Assembly (NCBI RefSeq): GCF_019688735.1
Contig: NZ_JAIFYA010000002.1
Span: 124,001-188,000 of the forward strand
Direction of reading: 5' to 3'
Length of the DNA stretch: 64,000 bases
Source of the DNA: Thermosulfurimonas sp. F29
Lineage (GTDB): Bacteria; Desulfobacterota; Thermodesulfobacteria; Thermodesulfobacteriales; Thermodesulfobacteriaceae
Shown: piece after piece, positions 1 through 64,000 of the stretch
Numbering within the stretch: the stretch's first letter is position 1
How the letters are laid out: each line of letters begins with the position of its first letter
Made by a program: the position numbers and the translations under genes
The notes under the pieces: generated by a model
Told to the model about the DNA's origin: nothing
Databases searched by the model: none
The model's input: only the letters and a program-made list of their open reading frames with translations

Positions 1-630
1 GAGGTTGGTGCGTCCCTCCTTTTGATAAAGGAGTTCGCCCTCGTAGCCCCTCCGGTAGCGCCCTTCACCCGAACAGGGCGCGTCCACCAGGACCTTGTCG
101 AAGGCTACCTCCAGGGGGTACTGTTCGCCCCGGTAAACGGTGGTCACCACGCAGGCCACTCCCAGCCGTCTGAGGTTGGCCACCAGGGCGGTGATGCGGT
201 CGAGACGCCGGTCGTTGGCCACGATCACGGCCCGATCCTCGGTAAGCTGGGCCATCTGGGTGGTCTTGCTTCCCGGGGCGGCGCAGAGATCCAGGATCAG
301 TTCCCCCGGCCTGGGGTCCAGGGCGTAGACCGGAAGGGAACTGGAAAGCGTCATGGGATAGATGAGCCCCAGGTAATACTCCTCGGTGTTGCCCAGGGAG
401 GCCTCCCGCGGTTCCACCCGGAAGAACCAGGGCACTGCCTCCACCGGCTCCGCCTCGAAACCCTGGCGCCGGAGCCCCCGGAGCACCGGTTCCGGGTCTC
501 TGATCTTCAGGGTGTTTAAGCGAAAATAGAGGGGGAGCGGTTCAGAAAGGGAGGAGAGAAAACCCTCGTAATCCGGTATGATGTCCCGATAACGCTCGAA
601 GTATTGATCCGCCGTCTCAAATCCGGCCAT
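1..630 (-). CDS. NOL1/NOP2/Sun-family RNA m5C methyltransferase (partial)
   Basis: Only the N-terminal 210 codons are in the window; the gene runs off the left edge. It should be a SAM-dependent cytosine-5 methyltransferase acting on rRNA or tRNA. The SAM-binding motif LDLCAAPGSKTTQMA lies near residue 115. The catalytic motif DAPCSGEG near residue 186 supplies the first of the two family cysteines. An N-terminal LYFRLNTLK stretch is typical of RsmB/RsmF relatives. The ATG at 630 overlaps the end of the HAD gene by 14 bases, so it is the last visible member of the minus-strand operon. Family is confident; the exact target (RsmF-like or other) cannot be told from this piece. Confidence 0.85.
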   Translation of the reverse strand, partial: MAGFETADQYFERYRDIIPDYEGFLSSLSEPLPLYFRLNTLKIRDPEPVLRGLRRQGFEAEPVEAVPWFFRVEPREASLGNTEEYYLGLIYPMTLSSSLPVYALDPRPGELILDLCAAPGSKTTQMAQLTEDRAVIVANDRRLDRITALVANLRRLGVACVVTTVYRGEQYPLEVAFDKVLVDAPCSGEGRYRRGYEGELLYQKEGRTNL

Positions 631-1270
631 TTCGCAGGATCCCGAAAAGCCTCTCGTGATTCTCCACGATGAGGTCCGCTTCCTTCAGGTGTTCCGGGGG
701 AAGGGTGGTGGTGATGGCCACGCAGAGAAGACCGGCTCCTTTGGCGGCTCGAATTCCGGCCGGGGCGTTCTCCACGGCCAGGGCCTCCTCCCGGTTCATC
801 CTCAGTCCGGAAAGTCCGGTTAGGTAGGGATCCGGATGGGGTTTCCGGCGGGATACCTGATCCCCGGTAACCACGAAGTCAAAGAAACCGAGAAACCCTC
901 CGGGAAGCACCTCCTCGAGGATCTCCCGATGGGAACTGGTGACCAGGGCCAGGCGTCTGCCCTCCCGTTTCAGTTCCCGGAGGGCTTCCTCCACACCGGG
1001 AAAGGGTTTTACCCTTTTGCGGTACTTTTCGGTAAAGATCTTTTTCTGGAGGCGGAAGGCCTCCCGGAAAAACTCCGGCGTGGGGTTTACTCCCTGATCT
1101 TCGAAGAGCTTTCGGGCGGTATCGAGTTCGATGGCCCCCTCGTGGAGATAGATGGCCTCTTCGGGTACCTCGAGCCCCAGGGCCCGAAAGGCCTCCTGCC
1201 AGGCCTTCACATGCCAGGGCATACTGTCCAGCAATACCCCGTCGAGATCGAAAAGTACGCCCGGTTTCAT
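617..1270 (-). CDS. HAD-family phosphatase / beta-phosphoglucomutase-like
   Basis: A 217-residue haloacid-dehalogenase hydrolase, usual length for subfamily IA. Motif I DLDGVLLDS (nucleophile D8, acid D10) is at the N-terminus. The cap domain follows, then motif II VTSSH near residue 110, the lysine in SRRKPHPDPY near 143, and motif IV in the AVENAPAGIRAAKGAG segment near 165. The order and spacing match phosphatases of small phosphorylated sugars and beta-phosphoglucomutase. The substrate cannot be read from sequence. The start overlaps the yggU stop by 4 bases (ATGA), showing translational coupling within the operon. Confidence 0.85.
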   Translation of the reverse strand: MKPGVLFDLDGVLLDSMPWHVKAWQEAFRALGLEVPEEAIYLHEGAIELDTARKLFEDQGVNPTPEFFREAFRLQKKIFTEKYRKRVKPFPGVEEALRELKREGRRLALVTSSHREILEEVLPGGFLGFFDFVVTGDQVSRRKPHPDPYLTGLSGLRMNREEALAVENAPAGIRAAKGAGLLCVAITTTLPPEHLKEADLIVENHERLFGILRNGRI

Positions 1271-1554
1271 AGAAGGGCCCTCCGCACCTCCTCCGGACTC
1301 TTTCCCGTGATGAGTATCCGTTTGTCCCGGGCCTTTTCCCCGGAAAGGATGGTAAGGTCTTTTTTACCGATCTTCAAGCGCTTAGCCAGAAATTCCAGGA
1401 GCACCCGGTTGGCCCGACCTTCCACCGGAGGAGCGGCCACCTTTATCTTCAGAGCTCCTCCGTGTACTCCGACGATTTCAGTCTTCCTGGCCTTCGGTTG
1501 AAGATGGACCGCGAGAATCGTTCCCCTGGGATGTTCCTTCACCACCTCTGACAC
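1267..1554 (-). CDS. yggU: DUF167 (YggU) family protein
   Basis: A 95-residue DUF167/UPF0235 protein. The family hallmarks are KARKTEIVG and the central VAAPPVEGRANRVLLEFLA stretch followed by a GEKARDKRILI strand. Function is unknown in the family. I chose the GTG at 1554 because GGAGGAG sits 7 bases upstream and the family begins about here; a longer reading to 1644 adds non-conserved residues. With this start the gene overlaps the divIVA 3' end by 77 bases in another frame, and its stop overlaps the HAD start by 4 bases. The yggT-divIVA-yggU order recalls the yggT/yggU pairing of many bacteria. Confidence 0.85.
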   Translation of the reverse strand: MSEVVKEHPRGTILAVHLQPKARKTEIVGVHGGALKIKVAAPPVEGRANRVLLEFLAKRLKIGKKDLTILSGEKARDKRILITGKSPEEVRRALL

Positions 1555-1963
1555 GGAGACTCTCCTCCAGATGTTCCAGATAGGATAAGAGAAGCGCCCG
1601 CAGATCCAGACGAAGTTTTTCCCGGAGTTTCCAGAGGCGCTCAATGTCTTCCTCTATGAGGCGGGCCTCCCTTTCCGCCTCCTCCACTATTTTTTTCGCC
1701 TCGGCCTCGGCCTGGGCCTTCACCGTTTCGGAAAATTCGTCCAGACGCCTGAGGGCCTCCCGGAAGGCCCGGGCCTCCTTCCTAAGCTCCTCAATCTCTC
1801 GATCCTTGCGGCTCAATTCGTCCTTCAACTGATGATTCTCCCGGATTACCTCTTTGAGAAAGTCCGCCACCTCCTCCAGAAAGGCCCGCACCGCTCCCCG
1901 GCTGTACCCGATGGGTACCACATTGAAACTCTTTTCCCGGACTTCTTTGGGGGTGAGCTTCAT
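1478..1963 (-). CDS. DivIVA-domain protein
   Basis: A 161-residue DivIVA-type protein. The N-terminal lipid/membrane-binding segment has the family pattern LTPKEVREKSFNVVPIGYSR followed by VRAFLEEVADFL. Residues 35 to about 130 form a long charged coiled coil. The last 25 residues are polar and low complexity. DivIVA proteins recognise curved membrane and place division or polar growth partners; in non-Gram-positive lineages the role is poorly known. ATGA overlap with the yggT stop (1960-1963) indicates coupling. The 3' end is shared with the overlapping yggU gene, so the polar tail may be shaped by that overlap. Confidence 0.85.
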   Translation of the reverse strand: MKLTPKEVREKSFNVVPIGYSRGAVRAFLEEVADFLKEVIRENHQLKDELSRKDREIEELRKEARAFREALRRLDEFSETVKAQAEAEAKKIVEEAEREARLIEEDIERLWKLREKLRLDLRALLLSYLEHLEESLRVRGGEGTSQGNDSRGPSSTEGQED

Positions 1964-2256
1964 CTCAACCTCATGGAAAGCTCATAGAGGGTGGGTACCA
2001 GAAATTGCTGGAGGAAGACGATGGCCAGGATCACTATCAGGGGGGAAAGATCGAGCCCCCCCAGGGGAGGAAGAAACCGTCTTACCCGCCAGAGCACCGG
2101 TTCGGTTATCTGATACAGGAAACGCACGATGGGATTGAAGGGATCCGGATTCACCCAGGAGATGAGCGCCCGGATAATGATTATCCAGAGGTAGAGGTTT
2201 AATACCAGATCGATCACCTTGGCCAGCGCGGCCAGAAAATAGGAAAGCACAAACAT
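1960..2256 (-). CDS. yggT: YggT family integral membrane protein
   Basis: A 98-residue YggT protein with two hydrophobic segments, about residues 3-35 and 65-92, separated by a loop holding the family signature SWVNPDPFNPIVRFLYQIT and EPVLWRVRRFLPP. YggT proteins are inner-membrane proteins linked in various bacteria to osmotic tolerance or cell-envelope assembly. It starts right after the stop of the molybdopterin-binding gene with GGGAGGGG just upstream, and its stop overlaps the divIVA start. Confidence 0.88.
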   Translation of the reverse strand: MFVLSYFLAALAKVIDLVLNLYLWIIIIRALISWVNPDPFNPIVRFLYQITEPVLWRVRRFLPPLGGLDLSPLIVILAIVFLQQFLVPTLYELSMRLR

Positions 2257-3288
2257 TTAACCCCTCCCGAAAGGACAGATGGGGAACCGGCACTCCTTAC
2301 AGTGGAGACAATAACCGCCGTGGCCCAGGGCGGCAAGTTCCCTCCGGGTGAGCACCTCCCCGGCGAGCACCCGGGGGAGCACCAGATCCAGAACGGTAAC
2401 CCCGTGATACATCCCGCAGGCCGGAACTCCCAGTACGGCTTTCCTTCCCAGATAGGCCACCAGGAACATGTTTCCCGGAAGCACCGGGGCTCCGTAAGTG
2501 AGGGGATCGGGGCCGAGATCCGCTATGGCGGCCCGGGTCACATCGTCCGGGTCCACGGACATACCCCCGGTCACCAGCACCACCTCCGCCCCGTCCTCGA
2601 GCATTCCCGTTATGGCCTCCCGGATGCGGGTACGGTCGTCGGGCACGAACACCGGACCCAGCACCTCCAGCCCGTAACCCTCCAGTTTGGGAACCATCAC
2701 CGGGGCGAAGGCGTCCCGGATGCGGCCGTAATAGACCTCGTTTCCGGTGATGACCAGCCCGGCCCGGGACATTGCTCTGGGGAGAACCCGCAGCACGCCG
2801 GGACTCGCTTCCGCCACCTCCTCCACCCGGGCGAGCAATTCCTCCCTCACCACCAGGGGAATGGCCCGGCCCCCGGCAAGCTTTTCCCCCTTTTTGACCC
2901 AGAAGTTCCCGTGTCGGGTGGTGAGGGCTATTTCTCCCAGGAGGTTGATGCGGTAGAGGGCCTCCACATCCACCTTGAAAAGTCCCTCTCTTTCGGCGAA
3001 GAAGGTCACCTTTCCCTCCCGAACCTCCTCCGTAAAACCCACTCCCTCTCCGGCCACGGCCCGGGCCAGCCGCAGGGCCGCCTCGTCCTCGTGAAGCTCA
3101 CCGGGCTCCATTTCCAGCACATAGATGTGTTCCTTGCCCAGCCGCTTGAGGTGCGGAATATCCTCCGGCCGGATCACATGGCCCTTCCGGAAGGCCGGCC
3201 CCTTGAACTCCCCCGGACGGATTTCGGTGACATCGTGGGGCAGGACCATCCCCACCGCCTCCTCCACCGGGATGGTCCTAGCCCTCAT
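2257..3288 (-). CDS. Molybdopterin-binding protein, MoeA/MogA-like, with Cys-rich tail
   Basis: A 343-residue protein whose second half is a molybdenum cofactor biosynthesis (MoaB/Mog-type) domain: [17 protein letters not shown] near residue 190, then [16 protein letters not shown] near 240, and VLPGNMF and [10 protein letters not shown] downstream. The first half resembles a MoeA N-terminal region. It ends in a cysteine cluster, [16 protein letters not shown], not part of ordinary MoeA. The start at 3288 was chosen because AAGGAGGAG precedes it by 7 bases and the longer reading is non-conserved. It overlaps the phoH 3' end by 11 bases. It likely binds pterin or Moco intermediates; a classical MoeA insertase role is not proven. 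Confidence 0.8.
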
Positions 3289-4258
3289 GCGCGCGCTCCT
3301 CCTTCTTTTCGTAAGCCTCGATGATGCGCTGCACCAGGGGATGCCGTACCACATCCTTTTTGCTGAAGAACACGAAGGCTATCCCCTCCACGCCCCGCAG
3401 AATCTCCACCGCCTCCACCAGACCGGAACGCTTCGGATCCGGCAGGTCGATCTGGGTGATGTCTCCCGTGATCACCGCCCGGGAGTTGAACCCCAGCCGG
3501 GTGAGGAACATCTTCATCTGATCGGAGGTGGTGTTCTGGGCCTCGTCCAGGATGATGAAGGCCTCGTTAAGGGTCCTTCCCCGCATGAAGGCCAGCGGGG
3601 CCACCTCGATGACCCCTTTCTGGAGAAGGCGGGAAGCCTTGTCGAAGGGAAGCATGTCGTAAAGGGCGTCGTAAAGAGGCCGCAGGTAGGGATTAACCTT
3701 TTCCACCAGGTCGCCCGGGAGGTATCCCAGTTTTTCCCCCGCCTCCACCGCCGGACGCACCAGCACGATCCGGGAAACCTCACCCTTCATGAGAAAGGAG
3801 ATAGCCATGGCCATGGCCAGATAGGTCTTCCCGGTTCCGGCCGGCCCCACCCCGAAGACGATGTCGTGAGTCCTTATGGCCTCGATGTAGCGCTTCTGGG
3901 TGATCCCCTTGGGGGTGATGACCTTGCGCCCGGAGGTCACGAAAACGGTATCCAGAAAAATTTCCTTCAGGTTGGCCCGGGGATTCTCCGCAAGTATTCG
4001 GGCCGCGTACTCCACATCACTGGGATAGAGGGTGTAGCCGGCCTTGAGCAAACCGTAGAGTTCCTCGAAGACCCGGTCGGCCAGTTCCGCGTCCAGGGGA
4101 TCCCCGGTAATCATGACCTGGTTGCCCCGGGCGGTGATCTGGACGCGGAAGGCCTTCTCCAGGGCCTTTAGATGGGCCCCTCTTTCCCCGAAAAGGCTGC
4201 GGGCCAGCTTGTAATCCTCAAAGGTGCGCTCCAGAGTGGTGGTCAAAGTCTTATGCAC
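3278..4258 (-). CDS. phoH: PhoH-family ATPase
   Basis: A 326-residue PhoH-like protein (YbeZ type). An N-terminal KH-like segment (about residues 1-90) precedes the P-loop ATPase. Walker A is [11 protein letters not shown] near residue 142. [18 protein letters not shown] follows near 170. The Walker B segment is [12 protein letters not shown] near 232, and the sensor region is [12 protein letters not shown]. PhoH proteins are cytoplasmic ATPases linked to RNA metabolism; YbeZ works with the rRNA nuclease YbeY, which is not visible next door here. The gene lies 24 bases downstream of clc and overlaps the next gene. Confidence 0.92.
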
Positions 4259-4282
4259 CTCCCTCGGGTTTTTGGGTTTATT

Positions 4283-6058
4283 TTACACCACATAGGGCAA
4301 ACTTTCAGCCCGGCGCATCCTTTCCAGCTGTCGGTTGTAAAAGTTTATGACCTCGCGGCGACTGATCATCCCCAGAAAGATGCGCGGATCGTCGGTTTTC
4401 ACCACCGGAAGCTGGTCAATGTTCCGTACGGTGAACTTGCGGAGCACGGTGTTGATGTCCTCTTCCGGGTGAGTGGTGATGACATCTCTTCGGGCTATGT
4501 CTCTGATGATGACGATGTCCCAGAGGTGCTCGTTGAGAAGATAGGGACGCACATCGTTTATGGAGAAGATCCCGGAAAGGAATCCCTCGGAGTCCACCAC
4601 CGGAAAGTATTGCTGTTCGGTGCGTCCGAAGAGGGTAACGAACTGGCGGAGGGTCATGTCCTCGGGCACCACGGCATAGACCTTTTCCGGTCGGAAGATG
4701 TCCTTCACTTTGATGTCGGCCAGGATGTCGGTGAAAAATTCTCCCCGATGGGCCGGGGAGTGGACTCGACTCGGTACCTGAGAGTGATAGAGACTTTTCA
4801 CCCGGAGAGGGGACGATAGGGTGATCTGAACTATATAGGCCAGCATTACCGAGAGGGCAGCGGCGGGCATGAGTCCGAAGGCCCCCGTGATCTCCAGGAC
4901 GATGAAGATGTTGGCCATGGGGGCCCGGGCCGCGGCTCCGAAGACCGAGGCCATTCCTATAACCACATAGGGAGCCGGGGATTGATGGAAAAGGTGAGCC
5001 ACAAATCCTCCCAGCATCCCCCCCACCACCAGGGTGGGAGCGAAGTCTCCTCCGGAGCCTCCCGAGCCGATGGTGATGGAAAAAGCCAGTATTTTGGCCA
5101 AACAGATGATGAGCATCAGGTTCCCGGGGAGTTCACCATCAATGGCTTTCTGTAACCAGCCGTATCCGATACCCAGAACCTGGGGCAGGGCCAGCCCCAT
5201 AACTCCCACCAGGAGCCCCCCAAGAGCGGCACGCAAATAAAGGGGAAAGGGAAGGCGATCAAAGGCCTCGGTGGTGTAATGAAAGACGACCGGGGTAAGG
5301 GTTCCTATGATTCCGGCCATTAGTCCCAGAACCAGGAAACTCAAATATTGATCCAGAGAGGTAACCGAGATATCTCCGGGCAGGCGAAACAGAGGTTCCC
5401 ATCCCACCATGAATCCGGTCAGGAGGTAGGCCACCCCCGCTGAAAAGATACAGTAGATGAGGGCCTGGGTTTCGAATTCTATTTGACTGTAAAGGACCTC
5501 CACGGCGAAGAAGGCCGTGCCCATGGGGGAGCGGAAGATGGCCGAAAGAGCCGCGCTCATCCCCATAAGGAGAAGGAGACGCCTTTCGTGGGGGGGGCGA
5601 CGGGTCAGACGCCCGTAAAAGGAGCCCACTCCGGCTCCGATCTGTGAGGCCGGCCCTTCCCTTCCGGCAGAACCCCCGGATCCCAGGGTAATGGCCGAGG
5701 CCACCATTTTGATCCAGGGGACCCTGGCCCGAATGTGTCCCTCGAGAAAGTGAAAGGCCTTAATGGCAGCCTCGGTTCCGTGCCCCCGGGCTTCCGGGGC
5801 CAGGAGATAGACCACCAGTCCCGAAAAAAAGCCTCCCAAGGTGGTGACCAGGGGAACGAGGGTCCTTCCGTAGGGACCGATTATTTCCCGAGGGATACCA
5901 CCTTCATTGGGGAGTCCCGGAGGGTGATAGAGGGCGATTTTTCCCAGGAACAACTCCTGCGAGAAATCCACCATGAGACTAAAGAAACGGGCCACCACGG
6001 CCCCTACCACTCCGAGAAGAATTGCATCGATAAGGAGCCGAACCTGTTTTCTCTTCAA
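4283..6058 (-). CDS. ClC-type chloride channel/antiporter with two CBS domains
   Basis: A 591-residue ClC protein. Roughly residues 5-430 are the many-helix membrane domain, and 450-575 are paired CBS domains (VKDIFRPEKVYAV ... IARRDVITTHP). The gating motif GREGPASQIGAG is present, so the external gating glutamate is kept. The first selectivity motif reads GHGTE instead of GSGIP, and the internal proton glutamate position looks replaced in AVEVLYS (alignment by eye). A second GSGGSGGDFAP motif matches the C-terminal half. It should move anions; whether channel or proton-coupled exchanger is open. It is the first gene of the minus-strand operon. Confidence 0.88.
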   Translation of the reverse strand: MKRKQVRLLIDAILLGVVGAVVARFFSLMVDFSQELFLGKIALYHPPGLPNEGGIPREIIGPYGRTLVPLVTTLGGFFSGLVVYLLAPEARGHGTEAAIKAFHFLEGHIRARVPWIKMVASAITLGSGGSAGREGPASQIGAGVGSFYGRLTRRPPHERRLLLLMGMSAALSAIFRSPMGTAFFAVEVLYSQIEFETQALIYCIFSAGVAYLLTGFMVGWEPLFRLPGDISVTSLDQYLSFLVLGLMAGIIGTLTPVVFHYTTEAFDRLPFPLYLRAALGGLLVGVMGLALPQVLGIGYGWLQKAIDGELPGNLMLIICLAKILAFSITIGSGGSGGDFAPTLVVGGMLGGFVAHLFHQSPAPYVVIGMASVFGAAARAPMANIFIVLEITGAFGLMPAAALSVMLAYIVQITLSSPLRVKSLYHSQVPSRVHSPAHRGEFFTDILADIKVKDIFRPEKVYAVVPEDMTLRQFVTLFGRTEQQYFPVVDSEGFLSGIFSINDVRPYLLNEHLWDIVIIRDIARRDVITTHPEEDINTVLRKFTVRNIDQLPVVKTDDPRIFLGMISRREVINFYNRQLERMRRAESLPYVV

Positions 6059-6115
6059 CTCCCACGCCCTCCTGGCCCTCCTTTACTACTATATTATTAG
6101 CGAACACTCAACGAC

Positions 6116-6144
6116 TTGATTGTAATTCGAGCTTTAGGTATGCT
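6116..6144 (+). promoter_or_regulatory. Probable sigma70-type promoter
   Basis: TTGATT and TATGCT are separated by 17 bases, 34 bases before the flavin-reductase start. It lies in the only intergenic gap between the divergent clc and flavin-reductase transcripts. Match to the consensus was judged by eye. Confidence 0.5.
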
Positions 6145-6177
6145 CTAAAAACGAGATCGTGGAGGAGGGGGTGTTTC

Positions 6178-6657
6178 ATGGGTCTTCAGAGAACCATTTC
6201 GCAGTACATTCCCCAGGGTGTTTTCGTAATCACGGTGCGTCACGGGGACAAAATCAACGGGATGACCGCGGCCTGGGTCAGCCAGGTCTCCTTTCGGCCC
6301 CGGCTCCTGGCGGTGGCCATAGCCCCCGAACGTTACACCTACGAGTTGCTCAAGGAATCAGGGGTGTTTTGCATAAATGTTCTGGGAGACGACCAGGTGG
6401 ATCTGGCGCGGCACTTCGGTTTCAAGTCCGGAAGAGAGGTGGATAAGTTCGCGGGGGTACCCTATTTGAACGCGCTGAAGGGCTCACCCGTGCTCAAGAG
6501 CGCCATCGCCTACTTCGAATGTACCGTGGTTTCCACCTGTGAGGTAGGGGATCATGTGCTGTTTGTGGGTGAGGTAGGGGACTATGCGGTCCAGGTGGAG
6601 GGAGCCAAGCCTCTCCTCTTTCGGTGGGACGATTACTTCGGCGGGGTGGAGGCCTGA
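6178..6657 (+). CDS. Flavin reductase-like FMN-binding domain protein
   Basis: A 159-residue flavin-reductase-like protein. The split-barrel signature is seen in GVFVITVRHGDKINGMTAA (about 15-33), WVSQVSFRPRLLAVAIAP and FCINVLGDD. These proteins bind FMN and either reduce flavin for partner enzymes or act as small flavoproteins, common in anaerobes. GGAGGAGG precedes the ATG. It is the first gene of a three-gene plus-strand group; the stop is followed after a single base pair by the next start. Physiological partner unknown. Confidence 0.88.
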   Translation: MGLQRTISQYIPQGVFVITVRHGDKINGMTAAWVSQVSFRPRLLAVAIAPERYTYELLKESGVFCINVLGDDQVDLARHFGFKSGREVDKFAGVPYLNALKGSPVLKSAIAYFECTVVSTCEVGDHVLFVGEVGDYAVQVEGAKPLLFRWDDYFGGVEA

Positions 6658-6659
6658 AG

Positions 6660-7316
6660 ATGACGGATAAGGAGACCTCAGCCGGCGAGGAGCTTCTAGT
6701 TCTTCACGAAAAGTGGGTGCGGGCCGCCCGGGCTCACCTTCGCGAGATCGTGGCCGCCGTGGTGGGGCTTATCCTTTTGCTTTCTTTCTGGTCCGGCTAC
6801 CGGATGTATCAGAATCGGCGAGAAGGGAAGGCGGCTCTCCTTTACGCACAGGCTTTGTCGTTGAAGGATCGTAACCAGGCCTTTCGTAAACTCGAAGAGC
6901 TGGTCAAGCGTTATCCGGGGACGGTGGCGGCCAGAGAGGCCAGACTCAATCTCTGGGAAAGAGATCTGTCCACCCTTGCGCCGGAAAAACTTCTCCCCGC
7001 ACTCAAGAAGATCGAGAGGGAAAACCGGGGAGAGGTTAAGACCTCCGTGCTCCTGGGAGAAGCCTATCTCCGCGAAACCCAGGGGCGAGTGAAGGAGTCG
7101 GTGCGCCTTTACGAAAAGGTCCTGAAGGAGGCTCCCTACGCCGGGGAAATCGTTTATGCCGATCTGGCCCGGGCCTACGAAGCCCTTAAGGATTACCGTA
7201 AGGCCCTGGAGTATTACCGGAAGTACCTCAAGACCAGACCTCCCTCCGGGGGACTTAACTTCGTGGAGTACAAACTTAACGAGATAAAGAAAAGGCTGGC
7301 TTCCCCGGGATCATGA
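6660..7316 (+). CDS. Membrane-anchored TPR protein
   Basis: A 218-residue protein with a cytoplasmic N-terminus, one membrane segment (about residues 28-46, IVAAVVGLILLLSFWSGY) and helical repeats. TPR-like units include LVKRYPGTVAAREARLNLW and the clear pair near residues 150-200 (ESVRLYEKVLKEAP, KALEYYRKYLKTRP). The architecture resembles YfgM/Tol-Pal-associated TPR proteins, which act in envelope assembly. GTGGAGG lies upstream of the ATG at 6660. The stop overlaps the DUF1992 start by 4 bases. Confidence 0.75.
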   Translation: MTDKETSAGEELLVLHEKWVRAARAHLREIVAAVVGLILLLSFWSGYRMYQNRREGKAALLYAQALSLKDRNQAFRKLEELVKRYPGTVAAREARLNLWERDLSTLAPEKLLPALKKIERENRGEVKTSVLLGEAYLRETQGRVKESVRLYEKVLKEAPYAGEIVYADLARAYEALKDYRKALEYYRKYLKTRPPSGGLNFVEYKLNEIKKRLASPGS

Positions 7317-7792
7317 GCCTTCTCGTCTTTCAGCGTCTGGCTGAGGAACGCATTCAGGAGGCCATCCGGAACGGAGAATTTGACGATCTTCCGGGCAAGG
7401 GGTGCCCTATTCAGATGGAGGACCTGAGCTTTGTCCCGGAAGAGGTTCGCCTGGCCTACAAGATCCTCAAGAACGCCGGGTTCGTCCCGCCGGAGCTGGA
7501 ACTCAAGAGGGAGATTCGCACCCTGGAGGACCTCCTGGAGAGTCTGGGGGAGGAGGAGGTGGAGGAACAGTATCGGGTCATGCGCCGCCTGGAATTCCTC
7601 CTGCTCGAGTTAAAAGAGTTGCGCGGGACTTCCGTTCTTCTGGAGGAAGACTCCCGCTACTATCGGCTGGTGGCGGAAAGGGTGGCGCGCCTTCGAAAAT
7701 CGGAAAGGCGGAAGAAGGCCATCGACTGGAGCGGTCTTTCGCATCGTCTGGGTCTATCCCGTCTGGTGCGCACATCCCGTAAGGTTTTCTAG
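7313..7792 (+). CDS. DUF1992 (DnaJ-C28-like conserved domain) protein
   Basis: A 159-residue protein with the DUF1992 signature at its N-terminus: LAEERIQEAIRNGEFDDLPG, then KGCPI, VPEEVRLAYKILKNAGFVPP and ELELKREI. The same domain occurs in eukaryotic DNAJC28 proteins; its bacterial role is unknown. The rest is charged and helical, ending in a basic tail. It is coupled to the TPR gene by an ATGA overlap and is the last gene before tRNA-Pro. Confidence 0.85.
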   Translation: MSLLVFQRLAEERIQEAIRNGEFDDLPGKGCPIQMEDLSFVPEEVRLAYKILKNAGFVPPELELKREIRTLEDLLESLGEEEVEEQYRVMRRLEFLLLELKELRGTSVLLEEDSRYYRLVAERVARLRKSERRKKAIDWSGLSHRLGLSRLVRTSRKVF

Positions 7793-7807
7793 CCCAACGC
7801 TCCTGTC

Positions 7808-7835
7808 TTGACAGGCTTCTGAGCCGGTTTAAGCT
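7808..7835 (+). promoter_or_regulatory. tRNA-Pro promoter
   Basis: TTGACA (7808-7813) and TAAGCT (7830-7835) are 16 bases apart, with the mature tRNA 5' end 10 bases after the -10 box. The spacing fits a strong sigma70-type tRNA promoter. Confidence 0.6.
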
Positions 7836-7845
7836 TAAGGTCGGT

Positions 7846-7922
7846 CGGGGCGTAGCTCAGCCTGGCAGAGCACTGGCTTCGGGAGTCAGGGGTCGCAGGT
7901 TCAAATCCTGCCGCCCCGACCA
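7846..7922 (+). tRNA. tRNA-Pro (anticodon CGG)
   Basis: A 77-base cloverleaf with encoded CCA. Acceptor strands CGGGGCG/CGCCCCG pair fully, with C1-G72 and A73 as usual for proline tRNA. The anticodon stem CTGGC/GTCAG closes loop TTCGGGA, giving anticodon CGG (codon CCG). The T arm has GGTTCAAATCC. Confidence 0.95.
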
Positions 7923-7967
7923 AAAATTAACGATTTCTTGAGGACTTACGAAGCACAATTTTCCGCC

Positions 7968-8086
7968 TGGGGCACCTATTCTCTAACTTCCCAGTAAGTC
8001 GTAAAAATTTCGCTGCAATTCATTTTCAATAAGGCGAGTTTCTTAAAAATCCATCCCCGATTTTGGGCAATTATTCGCGATTTTTA
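7968..8086. repeat. Motif pair shared with the region after tRNA-fMet
   Basis: TGGGGCACCT (7968-7977) is followed 91 bases later by GATTTTGGGC-AA-TTATTC-GC-GATTTTT (8059-8085). The same two motifs recur 88 bases apart after the initiator tRNA (34686-34695 and 34774-34800). An ATTTTCAA...GTTTCT segment between them is also shared. Both copies lie just downstream of a tRNA gene. I read them as left-over attachment-side sequence of related integrated elements; that is inference. Confidence 0.5.
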
Positions 8087-8100
8087 TTGTCCCACTTGGG

Positions 8101-8310
8101 GAGGGTTAAAACCCTCGCCTTTAGGCGAAAGCTTGAGCATGATAGAATGCGGACATAATGGGAGATTACAGGCATGGTAATCATAGTGTTTACAAGATTC
8201 ACTTGCACATAGTGTGGGTAACTAAGTACAGGCGACCGATACTGAGGGGGCGGTAGCGTACAGGGTGAGGGAGGTCATAAGGAAGGGAGGGTGGTTCAGA
8301 AAATGACAGC
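8101..8310 (+). mobile_element. IS200/IS605-type element remnant (left end)
   Basis: The left part of an IS200-like insertion sequence. A subterminal hairpin TCGCC-TTTA-GGCGA (8115-8128) precedes a broken transposase start, the arrangement typical of IS200 left ends, which TnpA recognises as hairpins. The right end is missing; IS3-type sequence begins around 8338. Confidence 0.7.
8158..8306 (+). pseudogene. tnpA: IS200-type transposase TnpA, truncated and frameshifted
   Basis: From ATG 8158 the reading begins MGDYRHGNHSVYKIHLHIVW, then VTKYRRPILRG. This is the recognisable N-terminus of the Y1 HUH transposase of IS200. A one-base loss at about 8250 then shifts the frame, and the homologous reading continues as AVAYRVREVIRKG until a stop at 8304. 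The catalytic HUH and tyrosine regions are absent. Not functional. Confidence 0.75.
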
Positions 8311-8337
8311 GATGAGTAAAGACCCTAACATTCCAGG

Positions 8338-8526
8338 TGGTCCAAATTTCGGGGCATATTAAAATTGCGCAGCCAGCTCCGCAAGGGACTTCTCTTCCCT
8401 CAGAGCCTCAAGGGCTACCCTGGCCTTAAATTCCGGATAATACCTCTTGAACTTTTTCCTGGACATTGGACCCCTACTTTGTCTGATTTTTTCACCTTAC
8501 CACACTGTCCAAATTTCGGGGTCCAC
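8338..8526 (-). mobile_element. IS3-family insertion remnant
   Basis: About 190 bases bounded by two copies of CCAAATTTCGGGG (8342-8354 and 8509-8521) in the same orientation. Between them on the minus strand is the start of an IS3-type orfA. The outer sequence ...GTGGACCCC next to the start side resembles IS3 left ends. The element is an internal-deletion derivative. The same-direction ends mean it is not a simple deletion of one copy. Confidence 0.6.
8359..8466 (-). pseudogene. IS3-family transposase OrfA, N-terminal fragment
   Basis: A 35-codon reading starting MSRKKFKRYYPEFKARVALE and continuing ALREEKSLAELAAQF before TAA. This is the first half of the helix-turn-helix OrfA of IS3/IS911-like elements, which normally run to about 90-100 residues. 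It is cut at the second end repeat. Confidence 0.75.
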
Positions 8527-8530
8527 TTCA

Positions 8531-8646
8531 ACTCCCCCTCCCCAACCCTCCCCCAGAGGGGGAGGGAACCTGGTTCCCCCTCCCTCCGGGAGGGGGTCAG
8601 GGGGAGGGAACTTGTCCCCCCTCCGGGAGGAGGGATAGGGGAAGGG
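8531..8646. repeat. GC-rich palindromic repeat cluster
   Basis: At least two perfect 9-bp hairpins are packed together: CCCTCCCCC-AGA-GGGGGAGGG (8546-8566) and CCCCCTCCC-TCC-GGGAGGGGG (8576-8596). A third, imperfect CCTCC/GGAGG unit follows (about 8616-8634). The units read as variants of one CCCTCCCCC..GGGGGAGGG element. They may fold in RNA upstream of kdsD. No coding sense was seen. Confidence 0.7.
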
Positions 8647-8691
8647 CCAAAGGATAATGCCAGGTTGGCAAAAAGGGGTATATTTGAGCAC

Positions 8692-9666
8692 ATGAGTGTG
8701 CTCGAGACGGCCAGGAGGGTCCTCCGGGTAGAGATCGAGGGACTGTGTACAGTAGAGAAAAAGCTGGGAGCCTCCTTTGAGGAAGCGGTGCGACTGGTTC
8801 TATCCTCCAGAGGTCGGGTGGTGGTAACCGGGCTCGGAAAAAGCGGTCTCATTGGCCGCAAGATATCCGCCACCCTCTCCTCCACCGGCACCCCTTCCTT
8901 CTTTCTCCATCCCGCCGAGGCCCTTCACGGAGACCTCGGCATGGTGACCCCGGAGGATGTGTTGCTGGCCCTTTCCAATTCCGGGCGCACCGAGGAGGTA
9001 AACCTCATCGTGCGCGTCCTTAAGGGGAGGGGAGTCCGCGCCATCGCCCTCACCGGAAATCCGGACTCACCGCTGGCTGGCCTTGCCGATGTGGTCATCG
9101 ATGTGGGGGTGCCGCGGGAGGCCTGTCCCTACGACCTCGCCCCCACCGCAAGCACCACCGCGGCCCTGGCGGTGGGCGACGCCCTGGCCGTGGCCCTGGC
9201 CGAGGCCCGGGGCTTCGGACCGGAGGACTTCCGGCGCAATCACCCCGGAGGCTCCCTGGGGGAGCGGCTCAAGGTGCGCGTGGCCGAGATTATGCTCACC
9301 GGCGACCGCATTCCCCTCACCCGAATGGGTACCCTCATGACCGAGGCCCTCCCGGAGATGGACCGCAAGCGCCTGGGCTGTATCCTGATCCTGGACGAAC
9401 GGGATCGGCTTAAGGGGATTATCACCGACGGTGATCTGCGAAGGACGCTGGTCCGCCGGGGAAGCCTCGAAGGGGTGCGCGTGGAGGAGATCATGACCCC
9501 GGATCCCAAACGCATAGATAAGGACCGGCTGGCCTCCGAAGCCCTGGATCTCATGGAAAAACACCTGATTACCGTCCTTCCGGTTGTGGACAGCGACGAA
9601 CGCCTGGTGGGAATCCTTCACCTGCACGACATTCTGGGGAAGGGAAGCTTCAAGTTTACGGTTTAG
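8692..9666 (+). CDS. kdsD: D-arabinose 5-phosphate isomerase (KdsD/KpsF/GutQ)
   Basis: A 324-residue sugar isomerase converting ribulose 5-phosphate to arabinose 5-phosphate, the first step to Kdo of lipopolysaccharide. The SIS domain has RVVVTGLGKSGLIGRKIS near residue 40, FFLHPAEALHGDLGM near 70 and ALSNSGRTEEV near 95. Paired CBS domains follow (IMLTGDRIPL at about 200 and VEEIMTPDPKRIDKD at about 260). Length is normal. I placed the start at ATG 8692; the longer open frame upstream consists of the repeat cluster and IS remnant. It supports a Gram-negative envelope. The stop overlaps the convergent PilZ gene by 4 bases. Confidence 0.92.
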   Translation: MSVLETARRVLRVEIEGLCTVEKKLGASFEEAVRLVLSSRGRVVVTGLGKSGLIGRKISATLSSTGTPSFFLHPAEALHGDLGMVTPEDVLLALSNSGRTEEVNLIVRVLKGRGVRAIALTGNPDSPLAGLADVVIDVGVPREACPYDLAPTASTTAALAVGDALAVALAEARGFGPEDFRRNHPGGSLGERLKVRVAEIMLTGDRIPLTRMGTLMTEALPEMDRKRLGCILILDERDRLKGIITDGDLRRTLVRRGSLEGVRVEEIMTPDPKRIDKDRLASEALDLMEKHLITVLPVVDSDERLVGILHLHDILGKGSFKFTV

Positions 9667-10352
9667 CCCTCGGCCTTGGCCTTGCGGATTTCGATTTCCC
9701 GCCGGATGATGTACTGCATCAGTTCTTGGCGTTTCCTTTCGTTGATGTGGAACTTAACCCCCAGAAGCAAGCCATCGGGGGATTCCTGAGCCCGAACCAC
9801 CTCGGCTCGCGGGATCTCTATCTGACCGAAGGGGCGGCTGGCCGAAAGCAGAAGATCGAGTTTCCCCTCCAGGAGAATCTCTCTTTCAGGCACTCTGAGA
9901 TTGGGACGGAGAAGGGCCAGACCTCCGGCACTGAGGTTTAAAATCTCTCCCGTCAGTTCCTTATCCTTCCACTTGAACTGCGCCTTTGAACCGGGCGGCG
10001 TGGGGACGCGATAGTACATTCGTCGTTCCAGCCGGAAGATGGCGGTGGGACGGGTGGTAAAGATGTATCGATTCTGGGTGTCCTCTTTGAGGATGTCCAC
10101 GCGGAAAAAGTGTTCGATGTTGGTGTTATCGCGATAGATGACCCGGGCCGTGCCGAGACCCGGGGCCCAGGGGCGGGGGTAGTCAAAGACGAGTCGATCC
10201 TCCAGTACATGAAGAAGAAGGGTGGGACCGGAACGAAACCTCCCGCTCACGAAAATCACCCAGTAACCCATTTTCTTGAGATCCTGAAGCAGGACCTCGA
10301 TGTGAGCTGGGTCCTTATTTACCTCGTAGCCACCCTCCCAGGGTTCCCACAT
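9663..10352 (-). CDS. PilZ-domain protein (YcgR-like)
   Basis: A 229-residue protein with an N-terminal YcgR-like domain (about 15-105) and a C-terminal PilZ domain. The cyclic-di-GMP binding residues are visible as RLERRMYYR near 107 (RxxxR pattern) and NLSAGGLALL near 138 (D/NxSxxG). Such proteins sense c-di-GMP and act on flagellar motors or surface behaviour. It starts one base after the polA stop, so it is probably co-transcribed with polA. Target unknown. Confidence 0.82.
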   Translation of the reverse strand: MWEPWEGGYEVNKDPAHIEVLLQDLKKMGYWVIFVSGRFRSGPTLLLHVLEDRLVFDYPRPWAPGLGTARVIYRDNTNIEHFFRVDILKEDTQNRYIFTTRPTAIFRLERRMYYRVPTPPGSKAQFKWKDKELTGEILNLSAGGLALLRPNLRVPEREILLEGKLDLLLSASRPFGQIEIPRAEVVRAQESPDGLLLGVKFHINERKRQELMQYIIRREIEIRKAKAEG

Positions 10353-10353
10353 C

Positions 10354-12942
10354 TCAGGCCTTGGCCTCCGCCCAGTTCTTACCCACGGCCAGATTCACCC
10401 TTAGCGGCACGCTCAGGGGATAAACCTCTTCCATCTCTTTTCGGACCAGGGCGCTGACCTCTTCAACCTCCTCCTGAGGCACCTCGAAGAGCAACTCGTC
10501 GTGGACCTGAAGAAGGAGCCTGGCCCGGAGTCTCCCCTCTCTCAGACGACGGTCTATGGCCAGCATGGCCAGCTTCACCAGATCGGCCCCGGAACCCTGT
10601 ATGGGAGTGTTGATGGCCGTGCGCTCGGCAAACTCCCGCACGCCCTTTTCCCGGCTGAAAAGACCGGGAATGGGACGCCGCCGGCCGAGAATGGTTTTCA
10701 CGAACCCCTTATCCCGGGCCTCGGCTACCACCTCTTCCATGTAGCGTTTCACCCCGGGATACCTTTCGAAATAGCGCTCTATGAAAGCCTTGGCCTGCTT
10801 GAAGTCTATGTCGAGTTCCCTGGAAAGGCCGTAAGGGCTCATACCGTAAGCAATACCAAAGTTGATCACCTTGGCCAAGCGTCGCATCTCCGGAGTGACC
10901 TCCCCCGGCGAGACCCCGAAGATCTCGGCGGCGGTGGCGGCATGAATGTCGTGCCCCTCCGCAAAGGCTCTCCGCAGATTCTCGTCTCCGGAGAAGTGAG
11001 CCAGCAGCCGGAGCTCGAGCTGAGAATAATCCGCCGAAAGGAGCACCCAGCCCTCCTCGGCCACGAAGGCCCGGCGCATGGCCTGCCCCTCCTCGCCCTT
11101 TACGGGAATGTTCTGAAGATTGGGATCCGAGGAGGAGAGCCGACCCGTGGCCGTTCCGGTCTGGTGAAAGGTGGTGTGGACCCGCCCGGTGGCGGGGTCC
11201 GCGAGGCGCAGGAGCGGTTCCACATAGGTGGAAAGGATCTTGTGCACGGTGCGATAGCGAAGGAGCACCCGCGGAAGGGGATGAAGCGGGGCCAGCTCCG
11301 AAAGCACCTCCACATCCGTGGAATAACCCGTGCCCTTGGGCGTGCGTTTGCCCCGGGGCAGTCCCAGCTTCTGGAAGAGAATCCGGGAAAGTTCCCGCCC
11401 GGAACGGAGGTTGAAGGGTTCCCCGGCCAGCCGAAAGGCCTCCTCCTCAAGGGTCCGCAGTTCTTCGCGAAGTCTCCCGGACCATTCCCGCAGATAGTCC
11501 CGATCCACGCGGATGCCCGTTCGCTCCATCCTGAAGAGCACCGGGGCCAGGGGAACCTCCACCTCGAAAAGGAGGCGTTCCAGACCGGCCTCCGAAAGGG
11601 ACTCCCTCAGGAGGGGATAGAGTTCGAGAAGGGCCCGGGCCCGCTCCGCCATACCGCCTCTGTCCGGGTCCGGAGACATCCTCACCCCCAGGCGCTCCGC
11701 GGCCAGTTCCTCAAGCTCGTATCCCTTACGGATCGGGTCAAGCAACCAGGCCGCAAGCCTTACATCAAAGACCTCCCCGGAAAACTCCGGAGCCTCCCCC
11801 ATAAGATGGCACAGGTTTTTGAAATCGTAGACCACGCAAACGCAATCCTCCCGGGAAAAGAGATCCCTCAGGGCCGTGAGCCCTTCCGGGGGCAGGAGAA
11901 AGACTGCTCCGGGAAGGGCCAGGGCCACACCGGAAACGGATCCCCTACCGAAAAGACCTTCTCCTTCGGAAACCCAGAGGGCCACCCGTTCGGTTTCCCG
12001 GACCTCCGGGGGGATCTCCGCGACCTCATTGACCGGACCGGAGAGATCCCTTGAGGGGGGAAGCTCGGAGAGGAGCTTGCGAAACTCGAGTCTCACGAAG
12101 AGCTCCCTCAGACGGGAATAGTCGGGCTCGCGCAGACGATATTCCTCCAGGGCCAGAGGCACCGGGGCCGAGGTCTCCAGTTCCACCAGTTTCCGGGAAA
12201 GGAACGCGGACTCGCGTCCCTCCTCCAGGAGCCTGCGGACCCGGGCCGGGGTCACCTCGGAGAGCCGGGCGTAAAGGTCTTCCACCGAACCGAAGGTGCG
12301 GATAAGGGTGGCGGCGGTCTTTTCCCCGATCCCCTTTACTCCGGGAATGTTGTCGCTGGCGTCTCCGGAAAGGGCCCGCAATTCCGGCATCTTCTCCGGG
12401 GGCACCCCGTAGCGCCTTTCCACCTCCGCGGGATCAATGATCCTTTCCCGGAGCGGATCCCACACATAGACCCGGTCGCTCACCAGGGAAAAGAGATCCC
12501 GGTCGCCGGCGATGATGAGCACCGGATTGGGAAGTTTCGTGGCCAGGGTGGCGATGAGGTCGTCGGCCTCGTAGCCCGGCACGCTGAGGACGCGCACCCC
12601 CAGAGCCTCGGCTATCTCCCGTATGTAGGGAATCTGCACCGCAAGCTCGTCGGGCATGGGGGGACGATGGGCCTTGTAGTCCCGGAAGGCCTCGTGCCTG
12701 AAGGTGGGAGCCTTTTCGTCCAGACACAGGGCCAGGTATTCCGGCTGAAGCTCTCGCAGCACCCGCAGCAACATGCGGGTAAAGACATAGATCGCCTTGG
12801 TGGGAAGACCCCAGGAGGTAGAGAGGAACTCCTTTACCGCGTAATGGGCCCGGTAGACAAAGGTGGTGCCGTCAATCAGATAGACTACCGGGCCCTCACC
12901 GGCCTTAGGTAAAACGATTGAGGATCCAGGTGACGATCTCAC
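10354..12942 (-). CDS. polA: DNA polymerase I
   Basis: An 862-residue family A polymerase. The N-terminal 5'-nuclease domain (about 1-290) has YLIDGTTFVYRAHYA, GYEADDLIATLA, AGDRDLFSLV and GDASDNIPGVKGIGEKTA. The polymerase domain has motif A DYSQLELRLLAH, motif B RRLAKVINFGIAYGMSPYG and motif C QVHDELLFE. The middle domain lacks the exonuclease residues: where the DxE of motif I is expected it reads WVSEGEGLFG, and no YxxxD of motif III is seen, so proofreading is probably lost, as in Taq-type enzymes. The only in-frame start is GTG 12942, without a good ribosome site, so the N-terminus is uncertain. It overlaps the upstream hypothetical by 38 bases. Confidence 0.95.
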   Translation of the reverse strand: MRSSPGSSIVLPKAGEGPVVYLIDGTTFVYRAHYAVKEFLSTSWGLPTKAIYVFTRMLLRVLRELQPEYLALCLDEKAPTFRHEAFRDYKAHRPPMPDELAVQIPYIREIAEALGVRVLSVPGYEADDLIATLATKLPNPVLIIAGDRDLFSLVSDRVYVWDPLRERIIDPAEVERRYGVPPEKMPELRALSGDASDNIPGVKGIGEKTAATLIRTFGSVEDLYARLSEVTPARVRRLLEEGRESAFLSRKLVELETSAPVPLALEEYRLREPDYSRLRELFVRLEFRKLLSELPPSRDLSGPVNEVAEIPPEVRETERVALWVSEGEGLFGRGSVSGVALALPGAVFLLPPEGLTALRDLFSREDCVCVVYDFKNLCHLMGEAPEFSGEVFDVRLAAWLLDPIRKGYELEELAAERLGVRMSPDPDRGGMAERARALLELYPLLRESLSEAGLERLLFEVEVPLAPVLFRMERTGIRVDRDYLREWSGRLREELRTLEEEAFRLAGEPFNLRSGRELSRILFQKLGLPRGKRTPKGTGYSTDVEVLSELAPLHPLPRVLLRYRTVHKILSTYVEPLLRLADPATGRVHTTFHQTGTATGRLSSSDPNLQNIPVKGEEGQAMRRAFVAEEGWVLLSADYSQLELRLLAHFSGDENLRRAFAEGHDIHAATAAEIFGVSPGEVTPEMRRLAKVINFGIAYGMSPYGLSRELDIDFKQAKAFIERYFERYPGVKRYMEEVVAEARDKGFVKTILGRRRPIPGLFSREKGVREFAERTAINTPIQGSGADLVKLAMLAIDRRLREGRLRARLLLQVHDELLFEVPQEEVEEVSALVRKEMEEVYPLSVPLRVNLAVGKNWAEAKA

Positions 12943-13390
12943 TTTTGAGATTCATCTCTTCCTCAGGGGTCATGGTGGTGAGCCACCTGAGGATCCACTT
13001 CTGAAGCCGATTGAGGTGGGTTTTGTTGAGCTTTTCCCCGTAAACCATCTCCAGGGCCTGGAGATACCAGAGGAAGATGGCGTGAAGGGGCATGTAGCGA
13101 TATTCCATGGTAATGGGATAGAGGACCTCGTAAAAGGCCCGGTTCAGGAACTTCTTGTCCGGCTCACCGGTGAATTTCCTTATGGTGAGCCTGGAGACCC
13201 GCCTCTCCTCGGCCGGCGGAGGCGCCTCCCCCTGAAGATAGGCCAGATTCTGCTGGATGAGATCGTAACGATCCTTGTGCCTCCGGATGATGGTCTCCTG
13301 AAGGGACATGAGGGCCAGGGGGTTCTCCCTCTCCCGGTAATACTTGGCCAGCTTCTGGCGCAGAACCGACTTACGACTTCTTCCGCCCAT
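12905..13390 (-). CDS. Conserved-looking hypothetical protein upstream of polA
   Basis: A 161-residue protein that I do not recognise. The N-terminus is strongly basic and helical (RSRKSVLRQKLAKYYRER). A tryptophan- and tyrosine-rich helical C-terminus (LHAIFLWYLQALEMVYGEKL, LQKWILRWLTTMTPEEEMN) follows. No signal peptide or clear membrane segment. GGAGG lies upstream of the ATG. It overlaps polA by 38 bases and is likely translated with it, so a DNA-related role is a guess only. Confidence 0.6.
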   Translation of the reverse strand: MGGRSRKSVLRQKLAKYYRERENPLALMSLQETIIRRHKDRYDLIQQNLAYLQGEAPPPAEERRVSRLTIRKFTGEPDKKFLNRAFYEVLYPITMEYRYMPLHAIFLWYLQALEMVYGEKLNKTHLNRLQKWILRWLTTMTPEEEMNLKSEIVTWILNRFT

Positions 13391-13444
13391 TCGAAACCTC
13401 CTCGCAGACTCCTCAACTCAAAAAACCACAAAAAAGGATAAATT

Positions 13445-14101
13445 TCAAGGGAGCTCCGAGGTGGAGGAAAAGACGAGAAGTCGGCGGATTCCTCCTTTTT
13501 CGGGGAGTTCGAAGGATACCTCCCGCAGGAGGGGCAGGTGTCTTTCAGGGTCGCCCCGGGGCTCCACATCGTTTCGCCAGAGGTAAAAGGCCAGGCCGGG
13601 TCTTGTGAGGAGACGAGCGGCCTGGGCGGCGAATTTCTCCGCCGAACCGTAGCCCCGGGAGACCACCACCGGGAAACGCGCTTCCGGCCACTCGCGACCG
13701 AGGTGTTTTCGTTCCACCCGAATACCGGAAAGACCGAGGAGAGCGATGGTCTCCTCCAGGAAGGTCACCCGCGGGGCGTGGGCCTCGTAGAGAACCACCT
13801 CGAGCTCCGGACGCACGAGCTTGAGGACCAGTCCGGGCACCCCGGCCCCACTGCCCAGGTCGGCCACCCGGAAGCTCCCCTCCGGGAGAAGCGTTGCCAG
13901 GATCAGACTTTCCAGAACGGGAAAACGCAGGCGTTGCCCGGGATCGGAGAGCGCCGTGAGACGGAGACGCCCGGCCTCCGCGGAGAGTCTTTCCAGATAC
14001 AGAAAAAGCTCACCCCAGAAGGTCTCCACCCGGAAGGGAAGACCGTATTCCGCGACCAGAGCCTTAAGATACGCCCGCCCTTCCTCCCAGGTGAGATCCA
14101 T
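13445..14101 (-). CDS. rsmG: 16S rRNA (guanine-N7) methyltransferase RsmG
   Basis: A 218-residue GidB/RsmG enzyme that methylates G527 of 16S rRNA using SAM. The SAM motif is VADLGSGAGVPGLVLKLV near residue 78. The downstream family motifs are LYEAHAPRVTFLEETIALLG and VVVSRGYGSAEKFAAQAARL. A longer reading from TTG 14125 lies inside pyrG; I prefer ATG 14101, which falls just after the pyrG stop with GGGAAG upstream. It is part of the pyrG-led group rather than beside gidA/parAB as in many genomes. Confidence 0.88.
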   Translation of the reverse strand: MDLTWEEGRAYLKALVAEYGLPFRVETFWGELFLYLERLSAEAGRLRLTALSDPGQRLRFPVLESLILATLLPEGSFRVADLGSGAGVPGLVLKLVRPELEVVLYEAHAPRVTFLEETIALLGLSGIRVERKHLGREWPEARFPVVVSRGYGSAEKFAAQAARLLTRPGLAFYLWRNDVEPRGDPERHLPLLREVSFELPEKGGIRRLLVFSSTSELP

Positions 14102-14105
14102 CCCT

Positions 14106-15764
14106 TCAGCTTCCCTTGTGCTCAAGGGCCGCTTTTATGAAAGACACGAAGAGGGGATGGGGTTCCATGGGACGGGACCGGAACTCCGGATGGAACTGAC
14201 ACCCCACGAACCAGGGATGCCCTTCCAGTTCCACGATTTCCACCAGTTCCCCGTCCGGGGAAAGCCCGGCGATCTTTAGACCTTTTTCGGTGAGGAGTTC
14301 CCGGTACTGATTGTTGAACTCGTAGCGGTGCCGGTGGCGTTCGAAGACCTCGTCGCACCCGTAGGCCCGGTGGGATATGGTGTCCGGCACCAGGCGACAG
14401 GGGTAGGCCCCGAGCCGCATGGTGCCCCCCTTGTCGCACTTCTCGTCCCGCACCTCCACCCGTTGAGTGCGGTAGTTGAACCACTCCCGCATGAGGTAGA
14501 TCACCGGATGAGGGGTGTCGGGATCGAACTCCGTGGAGTTGGCCCCGGAAAGCCCGGCCACATTGCGGGCAAACTCGATCACCGCCAGCTGCATTCCCAG
14601 ACAGATTCCGAAAAAGGGGATCCCGTTTTCCCGGGCGTAGCGGATGGCCTCCATCTTGCCCTCGGCCCCCCGATACCCGAACCCTCCGGGCACCAGGACC
14701 CCGTGCACGCCCTCCAGCTTTTCCGCCACATTCTCCCGGGTGATCTCGTCGGCGCTCACATAGCGAATGTCCACCCAGGCCTCGTTCCCCAGCCCTCCGT
14801 GGACCAGGGCCTCGTGCAGGCTCTTGTAGGAGTCCTTGAGGTCCACATACTTTCCCACTATGGCGATGGTCACCCGATCCCTGGGGTTCTTGTACTTTCG
14901 CACCAGGGCTTCCCAGCCGGAAAGATCCGGCTCCCGCGTCCAGATGTTCAGCAGCTCCACGATCTTCTCGTCCAGCCCCTCCTGGTGGAAGATGAGCGGG
15001 ATCTCGTAGATGCAGTCCACATCCTTGGCCGTGATCACCGCGTCCTCCTCCACATTGCAGAAAAGGGCGATCTTTTTCTTGACTTCCGGGGGCAGAAACC
15101 GCTCCGTGCGACACAGCAGGATGTCCGGCTGGATACCGATGGCCCGCAGTTCCTTAACGCTGTGCTGAGTGGGCTTGGTCTTTAGCTCTCCGGCGGCCTT
15201 GATGTAGGGAACATAGGTGAGGTGAATGTAAAGGGTGTTTTCCCGACCCAGGTCGTAACGGAGCTGCCTTATGGCCTCCAGGAAGGGGAGGCTTTCTATG
15301 TCTCCCACGGTGCCCCCGATCTCGATGATGGCCACATCCACTTCGCTTCCGGCCAACTGCACGATGGCCGCCTTGATCTCGTCGGTCACATGAGGGATGA
15401 TCTGAACGGTGCCTCCCAGATAGTCCCCCCGACGCTCCTTGGTGATGACCGAAAAGTAGATCTTTCCGGAGGTGTAATTGTTCTTGCGCCCCATGCGGGC
15501 GGAGGTGAAGCGCTCGTAATGCCCGAGATCGAGATCCGTCTCCGCCCCGTCGTCGGTGACATAGACCTCCCCGTGCTGAAAGGGGTTCATGGTCCCCGGA
15601 TCCACATTGATGTAAGGATCGAGTTTCTGGAAGGTCACCCGAAGACCCCGGGCCTCGAGCAACGCCCCTATGGAGGCCGAGGCCAGCCCCTTGCCGAGAG
15701 AGGAAAGCACTCCACCGGTCACGAAGATAAACTTGGTGTGGAATCCGCGTTTTCGACGCGCCAT
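14106..15764 (-). CDS. pyrG: CTP synthase
   Basis: A 552-residue CTP synthetase making CTP from UTP, ATP and glutamine. The N-terminal synthetase domain has [20 protein letters not shown] and [20 protein letters not shown]. The C-terminal class I glutaminase has the nucleophile motif [18 protein letters not shown] and the C-terminal catalytic HPE ([10 protein letters not shown]). Length is normal. It starts 3 bases after the small membrane protein gene and precedes rsmG by 4 bases. Confidence 0.97.
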
Positions 15765-15767
15765 GAT

Positions 15768-16178
15768 CTACCCCTTCGGTGAACTTGGCCGGGCCTCACC
15801 GTAAATGCGCCCGGAACTTACGCCCTTGAGAACGATAGCGGAAATTTTCTCCGGAGAAAAGGTGGGGCCCAAGGAGCGTATCAGCACCGTCCCGGAAATA
15901 CGACCTACCTCACGCCCCACCCCTCCCCGATAATAAAGAATTACATAGAGATCCTCCCCGGGCTTTCGGGAAAGCTCCACCTTGAGAAGCCGATCCCCCC
16001 GATCCTCCACCCAGAAGCTCACCTCCCCCAGGGATTCCCGCGCCGGGGAAAGAATGGGAAAACGGACCAGAAGAGTCCGTTTTTTTTCGGTGCGGGAATA
16101 ACGGGCCCAGATCAGGGCCATGATCAGGATCACCACAAAGACCAGATTCCAGAGCGGGGAACGAGAGGGACGCCGCAT
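15768..16178 (-). CDS. Small single-pass membrane protein, hypothetical
   Basis: A 136-residue protein with a basic N-terminus, one membrane segment (about residues 10-24, LVFVVILIMALIWARYS) and a predicted beta-rich outer domain with no motif I recognise. AAGGAAAGG precedes the ATG. It ends 3 bases before pyrG and looks co-transcribed. The position of its start, and the LptC-like layout of one helix plus beta domain, suggest an envelope role, but no family can be assigned. Confidence 0.55.
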   Translation of the reverse strand: MRRPSRSPLWNLVFVVILIMALIWARYSRTEKKRTLLVRFPILSPARESLGEVSFWVEDRGDRLLKVELSRKPGEDLYVILYYRGGVGREVGRISGTVLIRSLGPTFSPEKISAIVLKGVSSGRIYGEARPSSPKG

Positions 16179-16242
16179 GACGAACCTTTCCTTCTCTCCG
16201 TTTATGGGGTATTTTAGCGCAAAATCTTCAGGGAGACAAAAA

Positions 16243-16962
16243 GTGGAAGAACCGGTTTTCGATCCGCGGGAACTCGGTCCGGACGACGAGATCGTCTTTG
16301 CCTGTCATCCGGGAGTCCCCTGCTTCAACAGGTGCTGCTACGATGTGCATTTAGTCCTTTCGCCCTACGACTTTTTGCGACTGCGCCGGGCCCTGGGGGT
16401 CTCTCCTCAGGAACTCATCGAGCGCTACGGCGAAGCCTACATCGGCGAGGTGACCCAGCTGCCCGTGGTGGCGATAAAGATGAATCCCTACGACTTCGCC
16501 TGCCCCTTTCTGAAGCCCGAGGGCTGTTCGGTCTATCCGGATCGGCCGTCGGCCTGTCGCACCTACCCTCTCGCCCGTTACCTCCGCGAGGATCCCGAGA
16601 CCGGAAAACGCCGTGAGGTTTACCGCATCATAAGGGAAACCCACTGTAAGGGGCACTACGAAAAGCGTACCATCCGGGTGCGGGACTTCGTGAGGGAACA
16701 GGGTCTGGAGCCCTACCTCCGCTTTAACGACCTTTTCGGAGAGGTGGTGGCCAGAAGACAGGCCCACGCCGAAACTCCCCTCACCGCCGACCAGCTGGAC
16801 CTCATCTTTCTGGCCCTTTACGATCTGCCCCGCTTCCGCGAGGAAGCCCTCTCCGGCCGTCTGGAGGTCCCGGATCTTGAGGACCCCGCCGGGGTCAGCG
16901 ATGAGGACCTCCTTGAGGCCGGTATACGGTTCGTTTTGGAGAGGGTCCTCATCTTCGATTAA
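16243..16962 (+). CDS. YkgJ-like cysteine-cluster protein
   Basis: A 239-residue protein with the YkgJ zinc/iron-cluster cysteine pattern: CHPGVPCFNRCCYDV near residue 22, ACPFLKPEGCSVYPDRPSAC near 86-105, then CRTYPLARY and a further Cys in RETHCKGHY. Function is unknown, and the cysteines probably bind a metal. I chose GTG 16243 because AGGGAG lies 8 bases upstream and homology begins about here. Longer readings from 16177 or 16120 would run into the divergent gene. The stop overlaps the convergent ahbD-like gene by 4 bases. Confidence 0.75.
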   Translation: MEEPVFDPRELGPDDEIVFACHPGVPCFNRCCYDVHLVLSPYDFLRLRRALGVSPQELIERYGEAYIGEVTQLPVVAIKMNPYDFACPFLKPEGCSVYPDRPSACRTYPLARYLREDPETGKRREVYRIIRETHCKGHYEKRTIRVRDFVREQGLEPYLRFNDLFGEVVARRQAHAETPLTADQLDLIFLALYDLPRFREEALSGRLEVPDLEDPAGVSDEDLLEAGIRFVLERVLIFD

Positions 16963-18032
16963 GGCGATTTACGGGGCTGGTAGGTGCAGAGGGGCTCCTC
17001 TTCCAGGTAGTCGCCGGTGGCCTCGTAGGCCCGGGCCCGGCATCCCCCGCAGACCCGAATGTATTCGCAGCGTCCGCACTTGCCCTTGTACTTCCTGAAA
17101 TCCCTGAGATTCCTGAAGACCTCGGAATTCCACCACACCTCCGGGAAGGACTGCTTCCGCAGGTCCCCGCACTCGATCTCCAGATACCCGCAGGTTTGAA
17201 CCACCCCCCTATGGGAGATGAAACAGAATCCCGTCCCCGCCAGACACCCCCGGGTCACGGCGTCGAGTCCGAAGGTCTCCATGGTCACCGGTTTACCCTC
17301 GGCCCGGGCTCGTTCGCGGAGGATCCTGTAGTAGTGAGGAGCGCAGGTGGCCTTGAGGTGAAGGCCGGCCTTCTCCCTCTGGTCGTAAAACCAGTGCAGG
17401 GTCTTCTCGTAGACCTCGGGGGGAAGGGAGTCCTCCGCCAACTCCTTTCCCCGCCCCACCGGCACCAGAAGAAAGATGTGATGGGCCACGGCCCCCAGCT
17501 TCTTGGCCAGCTCGTGGACCCCGGGTAGTTCCTCAAGGTTTCTGGCCGTGACCGTGGTGTTGATCTGGAAGGGAATGCCCACCTTTTTGAGGATTTCTAT
17601 TCCCCGCAGGGCCCCCTCGAAGGCCCCGGGCACCTTCCGGAAACTGTCGTGGGCCTCGGGGCTCGCCCCGTCCAGGCTTATGCTGACCCGGGCCAGGCCG
17701 GCCTCTTTCAGCTTGAGGGCCAGTTCCTCCGTAAGAAGCGTTCCGTTGGTGGCCAGCACCGGACGCATACCCAGTTCACGGGCCTTGCGGGTCAGAACCA
17801 GGAGATCGTCCCGGAGCAGAGGCTCCCCTCCGGTAAGTATGACGATGGGTTTGGACACCTCGGCAATCTCGGAAAGAATCCTCAGACACTCCTCGGTGGT
17901 AAGCTCCCCCTCGTATGGTCCCCTGGAAGCCGCCGCCCGACAGTGCACGCAGTCCAGATTGCACGAACGGGTGAGCTCCCAGGCCACGAGGCGAGGGACG
18001 AACTGCGGTTTTCCCTCTCCGTGCAGATGCAT
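16959..18032 (-). CDS. ahbD: Radical SAM/SPASM protein, AhbD-like heme b synthase
   Basis: A 357-residue radical SAM enzyme. The cluster motif is ELTRSCNLDCVHCRAAA at residue 19, followed by ILTGGEPLLRDD. The C-terminal SPASM-type cysteines are in CGRCEYIRVCGGCRARAY and a final CTYQP. This tail and the CRAAA motif match AhbD, which turns Fe-coproporphyrin III into heme b by oxidative decarboxylation in sulfate reducers and archaea. The close relatives AhbC and NirJ act one step earlier and cannot be fully excluded. hemB lies elsewhere in the window (58296). It shares an operon with the MOSC gene, which it follows directly. Confidence 0.7.
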   Translation of the reverse strand: MHLHGEGKPQFVPRLVAWELTRSCNLDCVHCRAAASRGPYEGELTTEECLRILSEIAEVSKPIVILTGGEPLLRDDLLVLTRKARELGMRPVLATNGTLLTEELALKLKEAGLARVSISLDGASPEAHDSFRKVPGAFEGALRGIEILKKVGIPFQINTTVTARNLEELPGVHELAKKLGAVAHHIFLLVPVGRGKELAEDSLPPEVYEKTLHWFYDQREKAGLHLKATCAPHYYRILRERARAEGKPVTMETFGLDAVTRGCLAGTGFCFISHRGVVQTCGYLEIECGDLRKQSFPEVWWNSEVFRNLRDFRKYKGKCGRCEYIRVCGGCRARAYEATGDYLEEEPLCTYQPRKSP

Positions 18033-18488
18033 TTAATCCCCCTTTCCCTCGGATCTCGCGAGGATTCGCACCGGATCCCCCACCCGAAGCACTCCACCCC
18101 TGAGCACCCGGGTAAAAACGCCCCGGTTGCGCATCTCGCAGCGGCCCACGCGCTTAAAAATGGCACAACCGGTGTGACACTTCTTCCCTATCTGGGTGAC
18201 CTCAAAGAGACACTCCCCGGCGGCAATACGATCCCCCACCTCCACGGCGGAAAGATCCAGATCCACGGTCACATTCTCGGCAAGCTCCCCGGGACGGACC
18301 TCCCTCCCCAGGGTCTCCCTCATACACTCCAGGGTGGCGAGATCCAGAAAACTCACCTGACGGTGCCACGCCCCTCCGTGAGCGTCTCCCTCCACCCCGT
18401 AGCCCTCAACGATCCTCACCTCGGTCACATTTTCCTTGGGGACGCCCTTGTCCCGACTCACGGAAAGGGCCACCACTCGCCCCTCCAT
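18033..18488 (-). CDS. MOSC-domain protein
   Basis: A 151-residue stand-alone MOSC domain, the C-terminal fold of molybdenum cofactor sulfurases. The family pattern is seen in VEGDAHGGAWHRQVSFLD near residue 32 and GELAENVTVDLDL near 68. The conserved cysteine is in KKCHTGCAIFKRVGRCEM near 105. Such small MOSC proteins are thought to carry sulfur or handle Moco, and often sit beside Moco or radical SAM genes as here. The ahbD-like gene starts directly after it. Confidence 0.85.
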   Translation of the reverse strand: MEGRVVALSVSRDKGVPKENVTEVRIVEGYGVEGDAHGGAWHRQVSFLDLATLECMRETLGREVRPGELAENVTVDLDLSAVEVGDRIAAGECLFEVTQIGKKCHTGCAIFKRVGRCEMRNRGVFTRVLRGGVLRVGDPVRILARSEGKGD

Positions 18489-19048
18489 TATCCACCTCCC
18501 GGAAAAATCTTCCCGAAATCGAATTCCATTTCACAGACCCCCAGATCAAAACGAACCTTCTCGTTCCGGACTTTTTCAGGTAAGGCGTAGCGACCCTCTT
18601 TTAGTTCAAAGATCTCGGCCTCGGAGCGTGCAGGATCCACCAGCACCAGATACTTTACCCCGGCCCTTTCGTGAAGCCGGAATTTTAAATTACGATCCTT
18701 GAGGATCGTGGAAGGAGAAAGCACCTCAAAGATCAGGATCGGCGCTTTTTCCAGGGGAGGATTCGGCGGAAGCTTACCGCAAACCACGAGGTTGTCGGGC
18801 TGGACCACGGTGTGCTCATCTATCTTCCAGTCCACCGGAAGAAGAGCTACGCAGTGGGGACATCCCTCAAGCGCCCGCACGAGCTCCACATGAATACGGC
18901 CGCTCACGATCTGGTGTTCGAAGGAAGGCAGGGGAGCCATGGCATAGGGCACCCCTTCGATGAGCTCCCAGCGGCCCTTCCACAGGCGGTAATCCTCCCA
19001 GGTATATCGTGGAAGATTTTCAGCTAAGGCCATCATCCCCGGTCTCAT
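18488..19048 (-). CDS. Uma2-family (DUF820) putative endonuclease
   Basis: A 186-residue Uma2/DUF820 protein of the PD-(D/E)XK superfamily. Typical family segments are RYTWEDYRLWKGRWELIEG (about 13-30), PLPSFEHQIVSGRIHVELV, VQPDNLVVCG and the catalytic strand ILIFEVLSPSTILKDRNLKF followed by YLVLVDP. Function in bacteria is unknown; paralogues are often abundant and mobile. The start at 19048 lies right after the FAH gene stop; a longer frame is out of register with the family. The last base is shared with the MOSC start. Confidence 0.8.
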   Translation of the reverse strand: MRPGMMALAENLPRYTWEDYRLWKGRWELIEGVPYAMAPLPSFEHQIVSGRIHVELVRALEGCPHCVALLPVDWKIDEHTVVQPDNLVVCGKLPPNPPLEKAPILIFEVLSPSTILKDRNLKFRLHERAGVKYLVLVDPARSEAEIFELKEGRYALPEKVRNEKVRFDLGVCEMEFDFGKIFPGGG

Positions 19049-19049
19049 T

Positions 19050-19805
19050 CTAACTTTCCCGCACGAAGTTGGCCAGCCGACCCACCCCTTCCACCTCCAC
19101 CTCCACCACATCTCCGGGGGAAAGAGGTCCCACCCCCGGGGGCGTCCCGGTGGCGATGACATCTCCCGGATAAAGGGTCATGATGTGGGAGATGAAGCTC
19201 ACCAGCTCGTTTACCGGAAAGATGAGTTTTTCCGTGGAGGAATCCTGAACGATCCGACCGTTAAGGTAGGCCCGGATCCTCAGGGCGGAGGGGTCGAGGT
19301 CGGTCTCTATCCAGGGGCCCAGCGGGGCAAAGGTGTCGAAGCTCTTGGCCCGGGTCCACTGACCGTCTTTTTTCTGGAGATCCCTGGCGGTCACATCGTT
19401 GAAGCAGGTGTAGCCCAGGATGTGACGGGAGGCCTCCTCCGGTCGAATCTTCCGGGTGACCTTCCCGATCACCACCGCCAGCTCCGCCTCGTAATCCACC
19501 CGACCGATCTTTCGGGGGAGCAGGATGGGATCCTCCGGCCCGATCACCGCCGAAGGGGGTTTAAGGAAAATGAGCGGTTCGTCCGGCACCGGAAGGCCCA
19601 GTTCCTCGGCATGGTCGCGATAGTTCAGACCCACGGCCACGATCTTGGTGGGCACCGTGGGAGGCAGAAGACGCACCTCGGTAAGCGGCACCCCCTCCTC
19701 CGGCACCCGGACCGCTTCCTCCACCCCCGGAAGACCCAGAATGCGCTCTCCCTCAAGCCTTCCCCAGCCCTCAAGATCCCTCCAGCGAAAACGCACGATC
19801 TTCAT
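19050..19805 (-). CDS. Fumarylacetoacetate hydrolase (FAH) family protein
   Basis: A 251-residue FAH-fold enzyme. The metal site residues are in [13 protein letters not shown] near residue 106 and [17 protein letters not shown] near 135. [13 protein letters not shown] near 220 is also typical. Relatives hydrolyse acylpyruvates or decarboxylate oxaloacetate. In this context the substrate is not clear, and no aromatic degradation genes are nearby. It is the first gene of the group running to ahbD and is divergent from mscS. Confidence 0.88.
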
Positions 19806-19879
19806 GAAGCCCCAATCCTCCTTTTCCGGATCCGCTGAAGTTGATAAGATATCCAGAAATTCCGTTTCCGTTAAGTCGT

Positions 19880-20782
19880 ATGGGAACCCTGAAGAGAATC
19901 CTTACCTATCCCCTGTGGCAGACCGGGGGCATCACCTTCACCCTCCTGGGGTTTATCAAGTTTCTGCTCATCCTGGGGCTGGGGGTGTTTTTCCTTCGTT
20001 ACTTCCGGCGTCGGGCCGAACGGTTTTTCATCGGGCGTTTTCAGGCCTCGGCAAGTGCGATCAATTCCCTGACCACTCTCATTTACTATGCCCTCCTGGT
20101 GATACTGCTTCTGGTGGCGCTCTCCAGCGCCGGGCTCAACCTCACCCAGGTGGGCCTCATATTCGGGGCCCTCGGCGTGGGTATCGGTTTCGGGCTCCAG
20201 ACCATAACCAGCAACTTCATCTCCGGCATCATACTGCTCACCGAGGGGAGTCTTCGGGTGGGCGACCTGGTGGAACTGGAGGACGGCACCCTGGGCGTGG
20301 TCAAGGAGATCAACATGCGTTCCACCGTGCTCCGGACCTTTGACGGGCAGGACCTCATCGTGCCCAATTCGGAATTCGTCTCCAAGCGCATCTCCACCTG
20401 GACCTACGAGGACGACTGGCGCCGGATCCACATTCCCTTCGGGGTGGCCTACGGAAGTGACCCCGAACTGGTGAAACGGGTGGTCACCGAGGCGGCCCGG
20501 AAGGTCCCCCTAACGCAGGAGGACGCGGATCACCCCCTGCAGGTGTGGTTTACCGGGTTCGGCGATAGCGCCCTGGAGTTTTCGCTTGCGGTCTGGATCA
20601 GGCAGTCCCAGGCCAAGCGGGCCCTGACCGGCATAAAGAGCGATTATTACTACGCCATCCACCGGGCCCTCATCGAGGCGGGCATCGAGATCCCCTTCCC
20701 GCAGAGGGATCTTCACTTAAAGAGCCTCTCCGGCGAGGCCATCCGGAACCTTAAAACCCTTGTGGGAGGAGGCCATGGATAA
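19880..20782 (+). CDS. MscS-family mechanosensitive channel
   Basis: A 300-residue small-conductance mechanosensitive channel. Membrane segments are seen at about 15-40 and 60-85. The pore-lining TM3 is [19 protein letters not shown] followed by [10 protein letters not shown], with the MscS beta domain after it ([35 protein letters not shown]). It opens under membrane tension to release osmolytes. I took ATG 19880; a TTG 13 codons upstream is possible. It overlaps punA by 8 bases. Confidence 0.9.
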
Positions 20783-21599
20783 GGATTACTTCACCCGGGT
20801 GGAGGAAGCCCGCGATTTTCTCGCCGGGAAATTACCCTTCCGCCCCGAGATTCTCCTGGTGCTGGGCACCGGGCTTTCCGGCCTGGGAGAGCGCATAAAA
20901 GCGCTCTTGCGACTTCCCTACCGGGAGATCCCCCACTTCCCGGTCTCCACCGTGGAAAGTCACGCCGGGGAGCTGGTGGTGGGGCATCTTGCGGGCAAAA
21001 GGGTGGCGGCCTTCAGGGGACGATTTCATTACTACGAGGGATATTCCACCAGGGAGATCACGCTTCCGGTGCGGGTGTTAAGTCTCCTCGGAGCGCGAAT
21101 CCTGGTGGTCTCGAACGCCGCCGGGGGGCTCAATCTGGACTTTCGTCCCGGCGACCTCATGCTCCTCCGGGATCACATCAACCTCATCCCCGACAATCCC
21201 CTCCGGGGTCCCAACCGGGAGGACTGGGGTCCGCGTTTCCCGGACCTTTCCGAAGCCTATTCCTCCCGCCTGCGGGAGATCCTCCGGGAAGCGGCCCGGG
21301 AACTGGGGGAAACGATCCGGGAGGGGGTCTATGTGGCCGTGCCCGGGCCTAGTCTCGAGACCCCGGCGGAGACCCGTTTCCTGCGTCTTATCGGGGCCGA
21401 TGCGGTGGGGATGTCCACGGTGCCGGAGGTCATCGTGGCCGTGCACGCCGGGATGGAGGTTCTGGGGATATCCGTGATCGCCAATGTGAACGATCCGGAC
21501 AACTTTCAACCCATCCTCCTGGAAGAGGTCATCGCCCGGGCCCAGGCCGCCGAGAACCGTTTGACGCGCCTTATCGAGAGGTTTATAGAGAAACTATGA
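20775..21599 (+). CDS. punA: Purine nucleoside phosphorylase (PunA type)
   Basis: A 274-residue class I trimeric purine nucleoside phosphorylase. Features are LVLGTGLSGLGERI near residue 30, SHAGELVVGHLAGK, FRGRFHYYEGYS, VSNAAGGLNLDFRPGDLML, and the purine-site PGPSLETPAETRFLR with GADAVGMSTVPEVIVA. It splits inosine and guanosine with phosphate for purine salvage. ATG 20775 has GGGAGGAGG just upstream. It overlaps mscS by 8 bases, and its stop overlaps the following tiny gene. Confidence 0.93.
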   Translation: MDKDYFTRVEEARDFLAGKLPFRPEILLVLGTGLSGLGERIKALLRLPYREIPHFPVSTVESHAGELVVGHLAGKRVAAFRGRFHYYEGYSTREITLPVRVLSLLGARILVVSNAAGGLNLDFRPGDLMLLRDHINLIPDNPLRGPNREDWGPRFPDLSEAYSSRLREILREAARELGETIREGVYVAVPGPSLETPAETRFLRLIGADAVGMSTVPEVIVAVHAGMEVLGISVIANVNDPDNFQPILLEEVIARAQAAENRLTRLIERFIEKL

Positions 21600-21775
21600 G
21601 GAAAAACAAACTTCAAAGACTATCCGACCTGCTGGGAGATTTTTCCAAGATTGTGATGGGTGGCATGTTAGTAGGAGGCATACTGAATAAAGCCCCGTTG
21701 GCGATATTAGTTGGTGGGACGGTAGCTTGGCTTTTTCTAACCATTTCTTCTGTTTTGTTAACTCCGGAGGAGTAA
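21596..21775 (+). CDS. Tiny membrane protein, pair A upstream member
   Basis: A 59-residue gene starting inside the punA stop (ATGAG overlap). It has a basic amphipathic N-terminus (RKNKLQRLSDLLGDFSKIV), then two hydrophobic segments (about 20-32 and 34-54) ending LLTPEE. Layout and residues match the 61-residue gene at 53655-53840: both have R..L...L.D..K....GG.VG.IL and a final P-E-acid. It resembles short two-helix families such as DUF6722, as far as I recall. Function unknown. The gene end encodes the GGAGGAG ribosome site of its partner. Confidence 0.7.
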   Translation: MRKNKLQRLSDLLGDFSKIVMGGMLVGGILNKAPLAILVGGTVAWLFLTISSVLLTPEE

Positions 21776-21776
21776 A

Positions 21777-21878
21777 ATGGACGATCTTTTTTGGACTTAT
21801 GTGTTTATAGCTCTGGGAGGAATGCTCTTGTTTATCTACGGACTTTACCTCAAACACAAGGGAGCACAGGAAGGATAA
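21777..21878 (+). CDS. Tiny membrane protein, pair A downstream member
   Basis: A 33-residue gene with one membrane helix (about 5-24) and a short basic-polar tail (LYLKHKGAQEG). It starts one base after its partner's stop, with GGAGGAG 4-5 bases upstream inside the partner's end. Its own stop abuts the TTG start of the RNase G gene. The same small two-gene order occurs at 53545-53840, where the second member is 35 residues. Too short for a family call; the repeated arrangement is the evidence that it is real. Confidence 0.6.
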   Translation: MDDLFWTYVFIALGGMLLFIYGLYLKHKGAQEG

Positions 21879-23357
21879 TTGGCCGAGCTTCTCATCAATT
21901 ACGCCCCCTACGAGACACGGGTGGCCCTCGTCGAGGGAGGGCAGCTCGTCGAGTTCTATGTAGAGCGCCCCAAGGAAAAGGGGGTGGTGGGAAACATCTA
22001 CAAGGGGCGCGTGGTGCGGGTGCTCCCCGGCATGAAGGCCGCCTTCGTGGAGGTGGGGCTTTCCCGCACCGCCTTCCTTTACGGGGGGGATTTCCTGCCC
22101 ATTCTGGAAGGAGAGGAATTGCTGGGGGAGTCGGCCTTCGTTTCCGATAGGGCCCTCTGCGAGGTCCTCCGGGAGGGACAGGAGATCCTGGTTCAGGTCA
22201 TAAAAGAGCCCGTGGGCTCCAAAGGGGCGCGTCTTTCCACCAACATAACCCTTCCCGGACACTATCTGGTGTATCTTCCCTACATGAGTCACATAGGCAT
22301 CTCCCGCAAGATAAAGGACGAGGCCGAGCGGGAGCGTTTGCGTAGCATCGTGGAGGAGGCTCGTCCTCCGGGCACGGGCTGGATCGTGCGCACCGCGGCG
22401 GAGGGAGCCTCGGCCGAGGAGATAAAGCCGGAGATGGAATTTCTGCTCTCCCTCTGGGAGGAGATCTCCACCCGCGCGGAGCGTTCCCGGGCCCCGGCCC
22501 TGATCTACGAGGAGCTGGAGGCGAGCCTGCGGGCCGTGCGGGACCTCCTCACCCGGGAGGTTTCCTCGGTGGTGATCGACGACCGGGAGGAATACCGGAA
22601 GATCCTCGACTTTCTTTCCCGGGCCGCTCCCCACCTCAAGGGATGCGTGCGCCTCCACGAGGGGCCGCGGGATCTCTTCGAAACCTACGGTCTAGAGGTG
22701 GACCCCAGGCGTCTCCTCTCCCCGCGGGTATGGCTCAAGTCCGGGGGATTTATCGTTATCGAGCCCTGCGAGGCCTTTACGGCCATCGATGTAAACACCG
22801 GACGCTTCGTGGGCCGCAGGGACCTGGAGGAAACCGTCTTCAGGACCAACCTCGAGGCCGCCCGGGAGATCGCCTATCAGCTCCGCCTGCGCAACATCGG
22901 CGGCCTCATCGTGATCGACTTCATCGACATGGAGGACCCCGGTCACCGGGAAGAGGTTTACCAGACCCTGAAGGAGGCCCTGAAACGGGATCGGGCCAAG
23001 ACCTCGGTCAAACCCATCTCCGACTTCGGACTGCTGGAGATGACCAGGGAACGCCGCCGCGAATCCCTTTACGAGGTCTTCCTGGAACGCTGTCCCTGCT
23101 GCGGGGGCGAGGGGCGGCTCAAGAGCCGGCGCACCATCGGCTACGAGATTTTTCGGCGCCTGGAGCGCATGGGGCCTCACATCCGGGGTAAGGTGGTGGA
23201 GATCCGCCTTCATCCGGAGATGGCCGAATTCCTGGCCGAGGAGATGGACTACCTGGGGGAGATCGAGAGCCGCTACGGCTTTGAGCTGACCGTCTCTCCC
23301 GAGAGCGACCTCCCTCTGTGGGAATACAAGTTCTTCATAAAGAACGATCGAGCCTGA
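21879..23357 (+). CDS. rng: Ribonuclease G/E family
   Basis: A 492-residue RNase G-type endoribonuclease that processes rRNA and decays mRNA. The N-terminal S1-like domain has GNIYKGRVVRVLPGMKAAFV and VEVGLSRTAFLY near 38-60. Catalytic acids lie in FTAIDVNTGRFVG near 295 and GGLIVIDFIDMED near 340. The zinc-link CPCCGGEG is near 400. Length matches RNase G, with no long RNase E tail. It starts at TTG 21879, directly after the tiny membrane gene stop, with AGGAAGGA upstream. Confidence 0.93.
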   Translation: MAELLINYAPYETRVALVEGGQLVEFYVERPKEKGVVGNIYKGRVVRVLPGMKAAFVEVGLSRTAFLYGGDFLPILEGEELLGESAFVSDRALCEVLREGQEILVQVIKEPVGSKGARLSTNITLPGHYLVYLPYMSHIGISRKIKDEAERERLRSIVEEARPPGTGWIVRTAAEGASAEEIKPEMEFLLSLWEEISTRAERSRAPALIYEELEASLRAVRDLLTREVSSVVIDDREEYRKILDFLSRAAPHLKGCVRLHEGPRDLFETYGLEVDPRRLLSPRVWLKSGGFIVIEPCEAFTAIDVNTGRFVGRRDLEETVFRTNLEAAREIAYQLRLRNIGGLIVIDFIDMEDPGHREEVYQTLKEALKRDRAKTSVKPISDFGLLEMTRERRRESLYEVFLERCPCCGGEGRLKSRRTIGYEIFRRLERMGPHIRGKVVEIRLHPEMAEFLAEEMDYLGEIESRYGFELTVSPESDLPLWEYKFFIKNDRA

Positions 23358-24264
23358 GGATCTCCCCCGGATAGAGCACCCGAGCCCGGAGGCCCCTTCT
23401 CCGGGCCTCTTCGGCGAATCGTTGAGGAGGCTCCTCCGGGGGTTCGTCCCCGAGAAAGTAGGCCCCCCAGTGGAGGGGGACGGCTGCTTCGGCCCGCAGA
23501 TCCAGGGCCGCCTGCACGGCCTCCTCCGGGGTCATGTGAAAGGGCGCCATCAGCTCCCTCGGTTCGTAGGCCCCGCACGGAAGAAGGGCCAGATCAAAGG
23601 GCCCGAACTCCGCCCCTATTTCCCGGAACCCCCGGAAGTATCCGGTGTCTCCCCCGAAAAAGAGACGCAATCCGGCCACCTCCACCAGAAACCCGAGCCA
23701 GAGACTTCGGTTGTGATCGAAAAGCCCCCTCTGCGACCAGTGCTGAACCGGAAGCCCCAGAATCCGCACCCCGAAAATCACCCGCTCCTCAAGCCAGTCC
23801 AGCTCCACCAGACGATTCCTCTCCAGATACCGGTGCGTCCCCACCCCGGCCACCAGGGTGAAGTCCCCGGAAAGGCGTTTCAGGGTGGGACGATCCAGAT
23901 GATCCAGGTGGGCGTGGGAGACGAGCACCAGATCCGGGGAAGGCAGGGATTCAGGGGAAAGCGGGGGAGGGGTACGGCGCCGCAGGACGCCCCCTATGGG
24001 CCCCAGGATGGGGTCGAAAAGAAGAGTTCGTCCCCCCGCTCTGAGGAATACCGTGTTGTGCCCCAGGAAACAGAGGAGGAAGTCCTCCTCGAGGACTTCG
24101 GGCGGGGGAAAGGACACCCGAAGCGGAAAGGTCTTCGGGGCCCGGTTCTTGGAGAACCGGGCCACCTTCCACTTCAGGATCTCGACCAGAGCCGGCCCTT
24201 CGGCCTCAAGCCAGGGATTGGTGAAACGGCCCTCCGGCAGACGGTGCCCTCCGGCGGCCGCCAG
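23335..24264 (-). CDS. MBL-fold metal-dependent hydrolase, probable CTG start
   Basis: A metallo-beta-lactamase-fold protein of the UlaG/NAPE-PLD-like type. Metal ligands lie in VSHAHLDHLD, LPVQHWSQRG, FFGGDTGYF and VPLHWGAYF. The first ordinary in-frame start is GTG 24165 (276 residues). However, the conserved N-terminal segment GGHRLPEGRFTNPWLEAEG is encoded in frame upstream of it. No ATG, GTG or TTG precedes that segment before a stop. A CTG at 24264 lies 1 base after the upstream stop, behind a purine-rich GGAGGA, and would give 309 residues. The 3' end overlaps convergent rng by 23 bases. Substrate unknown. Confidence 0.8.
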   Translation of the reverse strand: MAAAGGHRLPEGRFTNPWLEAEGPALVEILKWKVARFSKNRAPKTFPLRVSFPPPEVLEEDFLLCFLGHNTVFLRAGGRTLLFDPILGPIGGVLRRRTPPPLSPESLPSPDLVLVSHAHLDHLDRPTLKRLSGDFTLVAGVGTHRYLERNRLVELDWLEERVIFGVRILGLPVQHWSQRGLFDHNRSLWLGFLVEVAGLRLFFGGDTGYFRGFREIGAEFGPFDLALLPCGAYEPRELMAPFHMTPEEAVQAALDLRAEAAVPLHWGAYFLGDEPPEEPPQRFAEEARRRGLRARVLYPGEILRLDRSL

Positions 24265-24265
24265 T

Positions 24266-26104
24266 TCAAGTATGCTCCTCCTCGTCCTCCTCCTCCATCT
24301 TGAGAAGCTCTTTAAAGCGTATGTCCATGCCCAGGATGCCCACGATCTCCTCGTATCTGTCCCGGATGGGGGCCGAGACGGTCAGACACAGGGCTCCGGT
24401 AACCTTCGAGGAATAAAAGTCCGACACATACACCCGCCCGGTCTTAAAGGGTTCCAGGAACCAGGGCCGATCCGAATAGTCCTCGTCTTTGAGGAGGTGC
24501 TCGTAGCGTCCCCGATCCTCCACATGGGTTATGAGGGGGGTGATGCGTCGCCCCTCGCTGTTCACCACATAGATGAACTGAATGTAGGGATGTTCCTCCA
24601 GGAACTCCCGCAGGACCGGAACGATTTTCTCCGGATCCATGGAACGGATCTCGGAGCGTTCGGCAAGCTCCTCGGCGAGACTGGTGAGAAGCTTCTCAGC
24701 CCGGGCCTTCATGCGATCCAGGTCGGAGACGAAGAGTTCCGGAATGTACTTGCGCACCAACTGCATCATCTCTTCGTTGGAGATGGAGGTGATGCGCCCG
24801 GCCTCGTACTGCTTGATGATGTGCTTGTAAATCTTGGCCACTCCGGGATGACGCTTGTCGATCTGTTTGTCTCCCTTCAGGTGAAAGTGGGTATTGATCC
24901 AGTAGGCGATACCGGCGGTGCCGCTCTTGTCGGTGATGATGATCCCGACGGGACGGTTGAGGAGTTTTTTGGTGTCGAAGGGATTGTAAATCTCTTCGTT
25001 CTTGAGGAGACCGTCGATGTGGATGCCGGCCCGGGTGGCGTTGAATTCCGAGCCCACGAAGGGCTGGTTGGCCGGAATCTTCTCGCCCAGCACCTCCCGA
25101 TAGTAGTCGGCGATCTCGGTAATTACCCGGGTATCCACTCCGTTGTGAGTCCCGCGCAGGGATATGTACTCGAAGATCATGGCCTCGAGCGGGGTGTTTC
25201 CCGTGCGCTCTCCGAATCCCAGGAGGGCGCAGTTGACCGCCGCGCAACCGTAAAGCCAGGCCGCGGTGGCGTTGATGACCACCTTGTAAAAGTCGTTGTG
25301 CCCGTGCCACTCCAGAAGCTCCCCCGGCACCCCGGCCTCCTCGATGAGGACCCGCACCAGCTTGGGCACGCTCCGGGGAAGAGCCGCCTCGGGAAAGGGA
25401 ACCCCCAGCCCCAGGGTGTCACACAGCCGGATCTTGACATCTATTCCGGATTCCTCCCGGAGCTTCATGAGTTCTATGGCAAAGGGCACCACGAATCCGT
25501 AAATGTCCGCCCGGGTGACATCCTCGAAATGACACCGGGGCACGATCCCCAGCGAGAGGGCCTCCTTAACGATGGCCAGATACCCCTCCAGCGCCTCCCG
25601 GCGGGTCTTCCCTAGCTTGAGGAAGATGTGGTAGTCGGAACAGGAGGTAAGGATACCGGTCTCCCTGAGCCCCATTTCCTTTACCAGCTTGAGGTCCTCG
25701 GTCCTGGCCCGGATCCAGCCGGTGACCTCCGGATAGCGGTATCCCAGAGCCAGACACCTCTCCACGGCCTCGCGATCCTTCTGGGTATAGAGGAAGAACT
25801 CGCTCTGCCGCACCACCCCGTTCGGCCCTCCCAGCCGGTGCATGAGCTTGTAGAGATCCACGATCTGTTCCACGGTATAGGGGGGACGAGCCTGCTGACC
25901 GTCGCGGAAGGTGGTGTCGGTTATCCAGATGTCCCGGGCCGGATTCGGGGGGACATAGCGATGATCGAACTCGATGTAGGGCACATCCGTGTAGGGGAAG
26001 ATCTCCTTCATGAGATTGGGTTCGGGGACATCCTTCAGTTCCGGCTGCCAGAACTTGGTGTGCACATGCTCGAGAAGCCTCTTGTCCGGATTCCACCTGG
26101 GCAT
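24266..26104 (-). CDS. Re-citrate synthase-like HMGL enzyme with C-terminal Cache-like domain
   Basis: A 612-residue protein. Residues about 40-400 form an HMGL/LeuA-type TIM barrel: WITDTTFRDGQQARPPYT, CHFEDVTRADIYGFVVPFA, the metal HxH in LEWHGHNDFYK and GFGERTGNTPLEAM. This resembles Re-citrate synthase of clostridia and sulfate reducers rather than isopropylmalate synthase, and aconitase is in the same window. The C-terminal 140 residues (from about 470) look like a PAS/Cache-type sensor domain: LEEHPYIQFIYVVNSEGRRI, DEDYSDRPWF and SAPIRDRYEEIVGILGMDI. The ATG at 26104 has AAGGAGGTC upstream. Product assignment is by family resemblance. Confidence 0.75.
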   Translation of the reverse strand: MPRWNPDKRLLEHVHTKFWQPELKDVPEPNLMKEIFPYTDVPYIEFDHRYVPPNPARDIWITDTTFRDGQQARPPYTVEQIVDLYKLMHRLGGPNGVVRQSEFFLYTQKDREAVERCLALGYRYPEVTGWIRARTEDLKLVKEMGLRETGILTSCSDYHIFLKLGKTRREALEGYLAIVKEALSLGIVPRCHFEDVTRADIYGFVVPFAIELMKLREESGIDVKIRLCDTLGLGVPFPEAALPRSVPKLVRVLIEEAGVPGELLEWHGHNDFYKVVINATAAWLYGCAAVNCALLGFGERTGNTPLEAMIFEYISLRGTHNGVDTRVITEIADYYREVLGEKIPANQPFVGSEFNATRAGIHIDGLLKNEEIYNPFDTKKLLNRPVGIIITDKSGTAGIAYWINTHFHLKGDKQIDKRHPGVAKIYKHIIKQYEAGRITSISNEEMMQLVRKYIPELFVSDLDRMKARAEKLLTSLAEELAERSEIRSMDPEKIVPVLREFLEEHPYIQFIYVVNSEGRRITPLITHVEDRGRYEHLLKDEDYSDRPWFLEPFKTGRVYVSDFYSSKVTGALCLTVSAPIRDRYEEIVGILGMDIRFKELLKMEEEDEEEHT

Positions 26105-26150
26105 GACCGACCTCCTTCTTGCCTGAAAATGCCTCTCCCACCATAACACA

Positions 26151-26174
26151 GAAAACCCGATCCGACGACCGGGT
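26151..26174 (-). terminator. Intrinsic terminator after the transglycosylase operon
   Basis: On the minus strand ACCCGGTC-GTCG-GATCGGGT forms an 8-bp stem with one G-T pair, followed by TTTTCTGT. It lies just downstream of the gene ending at 26196, between it and the Re-citrate synthase gene. Confidence 0.6.
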
Positions 26175-26195
26175 CCGAGAAGGGCGGGCGAGGAC

Positions 26196-26756
26196 TCATC
26201 GGGAAAAACCGCGAAGACGATACAGACGGTAGTAACGAAGGACCGCCTGCACATACCTCCGGGTTTCGGGGTATGGGGGGAGGCCGCGGAAGCGTCGCAC
26301 CGCATCGGGGCCGGCGTGATAGGCGGCCAGGGCCAGCCTGAGATCGCCGAATTCCCGGAGAAGGCGCTTTAGAAACCGGGCGGCCCCGTAGAGGTTGTCG
26401 CGGGGGTTGAAGGGATCCCGCACCCGCATCAGCCGGGCGGTCTCGGGAAGAAGCTGCATGAGACCTAGGGCCCCCTTGGGGGACACGGCCCTGGGATTGA
26501 AGCCGGATTCCACCCGGGCCACGGCCTTAAGAAGCGCCGCGTCCACCCCCTCCCTCCGGGCCACCTCCTCGAAAAGAGATTCCAGGGGGCCCGAAGGGCT
26601 TCGGCGAGGCGTGCGAAGGTAAAGACGCCACCCCCGCCCCAGGGGCACATTGGTGAAGTGGACCCTTCCCTCGGAATCCACATAACGGTAAATGTCCGCC
26701 CGGGCCCAGGAGGCCACCCCCAGAACTAGGAGGACTGCAAGAATCGCTCGCGACAT
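26196..26756 (-). CDS. Lytic transglycosylase with DUF4124-like N-terminus
   Basis: A 186-residue exported murein lytic transglycosylase. A signal peptide (about 1-20, ends SWARA) precedes a DUF4124-like segment IYRYVDSEGRVHFTNVP and an SLT domain. The catalytic glutamate is in LKAVARVESGFNPRAVSP, with GALGLMQLLPETA and NLYGAARFLKRLL following. ALAAYHAGPDAVRR completes the family pattern. It cleaves peptidoglycan glycan strands in the periplasm. The ATG at 26756 overlaps the upstream gene by 31 bases. Confidence 0.9.
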   Translation of the reverse strand: MSRAILAVLLVLGVASWARADIYRYVDSEGRVHFTNVPLGRGWRLYLRTPRRSPSGPLESLFEEVARREGVDAALLKAVARVESGFNPRAVSPKGALGLMQLLPETARLMRVRDPFNPRDNLYGAARFLKRLLREFGDLRLALAAYHAGPDAVRRFRGLPPYPETRRYVQAVLRYYRLYRLRGFSR

Positions 26757-26983
26757 TTTTCGCTGCAAAAATAGTAGGTTTCCCCCTCCTTTTTGAGTTT
26801 ATAAGCCGTGCTCTTGGGACAGTAAACCCCGCAAACCGGATCCCTCACCAGTTCGTCGGAAAGCGGCGTCCTCTTCCTCTCCCGTCCTTCCCCGTGGAAA
26901 AGGGCCTTAAGATCCTCCACCAGGCCCCGCACGGACCACAGCACCAGCAGGACAAGTATCAGAAGAAGAATGAGCCGGATCAT
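26726..26983 (-). CDS. Small membrane protein with YHS/TRASH-like metal-binding motif (PP0621 type)
   Basis: An 85-residue protein. One membrane segment covers about residues 2-18, and the C-terminus carries DPVCGVYCPKSTAYKL and YYFCSEKCRERFL. These match the YHS/TRASH pattern of PP0621-like proteins, with four cysteines able to bind a metal. Role unknown; metal sensing or trafficking is plausible. The start at 26983 follows the folK stop by about 10 bases; a longer reading would run into folK. Confidence 0.75.
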   Translation of the reverse strand: MIRLILLLILVLLVLWSVRGLVEDLKALFHGEGRERKRTPLSDELVRDPVCGVYCPKSTAYKLKKEGETYYFCSEKCRERFLQSS

Positions 26984-26993
26984 CCCTGTTACT

Positions 26994-27515
26994 TTACTTC
27001 CACCTTTCCCTTTTCGGCAAGACACCCGTGAGAGAACCCATCCTGACCACCCTCTCTCTGTTTTCGAGATTCTCCCACAGCTCCCGCACGGTCTTACCGA
27101 AAACGGGATGCCGGAGGTCCGGGGCTATCTCGCAAAGAGGTGCCAGCACGAAGGCCCGCTCGTGCAGGCGGGGGTGGGGCACCTGTACCCACTCTTCCCG
27201 GAGGATCAGATCCCCGTAGAAAAGGAGGTCTATGTCCAGCACCCGGTCTCCGCACTCCCTTCCTCGCCTTCGGCCCAGCCGCAGCTCTATCTCCAGCCCC
27301 CGGCTCACCAGCTCCCAGGCCGAGAGAGAGGTTTCCACGGTCACCACCAGGTTGTAAAACCAGTTCGGTGAGGAAAACCCCACCGGTTCGGTCAGGTAGA
27401 GGGAAGAGACCCTCCCCAGACGGACTCCCGGTGTAGCGGAAAGGTACTCAAGGGCCCGGTGCAGATTTCCGGCCCGATCTCCCAGGTTGGAACCCAGGCC
27501 GAGGTAAGCCCGCAC
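26994..27515 (-). CDS. folK: 2-amino-4-hydroxy-6-hydroxymethyldihydropteridine pyrophosphokinase
   Basis: A 173-residue HPPK, which transfers pyrophosphate from ATP to hydroxymethyl-dihydropterin in folate synthesis. Motifs are YLGLGSNLGDRAGNL at the start, SSLYLTEPVGF, FYNLVVTVET, and the catalytic segment RVLDIDLLFYGDLIL followed by VPHPRLHERAFVLAPL. Length is typical. The start shares a base with the dapL stop. No other folate genes are adjacent. Confidence 0.93.
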   Translation of the reverse strand: MRAYLGLGSNLGDRAGNLHRALEYLSATPGVRLGRVSSLYLTEPVGFSSPNWFYNLVVTVETSLSAWELVSRGLEIELRLGRRRGRECGDRVLDIDLLFYGDLILREEWVQVPHPRLHERAFVLAPLCEIAPDLRHPVFGKTVRELWENLENRERVVRMGSLTGVLPKRERWK

Positions 27516-28678
27516 TAAAGGTTTAAGGCCGCCAGGCGTCCCAGAGCCTCCTCGAGGCGATCCTTCCCCACCGTGAGCGCAATACGGAAAAAGCCCTCCC
27601 CCGGCTCTCCGAAGCCGTTTCCGGGGGTAACCACGATCCCGGCCTCTTTGATCAGGCGGGCACAGAACTCCGCCGAGGTGTATCCCTCGGGCACCCTGAC
27701 CCAGAGGTAAAAGGTGGCCTTCGGTGGATAGACCTCGAAGCCGAGTTTTTGCAGGCCCTCAAGCATCACCCGTCGCCGCTCGTCGAAGATGCGCCGGTGC
27801 TCGGCCACACAGTCCTGCGGGCCGGTGAGGGCCGCAATGCCGGCCTCCTGTACGGCCTGGAAGCATCCGGAGTCCACATTGTTCTTGACGGTCACGAGCC
27901 CCTTCACCAGCTCGGCCCCTCCCACGGCAAAACCGATCCGCCAGCCGGTCATGCAGTAGGTCTTGGAAAGGCTGTGAAACTCGATGGCCACCTCCTTGGC
28001 CCCCGGCACCTCCAGGATACTGGGCGGCACATACCCGTCGTAGTAAAGCTCGCTGTAAGCCGCGTCGTGGGCCACGATGAGCCGGTGCTCCCGGGCAAAG
28101 GCCACCACCTCCGCGAACCACTCCCGGGTAACCACCGCGGTGGTGGGATTGTTGGGGTAATTGATCCAGAGGATCCTGGCCCGGGAGAGAACCTCCCCGG
28201 GAATGGCCGAAAGATCGGGTTTGAAGTCGTTTTCCGCGGTAAGCGGAAGATAGTAGGTCTCTCCCCCGGCAAAAAGAGTTCCGATGTGATAGACCGGGTA
28301 GGCCGGCGTGGGCACCAGGACCACATCCCCGGGATTCACGAAGGCCAGGGGGAAGTGGGCAATGGCCTCCTTGGACCCGATCAGGGTCACCACCTCGGTG
28401 GCGGGGTCGAGCTCCACCCCGAAACGATTCCTGAACCACTCGACCACCGCCTCCCGAAAGGCCATCATCCCCACGCTTGAGGGGTAGTGGTGATTCTCCG
28501 GTTTTTCCAGGGCCCGTTTTCCGGCCTTAACGATGTGGGGAGGGGTGGGAAGATCCGGATCCCCCACACCGAGATCGATCACATCCATACCTTTGGCCCT
28601 GGCCTCGGCCTTTAGCCGGTCAAGCTCCACGAAAAGGTAAGGGGGAAGCTTCCTTAGACGCTCCGAAAACTCGAACAC
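27515..28678 (-). CDS. dapL: LL-diaminopimelate aminotransferase
   Basis: A 387-residue class I/II aminotransferase. The PLP lysine is in EFHSLSKTYCMTGWRIGFA near residue 240. NYPNNPTTAV and DAAYSELYYDG are typical, as is the N-terminal VIDLGVGDPDLPTPPHIV. It best fits DapL, which makes LL-diaminopimelate directly from tetrahydrodipicolinate for lysine and peptidoglycan. A general aspartate-type aminotransferase is the alternative. GTG 28678 was chosen for its GGAGAAGGAGGAGG ribosome site and for leaving the upstream gene intact. Confidence 0.85.
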   Translation of the reverse strand: MFEFSERLRKLPPYLFVELDRLKAEARAKGMDVIDLGVGDPDLPTPPHIVKAGKRALEKPENHHYPSSVGMMAFREAVVEWFRNRFGVELDPATEVVTLIGSKEAIAHFPLAFVNPGDVVLVPTPAYPVYHIGTLFAGGETYYLPLTAENDFKPDLSAIPGEVLSRARILWINYPNNPTTAVVTREWFAEVVAFAREHRLIVAHDAAYSELYYDGYVPPSILEVPGAKEVAIEFHSLSKTYCMTGWRIGFAVGGAELVKGLVTVKNNVDSGCFQAVQEAGIAALTGPQDCVAEHRRIFDERRRVMLEGLQKLGFEVYPPKATFYLWVRVPEGYTSAEFCARLIKEAGIVVTPGNGFGEPGEGFFRIALTVGKDRLEEALGRLAALNL

Positions 28679-28698
28679 CGCCTCCTCCTTCTCCTTAC

Positions 28699-29376
28699 TT
28701 AAACGGCGATTACCTCCAGGGCCCGGGACTCCTGCAGGGCCCTTTCGGTAATCCTCTCCCCGATAACCACCGGCAACACCGGACACTCCATGATCCGTCT
28801 CAGGACTTCGGCCCGTCGGGCGGCCCGTTTCACATCCTCCACATCCACCGTAAGAGAAACCTCCGCCGCAAGACAGGCCTCCTTTTTTGATTCCTTGAGT
28901 TTGCCTCTTACCAGGACATCCAGACGCAGGACCTCCAGACGCTCCTCCTCCGTAATGCGTCCCACTTCGAAGGCCTCATCCACCAGTTCGGCAAGGTCCT
29001 CGGCCGGGATCACCCGACAGCGGAGAAGCACCCTCCCGAAGTAAGAAGGGGCCTTCTCCCGCACCTTGCGCTCGAAGTTGTCTCCCTTGAGCATGGCCAC
29101 ATCCCTTTTGAGCTGCTCTACATCTTTCTTGAGTTGCTCTACATCTTTCTTGAGCTGTTCCACATCCCGCTCAATGCGGGACAGGCGGACCTCCTGAGCC
29201 CCCACGCGTCTTTCCAGTTCCGGATACCGGTGTCTCAGAAATTCCTCGAATTTGCGGGGAAGCTCCAAGAGGTCCGCCGTAAGAATCACGGAACGCAATT
29301 CCTCCAGCCACTCCGGGCGGCTCCGGAGCACCCGCAGAAGGTCACTGAAGGTGCGGATCTCCGGACTATCGTTCAC
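28699..29376 (-). CDS. Coiled-coil protein with PD-(D/E)XK-like C-terminus
   Basis: A 225-residue protein. The N-terminal helical domain (1-55) is followed by a short heptad coil with repeats RDVEQLKKDVEQLKKDVEQL (about 68-90). A C-terminal nuclease-like domain has LEVLRLDVLVRGKL and ACLAAEVSLTVDVEDV (candidate D-ExS catalytic pattern) followed by RAARRAEVL. It resembles DUF3782-type proteins found in several copies in thermophiles. A larger relative lies at 55785-56852. It sits between ino1 and dapL, overlapping ino1 by 11 bases. Function unknown. Confidence 0.65.
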   Translation of the reverse strand: MNDSPEIRTFSDLLRVLRSRPEWLEELRSVILTADLLELPRKFEEFLRHRYPELERRVGAQEVRLSRIERDVEQLKKDVEQLKKDVEQLKRDVAMLKGDNFERKVREKAPSYFGRVLLRCRVIPAEDLAELVDEAFEVGRITEEERLEVLRLDVLVRGKLKESKKEACLAAEVSLTVDVEDVKRAARRAEVLRRIMECPVLPVVIGERITERALQESRALEVIAV

Positions 29377-30475
29377 GCTTGCCCTCGATAAACTCTAGGG
29401 TCATCTGACGGGCCTTCCAGTCCGGATACTGCTCCGGAGGGTGTTTCATGGTGTAGGCGGAAATGGAGATAAGCGGCCCGCCGATTCCCCGGTCCTTGGC
29501 CAGTTTCGCACAGCGAATGGCGTCCATGGCCGAACCCGCGGAGTTGGGCGAGTCCTCCACGCTGAGCTTGAGCTCGATGTACATGGGGACCCCGCCGAAG
29601 AGTTCTCCCTCGAGCCGGATGTAGGCGATCTTGTTGTCCTTGAGCCAGGGCACATAGTCCGAGGGACCGATGTGGATGTTTTCGGCCCCGATGTCGTAGG
29701 GGAGAAGACTGGAGACCGCCTCGGTCTTGGAGATCTTTTTGGTCTTCAGGCGTTCCCGGGCGAGCATGTTGAGGAAGTCGGTGTTCCCCCCGAAGTTGAG
29801 CTGATAGGTGCGCTTGATGGGTACCCCGCGATCCACCATGAGCTGAGCCAGGGTCCGATGCACTATGGTGGCCCCCACCTGGCTCTTTATGTCGTCGCCC
29901 ACCGCGGGAATGCCCTCTTTGGCAAAACGCTCGCCCCACTGCCTGTCGGAAACGATGAAGGTGGGCATGGCGTTAACGAAAGCCACCCCCGCTCTGAGAC
30001 AGGCCTCGGCGTAGAAGCGGGCCGCCTCCTCGGACCCCACCGGAACATAGTTTATTAGCACATCCGCTCCGGTGTCCCTGAGCACCGCCACCACATCCTC
30101 CAGATCGTCCTCCTTCTCGTCCGAGAGCACGAAGGTGCGCCCCTCGGGGTAATCCTTCATGTGTCCGGCGCAGCCGTCCAGGGTCTTTCCCCGGCGCACC
30201 CTGACCCCCGTCTTCGGGACATCCGGGTAAAACACCGTGGTGCAGTTAGGAGGAGAGAAGATGGCTTCGGCCACATCCTTGCCCACCTTGCGGGCGTCCA
30301 CATCCCAGGCCGCCACCACCTCCACATCCCAGGGATGATAACCGCCGATCTCCGGAAACATCACCCCCTTGATGGCGTCGAGACCCTTCTCCTTGTAATA
30401 GTAGATTCCCTGAATGAGCGAACTGGCACAGTTTCCGACGCCCACAATGGCAAGCCTGACCTTCTTCTCCGCCAT
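29366..30475 (-). CDS. ino1: Myo-inositol-1-phosphate synthase
   Basis: A 369-residue NAD-dependent inositol-3-phosphate synthase converting glucose 6-phosphate. The Rossmann motif is LAIVGVGNCASSLIQGI. Typical family stretches are ADVLINYVPVGSEEAARFYA, AFVNAMPTFI, VGDDIKSQVGATIVHR, LNFGGNTDFLNM and KLSVEDSPNSAG. In thermophiles it feeds di-myo-inositol-phosphate, a heat-protective solute, or inositol lipids; which applies here is not shown. It is the first gene of the minus-strand run to 26196. Confidence 0.92.
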   Translation of the reverse strand: MAEKKVRLAIVGVGNCASSLIQGIYYYKEKGLDAIKGVMFPEIGGYHPWDVEVVAAWDVDARKVGKDVAEAIFSPPNCTTVFYPDVPKTGVRVRRGKTLDGCAGHMKDYPEGRTFVLSDEKEDDLEDVVAVLRDTGADVLINYVPVGSEEAARFYAEACLRAGVAFVNAMPTFIVSDRQWGERFAKEGIPAVGDDIKSQVGATIVHRTLAQLMVDRGVPIKRTYQLNFGGNTDFLNMLARERLKTKKISKTEAVSSLLPYDIGAENIHIGPSDYVPWLKDNKIAYIRLEGELFGGVPMYIELKLSVEDSPNSAGSAMDAIRCAKLAKDRGIGGPLISISAYTMKHPPEQYPDWKARQMTLEFIEGKRER

Positions 30476-30597
30476 AACCTCCCCTCCTTCTCTGGATTTT
30501 GCTGAAATAAAGCCGAGCTATAGACCCGCCTCAGAGAGGTAGCCCCTCCCGCAAAAAAACGGGCTGCCATAACTATAAGTTTTAAGGTTTTGATGTG

Positions 30598-30620
30598 CAA
30601 GGGGCCGCGCGCCCCCCTTG
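30598..30620. other. Strong inverted repeat in ino1 upstream region
   Basis: CAAGGGG (30598-30604) and CCCCTTG (30614-30620) flank a GC-only 9-base loop between divergent ino1 and the gene at 30654. It could be an RNA hairpin or a protein site. No poly-T follows, so it is not a simple terminator. Confidence 0.4.
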
Positions 30621-30653
30621 TGAAAGAAAACAAACTCTGGTAGGTAAGGAACT

Positions 30654-31061
30654 ATGGATAAAAAAGGGGGGCGGATCGGGTTAGTGCTTCTTCTGTTGGG
30701 GCTCGGGTTAATCCTTCCGGGTCTTTTGAGGGCCTCTTCCCCTCCTTCCCCGGAGAGGGAGGACCTGGCCGGGATTGTAAGGGACAATAATGCTCGATTG
30801 CGTTACCTTACCTCTCAGATCCTCCAAATTCAGGACCAGAACGAGCGCATCCTGGCCCTCGTGCAGACGGAAAACTCCACCCTTAACCCCCTTCTCGAAA
30901 GACGCTTGCGGGAGCTCCAGGTTCAGCTGGAGGAACTGAAGATCCAGGTCCAGATCCTGGGAAAAGCCCTTATCGCTCTGGTAGCGGTGCTGATCCTGGT
31001 AATCATTCTCGTGTTAGTCCGCTCCCGTCGGCCGCCCCGACCGGGTTCCATACGCATCTAA
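30654..31061 (+). CDS. Exported coiled-coil protein with C-terminal membrane helix
   Basis: A 135-residue protein: an N-terminal signal-like hydrophobic segment (about 7-26), a central coiled coil (about 40-95, with VQLEELKIQVQILGK) and a C-terminal membrane helix (about 98-118, LIALVAVLILVIILVLV) ending in a basic tail. The middle should lie outside the cytoplasm. No family recognised. The stop overlaps the convergent smc stop by 4 bases. Confidence 0.6.
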   Translation: MDKKGGRIGLVLLLLGLGLILPGLLRASSPPSPEREDLAGIVRDNNARLRYLTSQILQIQDQNERILALVQTENSTLNPLLERRLRELQVQLEELKIQVQILGKALIALVAVLILVIILVLVRSRRPPRPGSIRI

Positions 31062-34000
31062 TCCAGCCTCACGCTCACCACCTTCGAGACCCCTCGCTCT
31101 TCCATGGTTACCCCGAAAAGGGCGTCGGCGATTTCCATGACCCGGGGATTGTGCGTCACCAGAATGACCTGGGAGTGTTCCCTGAGCTTTTTCAGAAGTT
31201 CGTTGAAACGCAGGGTGTTGGCCTCGTCGAGCGGAGCATCTACCTCGTCCAGGATGCAGAAGGGTCCGGGTTTGACCAGGTAAAAGGCAAATAGAACGGC
31301 CAGGGCGCAGAGGGCCTTCTCGCCCCCGGAAAGCATGGTCAGGTGTTTCACGGGTTTGCCGGGGAGTTTAACCCTCAGGTCAAGCCCGGCGGAAAGGGGG
31401 TCCTCGCTTTCGGTAAAGTAAAGTTCCGCTCGCCCTCCCTCAAACAGAAGGGGAAACACCTCGGCGAGTTTGCGATTGGCCTCGGCCAGGGCCTCCCGTA
31501 GTCTCTTTCGGCTTTCCTCATCCAGGCGTTTAAGGGCCTTCTCCAGATCCTCTGCCGCGGAAAGAAGCTCACTCCGTCGGGAGGAAAGAAACTCCAGGCG
31601 TTCACGGGCCTCCTTTAATTCCTCCGCCGCGGCCAGATTCACCGGAGGGAACTCCGCGAGACGCTCCCTTAAGCGAACCATTTCCTCCTCCACGGAGGAT
31701 AGATCCTGCCTCACCGGTCGCGTTTCTTCGAGGAAGGATTCGATTTCCGTGTCCTGGTGTTCCCGGGCCTCCCTGCGCAGGTGCTCCAGCGTCATTTCCG
31801 CTTCCACCCGATCCAGTTCCAGCCTGTGGCGTTTCTCCTGGAGCCTGCCGAGCTCCCTCTCCAGGTTCTTCTCCTCGGCCTCGAGCTCGGCAACTCGAGC
31901 CTCCGCCTCCCGCAGGGCTTCCCGGATCTCCAGCCATTCCTTTTCCACCCTCTCCATCTCTTCTTCCAACCGGCTCCGATTCTCCCTTTCGTTGCGCAAC
32001 ATGTTTCGCACGAAGTTCAGTTCCTCGGAAAGGAGGGACTCCTGTTGAAGGGCATTCCTGCGACGCCCCTCCACCTTCCGTTTTTCTCCCTCAAGCTCGT
32101 TCCGGCGACGCCTCAAGGCCTCAAGCCTTCCCGCAAGCTCGGAAACCCGGGCCTCCCTTTCCCGAAAGGCCCTCTCCAGCTCCCTTCCGCTTCGTTTCAA
32201 CTCCTCCCACCGCTGACGAACCTTCCTCCCCTCCCCCTCCATCCTCGCCAGCTCCCTTTCGAGGATCGCTCTCTCCTCCTCAAGGGCCTTCTTTTCCGCC
32301 ACACTGATCTCGCGCTGTTCCTCAAGCTCCCTTCTCTCCCGGTCAAGAAGGGCCTCTTCCTGGGAGAGTCTTTCGCCCTCCCGTCTCAGATTCTCGACCT
32401 CCCCGGCCAGGGCCTTTCGCTCCCTTTCCAGGGTATCCCTTTTTCCGGCCAGGATCCCGGCATACTCCCGCAGGTCTTGAAGCGCTCTTTCCAGCTCGGC
32501 CTTTTTCTTCCCCAATCCTTTCCTTTCCTCCTCGAGCTCCCCGAGCCGAACCGCAATCTCCCGGAGTCGTTTCCGAAGGGCCAGCAATCCGCTTTCCCCG
32601 GCCTCGACCTTGATCAGAAATCCGGGGGGCTCGAATAGGACCTTCTCCCTTCGGAAAAAAGCCCTCTTTACGGGCCTTTCCGCGGTAAGGCTTTTCAGCT
32701 CCTCCCTGGTGTCCAGGTCCTCCAGCTGGGCCCGCAGGATCTCGAGTTCCTCCCCCGGAGCCACAAAAACCCCTCGCACCCCCTCCCTGGGCAGGAGATC
32801 CTCCAGCGCTTTCGTGTCCCTGATCACGGGATAGGTGAGTTTTTCACCGAGCAGGGCTTCCGCGGCGGGAATCCGTTCCGGGGGTATCTCCAGCACCTCG
32901 GCCAGAAGCCGAAGCCCTTCTCCGGAGTCTCTGAGCCGCCTGAGCTCCGGGGGGAGAGCCCCGCGAATTACCCGTTCCAGCCCCTCCTTTTCCCTCAAAA
33001 GGGCCCTTTCTTCCCCCGCGATGTCCCTAAGTCTCTCCTCCAGGACCTTTACCTCGGCCCGGAGCCCCTCCTCCTTTTTGCGCGTGGCCTCCTCCTCTTC
33101 CCCGACCTTCCGCCGTTTTTCCTCCACGAGCTCCAGCCTCTCCTCCAGCTCTTTTCGTCTTCGGGAGAGTTCCATCCGACGGGAAGAAAGTTCGGCTCTC
33201 GTTTTCACTATACGGTTTTCGCGATCGAGAATCCTCTCCAGTTCCTTTTCCAGCTTCTGAAGGAGACGGTCCGCATTGCGGAGTCGCTCTTTAAGGGATA
33301 CCTCCTCTTCCCCCCTCTTCCGCACCTCCCTTTCCAGGTCTCCCATAGCCTTCCGGTGCTCCAGATAACGCTTTTCCAGCTCGCGAAAGGCCTCTTTTTC
33401 CCGGGCCAGAAGTTCCTCCCCCGAGGCGATCTCCTCCTCGAGCCGGCGTCTTTCCTCCTCCAGGCGTTCCAGCTCCTCGGAAAGGGCCTCGGCCCGGGTG
33501 CGCTCCCTCTCCAGACGCTTACCTATTTCTGCCTCTTCCCGATAAAGCCTGCGCAGTTTTTCGATCCTCTCGCGAAGCTCGGCCTTGAGGCTGTGAAGGG
33601 TTTCCTCTTTTTCCCTGCTTATTCGTTTTAGAGTGCGTGCCCTCCTCAGGGCCTCCTCGTAAAGGGGAATCAGGTGCTCCCTTCGTTTTTCAAGCTCACT
33701 CCGGGCTTCCTCAAGACGCTCCAGGGCTTTTTCGGCCTTCTCCCTTTCCCGCAGGGCTTTGAGATAAAGAATGGCCAGCCTGGTCAGGGAAAGCCGACGC
33801 AACTTTTCCCTGAGACGCAAAAATTCTTCGGCCAGCCGGGCCTGTTCCTCGAGGTGTCGCACCCGATCCCTTATTTCCGCGAGAAGATCCTCTACCCGGG
33901 CCAGGTTTTCCCTGGTGCGGGCCAGGTTGCGGCGGGTCTCCTCCCGGTTAAAGCGATAGCGCGAGATGCCGGCCAGCTCTTCCAGAAAGAATCTCCTTTC

Positions 34001-34468
34001 CTGAGGGCTCCATTCCAGAAATTTCCCCACCTCCCCCTGATCGATGAGTCCGTATCCCCTGGGGTTTACGCCGGTGTCCAGGAAGAGGTACTGGATGTCT
34101 TTCAGACGGCAGGCCCGGTTGTTGAGAAGAAATTCCGATTCTCCGGTGCGATAGAGGCGGCGGGCCACCACTATTTCGGGCCAGTCCTTGAATTTTTCAG
34201 GAGCTTTTCCGTCGTTTTCCAGAACCAGCCTCACCTCGGCGAAACCGGGAGCCCGACCGTGATCCCCGGCAAAAAGCAGGTCCTCAGCGTTTTTCACCCG
34301 GAGACGCTTGAGGCTCTGTTCACCGAGGACCCAGCGCAGGGCGTCCACGATGTTGCTTTTCCCGCTTCCGTTGGGGCCCACGATGGCGGAGATCCCCGGA
34401 GGAAAGGGCAGGCTAACCCGATAGGGGAAGGACTTGAAGCCGTAGATCTCCAGTCGCTTGATCCTCAT
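31058..34468 (-). CDS. smc: Chromosome segregation protein SMC
   Basis: An 1136-residue SMC ATPase. The N-terminal head has Walker A AIVGPNGSGKSNIVDALRWV near residue 30. Two long coiled coils (about 165-500 and 660-990) flank a hinge (about 505-655, starting SGEGLRLLAEVLEIPPERIP). The C-terminal head has the signature LTMLSGGEKALCALAVLFAF and Walker B FCILDEVDAPLDEANTL. It compacts and separates chromosomes with ScpA/ScpB, which are not in this window. Length is normal for bacterial SMC. Confidence 0.96.
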   Translation of the reverse strand: MRIKRLEIYGFKSFPYRVSLPFPPGISAIVGPNGSGKSNIVDALRWVLGEQSLKRLRVKNAEDLLFAGDHGRAPGFAEVRLVLENDGKAPEKFKDWPEIVVARRLYRTGESEFLLNNRACRLKDIQYLFLDTGVNPRGYGLIDQGEVGKFLEWSPQERRFFLEELAGISRYRFNREETRRNLARTRENLARVEDLLAEIRDRVRHLEEQARLAEEFLRLREKLRRLSLTRLAILYLKALREREKAEKALERLEEARSELEKRREHLIPLYEEALRRARTLKRISREKEETLHSLKAELRERIEKLRRLYREEAEIGKRLERERTRAEALSEELERLEEERRRLEEEIASGEELLAREKEAFRELEKRYLEHRKAMGDLEREVRKRGEEEVSLKERLRNADRLLQKLEKELERILDRENRIVKTRAELSSRRMELSRRRKELEERLELVEEKRRKVGEEEEATRKKEEGLRAEVKVLEERLRDIAGEERALLREKEGLERVIRGALPPELRRLRDSGEGLRLLAEVLEIPPERIPAAEALLGEKLTYPVIRDTKALEDLLPREGVRGVFVAPGEELEILRAQLEDLDTREELKSLTAERPVKRAFFRREKVLFEPPGFLIKVEAGESGLLALRKRLREIAVRLGELEEERKGLGKKKAELERALQDLREYAGILAGKRDTLERERKALAGEVENLRREGERLSQEEALLDRERRELEEQREISVAEKKALEEERAILERELARMEGEGRKVRQRWEELKRSGRELERAFREREARVSELAGRLEALRRRRNELEGEKRKVEGRRRNALQQESLLSEELNFVRNMLRNERENRSRLEEEMERVEKEWLEIREALREAEARVAELEAEEKNLERELGRLQEKRHRLELDRVEAEMTLEHLRREAREHQDTEIESFLEETRPVRQDLSSVEEEMVRLRERLAEFPPVNLAAAEELKEARERLEFLSSRRSELLSAAEDLEKALKRLDEESRKRLREALAEANRKLAEVFPLLFEGGRAELYFTESEDPLSAGLDLRVKLPGKPVKHLTMLSGGEKALCALAVLFAFYLVKPGPFCILDEVDAPLDEANTLRFNELLKKLREHSQVILVTHNPRVMEIADALFGVTMEERGVSKVVSVRLD

Positions 34469-34491
34469 GGGCCTCTCTATTTTAAGGGCTC

Positions 34492-34519
34492 TTGACTTTT
34501 GGGAAAAGGTCTTTACATT
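34492..34519 (+). promoter_or_regulatory. tRNA-fMet promoter
   Basis: TTGACT and TACATT are separated by 16 bases. The mature tRNA begins 12 bases after the -10 box. Confidence 0.55.
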
Positions 34520-34531
34520 AATGGACGCGGA

Positions 34532-34608
<77 letters not shown>

Positions 34609-34679
34609 ATTTTCCTCAATTTTTAGCCGAGTTAGAGCAAATCATCAATTGAGATTCATTCTTGATAGTCTCTTTGGGG

Positions 34680-34800
34680 TACCTTTGGGGCACCTCTCTG
34701 GAAAGCGTTGATAGCCAAGGGTTTCTCGGTGAGACACAATTACAACAAAAGTAATTTTCAAGAATGTGTTTCTGATTTTGGGCGGTTATTCCCGATTTTT
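34680..34800. repeat. Motif pair shared with the region after tRNA-Pro; TTTGGGGYACC direct repeats
   Basis: Two adjacent copies of TTTGGGGYACC (about 34674-34695) are followed by GATTTTGGGC-GG-TTATTC-CC-GATTTTT (34774-34800). The second motif, its spacing and part of the intervening sequence match 7968-8086. Short direct repeats beside a tRNA gene are what integrase arm sites look like; this reading is inference. The stretch 34609-34834 holds no gene I can support. Confidence 0.5.
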
Positions 34801-34834
34801 CTTTGGGAAAAAGTAACGGATTCAAGGAGAGTTG

Positions 34835-35059
34835 TTAGGCAGCTTTTTTGATCGTAAGGGCCGGTTCGGGGATAGGGATGCCCTTCTCGAGATAAAATTT
34901 AAAAAGGTCGGCCTTGATTTTTTCGAGGTTGGCGAGAGCTTCTTGAGGGGTTTCGCCATCACCCTGGAAGGCTAGTTCCCCTAGTTCGGGGATGTAAGCC
35001 CGCCAGCCCCCGCCTTCTTCGGGCAGTATGGGTTCAATCGAAATGCGTTTTCTACTCAT
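34835..35059 (-). CDS. hicB: HicB-family antitoxin
   Basis: A 74-residue HicB-type protein with the partial RNase H-like fold pattern EEGGGWRAYIPELGELAFQG then GETPQEALANLEKIKADLF. It lacks a separate DNA-binding C-terminal domain, as in short HicB forms. It normally neutralises the mRNA interferase HicA. Its start overlaps the stop of a truncated hicA (ATGA), the standard hicA-hicB order. With the toxin broken, it may be a free antitoxin or on the way to decay. Confidence 0.8.
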   Translation of the reverse strand: MSRKRISIEPILPEEGGGWRAYIPELGELAFQGDGETPQEALANLEKIKADLFKFYLEKGIPIPEPALTIKKAA

Positions 35060-35217
35060 TCTTCAAACTCTTCAGGAACTATTTGTTTAAGTATAGCAAC
35101 CAATCGCCGAATATAGAACCCTTTGACTTTTTGTCCACCCTTTACTGGAATAGTAAGAACGCCTCCTGGACCGGTTCCGGCAACGCTCTTGAGCCTTTCG
35201 TCGTGGTGCCCTCGCCA
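35056..35217 (-). pseudogene. hicA: HicA-like toxin, C-terminal fragment
   Basis: Immediately upstream of hicB, a 53-codon open reading contains GHHDERLKSVAGTGPGG, VLTIPVKGGQKVKGFYIRR and ILKQIVPEEFEE before TGA. This resembles the second half of HicA (GSHH..., TIPVH, LRAILKQ...EEF). The reading is blocked upstream by TGA at 35218-35220. No start and no N-terminal half are visible. The break coincides with where the RHH antitoxin on the other strand lost its start. Assignment rests on pattern and on its place before hicB. Confidence 0.55.
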
Positions 35218-35267
35218 TCAGGAAGAAAACGAATGAGACCATTTCCCTTCCGCCAGAGCTTGCCCGG

Positions 35268-35453
35268 GTGGCGGAGGAGATAGCCCGGGAGGAAGGAAAG
35301 ACTCTTAGTGGCGTGGTTCAGGAGGCCTTGAGGCTTCTCAAAAGGCAAAGATTTTCCGAGGAATTTAAGTCCATCCAGGACTACTGGTCTCGCAAGGCTC
35401 GCGAGAAGGGCATCCTCACCGAAGAGGATCTTGAGCGCTATCTCAAGGATTAA
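35268..35453 (+). CDS. Ribbon-helix-helix antitoxin, start codon lost
   Basis: The usable reading from GTG 35268 gives 61 residues (VAEEIAREEGKTLSGVVQEA then LRLLKRQRF), part of an RHH antitoxin. Homologous-looking sequence continues 17 codons upstream as RKKTNETISLPPELAR, beginning at ATC 35217 where ATG would be expected. So the native start appears mutated or cut off. The N-terminal beta strand that contacts DNA would be missing from the GTG product. It overlaps the PIN gene by one base, a vapBC-like arrangement. Confidence 0.6.
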   Translation: MAEEIAREEGKTLSGVVQEALRLLKRQRFSEEFKSIQDYWSRKAREKGILTEEDLERYLKD

Positions 35454-35683
35454 TGCGGGTTGTCTTCGATACCAACATTTATATCTCCGCTCTGGTTTTT
35501 CCCGGAGGTCTTGCGGAAAAGGCCATCTATCGAGTCCTTGAAGGGAAAGACGAGCTTTTCATTTCCAAAGCGATCTTTGACGAGCTATTGAGAGTCTTAG
35601 CGACTAAGTTCAGCAAAGACCGGGAAGAACTTGCCCGCCTAGCGGTATGGCTATCTGAAATAGCTCAATTTGTAAGCCCCTAA
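35453..35683 (+). pseudogene. PIN-domain toxin, truncated
   Basis: A 76-residue reading starts like COG1569/VapC-type PIN nucleases: MRVVFDTNIYISALVFPGG then AIFDELLRVLATKF. It stops at ...IAQFVSP where the family continues for about 60 more residues. The remaining catalytic acids (the DPDD and GD..L region) are absent. The following bases to 35848 read openly as KKALLAKHLYGLKEELWEE in another frame but are not PIN sequence. Toxin activity is unlikely. Confidence 0.65.
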
Positions 35684-35848
35684 TTAAAAAGAAAGCTCTT
35701 CTTGCCAAACATCTCTACGGTCTCAAAGAGGAGCTTTGGGAGGAGCTTGAAAAGGGCTCTTTTAAAGGAGATGACGATGTGGTGGTGAGGGCGAGGGCTT
35801 TGTGTCCGATCTTGAGACCCTTGGGCAGAAATAATTACAAGAAAAGTT
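35684..35848. other. Unassigned scrap between the PIN fragment and the ATPase fragment
   Basis: About 165 bases readable in one plus frame (KKKALLAKHLYGLKEELWEE, then LEKGSFKGDDDVVVRARAL), with no start, no ribosome site and no family I recognise. Probably the tail of another lost gene. Confidence 0.3.
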
Positions 35849-36525
35849 ATGGAGTTTTGGGGACGCGAAAGAGAAATCGAGGTTCTCAAACGAGAGCTCA
35901 CTCGGCCTGGGTTGAGGATTTTCCTTTTACGGGGACGCAGACGGGTGGGAAAGACCGCGCTTATTCGCCATTTCTTGCAGGAAGCCGGAACGGAGGCTTT
36001 TTACCACGAGGCCGTCTCTCATGAACCACCGCGAATTTTTCTGGAGTCCTTGATGCGTTTTCTCAAGCCGGAGCATCCGTTACCCCTTGATTTCGAGGGA
36101 GTTTTCTGGTTGCTCGCGGAGAAGAGTAAGCGTTCGGGGCGCAAGCCGGTCGTGGCTATTGACGAATTTCCTGATCTCCTTGAGTCCTGGCCGGGGTTGG
36201 CCGGGCATCTGCGGCGCTGGATTGATCTCCATCCCGAGGCCAATGTCCTTTTCATCTTTGCGGGTTCTTCTCTTTCTCTTATGTAAAGCCTTTGAGGACC
36301 GTAATCAGCCCCTTTTTGGACGGACCTAAGGCACGATAGACCTCGGGCCGTTTGAGTGGAGGGAACTCACGGAGATTTTCAAGGAAGTTTCCCCGGAGAG
36401 GCTTTTCAGGATATATGCCACCATCGGAGGAACCCCTTATTGGTGGAAGGTCTGGAGGGAGCCCCTTGGGTTTGAACGGGATGTAAGTATCGGTGAGGTG
36501 CTTGACCTATTCTGGGAGCCACCGC
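35849..36525 (+). pseudogene. AAA ATPase (DUF234/archaeal-type), broken
   Basis: The first 145 codons read as a typical P-loop ATPase of the archaeal-ATPase/DUF234 type: MEFWGREREIEVLKREL, Walker A LLRGRRRVGKTALIRHF and Walker B PVVAIDEFPDLLESW, then FIFAGSS. A frameshift at about 36285 and an in-frame TAA at 36327 interrupt the continuation. That continuation still reads KAFEDRNQPLFGRT, LGPFEWRELTEIF and IYATIGGTPYWWKVW. The reading ends abruptly at the junction with the DUF1640-like copy at 36526. The C-terminal nuclease-like domain is gone. Confidence 0.75.
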
Positions 36526-36740
36526 ACTGGAGCGCCGCTATCCCCGGATCCCGGAAGTGGCCACCAAAAGCGATCTTTCCGAAACGGAACTCAAGCTCAT
36601 CAAAGAGATCGAGCAGACCCGAAAGGAAATCAAGGAAGTGGAGGGCCGGCTGGCCAGGGAAATCGAGGAGGTGGAGCTTGAGCTTTCCAGGGAGATCGAG
36701 GAAACCAGAAAGGAAATCAAAGACCACCGAAAGGCGAAGT
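36526..36740 (+). pseudogene. DUF1640-like coiled-coil gene fragment, inverted copy
   Basis: In the frame of GAG 36530 the sequence reads ERRYPRIPEVATKSDLSE, then TELKLIKEIEQTRKEIKEVE and further heptads REIEEVELELSREIEETRKE. This is the coiled-coil core of a DUF1640/CCDC90-like protein without its start or membrane tail. Bases 36526-36632 repeat, inverted, 37741-37846 on the other strand. The fragment links the broken ATPase to the Cmr1 remnant. Confidence 0.65.
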
Positions 36741-36752
36741 CCGTTGAGAATT

Positions 36753-37430
36753 ATGGTTCTGGAGAAACGGGAAAGGGAAAGCTCCAACTTTTTTAAAATA
36801 AGACGACAGAAACCGGGGGTGAACTACCTTCTCGGTCCCGGGATTGATCCAAAAGTTGCCCCTCTCGATCCGAAGGAAAGTTATATGATAGTGCGGTTTT
36901 CCGGGCCGGAGCCGGCCTTTTCCGCCGGGCTTTGCGCCCTGTGGCTGGCTTTGGTTTTCGGAGGCCTGGGGGCGAGAAGCCGACGGGGCTTCGGAAGTTT
37001 CCGGGTGGTGCCTCTTGAAGGAGACGAGGCCCCGGTAAGTTTCGCGAAGCCGGAAGGAAAGAATCTTTCTTCTTTTATCGGGCAGGAATTGGGCAAATTA
37101 AAGAATCGTCTTAAAGATCTTTACGGAGCTGATTCCAATCCGCCGCCTGAGATCCCCTCCTTTCCCGTCCTGAGACCGGAATGGTGGAATTCCACCCTGG
37201 CCTGGCCCCCTCGCTCCTTCAGAAAGAGCTATCCGGAGGCTCTGGACTACCTGGGTAAAAAATGGCGGGCCTTCAGGATGGGGAAAACCACCGCGAATCT
37301 CAAAAAGGAAGAACTTTTCGGATCCGAAACCCACACCCGGGATTATGATAGCCTCCTTTCACGGAGATGGTTTGGCCTTGGCAGAACCCGTCCCGGGGAG
37401 ATCTTTCTCCCCGGGACCTGGTTTACCTGA
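36753..37430 (+). pseudogene. cmr1: Cmr1 (type III-B CRISPR RAMP protein), N-terminally truncated
   Basis: About 225 codons show a Cmr1-type RAMP protein: PGVNYLLGPGIDPKVAP near the start, ALWLALVFGGLGARSRRGFG near residue 68, and GKKWRAFRM plus RDYDSLLSRRWFGLG near the end. The glycine-rich GGLGARSRRGFGS loop is the Cmr1 hallmark that contacts crRNA. The N-terminal ferredoxin-like part is absent, replaced by the DUF1640-like fragment. No cmr2-6, cas6 or repeat array is nearby, so this is a relic of a lost interference module. Confidence 0.7.
37390..37417. terminator. Perfect 12-bp hairpin at the Cmr1/CsgG tail junction
   Basis: GTCCCGGGGAGA-TCTT-TCTCCCCGGGAC is a flawless inverted repeat within the last codons of the Cmr1 reading, just beyond the stop of the minus-strand CsgG-like tail. 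It may be the old terminator of that minus-strand gene. The poly-T tract is missing. Confidence 0.4.
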
Positions 37431-37640
37431 GCGGCACGGTGGTGATCCGCACCTTTTCCGGAGCCAGGAAGCGGGCGATGTCGTAGGAAGCCCGGATGAT
37501 TACATCGCGGGCCACCTCCTCCATGGCCGTTCCGGAAAGTCCCGAGAGGGCTCCGCCGAAGCCCACCTCGCCTCCGGCTCCCGCACCGGCTTTTTTTCTC
37601 CTGGCGTTTCCATCTCCTGCGGTGATTGAGCTCCTGCAAC
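37423..37640 (-). pseudogene. CsgG-like lipoprotein, C-terminal fragment
   Basis: The minus-strand reading AGAGAGGEVGFGGALSGLSG, then TAMEEVARDVIIRASYDIA and RFLAPEKVRITTVPLR before TAA, looks like the C-terminal end of CsgG/curli-assembly or LpoB-like lipoproteins (glycine-rich strand, then a P/AMEEA..R..I helix). There is no start or N-terminus. Assignment is by eye and weak. Confidence 0.35.
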
Positions 37641-37648
37641 CCCGGACT

Positions 37649-37929
37649 TCAAAACAACCACTTGAGGATGCCCACCATAGCCACCACCTGCCCCGTCCAG
37701 AAAAGAAACATCCACCTCACCATCCGGGCCTCCACCTCCCTGATTTCCTTTCGGGTCTGCTCGATCTCTTTGATGAGCTTGAGTTCCGTTTCGGAAAGAT
37801 CGCTTTTGGTGGCCACTTCCGGGATCCGGGGATAGCGCGCTCCAGTTCCTCGAAGACCTCAGCCAGGAGACGGGCCTTCTCTTCCCCGTATTCCCGAAAG
37901 GCTTCGTAAATCTTTACGGCATAACCCAT
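37649..37929 (-). pseudogene. DUF1640-like coiled-coil membrane protein, one-base frameshift
   Basis: From ATG 37929 the frame reads MGYAVKIYEAFREYGEEKAR, then LLAEVFEELER. It then shifts and continues in another frame as IPEVATKSDLSETELKLIKE, EIREVEARMVRWMFLFWTGQ and VVAMVGILKWLF. The intact protein would be about 93 residues: a helical start, a coiled coil and one C-terminal membrane helix, as in DUF1640. The copy at 36530 carries GAGCGCCGC where this one has GAGCGCGC, so a single C was lost here. A sequencing error cannot be excluded. Confidence 0.7.
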
Positions 37930-37988
37930 ATTTTTTCCCTTTGATTATTCCATTTTTATCTTGATAAGCAGAAAATACAACCAAAATT

Positions 37989-38017
37989 CCCGGGTTTCCG
38001 GTTAATGAAAACCCGGG
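37989..38017. other. Inverted repeat in the gap before fur
   Basis: CCCGGGTTT and AAACCCGGG (9 bp) flank an 11-base loop. It lies in the 245-base stretch 37930-38174, in which I see no gene. The stretch may contain a terminator for scrapyard transcripts. Confidence 0.35.
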
Positions 38018-38147
38018 GTAATCTGCCCCCGATAGGTGAAGACGGAAAAGAAGTGAGGAGCCGCACCGAGAGGCATCCCGGGATTTGGTGGCGAAGCCCC
38101 CAACGCGGGAGTCGGACTTGTCCGGAAATTTTGAGGATAATGCCTGG

Positions 38148-38175
38148 TTGACAACCAGGGGAAAGACTTTAAAGT
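38148..38175 (+). promoter_or_regulatory. Promoter of fur-feoA-feoB
   Basis: TTGACA (38148-38153) and TAAAGT (38170-38175) lie 16 bases apart, 30 bases before the fur ATG, and abut the palindromic operator. Confidence 0.6.
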
Positions 38176-38195
38176 ATTGAAATAAATTTTCAATA
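38175..38195. promoter_or_regulatory. Palindromic Fur-type operator
   Basis: TATTGAAA-TAAAT-TTTCAATA is a perfect 8-bp inverted repeat with a 5-base centre. It starts at the -10 box and ends at the ribosome site of the fur-family gene. AT-rich palindromes of this type are typical Fur/PerR family sites. Autoregulation together with feoAB is the likely meaning; the regulator identity is inferred from position. Confidence 0.65.
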
Positions 38196-38204
38196 AGGTG
38201 ATTT

Positions 38205-38654
38205 ATGGAAAGACCTCCCGGTTCGGAGCTCGAAATTTTTAGGGATTTTATAAAAAAGAAAGGGCTTCGATATACAAATGAGCGTGAGATTATATTGCGA
38301 GAGATTTTCAATATACATGATCACTTTGATGTGGACGAGTTGTATCTGCGGCTGCGTAATAAGGGACATCGCATTTCCAAGGCCTCCATTTATAGAACGC
38401 TTCCTCTTCTAATCGAGTGCGGTCTGGTACAGGAGGTCTATCACGAAGACGGGCACATGCACTACGAGCACATTTACGGGCACGAGCCTCATGCTCACTT
38501 TCGCTGTCTTTCCTGTCGCCGGGTGGAGGAGTTTCGGGACGAGCGTCTGGAGGAAGTGGCCCGGGAATACGCGGAAAGGTATGGCGTGGAGATCAAGATG
38601 ACCCGGTTTGAGATCCTGGGCTACTGTTCCAACTGTCGAGAGAAGGGGGCATAG
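38205..38654 (+). CDS. fur: Fur-family iron regulator
   Basis: A 149-residue Fur-type repressor. The N-terminal winged helix has KKGLRYTNEREIILREIFNI and KASIYRTLPLLIECGLVQEV. The metal-binding half has HYEHIYGHEPHAHFRCLSC and the structural Cys pairs CLSCRR and CSNCREK. It precedes feoAB in one operon, supporting an Fe(II)-dependent regulator of ferrous uptake rather than PerR or Zur. AAGGTG precedes the ATG, and a perfect palindrome lies just upstream. Confidence 0.9.
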   Translation: MERPPGSELEIFRDFIKKKGLRYTNEREIILREIFNIHDHFDVDELYLRLRNKGHRISKASIYRTLPLLIECGLVQEVYHEDGHMHYEHIYGHEPHAHFRCLSCRRVEEFRDERLEEVAREYAERYGVEIKMTRFEILGYCSNCREKGA

Positions 38655-38656
38655 TG

Positions 38657-38952
38657 ATGGGGTTTCGGTGGCGCTGGAGGAGGGGACACTGTCACGGTCG
38701 TAAGGGCCGGGTCTGTCCGCGCGTGGAAAACCTTACCACCCTGGATGAACTGCGCACCGGAGAGGAAGGCACCATCGTGAAAATCCTGGGCAACGGTGCC
38801 TTTCGCCAGAGATTGCTGGAGATGGGGTTTCTGCCCGGCACCCGCGTGCGGGTCATCCGTTACGCGCCTCTTGAGGATCCCGTGGAGTACGAGATAAAGG
38901 GCTACCATGTGGCCCTGCGCCACGAGGAAGCGGCCAAGGTGCTGGTGGAGAA

Positions 38953-38968
<16 letters not shown>
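38657..38968 (+). CDS. feoA: FeoA-type iron transport accessory protein
   Basis: A 103-residue protein with an extra basic, Trp/His-rich start (RWRWRRGHCHGRKGRVCPR) and an SH3-like FeoA domain from about residue 27: LDELRTGEEGTIVKILGNG, RQRLLEMGFLPGTRVRVIRY and VALRHEEAAKVLVE. It supports FeoB in ferrous iron uptake. ATG 38657 has AAGGGGG upstream. It overlaps feoB by 16 bases. Confidence 0.88.
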
Positions 38969-42274
<3,306 letters not shown>

Positions 42275-42478
42275 TTACTTTTTTTCTTTAATAGAACTAT
42301 CCTGGATGGTTTTTTTTATAGTTCGAAACACTAGAGTGAATACTTCCTCAAAAGAGGCGGGGGAACAGCGCCCCATCTCTATAAACTTTATGACAATTTC
42401 CTTCGTAGCCCGAAGAATGGCTTCTTCTTCTCCGCTCAAGCGCCGTCCGATTTTTTCTGAAGGACTTTCCGATTTCAT
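42275..42478 (-). CDS. Small conserved-looking protein, unknown
   Basis: A 67-residue reading from ATG 42478 (81 residues if TTG 42520 is used). It has an acidic helical core GEEEAILRATKEIVIKFIEM followed by GRCSPASFEEVFTLVFRTIK. The pattern ATKEIVxKFIEMGR.SP..FEEVF seems familiar from short hypotheticals of sulfate reducers, but I cannot name a family. It is exactly tail-to-tail with serS, with no bases between the stops. A TTGACG-N17-TAAATC promoter-like pair sits at 42520-42492. No ribosome site is evident. Confidence 0.5.
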   Translation of the reverse strand: MKSESPSEKIGRRLSGEEEAILRATKEIVIKFIEMGRCSPASFEEVFTLVFRTIKKTIQDSSIKEKK

Positions 42479-42614
42479 AAAGTTGAATAAGGATTTAGCA
42501 TTATCCCGAACGGGCGTCAAGAAGCCCGCCTTGCCATGAGACCATCTTTAAAAATCACCGATTTCGACTATGTTGGTACATAGGGAGGAACTTTAAAAGG
42601 GGTTTTCCGTTAAA

Positions 42615-43931
42615 ATGGCTGGGAAGATGTATATTCTTAAAGCGTCGTGGATTCTGCCGGCCTGGGACCGTGAACCCATTCAAGACGGAGCCCTTCTTAT
42701 TCAGGGGGAACGGATTGAAGCGGTGGGCTCTACCGAGGAACTTATCCAAAGATATTCGAATCTTCCTGTAGAGGATCTGGGAGAGGTCCTGGTCTTTCCC
42801 GGATTAGTCAATGCTCATACGCACGCCCCCATGACCATATTCCGGGGTCTGGCGGATGACCTTCCCCTCATGGTCTGGCTCCACAACTATATCTTTCCCG
42901 TGGAAAGCCACCTGCGAGCCGAATGGGTTTACTGGGGGGCCAAACTGGCCGTGTGCGAGATGTTGCGTTCGGGTGTTACCTGCTTTTGTGACATGTATCT
43001 TTTTGAGCCCTGGGTGATCCGAGCGGTGGAGGAGACAGGGGTTCGGGCGGCCTTGGGGGAGGGACTGTTTGATTTTCCTTCCCCGGGTTACGGTGCCCTG
43101 GAAAAAGGACTTAACCTTACCGAGGAGCTTCTTAAAAATTTCGAAAGGCACCCCCTTATCAACATTATGGTATGTCCGCACGCGGTTTATACCTGTTCCC
43201 CGGAGACCCTTAAAAAGATCCGTCGTATTGCCGAACGCTATGGAGCCACCGTTCACATCCATCTCTCGGAGACCGAAGATGAGGTAAAAGAGTGTGTTTC
43301 GCGTTACGGTCGGAGGCCGGTGGCTCATCTCGACTCCCTGGGGCTCCTCACGGGAAACCTTCATATAGCGCACGCGGTGGAACTCACGGACGGAGAAATA
43401 GAGCTCCTTGCCCGCCGGGGGGTTTCGGTGGCTCATTGTCCGGAGAGCAATCTCAAGCTGGGTTCCGGGATAGCCCGGATTCCGGAGATGCTTGCCGCCG
43501 GAGTCCGGGTGACCCTGGGCACCGACGGACCGGCCAGCAACAACGATCTGGATCTCCTTTCGGAGATGCGCACCGCCGCCCTCCTTCAAAAGGGTCTTTA
43601 CCGGGACCCCACCGTCCTTCCGGCTCGGGAGGTCTTTCGCCTGGCCACGGAGGAGGGGGCCCGGGCTCTCGGATTCCCCGAATGCGGACGGCTAGAGAGG
43701 GGGTTTAGGGCCGATCTGGTCACCCTGGACCTTACCCGGCCGGATCTTACCCCGGTTCACGATCCCCTTTCCCTTCTGGTTTACAGTGCCCGGGCCGGGG
43801 CGGTTGTCGATGTAATGGTGGAGGGACACTGGCTCATGCGCAGGGGAAAGTTTCTTACCGTTAATGAGGAGGAGGTGCGGATCCGAATTGCGGAAGTAGT
43901 TCGGGAGATCCGCACGCTCCTCCGGAAATGA
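42615..43931 (+). CDS. mtaD: 5-methylthioadenosine/S-adenosylhomocysteine deaminase (MtaD)
   Basis: A 438-residue amidohydrolase. Zinc ligands lie in FPGLVNAHTHAPMTIFRGL near residue 61, VHIHLSETEDEV near 215, HIAHAVELTDGE near 250 and LGTDGPASNNDLDLL near 295. The arrangement is typical of SAH/MTA deaminases, which recycle adenosyl by-products of methylation and radical SAM chemistry. Other nucleoside or atrazine-like deaminases are less likely. A ribosome site is weak (AAAAGGGG 12 bases upstream). Confidence 0.88.
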   Translation: MAGKMYILKASWILPAWDREPIQDGALLIQGERIEAVGSTEELIQRYSNLPVEDLGEVLVFPGLVNAHTHAPMTIFRGLADDLPLMVWLHNYIFPVESHLRAEWVYWGAKLAVCEMLRSGVTCFCDMYLFEPWVIRAVEETGVRAALGEGLFDFPSPGYGALEKGLNLTEELLKNFERHPLINIMVCPHAVYTCSPETLKKIRRIAERYGATVHIHLSETEDEVKECVSRYGRRPVAHLDSLGLLTGNLHIAHAVELTDGEIELLARRGVSVAHCPESNLKLGSGIARIPEMLAAGVRVTLGTDGPASNNDLDLLSEMRTAALLQKGLYRDPTVLPAREVFRLATEEGARALGFPECGRLERGFRADLVTLDLTRPDLTPVHDPLSLLVYSARAGAVVDVMVEGHWLMRRGKFLTVNEEEVRIRIAEVVREIRTLLRK

Positions 43932-43936
43932 TCACA

Positions 43937-45196
43937 CTATTCCCGAATCTGGCCCTCCCCGAAGACAATAAATTTGAGCGAGGTGAGCTCCTCCAGGGCC
44001 ATGGGACCGTAGGCGTGTAGTTTGGTGGTGGAGATTCCTATCTCGGCCCCCAATCCCAGCTCACCGCCATCATTGAAACGGGTGGAGGCATTGACCATTA
44101 CCACGGAGGCATCCACTTCGCGCAGAAACCGCATAGCCCGGTGATAGTCCTCGGTAACGATGGTTTCGGTATGATTGGAACCATACCGGGCAATGTGGTC
44201 CAGAGCCTCCTCCATGGAACTCACCACTCTTACGGCCAGGATGAGATCCAGGTATTCGGCCTCCCAGTCCTCCTCCGTGGCTTCCCTGGCCCAGGGGATA
44301 AGCTTCCGGGTCTCGGGACAACCCCGCAGTTCTACTCCGTAGTTCTTAAAATCTTCACCCACCACCGGTAAAAATTTCCCTGCCACATCCCGGTGCACAA
44401 GGAGGGTTTCCATGGCATTACATACTCCGGGACGCTGTACCTTGGCGTTCACCGCGATGCGTCGAGCCATATCCAGATCCGCATATTTGTCGACATATAC
44501 ATGACAGACTCCCTTGTAGTGCTTGAGGACCGGGATGCGCGAGTTCTCGGTTACGAAGCGGATCAATCCCTCCCCTCCCCGGGGGATGATGAGATCAATA
44601 TATTCTTCAAGTTTTAAAAGCACACTTACCGCCGTCCTATCGGTGGTGGGGACCACCTGTACGGCGTCCTCCGGGGCCCCCGCGGACCGGAGAGCCTCCC
44701 GAAAGATCCGTGCCAGAGCCAGATTGGAATTGATGGCCTCTGACCCCCCGCGCAGAATTACGGCGTTTCCGCTCTTGAAACAGAGCCCGGCTGCGTCGAT
44801 GGTTACATTGGGACGGCTTTCGTAGATCATGGCGATTACCCCCAGGGGGATACGCATACGTCCCACCCACAGACCGTTAGGCCTGCGCCACATCTTCACC
44901 ACCTCCCCCACCGGATCGGGGAGGGCCGCCACCTCTTCAAGTCCACGGGCCATCCCCTCTATAACCTTATCCGAAAGGGTAAGTCGGTCGATTAGGGCGG
45001 ATGAAAGTCCTTTTTCTCGGGCATAAACAAGGTCTTTTTCATTTTCAGCCTGTATATAGGCCTTTTCCTCACGCAGGCGACGGGCGGTCTCCAGCAGGAC
45101 TCTATTTTTCACTTCCGTAGAAAGGGCGGAAAGCTTTCGGGAAGCCTCCCGGGCCCGCCGGGCCAGATCGGCAACCATAGCTTCTACCTCAGCCAT
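43937..45196 (-). CDS. proA: Gamma-glutamyl phosphate reductase
   Basis: A 419-residue glutamate-5-semialdehyde dehydrogenase of proline synthesis. The catalytic cysteine is in [16 protein letters not shown] near residue 255. Other family stretches are [57 protein letters not shown] and [14 protein letters not shown]. proB is not in the window. It converges with mtaD with a 5-base gap. Confidence 0.95.
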
Positions 45197-45225
45197 AACC
45201 CCCTCCTTTGCCGGAAATTTTTCCT

Positions 45226-45254
45226 ATTTAAACCGCAAGACCACGCAAAAGCAA
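45226..45254 (-). promoter_or_regulatory. proA promoter
   Basis: On the minus strand TTGCTT (45254-45249) and TTAAAT (45231-45226) are 17 bases apart, 30 bases before the proA ATG. Confidence 0.45.
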
Positions 45255-45295
45255 CCCAAAACGGGCTTTTTGAAAAGGTTCGGCGGGTAAAAGGT

Positions 45296-45324
45296 TTGAC
45301 AACGAGTAAAGGCTTTGGCATTAT
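45296..45324 (+). promoter_or_regulatory. livKHM promoter
   Basis: TTGACA and CATTAT with a 17-base spacer, 31 bases before the livK-like ATG. It is divergent from the proA promoter in a 159-base gap. Confidence 0.6.
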
Positions 45325-45355
45325 CCCCGTTAAATCTTGCTTGCAGGAGGGGCTG

Positions 45356-46495
45356 ATGCGTAAGGTATGTCTTTGGATTCTGTTGTTCTTTCTCCTTTTC
45401 GATTCCCCGGTATTGGCCAAAAAACCCTATCGAATAGGAGCCCTCTTTTCGGTGACTGGTCCCACCTCGTTTATCGGTGATCCGGAGAAGAAGACCCTGG
45501 AGATGCTGGTAGAGGAGATCAACCGGGCCGGGGGCATAAACGGCCATCCCGTGGAGGTGGTCATCTACGACACCCAGGGTGAGGAGACGCTTGCGGTGCA
45601 GAAGTTCATGCGCCTGGTGATGCAGGATCGTGTGCTGGCGGTGATCGGTCCCAGCCGCACCGGAACCAGCCTGGCCGTGGCCCCTCTGGCCGAACGCTAT
45701 CGGGTGCCCCTTATTTCCTGTGCGGCCGGAATCAAGATCGTGGAACCGGTGCGCCCCTATGTCTTCAAGGTGGCCCAGAGCGACCGCCTGGCGGTGAAAA
45801 AGATCTACCGGTACCTTCGCCGCAAGGGGCTCACCAGGGTGGCCCTCCTTACGGTTTCCAACGGATTCGGCCAGAGCGGTCGGGAGGAGCTCAAGCGACT
45901 GGCCCCTCAGTACGGAATCACCGTGGTGGCGGACGAGCTCTTCGGCCCCAAGGACACGGACATGAAGCCCCAGCTTATTCGGATCCGCAAGACCGGGGCC
46001 CAGGTCGTTATTTGCTGGGGGACCAATCCGGGGCCGGCCATCGTGGCCCGTAACATGCGTGAGCTGGGCATGACCCAGAAGCTCGTCATGAGTCACGGGG
46101 TGGCCTCGAGGCGCTTCATCGAGCTGGCCGGGGCCGCCGCCGAGGGCATCATCCTTCCGGCCGGAAAACTCATCGTGGCCCACGAGCTCCCGGACAGCGA
46201 CCCGCAAAAGCCCCTCCTCCTGAGCTACATCAAGCGCTACCGGGCTCGCTACGGCAAAGAGCCCTCCTCCTTTGGAGGACACGCCTACGATGCCTTTCTC
46301 CTCCTTAAGGAGGCCCTGGCCAGGGCCGGAGCCGATCGGGCCGGGATCCGGAACGCCCTGGAACGCATAAAAGGCCTCAAGGGCATCCACGGTGTCTTCA
46401 ACATGAGCCCCCAGGATCACAACGGTCTTTCCGAGCGCGAAGCCTTCGTGCTGGTGGAGATCAGGAACGGAGACTTTCACCTGCTTGAGGAATAA
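45356..46495 (+). CDS. livK: Branched-chain amino acid ABC transporter substrate-binding protein
   Basis: A 379-residue periplasmic binding protein of the LivJ/LivK type. A signal peptide (about 1-20, LWILLFFLLFDSPVLA) precedes YRIGALFSVTGPTSFIGDPE, EINRAGGINGHPVEVVIYD and AVIGPSRTGTSLAVAPLAE. It delivers a small solute, likely an amino acid or short-chain amide or acid, to LivHM. CAGGAGG precedes ATG 45356. A strong promoter lies upstream. Confidence 0.9.
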   Translation: MRKVCLWILLFFLLFDSPVLAKKPYRIGALFSVTGPTSFIGDPEKKTLEMLVEEINRAGGINGHPVEVVIYDTQGEETLAVQKFMRLVMQDRVLAVIGPSRTGTSLAVAPLAERYRVPLISCAAGIKIVEPVRPYVFKVAQSDRLAVKKIYRYLRRKGLTRVALLTVSNGFGQSGREELKRLAPQYGITVVADELFGPKDTDMKPQLIRIRKTGAQVVICWGTNPGPAIVARNMRELGMTQKLVMSHGVASRRFIELAGAAAEGIILPAGKLIVAHELPDSDPQKPLLLSYIKRYRARYGKEPSSFGGHAYDAFLLLKEALARAGADRAGIRNALERIKGLKGIHGVFNMSPQDHNGLSEREAFVLVEIRNGDFHLLEE

Positions 46496-46504
46496 AGGAG
46501 GTAA

Positions 46505-47377
46505 ATGGATAACTTTCTCGAGTTTCTCTTTTCCGGGCTGGTGAACGGGGCCATTTATGCCCTCATCGCCCTGGGTTTCATGATCATTTACAGCGCCACA
46601 GGGGTGATCAATTTCGCCCAGGGCGAGTTCGTGATGCTGGGAGCCATGATCACGGCCTGGCTCTCGGGACGGGGCTGGCCCCTGGCCCTGATGATCGTCG
46701 TGGCCCTGGCCGGAGCCACTCTCGTCGGGGTACTTACGGAGCGCCTCGCCCTTCGCCCGGCCCGCACGACCAATCCCTTAATCCTCATCATTATCACTAT
46801 CGGAGTCTCCATTCTCATAAAGGGGCTGGCCATGTTCGCCTGGGGTAAGGAGCCCCTGCCGGTGCGTCCCTTTCTTTCCCCGGCCCCTCTGCACCTGCTC
46901 GGGGCCACGCTCCCCCGTCAGGGGCTTCTGGTGCTTGCGGTATCGGCCCTGGCCTTCGTGGCTACGGAGTCCTTTTTCAGGTTCACTCTGTGGGGGAAGG
47001 CCATGCGGGCCTGCGCCTACAACCGTTTCGGGGCCCGGGTGCTGGGGCTCAATCTCTCGGGGCTTACGGCCCTCTCCTTCGCTCTGAGTGCGGCCCTCTC
47101 GGGGCTGGCCGGGATTATCATTTCACCGCTCACCTTTGCCGCCTACGACATGGGCACCATGCTGGGACTCAAGGGCTTCAGCGCCGCGGTATTCGGAGGG
47201 CTGGGCTCGGCCTGGGGAGCCCTTCTCGGAGGATTCACCCTGGGCGTTCTCGAGGCCCTGGCCGCAGGCTACCTATCCTCCGCCTACAAGGATGCCGTGG
47301 CCTTCCTGCTGCTTCTGACGGTGCTTTTCGTGAAGCCCGAGGGACTCCTCAGTCCCGAAAGGGTGGAGAAACTGTGA
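46505..47377 (+). CDS. livH: Branched-chain amino acid ABC transporter permease LivH
   Basis: A 290-residue permease with eight or so membrane helices. The family start is GLVNGAIYALIALGFMIIYS then GVINFAQGEFVMLGA. The EAA-like loop near MRACAYNRFGARVLGL, plus FGGLGSAWGALLGGFTLGVL, is typical. AAAGGAGGTAA precedes its ATG. The stop overlaps the livM GTG. Confidence 0.92.
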   Translation: MDNFLEFLFSGLVNGAIYALIALGFMIIYSATGVINFAQGEFVMLGAMITAWLSGRGWPLALMIVVALAGATLVGVLTERLALRPARTTNPLILIIITIGVSILIKGLAMFAWGKEPLPVRPFLSPAPLHLLGATLPRQGLLVLAVSALAFVATESFFRFTLWGKAMRACAYNRFGARVLGLNLSGLTALSFALSAALSGLAGIIISPLTFAAYDMGTMLGLKGFSAAVFGGLGSAWGALLGGFTLGVLEALAAGYLSSAYKDAVAFLLLLTVLFVKPEGLLSPERVEKL

Positions 47378-48303
47378 GGCGGGAATACCTCAAGATTATG
47401 GCCCTCGTAGGGGTGATTCTGGGGCTATACCTGGGTCTCCGGAACGAGTACCTCTTCAATGTGCTCACCATGGTGGGGCTTCAGGTGCTGGTGGTTATAG
47501 GGCTTTCCCTTCTCATGGGGTTTGCCGGGCAGGTTTCCCTGGGGCACGCCGCCTTTTACGGCCTGGGGGCGTATGCCTCGGCCATAATCTCCACCAGGTA
47601 CGGGGTCTCGCCCCTGCTGGGTATCCTCTTCGCCCAGGTCTTGACCCTCGTCGTGGCCTTTCTCCTGGGGCTCCCCACGCTCAAACTGCGGGGGCACTAT
47701 CTGGCGCTCGCCACCCTCGGCCTGGGGGTGATCGCCGAGGTCTTCTTCAAGGAGACCGTAAACCTCACCGGAGGACCTTCGGGCCTGGTGGGGATTCCCC
47801 CGCTTCCCTGGGTTCCCCTTTCCTTCAGGAGTTACTTTCTCGTGGTGTGGATCCTGGTGATCCTCTTTCTGGTGATCGCGCTCCACATCATTTACTCCCC
47901 CTGGGGACGGGCCCTTCTTGCCCTTCACGACAGCGAAGCGGCCCTGCGCTCTCTGGGGTATAACATTCACCGGTTGAAGCTGGGGGTATTTCTCTTTTCG
48001 GCCTCTTTGGCGGCTCTAGCCGGCTCTCTCTACGCCCACTGCGTTACCTTCATAAGCCCCTACAGCTTCACCTTCCTTCATTCCATCAAGTTCGTGACCA
48101 TGGTGGTCGTAGGCGGGATCGCGAGCCTCTGGGGAGCAGTGGGGGGAGCAGTTTTTCTGGCCGTTCTGCCCGAGATACTCTCCCGCTTCGAGGATTACGA
48201 GGTGGTAATTTTCGGAATCATTCTTATACTGGTAATGATTTACTGCCCGGAGGGGCTCATTTCGGCTCTGGAGAGGAGGCTATGGCGGTTCGCAAGATCC
48301 TGA
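47374..48303 (+). CDS. livM: Branched-chain amino acid ABC transporter permease LivM
   Basis: A 309-residue permease: GLQVLVVIGLSLLMGFAGQV then SLGHAAFYGLGAYASA near the start, ATLGLGVIAEVFFKETVNLT, ALLALHDSEAALRSLGYN and VVVGGIASLWGAVGGAVFLA. The GTG start overlaps the livH stop (GTGA). The cluster ends here without livG or livF; the next gene is def, which overlaps livM by 22 bases. Confidence 0.92.
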   Translation: MRREYLKIMALVGVILGLYLGLRNEYLFNVLTMVGLQVLVVIGLSLLMGFAGQVSLGHAAFYGLGAYASAIISTRYGVSPLLGILFAQVLTLVVAFLLGLPTLKLRGHYLALATLGLGVIAEVFFKETVNLTGGPSGLVGIPPLPWVPLSFRSYFLVVWILVILFLVIALHIIYSPWGRALLALHDSEAALRSLGYNIHRLKLGVFLFSASLAALAGSLYAHCVTFISPYSFTFLHSIKFVTMVVVGGIASLWGAVGGAVFLAVLPEILSRFEDYEVVIFGIILILVMIYCPEGLISALERRLWRFARS

Positions 48304-48794
48304 TTTTCGGCGATCCCCTTCTGCGGGACCGGGCCGAGGAGATCCGGGAGATAAACGGTGACCTCCAGGCTCTCATCGAAGACATGGTGGAGACCATGCG
48401 TGCGGCCAAGGGTCTGGGGCTGGCCGCAAACCAGGTGGGGGTATTAAAGCGACTCTTTATTATGGACCTTTCCGAAAAAGAGGAAGGCCCGCGAGGGCTC
48501 CTGGTCTTCATAAACCCCGAAATCGTGGAGGCTGAGGAGGAGCTCTACGAGGAGGAGGGTTGTCTCAGCATCCCGGGCTATTCGGCCAAGGTGCGTCGGA
48601 AGGCCCGGGTGCTGGTCCGGGCTCTGGATCGGGAGGGGAATCCCTTCGAACTGGAACTGGAGGGGCTTGCCGCCCGGGCCGTCCAGCACGAACTCGATCA
48701 CCTGGACGGCATCCTCTACATAGACCACCTCTCCCCCCTCAAACGCAAGCTTTTCCAGCGCTGGTGGAAAAAACACCGCCCCCGCGGTAAGTAA
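48282..48794 (+). CDS. def: Peptide deformylase
   Basis: A 170-residue deformylase removing the formyl group from new proteins. All three motifs are present: GLGLAANQVG (about 46), EEGCLSIPGY (about 90) and the metal HExxH in QHELDHLDG (about 132). Length is typical. It overlaps livM by 22 bases with GAGAGGAGG just upstream. No fmt gene is visible next to it. Confidence 0.95.
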   Translation: MAVRKILIFGDPLLRDRAEEIREINGDLQALIEDMVETMRAAKGLGLAANQVGVLKRLFIMDLSEKEEGPRGLLVFINPEIVEAEEELYEEEGCLSIPGYSAKVRRKARVLVRALDREGNPFELELEGLAARAVQHELDHLDGILYIDHLSPLKRKLFQRWWKKHRPRGK

Positions 48795-48865
48795 TCGTCT
48801 CTACCCTCAAACGATCACCCTATTTTTACCTTACGGAATCTTCTCCACTTTTGCAACCATTGTTA

Positions 48866-50038
48866 TTACGATTTGATAGGAATTATTTGAAAAAATCTCG
48901 GAAAAATAGTTAAAATCTCCCTTCCTGTTTCCGAAAGATAAAAAGTATCCTCGAGCCCGATTACCCCTGTTCCCGGAACATGGAGTTTGGGTTCCAGGGC
49001 AAGCGTCATTCCCGGGGCAAGCCTGGTCTTCACCCCCGGGGCGAGGGGAGGATCCTCGTCGATGAAAAGTCCCACCCCGTGTCCCACGAAGCCGACGCCC
49101 TCCTCACCGTGAGCCATGAAGTAGCGGGACACTCCCAGGCGTTCGGCCTCGCGGAGGGCGGCGAAGTAGACCTCCTCGGCCGGGACTCCCGGACGGAGGG
49201 CCGCCTCCGCGGCCTGCATGAGTCTTTCAGAAAGCTCGAAAAGCTCGCGCACCTCTTTGGTTGGCTCGCCCAGGGAGAACATCCGGGTTTGATCCACATA
49301 GTAGCCGGCCTCAAAACCGGAAAGATCGCAAAGCACGGGCTCTCCGGGCCGGAGCTTCTTGAGGCTGGCTCCCGAAGGGAAGCCCGGGACTCCCGGCCCC
49401 CCTTCTCCGGCCACCATGAAGGAGGGTTCCACGGCTTCCGGTCCGGAAACCAGAAGCCCGGTGGAGAACTCGTTGCCGCGAAAAGAGCGCACGAACCCCG
49501 GATGGCCACGAGTTCTCAAAGCAGCCTCGATACGGGAGAGGGCCTCAAGCTCGGTCAGGCCCGGTCGGATCTCCGGGAGAGCCTCCGCAAGGGCCTCGGA
49601 GAGGTTTCGGGCCGCCCGGCGCATGCATTCCACCTCGTAGGCGGACTTCCGCCACCGAAGCTCCGCAAGGAGCGGCGAAACATCCCGGAGTTCGAAGTCG
49701 GAAAGCACCTCCTGATAACGAAGGAAACGCCCGTGGCTCAGGGCGGAAAACTCAAGCCCTATCCTCTTCACTCCGCATTCCCGAAGCACTCCGGGAAGTT
49801 TTCTCAGGGAACGGAAGGTCTCCGCGGGAAGGGAACTTTCCCGCTTGACCCGCTCGAGGGGACGAAACACCAGAAAGCGGACCTCCCGTGGGGTCACCAC
49901 CAGGTGTCCCAGAGCGAAACTTCCGGTGAAGTAGAAAAGATGAACCGGATGGGTGAGGAGTGCCGCCTCGAGATTTTCCCGCCGGAGGCTCCGGCGCAGG
50001 GCCTCAAGGCGTCTTTCGATCTCGATCTTCGGGATCAC
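48866..50038 (-). CDS. pepQ: Xaa-Pro peptidase (M24B family)
   Basis: A 390-residue aminopeptidase P/prolidase-type enzyme. The N-terminal creatinase-like domain spans 1-125. The pita-bread catalytic domain has metal ligands in VLCDLSGFEAGYYVDQTRMF (D..D), GHGVGLFIDEDP (His), LALEPKLHVPG (Glu) and IGLEDTFYL (Glu). It releases N-terminal residues before proline. The GTG start has GGAGAGGT upstream and overlaps the transglycosylase gene by 35 bases. Confidence 0.88.
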   Translation of the reverse strand: MIPKIEIERRLEALRRSLRRENLEAALLTHPVHLFYFTGSFALGHLVVTPREVRFLVFRPLERVKRESSLPAETFRSLRKLPGVLRECGVKRIGLEFSALSHGRFLRYQEVLSDFELRDVSPLLAELRWRKSAYEVECMRRAARNLSEALAEALPEIRPGLTELEALSRIEAALRTRGHPGFVRSFRGNEFSTGLLVSGPEAVEPSFMVAGEGGPGVPGFPSGASLKKLRPGEPVLCDLSGFEAGYYVDQTRMFSLGEPTKEVRELFELSERLMQAAEAALRPGVPAEEVYFAALREAERLGVSRYFMAHGEEGVGFVGHGVGLFIDEDPPLAPGVKTRLAPGMTLALEPKLHVPGTGVIGLEDTFYLSETGREILTIFPRFFQIIPIKS

Positions 50039-50864
50039 GCAACCTCTCCGCTATGGCGAGGATGGTTTCGGCGTAGGGTTCGCTGTGATTGTAGGTCATG
50101 AGGACCCGCTTCTTCTCCTCCCGGGAAAGCCCCGGACGCCATCCGTGTCGCGCGAGATAATTGGCGGCACTGGCCAGGGCATCGGTGAGGTCGTAAAGAT
50201 CTATTCGGCCGTCGCCGTTTCCGTCCACGGCGTACTCTCTGAAGCTGCTGGGAACGAACTGGGGATAGCCGAAGGCCCCGAATATGGAGCCCTTGAGGCT
50301 CAGAGGATCGAGCCCGTACTTCCCGGAAAGCTCAAGGAGCACCCTTAGTTCCCGGTAGGCCCAGCGGGCCCGGCGGGCCATGATCCGCCTGAGGCGGTCT
50401 TCTTCCTCGGGTGAAAGCTCACGCCTCAGGTAGGGTTTCACCCTCTCCCAGTCGGAGGAGACGGCCATGCTGGCCAGCACATTGAAGACCTCGTAGCGAC
50501 CATGGTGACGCCCCAGATCGGATTCCACCAGAAGAAGGGCCACCAGGATCTCCTTTTCCACTCCGAAGCGTTCTTCCAGCTCCCGTAAAAGCGGGGCGTA
50601 ATCCCTCAGAAAGGCCCGGGCCCGGGCGATCCTTTCCGGGCGCAGGAACTGTCGGTAGGGAAGCCTGGTTTCGTCCCAGGTGAGCTTGCGGGGCATGATC
50701 TGGGGAAGAAAACGCACTCGCGGGTCGGAGAAGAGGCGCTCTATCTTTTCCCGCGGGAGTCCGTCCCGGATCAGACGGACCTTGAGGGGTTCAAACACGG
50801 GAGGGACCGCATGCAGGTTCGCCGGAAAGAACACGAGAAGAAGCCCCACGCAAAGAAACCGCAT
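50004..50864 (-). CDS. Lytic murein transglycosylase, MltB family
   Basis: A 286-residue exported enzyme with a signal peptide (about 1-19). MltB-type motifs are VEKEILVALLLVESDLGRHH (catalytic Glu), NVLASMAVSS, LKGSIFGAFGYPQFVPSSFR, EYAVDGNGDGRIDLYDLTDA and ASAANYLARHGWRPG. The D-N-D-D segment is an EF-hand-like calcium loop, as in MltB. It cleaves peptidoglycan in the periplasm. It is a member of the minus-strand operon between the UPF0182 gene and pepQ. Confidence 0.9.
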   Translation of the reverse strand: MRFLCVGLLLVFFPANLHAVPPVFEPLKVRLIRDGLPREKIERLFSDPRVRFLPQIMPRKLTWDETRLPYRQFLRPERIARARAFLRDYAPLLRELEERFGVEKEILVALLLVESDLGRHHGRYEVFNVLASMAVSSDWERVKPYLRRELSPEEEDRLRRIMARRARWAYRELRVLLELSGKYGLDPLSLKGSIFGAFGYPQFVPSSFREYAVDGNGDGRIDLYDLTDALASAANYLARHGWRPGLSREEKKRVLMTYNHSEPYAETILAIAERLRDPEDRDRKTP

Positions 50865-50869
50865 GCTCT

Positions 50870-53548
50870 CTATCTTAAGGCCTCGCCCAGTTTTTTCCAG
50901 AGCCTTCCGAATTCCTCGAGATCGCCGCGCCTCAGGGCCTCCTCGGCCCGGCGATAAAGTTCCCGGAGGAACTCGCGGGTGGCTTCGGCCCGGGGTTTTG
51001 CGGCCCTGAGGATTCCGCTGACGGTCCTGCGGGTGCGGTAGGCGGCCCTCTCCAGAGGAGACCCGAAAAGCTCAAGAAGGGCTTCCTCCAGAGTCGGAGC
51101 CATGGCGATGCTCCCGCCGTAGGCCACGATGACCCTCTTGAGCTCGGGGATCTGTCCGGTCTCGGACTTAAGGTAAAGAGGTTGCACATAAAGGAGGTTG
51201 CCTTCTATGGGGATGACCAGGAGGGTGCCCAGGATGACCCGGCTTCCCCGCTGGTCCCATAGGGAGAGCTGCCGGGAGATGTCCGGATCCTGGTTGATGC
51301 GGCTTTCGATCTGCTGGGGACCGTAAACCAGGGTCTGCTTCGGGAAACGATAGACCAGCATCTCGCCGTAGTGTTCCGGATCACAGCGCACGCACATCCA
51401 GGCCGAAAGGTTGTTCTTCCTGGCCGGGGTAAAGGGCACCATCAGGATGAATTCGGGTGAGGTCTCCCCGGGCAGTCTCATGATAGTGTAGTAGGCCCTT
51501 ATGTAACGACGGGGATCCCTGGGGCTTTTAGGGATCTCCCACAGATCCTCCTGATTGTAAAACACCCTGGGATCGGTCATGTGGTAACGGGCGTAGAGCC
51601 GGGCCTGAAGGGAGAAGAGCCGATGGGGATAACGGATGTGCCGGCGAAGATCCTCCCGGAGTTCCGAAAGGGGCCGAAAGATCCCGAAGATCTCCTGATA
51701 GGTCCGGATCAGGGGGTCCCGGGGATCCTTAAGGTAGAAGCGTACCGTTCCGTGGTAGGCGTCCACCACGGCCAGGGCGGAGTTGCGGATGTAATTGCCC
51801 AGGCCCTTTACCCGGCGCGAGTAGGGGAACCGGTCGGAGACCGTGTAAAGATCCACGAACCAGAAGAGACGCCCGTCCTTTCCGATTACCAGATAGGGAT
51901 CGGGGTCCACCAGCAGAAAGGGGGCCAGACGCTTTACCCTTCCCCGCACCTCGCGATAGTAAAGAATGCGGCTTTCGGATCGGATGTCCCGGGAGAAGAG
52001 GAACTTGCTCGTCCCGAAGCGATAGGCAAAAAGGAGGCGGCGGAAGATTCCCCCCACCCGCACCCCGGTCTTTCCCCGATAGGTGGTGTAGACATTTTCC
52101 TCCCCGGCGGGATAGTCGAACTCCTTGAGTCGGGTATCCACCACCGCGTAGGTGGTGGTGAGTTCCCCGAAGTAGATCTCCGGGCGTTTCACCCGAAGGT
52201 CTATGACCGAGCGCGGAGGGATGTCCTTTATGAGAAGCACCGGAAGCCCCTCCGGGGAGACCTGGTTGACCACCCCCAGGGTGAGGCCGTAGCCGTGGGT
52301 GTAGATGAGGTGGAGGTTGATCCAGGACTTGCTGGGTAGATCCTCGTAGGAAAGCTCCCGGGCCGAAAGCATGACCTGCCTGAGTTCCCCGTTTATGAGG
52401 TATCGATCGTTGTCCACGGAGACGAAACGATAGTAGGTGCGGATTTCCTGGATCTGGCTGTAGGTTTCGAGCAGGGGCTGATGGTCCCACAGGCGGATGT
52501 TCTTTATGGTGGAGGCGTTGCGCTGGAGGTCCGCGTAGGTGAGGGGTTTTCCGAAGCGGAAGGGTTTTTCCACCACCCGATTCAGACCGAACCCCTCCCG
52601 GGTGTAGCGGATCTCGTAGGCTATGTAGGTTTTTTCCTTGTCGAGTTCGTTGGGCTGCACCACATACCGGTGAACCACCCCGGGTAGCACCCGGAGCCCC
52701 AGAAAGTAGATCAGGGCGTAGCCCAGGGTAAGGCCCAGGAGGATCTCGCGTCTGGGTCTCAGGACGAAAAGGGCCGAGAGCACCGCCGCGGCAAGCGAAA
52801 GCAATACCAGGGCGTTCAACGCCGGGAGCACCACCCTGGCCTCGGTGTATCCCGCTCCGAAGACCACGCCGCGTTCGTCGAAGAGGAGGTCCGCCCGATC
52901 AAGGAATAGATCGTAGGCCAGGCGCAGGAAAAACAGCGCCAACATCACGGCCAGATAGCGCCGAAAGGTCGGCGTGAGCCTTACCCCCAGAGGTCCACCG
53001 CGTTCCAGGTGCCCCTGAGCCAGAAATACGAGCACTCCCGAAAGAAAAAGAAGGGTCCAGAGGGCCAGAGCCGCGTCTCCCAGGTAACGGAGAAAGGGAA
53101 GCCTGAACACATAAAAACCCACATCCAGGGAAAGAAGAGGATCCTTCAGCCCGAAGCCCTTCCCGTGAAGGGCCAGAAGGAAGTCACTCCAGAGACCGCG
53201 GGAGGAAAGTCCGAAGGACAGGGCCAGGATGAGGGACACCACCCGCAGAAGCAGACGAAACTTTTCCGAAAGGATGCGCCTCAGCCGGGGGTCCAGATAT
53301 TGGGCCCAGAGCCCACCCCGGGAGGCCTGGCGCTGAACCAGATATCCATGGAGGTAAAATATCAGCCCCGCAAGGAGCGCGGAGACCCCGAAAAGGAGAG
53401 CCTCCGCCTGGTAGCGTACCAGAAACACCCGTGCGTAACCCAGATCCCGGAACCATAGATAGTCGGTGTAGAAACGCACGAAGGGGGAGAAAAGTCCAAC
53501 GGCCAGACCCAGAAGGGCCAGTATGAGAACGGAAAGGCGAACTTTCAC
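50870..53548 (-). CDS. UPF0182 family large membrane protein
   Basis: An 892-residue UPF0182/COG1615 protein. About seven membrane helices lie in residues 1-290, starting VLILALLGLAVGLF with FYTDYLWFRDLGYARVFLVR after the first helix. A large outer domain follows, with VDAYHGTVRFYLKDPRDPLI, RYPHRLFSLQARLYARYHMT and FILMVPFTPARKNNLSAWM, and a charged helical C-terminus. Function unknown. The GTG start overlaps the stop of the 35-residue gene upstream (GTGA), so it is tied to the tiny membrane pair B. Confidence 0.88.
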   Translation of the reverse strand: MKVRLSVLILALLGLAVGLFSPFVRFYTDYLWFRDLGYARVFLVRYQAEALLFGVSALLAGLIFYLHGYLVQRQASRGGLWAQYLDPRLRRILSEKFRLLLRVVSLILALSFGLSSRGLWSDFLLALHGKGFGLKDPLLSLDVGFYVFRLPFLRYLGDAALALWTLLFLSGVLVFLAQGHLERGGPLGVRLTPTFRRYLAVMLALFFLRLAYDLFLDRADLLFDERGVVFGAGYTEARVVLPALNALVLLSLAAAVLSALFVLRPRREILLGLTLGYALIYFLGLRVLPGVVHRYVVQPNELDKEKTYIAYEIRYTREGFGLNRVVEKPFRFGKPLTYADLQRNASTIKNIRLWDHQPLLETYSQIQEIRTYYRFVSVDNDRYLINGELRQVMLSARELSYEDLPSKSWINLHLIYTHGYGLTLGVVNQVSPEGLPVLLIKDIPPRSVIDLRVKRPEIYFGELTTTYAVVDTRLKEFDYPAGEENVYTTYRGKTGVRVGGIFRRLLFAYRFGTSKFLFSRDIRSESRILYYREVRGRVKRLAPFLLVDPDPYLVIGKDGRLFWFVDLYTVSDRFPYSRRVKGLGNYIRNSALAVVDAYHGTVRFYLKDPRDPLIRTYQEIFGIFRPLSELREDLRRHIRYPHRLFSLQARLYARYHMTDPRVFYNQEDLWEIPKSPRDPRRYIRAYYTIMRLPGETSPEFILMVPFTPARKNNLSAWMCVRCDPEHYGEMLVYRFPKQTLVYGPQQIESRINQDPDISRQLSLWDQRGSRVILGTLLVIPIEGNLLYVQPLYLKSETGQIPELKRVIVAYGGSIAMAPTLEEALLELFGSPLERAAYRTRRTVSGILRAAKPRAEATREFLRELYRRAEEALRRGDLEEFGRLWKKLGEALR

Positions 53549-53652
53549 GGGGAGGCTTTCTTCTCTCGTGGCTCTTCCACGAGTTTGATGTAGAGATAGA
53601 AAATGAAGGCAAAAATAGTGGTGCCTATTAAAATGATGTAAGCTCCTTCCAC
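53545..53652 (-). CDS. Tiny membrane protein, pair B downstream member
   Basis: A 35-residue gene: a short start MEGAYIILIGTTIFAFIF, one membrane helix (about 4-22) and a charged tail EEPREKKASP. The GTG at 53652 has GGAGGA 6 bases upstream, inside the end of its partner. Its stop overlaps the UPF0182 start. Order, sizes and ribosome-site placement mirror 21596-21878. Confidence 0.6.
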   Translation of the reverse strand: MEGAYIILIGTTIFAFIFYLYIKLVEEPREKKASP

Positions 53653-53654
53653 TC

Positions 53655-53840
53655 TTAGTCCTCCGGGGGAATTATGAAATAACCCAGGGTTATTATAATC
53701 GTTCCTGCGATCACGAAAAGGAGGGCACTTCCTGGGCCCAATCTTGACGAGAGGATAGCCCCCACGAACCCTCCCGTGAGAAAGTACTTTCCCATATCCA
53801 TCAAAGTCTTTCCCAGTTCCCGTCGGCGTTCGCGGTTCAC
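53655..53840 (-). CDS. Tiny membrane protein, pair B upstream member
   Basis: A 61-residue protein with a basic helical start (NRERRRELGKTLMDMGKYFL) and two hydrophobic segments (about 20-30 and 37-55) ending FIIPPED. It is a paralogue of the 59-residue gene at 21596-21775. The start overlaps the aconitase stop by 4 bases. Membrane role unknown; it may assist the large UPF0182 protein encoded downstream. Confidence 0.72.
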   Translation of the reverse strand: MNRERRRELGKTLMDMGKYFLTGGFVGAILSSRLGPGSALLFVIAGTIIITLGYFIIPPED

Positions 53841-55774
53841 GGTTTCACCACATTAAGGAGACAGCCGGCAAGGATGATCTCCCGGTCGCGGGTCGTGAGC
53901 TCAAGCCGGACCTGGATCTCACCCTTTCCGGGGACCTCGATATGTATACTCTCGGCCCCCTCGGAGAGGGCCTTCCTTATCCCGGGGACGCGGATGCGAT
54001 CACCGACCGAAAGTCTATCGTAGTCCGCGGGATCCTCCAGCACCACCGGAAGGATCCCGAAGTTTATGAGGTTGGCCTTGTGGATGCGGGCAAAACTCTT
54101 GGCGATCTTGAGCCGCACTCCCAGGTAACGCGGAGCCAGGGCCGCGTGCTCCCGCGAGGACCCCTGGCCGTAATTCTCCCCGCCCAGCACCACCACCGCC
54201 CGGCCTTTCTCCTTGAGGGCCAGGGCCTTTTTCGAAAATTCCGGATCCAGGGCCGAAAACACATGTTCACTTATGGCCGGGAGGTTGCTTCGCAGGGGAA
54301 GGATTTTGGCCCCGGCCGGCATGATGTGATCGGTGGTGATGTTGTCGCCCACCTTGATGAGGATCTCCCCCTCCAGGTCCTCCGGCAGGGGGTCAAACTT
54401 CGGAAGGGGCACGATGTTGGGCCCCCGGATGATCTCCACCCTCCGGGCCTCATCATCGGGAAGCGGCGGCACGAGAAGGGTGTCGTTCAGGATGAATCTT
54501 TCGGGAAGCCTGATCTCCGGATAATCCCCCAGCTCGCGGGGATCGGTGATCACCCCGCGCACCGCCGAGGCCACCGCGGTCTCGGGGGAGACCAGGTAGA
54601 CATAGTCCGGACGGGTGCCGGAGCGGCCGGGGAAGTTGCGGGTGAAGGTCCGTAGCGACACCGCCTCCGTGGGCGGGGCCTGGCCCATGCCGATGCAGCC
54701 CAGGCACCCGCTCTGGTGGATCCGGGCCCCGCCGTGGACCAGCTTGCGGAATGCCGAAAGGGCCTCGAGGTTTTCCACCACCTGGAGGGAACCGGGATTG
54801 ATCTCAAGGCAGGTGTCCCGGTGGACGGGATAGCGCCCGAGCACCTCCGCCACCACCAGAAGGTCCCTCAGGGAGGAGTTGGCGCAGGAGCCGATGATGA
54901 CCTGGGCCACGGGGCGTCCGGCTATCTCGGCCACGGGCTTTACATTGTCCGGTGAGGAGGGACAGGCCGCAAGGGGCTCGAGCGTGGAAAGGTCGAGCTC
55001 GATCACCTCGTCGTAACGGGCGTCTTCGTCCGGGAGGATCTCCTCGAAGTCTTCCTCCCTTCCCTGAGCGCGGAGCCAGGCCCGGGTGACCTCGTCCGAG
55101 GGAAAGACGCTGGTGGTGGCCCCCATTTCCGTGCCCAGATTGGCGATGGTGGCCCGATCCGGAACGGAAAGTTCCTTGACCCCCGGACCGAAATATTCCA
55201 GTATCTTGCCCAGGCCTCCCTTTACCGTGAGTTTCCCTAAGAGCCAGAGGGCCACATCCCGGGCCGAGACCCAGGGCGGAAGTTTTCCGGTAAGATGGAC
55301 CCCCACGATCCGGGGCATGATCAGGTGGAAGGGCTCCCCGGCCATGGCCATGGCCACATCCAGGCCCCCGGCCCCGATGGCGATCATGCCGCAACCGCCG
55401 GCGGTGGGGGTGTGGCTGTCGGAGCCGAGAAGGGTCTTTCCCGGACGGGCAAAGCGTTCCAGATGGACCTGATGGCAGATCCCGTTTCCCGGCCGCGAAA
55501 ACCAGATCCCGTAGCGGGCGGCCACGGTCTGGAGAAACCGGTGGTCGTCGGCGTTGCGAAAGTCGGTCTGAAGCAGGTTGTGATCCACATAGGAGACCGA
55601 AAGTTCGGTCCGCACCCGATCGATCCCAATGGCCTCAAACTCGAGATAGGCCATGGTGCCGGTGGCGTCCTGGGTCAGGGTCTGATCGATGCGGATGGCA
55701 ATGGGTTCACCCCGCCTGAGACTTCCCTTAACCAGATGCCGCTCGATGATCTTTTCCGCCACGGTGAGTCCCAT
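53837..55774 (-). CDS. acn: Aconitate hydratase
   Basis: A 645-residue aconitase of the shorter bacterial/mitochondrial-like type. The [4Fe-4S] cysteines appear in IGSCANSSLRDLLVV near residue 296 and HQSGCLGCIGMGQAP near 355. LGSDSHTPTAGGCGMIAIGA near 118 and the swivel-domain GGENYGQGSSREHAALAPR near 535 are typical. It interconverts citrate and isocitrate and would follow the Re-citrate synthase-like enzyme at 24266. The stop overlaps the tiny membrane gene. Confidence 0.94.
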   Translation of the reverse strand: MGLTVAEKIIERHLVKGSLRRGEPIAIRIDQTLTQDATGTMAYLEFEAIGIDRVRTELSVSYVDHNLLQTDFRNADDHRFLQTVAARYGIWFSRPGNGICHQVHLERFARPGKTLLGSDSHTPTAGGCGMIAIGAGGLDVAMAMAGEPFHLIMPRIVGVHLTGKLPPWVSARDVALWLLGKLTVKGGLGKILEYFGPGVKELSVPDRATIANLGTEMGATTSVFPSDEVTRAWLRAQGREEDFEEILPDEDARYDEVIELDLSTLEPLAACPSSPDNVKPVAEIAGRPVAQVIIGSCANSSLRDLLVVAEVLGRYPVHRDTCLEINPGSLQVVENLEALSAFRKLVHGGARIHQSGCLGCIGMGQAPPTEAVSLRTFTRNFPGRSGTRPDYVYLVSPETAVASAVRGVITDPRELGDYPEIRLPERFILNDTLLVPPLPDDEARRVEIIRGPNIVPLPKFDPLPEDLEGEILIKVGDNITTDHIMPAGAKILPLRSNLPAISEHVFSALDPEFSKKALALKEKGRAVVVLGGENYGQGSSREHAALAPRYLGVRLKIAKSFARIHKANLINFGILPVVLEDPADYDRLSVGDRIRVPGIRKALSEGAESIHIEVPGKGEIQVRLELTTRDREIILAGCLLNVVKP

Positions 55775-55784
55775 AGGCGACCTC

Positions 55785-56852
55785 CTAAAGGGGAAACCGG
55801 TAAGAATAGTAAAGGACGAGCCCCTTTTCCTTCACATAGTCTTCCACCGGAGGAGGGGTCTGGTAGGTTACCAGCAGAAGGAATTTCTCCCCGGGAAAGA
55901 AACTCTCCAGACGCTTCACCAGGGCCAGGAAGGAATCCACATCCCGCTTGCGAAGTTGCGACTTGCATTCCCCCAGGATCCACACCTCCCGTCCCTCCTT
56001 AAGGCCCTTTCCTATGAGGTTCACCTCCTCGTAGCGCCGGGGAGCCACCTCTATGTACCTTCGACGGAGGGGTTCGATCAGCCGGATCCCGAACTCCTCC
56101 TCCAGAAGACGCGGAAGGTGGGTGTAGGCCCGATCCTCGAGCATGTAACCCACGCTGTGCTGAAGGGCCCCCAGCATCTCCCGGGTCTTACGGTGTTCCC
56201 GAGTCAGTTTGCGCAGTTCCTCCTCGGTGCGCTTCTGGGCCTCGGCGAGTTCCTTCACCACCTTATCCAGATGGTTCACCCGTTCCTCGAGTCGATTCTG
56301 TCTTTCGACGAGTTTTCTTATTTCCTCCTCGGTGCGTTTCTGGGCCTCGGCCAGTTCGTTTACCTTCTCCTCGGTGCGTTTCTGGGCCTCGGCCAGTTCG
56401 TTTACCTTCTCCTCGGTGCGTTTCTGGGCCTCGGCCAGTTCGTTTACCCTTTCCTCGGTGCGCTTCTGGGCCTCGGCCAGTTCGTTTACCTTCTCCTCGG
56501 TACGCTTCTGAGCCTCGGCGAGTTCCTCGATGGCCTTCCAGACCCGCTTGAATTCCTCCTCCGTCCTTTTCCTGAACTCCCTCAGCTCCTCTTCAGTGCG
56601 TTTCTGGGCCTCGGCGAGCTCGTTTACCCTTTCCTCGGTGCGCTTCTGTGCCTCGGCCAGTTCCCTGATGGCTTCCCAGGTCTTCTCCTGGGTCTCGGAG
56701 AGCCGTTGAAGCTCCGCCTTCACCTCCCGCAGGTCTTCCCTGGAGAGCATACCGGCCCTCTGCTGATCAATTTCCTCCAGAAGGGCGAAAAAGACTTCCC
56801 GCAGTCCGGGGTCCAGATTCTCAAGAAGCCGAAAAAGTCGTGCCCTTTGCAC
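55785..56852 (-). CDS. Repeat coiled-coil protein with PD-(D/E)XK-like domain
   Basis: A 355-residue protein. About residues 45-225 are a coiled coil built from 14-residue units of the type [14 protein letters not shown]; five are contiguous. The C-terminal domain (about 235-355) has [40 protein letters not shown] (candidate E-x-K) and [20 protein letters not shown]. This fits a DUF3782-like nuclease fold. It is a longer relative of the gene at 28699-29376. It ends 10 bases before the aconitase start. Function unknown. Confidence 0.7.
56320..56525. repeat. Tandem 42-base repeats in the coiled-coil gene
   Basis: Five near-identical 42-base units (plus-strand core CGGTGCGTTTCTGGGCCTCG) encode the 14-residue [13 protein letters not shown] repeats. 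The nucleotide identity is high even at third positions, which points to recent tandem expansion or gene conversion. Confidence 0.8.
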
Positions 56853-56870
56853 TTTAGAGCCTCCCTAAAA

Positions 56871-57488
56871 CTAGACCGTTTCCCCCAGACATTCAGGGAC
56901 CTCTTTTTTCAGGTTCTCCAGAAGGGCCTCGGCTTCCTCCCTGAGGGGCGAAACCTCCCTCAACGGTTTTACCAGATGAACCAGAAGGTCGGCAAGGCTT
57001 GCGCAGAGGAAGATTTCCCGCTCCTCCCCCGGAGTTCCCCGAACCTCGGCGGGAAGCCGACTCTTAAGGACCTCCACGGCCAGGGATTCCGGCCCCCGGT
57101 AGCGTACTCCGAAGTAGAGGTGCCGGGCCTTTAGGGCTGCGGAGAGGTTCCTCACCTCCTCCCGGGAAAGGAGTGTAAAGGAGAGATCCTGTGGGGGGAT
57201 GAGCCCGTGCCGGGGCTTGAGATCGGCCACCAGCGAGGGCTCCCACCGGAGGAGGTAAAGAAGGAGACCCTTCGCAAACTTGAGGTCCAGGTTTTCGCGG
57301 ATGAGGGTGCGGAGGGCCTCCACCGGGCCGGAGATCAGGAATCGCCGCCGATCAAGACGGTCGGCGGAAAGATCCCGGGGAAGACGCTCGAAGAGTTTGA
57401 AAAGCGGGGTCTCGCTCCGGGCCGAGACCTCAAGAACCAGGGGCCGAAGCCCCCCGGGAAGCTCCTTCTCCGGAACCGGCACAAACAC
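56871..57488 (-). CDS. Hypothetical protein
   Basis: A 205-residue protein that I do not recognise. No signal or membrane segment. It is leucine- and charge-rich with SGPVEALRTLIRENLDLK, FAKGLLLYLLRWEPSLVADL and RHLYFGVRYRGPESLAVEVL. GGGGGGAG precedes the GTG start. It lies 18 bases upstream of the coiled-coil nuclease-like gene, so the two are probably co-transcribed. Confidence 0.6.
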   Translation of the reverse strand: MFVPVPEKELPGGLRPLVLEVSARSETPLFKLFERLPRDLSADRLDRRRFLISGPVEALRTLIRENLDLKFAKGLLLYLLRWEPSLVADLKPRHGLIPPQDLSFTLLSREEVRNLSAALKARHLYFGVRYRGPESLAVEVLKSRLPAEVRGTPGEEREIFLCASLADLLVHLVKPLREVSPLREEAEALLENLKKEVPECLGETV

Positions 57489-57569
57489 CAGTACTCCCCC
57501 CCATTATTAATGTGCTCTCTACTCTCCCGGCAAGTGTACTTTATTTTTTCGAGAGACTAAAAAAACTTG

Positions 57570-58169
57570 CTATAAACGGAAATACAAATCACATATATCG
57601 GGAGTGGTTAAATCATAATCACATCCGAGAGCCTGGATAGAGCCTTTAGTGTTATTGCCGTCATCGTATTTGACATCTATCTGTAAGGCCACATCTTCGG
57701 GTATATTATCAAAGGAGATCCAGTTTGCCGCTACACCGTTAATAATTCCATAAGCGATACGGATAGCTCCACCGAAAACATTACGCGGGTTAACCCGACC
57801 GCTTCCTGCAATTATGTTAGCCAGTCTTAAATGCTCCCAGATTACGCAACTTTCTTGAGTATTGCTATCCGTACAGGTAGAGATAAACCCTCCATTAATT
57901 AAACCATTACCATTTCCGTTTACTGTGGAAGTAGTACCGAGATGAGTTTGAGCCTGGGGATCGTCACCGGGCCATGCATTATATTTATCGTAATATGTAT
58001 AGACTGCGGCCATTATTTCTCGATATTGACTATAGAGCCTGGTGCGTTTTGCACTGTTAATTAATTCCTGACCTTTTAATATCGCACCCAGAAGAATACC
58101 GATGATCACCAGCACTATGGCCAACTCTACAAGGGTAAAGCCCTGTGCACTTCTGTTATTTATTTTCAT
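57570..58169 (-). CDS. Type IV pilin-like protein
   Basis: A 199-residue prepilin-like protein. A short basic leader ends at the prepilin peptidase site QGFTLVELAIVLVIIGILLG, a hydrophobic helix to about residue 35. An AT-rich globular part has YTYYDKYNAWPGDDPQAQ, typical of pseudopilins that carry a YYD..WPGD loop, and paired cysteines near residues 103 and 112. GGGAGG precedes ATG 58169. Codons are much more AT-rich than in neighbours, suggesting acquisition. No pilus assembly genes are adjacent. Confidence 0.85.
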   Translation of the reverse strand: MKINNRSAQGFTLVELAIVLVIIGILLGAILKGQELINSAKRTRLYSQYREIMAAVYTYYDKYNAWPGDDPQAQTHLGTTSTVNGNGNGLINGGFISTCTDSNTQESCVIWEHLRLANIIAGSGRVNPRNVFGGAIRIAYGIINGVAANWISFDNIPEDVALQIDVKYDDGNNTKGSIQALGCDYDLTTPDICDLYFRL

Positions 58170-58187
58170 AATAGCCTCCCATTTTAG

Positions 58188-59273
<1,086 letters not shown>

Positions 59274-59282
59274 TCTCTTGTG

Positions 59283-59310
59283 TTGACAAGATATCTGGAG
59301 AGATTATTTT
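59283..59310 (+). promoter_or_regulatory. Promoter of the perR-type gene
   Basis: TTGACA (59283-59288) and TATTTT (59305-59310) with a 16-base spacer, immediately upstream of the PerR-like box. Confidence 0.6.
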
Positions 59311-59311
59311 T

Positions 59312-59326
59312 TTATAAAAATTTTAA
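59312..59326. promoter_or_regulatory. PerR-box-like operator
   Basis: TTATAAAAATTTTAA agrees with the B. subtilis PerR box TTATAATNATTATAA at 12 of 14 defined positions (compared by eye). It overlaps the expected transcription start of the perR-type gene, which argues for autorepression. Confidence 0.55.
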
Positions 59327-59339
59327 GATGAGGAATAAA

Positions 59340-59747
59340 ATGTTATCCAAAGATAGAATCAATTTTTACCGAAACCTTGGATTAAAGATCACCCCTCAGA
59401 GGCTGGCCATTCTGGAGTATCTCGAGGGCAATACCTCCCATCCCACCGCCGAAGATATATACCGTCATGTAAGTCAGCAGTTTCCGAGCATGTCTTTTGC
59501 CACGGTTTACAATACTCTGGAGGCCCTTAAGGAAAAGGGCCTGGTTATGGAACTTCATGTGGAGGGTGGGAAAAAACGCTTTGATCCCAATACCGAACCT
59601 CATCACCACTTCTATTGTCTTTCTTGTGGGCGAATTATTGATATCTATGGGGAGGTGAGGGCCGACATACCGGAGCAATATTCCAAAAAACTGGAAATTT
59701 ATGGTTTAAGAGTTTTATTTCTCGGCAAATGCGATAAATGTTCCTGA
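59340..59747 (+). CDS. perR: PerR-type Fur-family regulator
   Basis: A 135-residue Fur-family protein. The winged helix has NLGLKITPQRLAILEYLEGN and SFATVYNTLEALKEKGLVME. The metal half has FDPNTEPHHHFYCLSCGRII and the closing CDKC. The segment HHHFYCLSCGRIIDI and its single-gene context fit peroxide sensor PerR better than Fur. ATG 59340 has GAGGAA upstream; ATG 59328 is possible but close to the predicted transcription start. Confidence 0.82.
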   Translation: MLSKDRINFYRNLGLKITPQRLAILEYLEGNTSHPTAEDIYRHVSQQFPSMSFATVYNTLEALKEKGLVMELHVEGGKKRFDPNTEPHHHFYCLSCGRIIDIYGEVRADIPEQYSKKLEIYGLRVLFLGKCDKCS

Positions 59748-59828
59748 CTTATCCGAAATATTTCATTTTTATTTCTTCTTACCGAAACCGAAAGGTGATA
59801 CGGCAAGATTTTTCCTTTAACGACCCTC

Positions 59829-59857
59829 TTGACTTATCATTTCCATTCATCTAAAAC
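59829..59857 (+). promoter_or_regulatory. HU gene promoter
   Basis: TTGACT (59829-59834) and TAAAAC (59852-59857) with a 17-base spacer, 38 bases before the HU ATG. Confidence 0.5.
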
Positions 59858-59894
59858 GGAACCTAAGGCAATCTCAAATTATAAGGAGGGCGGT

Positions 59895-60179
59895 ATGAAT
59901 AAGGCGGAATTGGTTTCTAGAATGGCTGATATCTCGGGAATGACCAAGGCATCCGTGGAGAAGGCTTTGAATGCATTTATTGAAGCCGTAACGGAGGCCC
60001 TGCAGAAGAACGATAAGGTCACCCTGGTGGGGTTTGGTACCTTCATGGTGGCCGAACGGGCGGCTCGAAAGGGGCGCAATCCCCGGACCGGTGAGGAGAT
60101 AAAGATTCCGGCCCGCAAGGTGGTAAAGTTTAAGCCCGGAAGTGCCCTTGAAGCGGCGGTGAGTAAAAAAAAGAAATAA
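59895..60179 (+). CDS. hup: HU-family DNA-binding protein
   Basis: A 94-residue HU: MNKAELVSRMADISGMTKAS at the start, VTLVGFGTFMVAERAARKGR then NPRTGEEIKIPARKVVKFKP, and a lysine tail. It bends and packs DNA as a dimer. AAGGAGGG precedes ATG 59895. It stands alone with its own promoter and a clear terminator. Confidence 0.95.
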   Translation: MNKAELVSRMADISGMTKASVEKALNAFIEAVTEALQKNDKVTLVGFGTFMVAERAARKGRNPRTGEEIKIPARKVVKFKPGSALEAAVSKKKK

Positions 60180-60217
60180 TCAACATGAAATAACCTTCGA
60201 TTTTTTTTTCTAAATAC

Positions 60218-60245
60218 GGGAGGGGAAAAATCCCCTCCCTTTTTA
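60218..60245 (+). terminator. Intrinsic terminator of hup
   Basis: GGGAGGGG-AAAAAT-CCCCTCCC is an 8-bp perfect stem followed by TTTTT, 38 bases after the HU stop. Confidence 0.9.
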
Positions 60246-60271
60246 TCTTTTCCTGGCTGGAAGTAGGTCCT

Positions 60272-63200
60272 TTACTGGAAGCGGACAGTTGTAGTATATT
60301 CTTTTTCTCCCCGTAAGTAGGTAATCTTTACTGAATCCCCTTTATCCTTGAAGGTCAATATCAGGCGCAAATCCTCTACACCGGAGATAGCCTCTCCGTC
60401 GGCCCGGAGTATAATGTCTCCTTTTTTAAGACCGGCTTTAGCAGCCGGGGATTTTTCTTCCACCTGCACAATCTTAACCCCTGTTTTTTCCTTTTTGATC
60501 CAGACCCCCAGGCGAGCGGTAAAGGGCCTTTTCGCCGGTTCCGGATAAAGAATAAAGTCAGCAAATCCGGACGAAATTCTTTCGTTCCCTCCCAGAACCA
60601 GGGTAACCAGGGAACGAATTCCTCGTCTCTTCAATCTGGAGGGAATACCGAATCCGTACATAATATGCCCTTTTCCGGCCAGAATGACCAACTGATAATC
60701 CGGATGTGCCTGGAGCCAGCGATAGGCCGCCTCGGCCATACCTTCGTCCCACAGGATCTGGGCTTCATAAAAATATTCGAATTTGGGGAATCTCTTGATA
60801 AATTCTCGATGTTTTTGATAAATCTTAAAAAGATAGGCTCGATATGAGGGATTATCCAGTTTCATTTCCGGAAGGGAGGCCTTCTCCTCAAGACTGAGGC
60901 CTTCAAGCCCGGATTGGGCTACTTTTTTGGTCAATTCCGAGGGGACATTAAGGGCTACCAGGGGTATCCCGTTCCGGCGAGCAAAGAGAACTATGGGACG
61001 ATAAAGCTTCCAGTCAAAGCGCCATCTCTTGAAGTATTCGGTCTTTTTTAAAAACTCCTTTTCATTAATGGATCCTGCAATAAAGAGATCCAGATATTTT
61101 TGAAAGGGTTGCTGAAACATTTCGAGCCCGATGGCCAGGCGATGTCCCTCCCGGTACAGAGTTCGGATGATCTCCAACTGCGTCAGATGATGCTCGTACC
61201 GATCATGTTCTTCTCCGATAAGAATAACCCTATATAGACCGATCCTCCTGATTATTTCCTGAAGCGGTAAAAGATCCTTGAGGGGGAGCCCGGTGGTTTC
61301 GGTGGAAAGCGGAAGCCTGATACCGTTCTCTCCTTCGGAACGAACCTTTTCAAGCAACCTTCCCTGGCGAAAAAGGAGACGTTTGTAACGCCATAGGTGC
61401 TCAAGGCGGGGTAGGACCCGCTTTATTTCTTCCGCCTCCGTAGCCCGGACGAAAAGGAGGGCCTTTCCGGGATAGTAAGGACTTTTGCTGACTTCGAGAT
61501 AAAATCCCGGCTTTAGTTCACGGTTATTCTCAAAAAGGAAATTTAGAACCCCGGGCTTTTGTCCCATAAAAATAACATTTTCGTTGCTTAATTCGCTTTC
61601 CGTGAATGTTTTCCAGGTCACCCTGTAGCCCAGGTGCTGGAAATAATGAACCAACGGACGATAAACAGGCCATTTTTCTCTGGAAATAACCACCTTTCCC
61701 CCGGAGGACAGGATTAATCCCAGAGTGGGCGGGATTTCCGAATCTTCCAGTTTGCGCCAGATGGTATATTCCGGATCAAGAAGTACCTCTTCCGGAGAAA
61801 AATTCAGAGATAATTCAAAATCCTTCCGGATCCCCGAAATTTCTATTTGTGTATGAATGTCTTTTCCGGATCCCTTGATAACGATGGGAACCCGGAGTCT
61901 GTAAAAGGGAGGATCCTGGTAAAGGGTTAATCCCAAACGATATTTTCCCTTTTCGTCCCTGAATAGATACCGTTTGGCTAGATGCAGAACGGGTTCTCCC
62001 TTCCTTTCGACCCACTCCTGAAAAAAAGGGGAGAGGTCATGTCCCGCTCGGGCCGAAAAGGTCCTTTCCAGGTCGTCCCAGTCCGCTTCTTTAAAAAGAA
62101 AACGGTTCACAAATTCCCTCAGACTTTCCTGAAAGACCCGCCTTCCCAGCTTTTGTTCAAGCATGTAGAAAAGGAACGCTCCCTTTCCGTATCCTATAGC
62201 TTGAGCGCAGCGATTCGTTCTCCGTATAAAACGGGAGAGAGGAAAGAGGTCCTCATTCCCGCACCAGGTCTCGTGAGCGATGAGGAGATCCTTTCGGTAT
62301 CTCACCCCCTTTCCCCTTTTTTCCGCCTGTCTCCAGTCCCCGAGATAGGTTACCAGACCTTCTGACCAGTTGGCCTTTCGGGGATAAACTCCACATCCGA
62401 ACCACTGATGCAGAATTTCATGAGGTAGGGAGGTTTCCGGAATAAAGGGAAGTCGAAGGACCCTTTCACCGAAAAATATCAGCGTGGGATAAGCTTCCCC
62501 TAACTCTTTACTTATTTCCACAATAGAAAGACGTCGATAGGGGAAAGCCCCCAGCAGGTTTTTGTACTCCTCAATGTAGGCAAGAGAGCGTTTCAGGTAA
62601 TTTTCGGCAAGCTCCGGATCCGGTTTTTTCAGATAAAGGGCTACGGTAAGAGATCCCCGGGTGCGATAATAATATTCGTATTTTCCGTAAACCAGAGGAG
62701 GAGGGGGGGCGGGATGGTTCAGGATAAAAGTATAAATCCTGCGGCGTTTTAGGGTCTTGATTGCCAGCCGTTCGGCCGAGGAGATGGCCTTTAGACCGGC
62801 GGGAAGTTCCACGGTAAGGGTGTAATAGGCCAATCCCTCAGGGGAAGGGAACCATGTTCCGAACAGGAGTCCTTCCCGTATTCCCAGGAAGCCCCCTCTT
62901 TCCTTCCATTCGGCCGGGGGAAAAATTCCCCTGAAAAGGATCTCCAGTTTTTCCGTCTTACCCACGGTTAGGATCCGTAACTGACCTTCTTCCACTTCCG
63001 GCCGGATGGGCCGTCCACCCAGAAGCACCCTGCCCAGGTAGAGATTCTTTACCAGGATCCTGTTTACCCGATTTCGAGGGAGTTCAATCAGACACCTCCC
63101 GCTCAGAGTATGTCTTTCCGGATTGACCCTGACCCATACTTTAACCCTGGGGAGCCGGGAAGATGAAAGTCCGGTAGAACTTAAGAGGAGGAGTACAAAT

Positions 63201-63319
63201 AGACTAAACGAGAAAGTTAGCCACCACTTCCGGCAAAAAACCGAAGTGAAAATGGATGTAAGAGGCCACGAGATTTTCCCGGACCACCCCGAAGGTTTCC
63301 ACCGTGCGTCCTTCCGCAT
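60272..63319 (-). CDS. M1-peptidase - ChaN - PDZ fusion protein, exported
   Basis: A 1015-residue protein with three domains. After a long basic start, a hydrophobic signal lies at about 33-50. An M1 aminopeptidase-like region (about 60-500) has the zinc motif LPHEILHQWFG and third ligand NWSEGL. About residues 660-930 resemble ChaN/Cofac_haem_bdg: VILIGEEHDRYEHHLTQLEI, HRLAIGLEMFQQPFQKYLDL and VILAGKGHIMYGFGIP. A C-terminal PDZ (about 940-1013) has VEEKSPAAKAGLKKGDIILR. ChaN proteins bind heme and support iron uptake. The ATG at 63319 overlaps cobB by 116 bases, and no shorter in-frame start keeps the signal. Its AT-richness exceeds its neighbours. Confidence 0.8.
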   Translation of the reverse strand: MRKDARWKPSGWSGKISWPLTSIFTSVFCRKWWLTFSFSLFVLLLLSSTGLSSSRLPRVKVWVRVNPERHTLSGRCLIELPRNRVNRILVKNLYLGRVLLGGRPIRPEVEEGQLRILTVGKTEKLEILFRGIFPPAEWKERGGFLGIREGLLFGTWFPSPEGLAYYTLTVELPAGLKAISSAERLAIKTLKRRRIYTFILNHPAPPPPLVYGKYEYYYRTRGSLTVALYLKKPDPELAENYLKRSLAYIEEYKNLLGAFPYRRLSIVEISKELGEAYPTLIFFGERVLRLPFIPETSLPHEILHQWFGCGVYPRKANWSEGLVTYLGDWRQAEKRGKGVRYRKDLLIAHETWCGNEDLFPLSRFIRRTNRCAQAIGYGKGAFLFYMLEQKLGRRVFQESLREFVNRFLFKEADWDDLERTFSARAGHDLSPFFQEWVERKGEPVLHLAKRYLFRDEKGKYRLGLTLYQDPPFYRLRVPIVIKGSGKDIHTQIEISGIRKDFELSLNFSPEEVLLDPEYTIWRKLEDSEIPPTLGLILSSGGKVVISREKWPVYRPLVHYFQHLGYRVTWKTFTESELSNENVIFMGQKPGVLNFLFENNRELKPGFYLEVSKSPYYPGKALLFVRATEAEEIKRVLPRLEHLWRYKRLLFRQGRLLEKVRSEGENGIRLPLSTETTGLPLKDLLPLQEIIRRIGLYRVILIGEEHDRYEHHLTQLEIIRTLYREGHRLAIGLEMFQQPFQKYLDLFIAGSINEKEFLKKTEYFKRWRFDWKLYRPIVLFARRNGIPLVALNVPSELTKKVAQSGLEGLSLEEKASLPEMKLDNPSYRAYLFKIYQKHREFIKRFPKFEYFYEAQILWDEGMAEAAYRWLQAHPDYQLVILAGKGHIMYGFGIPSRLKRRGIRSLVTLVLGGNERISSGFADFILYPEPAKRPFTARLGVWIKKEKTGVKIVQVEEKSPAAKAGLKKGDIILRADGEAISGVEDLRLILTFKDKGDSVKITYLRGEKEYTTTVRFQ

Positions 63320-64000
63320 CTCTCACCTCTAAGCCGGAGAGTTCGCCTTTGAGGACCATACTATACCGGAATTCGTGGCCCCTGGCGAGCGAGCCTTTGG
63401 GAAATAAGAAACTGTCCCGGAGAAAACGCACCTCCCGGTACCCCAGAGAGCGCAATCTCCTTTCCATGCGCGCCACTCCGGGAAGGATACCCATCATGGG
63501 ATAAAAGGTTCCCCCGGTTTCTATACCCTCCAGAAGAAACATGAAGCCCCCGCATTCGGCGAGCACCGGAAGCCCCTCCTTTATTCTGCGTAGAAGGGTA
63601 TTCCTGAGATCCGTCCTCCGGGAGAGCTCCTCCGCAAATAGTTCCGGATATCCCCCTCCCAGATATAGGGCCTCCGCCTCCTCGGGAAAGGGGTCCCTCA
63701 GAGGGGAAAAGAAGAGGATCTTCGCCCCGGCCTCCTCGAGAAGATCCAGGTTTTCCCGGTAATAGAAGGAAAAGGCCCGATCCCGGGCCACGGCCACTTT
63801 TTTTCCCGGGATGACCGCAGGGGTGAGCGGGGAGGAGGGGTGGGGCAGGGCAAGGGGTTTTTCGCAGGCCCGATACAGGACGAAGTCCAGGTCCACCCTT
63901 CGGATGAGGGTCTCCCCCCATTGCTCGAGTCTTTCCTCCAGGTCCATTTCCTCGGCCTGTACCAGCCCCAGGTGCCGGGAGGGAAGGGCCAGGATTTCCT
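63204..64000 (-). CDS. Cobyrinate a,c-diamide synthase CobB/CbiA, C-terminal part (partial)
   Basis: The last 265 codons of a CobB/CbiA-type amidotransferase; the N-terminal ATP-binding part lies beyond the right edge. The visible start LPSRHLGLVQAEE is in frame with the rest. The glutaminase domain has KVAVARDRAFSFYYRENLDL, FFSPLRDPF, YLGGGYPEL, the nucleophile PVLAECGGFMFL and the catalytic His in SYIHFHFG. It amidates the a and c side chains of the corrin ring in cobalamin synthesis. The dissimilatory-sulfite-reductase-linked DsrN homologues are a close alternative. Confidence 0.85.
   Translation of the reverse strand, partial: EILALPSRHLGLVQAEEMDLEERLEQWGETLIRRVDLDFVLYRACEKPLALPHPSSPLTPAVIPGKKVAVARDRAFSFYYRENLDLLEEAGAKILFFSPLRDPFPEEAEALYLGGGYPELFAEELSRRTDLRNTLLRRIKEGLPVLAECGGFMFLLEGIETGGTFYPMMGILPGVARMERRLRSLGYREVRFLRDSFLFPKGSLARGHEFRYSMVLKGELSGLEVRDAEGRTVETFGVVRENLVASYIHFHFGFLPEVVANFLV

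Follow-up and report, generated by a model that had tools for sequence, protein, structure and literature searches.

A nearly identical inverted pair of CCDC90-like gene fragments in a patch of decaying genes of Thermosulfurimonas sp. F29

Two fragments of one kind of gene lie in opposite orientations in the window studied here, the whole stretch of 64,000 nucleotides from Thermosulfurimonas sp. F29, and are identical over a block of about 106 positions save for one base. To judge from the sequence, this pair probably represents (with a probability of about 0.6) the remains of a CCDC90-like gene, of a kind that encodes membrane-anchored coiled-coil proteins, together with a recent partial inverted copy, situated in a patch of decaying genes. 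Neither copy appears to encode a normal family member now, as the intact paralog of the same genome (172 codons, C2:5424-5942, locus L011) does, and nothing suggests a current function for the repeat itself. What the pair shows is the ordinary evolution of a known family within a pseudogene patch. It is a small and clean example of how members of a multi-copy coiled-coil gene family undergo copying, shortening and loss where a breakpoint patch adjoins a tRNA gene. The features concerned are as follows.

34532-34608, plus strand: tRNA-Met gene, the left edge of the patch.
35453-35683, plus strand: truncated PIN-domain gene (PF13470, 41 bits), 90% identical to C2:95597-95786.
35849-36476, plus strand: frameshifted ATPase_2 (PF01637) remnant that has lost its C-terminal part (Pfam 40 bits, cut-off 33.2; ORFs of L043 and L045 matched in two frames).
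36526-36733, plus strand: CCDC90-like scrap with head end and stalk, without start region or anchor (tblastn and tblastx to the paralog).
36526-36632, plus strand: plus arm, 107 nt; it comes from where head and stalk join in a CCDC90-like (DUF1640) gene and is one base from identity with 37846-37741.
36723-37430, plus strand: RAMP (Cmr1-like) remnant without its N-terminal part, matching residues 65-279 of the 399 of L047 (31% identity, E 3.8e-28).
37426-37662, minus strand: open fragment, earlier labelled CsgG-like; in Pfam only 4HBT_3, below cut-off.
37649-37929, minus strand: CCDC90-like gene that has a head, a single short stalk unit and a membrane anchor and carries a one-base frameshift; two frames match the paralog.
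37741-37846, minus strand: minus arm, 106 nt, partner of the plus arm.
38205-38654, plus strand: fur-type gene (PF01475, 97.8 bits), the conserved right neighbour, present in 6 of 6 genus genomes including this one.

The earlier note on this DNA had described a match of about 106 positions with a single base missing from the second copy, and alignment of the two segments reproduces it without a mismatch. Compared base by base, 36526-36632 (plus strand) and 37846-37741 (minus strand) share 10 identical nucleotides, then one base is absent from the minus copy, and then 96 nucleotides are again identical, so that the 106 shared positions contain no substitution. To the left of 36526/37846 identity does not extend by even one nucleotide, and homology ends abruptly there. 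On the other side similarity continues beyond the 100% block at lower identity to about 36653/37720. The wider alignment of the pair spans 128 nt at 96% (E 7.6e-53) when the 64-kb window is compared with itself, and arms of 123 nt at 95% identity were also obtained. The arms are separated by a spacer of 1108 bp (36633-37740). At E <= 1e-3, this inverted repeat pair is the only one of its kind in the window self-comparison. The other repeat seen there is a tandem block at 56206-56679, whose copies are 69-94% identical.

The CCDC90-like family includes MCUR1 and CCDC90B in mitochondria and membrane proteins in prokaryotes, and its members are oligomeric proteins with a head-neck-stalk-anchor structure. 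A search of the own genome brought up a related stretch at C2:5421-5923, and both window copies match the intact paralog, whose product scores 38.6 bits against PF07798 (CCDC90-like, formerly DUF1640; cut-off 33.5). The part of the minus copy after the frameshift gives a weak match to PF07798, below the cut-off (18.6 bits against 33.5), and PF07798 is absent from the Pfam matches of the plus piece and of the minus-copy head piece. With the window pieces under the Pfam cut-off, family membership rests on the paralog; through it both arms are assigned to the CCDC90-like/DUF1640 family (PF07798), and the DUF1640 identity first proposed for the copies is supported. Both copies also contain VATKSD, which fits the motif [aliphatic]-A-T-K-[polar]-[DE] placed at the stalk start of DUF1640 proteins in a passage of PMC4786415. 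Like the family, the window copies have a conserved head, an ATK-type motif and a coiled-coil stalk, and the minus copy has a membrane anchor at its C-terminus; unlike the family, both are broken, the stalk of the minus copy is very short and the plus copy has no anchor. Among solved structures, phmmer found none convincingly related to the paralog (best E 0.037).

The two copies have decayed in different ways. In the minus copy the head (37932-37828) is 83% identical to the paralog, and the stalk and anchor (37837-37652) are 61-63% identical in a frame other than that of the head; in the assembled sequence the missing base thus shifts the frame of this gene, as had been claimed. Its tail is hydrophobic enough for a C-terminal anchor (best 19-residue Kyte-Doolittle mean 1.57). 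When the minus copy was compared with the paralog segment by segment, in pieces of 30, 32 and 26 codons, differences at codon positions 1, 2 and 3 numbered 10, 9 and 36 over the 88 codons, with 15 residue changes. This third-position bias suggests that the minus copy was coding until shortly before the frameshift, or else that the frameshift is a sequencing error. The plus copy matches the paralog at 58-59% over 36527-36724 or 36527-36733, starting at residue 41 in the stop-to-stop frame of the paralog, and the hydropathy of its C-terminal part (best 19-residue Kyte-Doolittle mean -0.86) is not that of an anchor. Beyond 36632 the two part ways: what follows in the plus copy resembles the middle of a stalk, and what follows in the minus copy is the end next to the membrane.

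The plus scrap is wedged between two other remnants, with the ATPase_2 homology ending at 36476, 49 unassigned nt lying between it and the cut at 36526, and the RAMP homology starting from about 36723. The arms had been said to enclose Cmr1 and CsgG-like remnants, and of these only the former finds support. The Cmr1-like remnant is related to the L047 protein as listed above and falls just below the cut-off of PF03787 (21.3 bits against 22.1), which the L047 protein itself passes with 61.6 bits. No close sequence relative of this remnant was found elsewhere in the own genome, though the genome has three more RAMP genes, at C2:383-390 kb. For the open fragment on the minus strand there is no Pfam CsgG match, the sole match being 4HBT_3 at 20.7 bits (cut-off 24.3).

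Further pieces, in the left half of the patch, recur in the opposite orientation within C2:93357-96612: 34675-34791 (72%), 35490-35679 (90%, the PIN gene) and 35688-35815 (82%). The region at C2:93.3-96.7 kb (L065:5358-8734) is itself a patch: beside a tRNA-His it holds a PIN gene, a fragment of a phage integrase (31.6 bits, cut-off 27.1) and a gene, presumably methylase-like, that is broken. The reversed recurrence of patch pieces near an integrase fragment and tRNA-His suggests, without proving, that some of what the patch holds is debris left by integrated elements linked to tRNA genes. A repeat of the tRNA-Met 3′ end beyond the patch, which could mark an attachment site, was considered and discarded: the window has no such repeat, the best other partial match being 18 nt in tRNA-Pro at 7.9 kb. 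In 34400-39000 the only known RNA found with Rfam at E <= 0.1 is tRNA.

By comparison with relatives, the patch (34613-38148) sits at a synteny break. In all 5 other genus genomes, alignment of the fetched fur-feo DNA with the window begins only at 38148-38205 and extends rightward, and in none of these 5 does the fetched sequence before fur match the patch; the genes after fur we take to be feoA- and feoB-like. On the left, the tRNA-Met side with its neighbouring gene, presumably SMC-like, is common to G001, G003 and G005, the similarity of G003 reaching 35130 shortly before its contig ends; in G004 the tRNA-Met side and the fur-feo side are in different places, and G002 gives short matches only. 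As DNA, the window pair was not found in 20 relatives, 3 of which have matches of 36-72 nt each. Just before fur, at 38034-38146, lies a dispersed intergenic repeat with related copies at C5:22194, C2:370271, C3:284661, C5:31602 and C3:102428. This small repeat has a core of about 50 nt common to its copies, GC-rich and resembling a hairpin, and Rfam gives no match there at E <= 0.1.

How long the arms have been alike can be judged from the paralog. The block of the plus copy agrees with it at 80 of 108 positions and at 19 of 36 third codon positions; selection on the protein thus does not hold this DNA constant, and yet no synonymous site differs between the two arms. The likeness of the arms is, on these counts, that of recent copying or conversion and not of selection. 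Recent duplication or conversion had been suspected at the outset, and the 0 substitutions in 106 positions between the copies, as against 80 of 108 identities with the nearest intact paralog, support it; by hand arithmetic, 0 differences in 106 put the upper 95% bound of divergence at about 2.8%.

The form of the stalks bears on how the identity ends. In a selection from the fetched loci of 13 family genes, 10 have tandem repeats at the DNA level in their stalks, with a period of 21, 33 or 54 nt, and 3 have none; the array of the paralog consists of 4.7 copies of 54 nt (92% matches). Slippage or recombination between repeats is the probable means by which stalk length changes in the family, and with such repeats a contraction of the stalk is possible; in the minus copy it would explain the end of identity without conversion. 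Long stalk arrays, of 33 or 54 nt in up to 10.7 copies, are seen at L027:1003-1890, L013:1151-1759 and L051:1236-1886.

Duplication and conversion can be weighed at the two ends of the block. Two older, diverged inverted CCDC90-like copies may have been homogenised over about 106 bp by gene conversion, a process to which a pair of arms at a distance of 1.1 kb naturally lends itself. The 100% identity drops clearly inside homologous sequence at 36633/37740, and a right end within homologous stalk fits a conversion tract equally well; the juxtaposition of different stalk units, however, explains this drop too. On the left, the end of identity is exactly the end of homology, which a conversion tract need not show. 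Since identity and homology end together there, we prefer duplication and hold conversion to be a tentative and rather unlikely alternative. In a duplication, at least the head/stalk junction would have been copied, perhaps by illegitimate or template-switching repair, into the site between the ATPase remnant and the RAMP remnant, where the plus copy would have lost its start and anchor, as its anatomy indicates. Before or after the copying, the minus copy may have lost most of its tandem-repeat stalk, as the repeats of the family suggest, and recently it would have lost one base, which is missing in the assembly. The greater completeness of the minus copy may point to a direction from minus to plus; none of the 20 relatives carries the pair, which would have polarised the direction and order of events. 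The arms were also considered as insertion-sequence ends; this was rejected, as both consist of protein-coding DNA from a gene family.

That the duplicate, or the missing base alone, is absent from the real genome we regard as quite improbable. The genome was assembled in 9 contigs, and a false frameshift would also be expected to leave a minus copy whose differences are biased to third positions, as in a gene coding until very recently; on the other side, the missing base lies outside any long homopolymer run. An assembly duplicate in particular seems unlikely, because the arms differ in their flanks on both sides and each runs into its own family-like sequence. Inverted arms of about 106 bp could recombine, and inversion of the 1.1-kb spacer is possible in principle. 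The arms have a suitable length and orientation, and what follows them differs (anchor or none), so that an inversion could be imagined to exchange the sequence after a common head and to let anchored and unanchored versions alternate. Such a switch is extremely improbable: the plus arm lacks a start region, and the adjacent pieces studied yielded no recombinase gene. Only 10 nt separate the frameshift from the head side; after a crossover anywhere in the remaining 96 of the 106 bp it would stay with the head, and no working gene would result. By geometry, one inversion product would have the start region and stalk without anchor and the other would have no start; neither arrangement would give an intact family gene, nor hence an altered version of one as expected of an invertible element. 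The flipping raised in the earlier note therefore gains no support from anything found here, the geometry restoring no gene. It is just as hard to credit that the plus scrap serves as a silent donor, with inversion or conversion swapping stalk and anchor, or the frame, between anchored and soluble coiled-coil forms. Recombination of the arms in living cells would, if true, switch a membrane anchor in an unusual manner, and nothing found supports it. Among known processes, inversion by recombination between inverted repeats, for example insertion-sequence ends (PMC3004938), comes close. The present case is like such systems in its two near-identical inverted arms about 1 kb apart and unlike them in that the arms are gene scraps rather than element ends and no inverted form is observed.

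Carriage of the gene by phages was considered and rejected, since a scan of viral contigs yielded 12 pattern-matching stretches, none of which encodes a relative. A family gene is present in 14 of 41 genomes (this one and relatives) and in 11 loci of a named genome collection, including records of Aquificaceae, Desulfurobacterium and Thiohalocapsa. In the own genome, a head-only family fragment also lies at C1:792160-792342 (L049:4161-4350), where it fills part of the space separating two genes, unrelated to it, that we take to be rpsO- and pnp-like.
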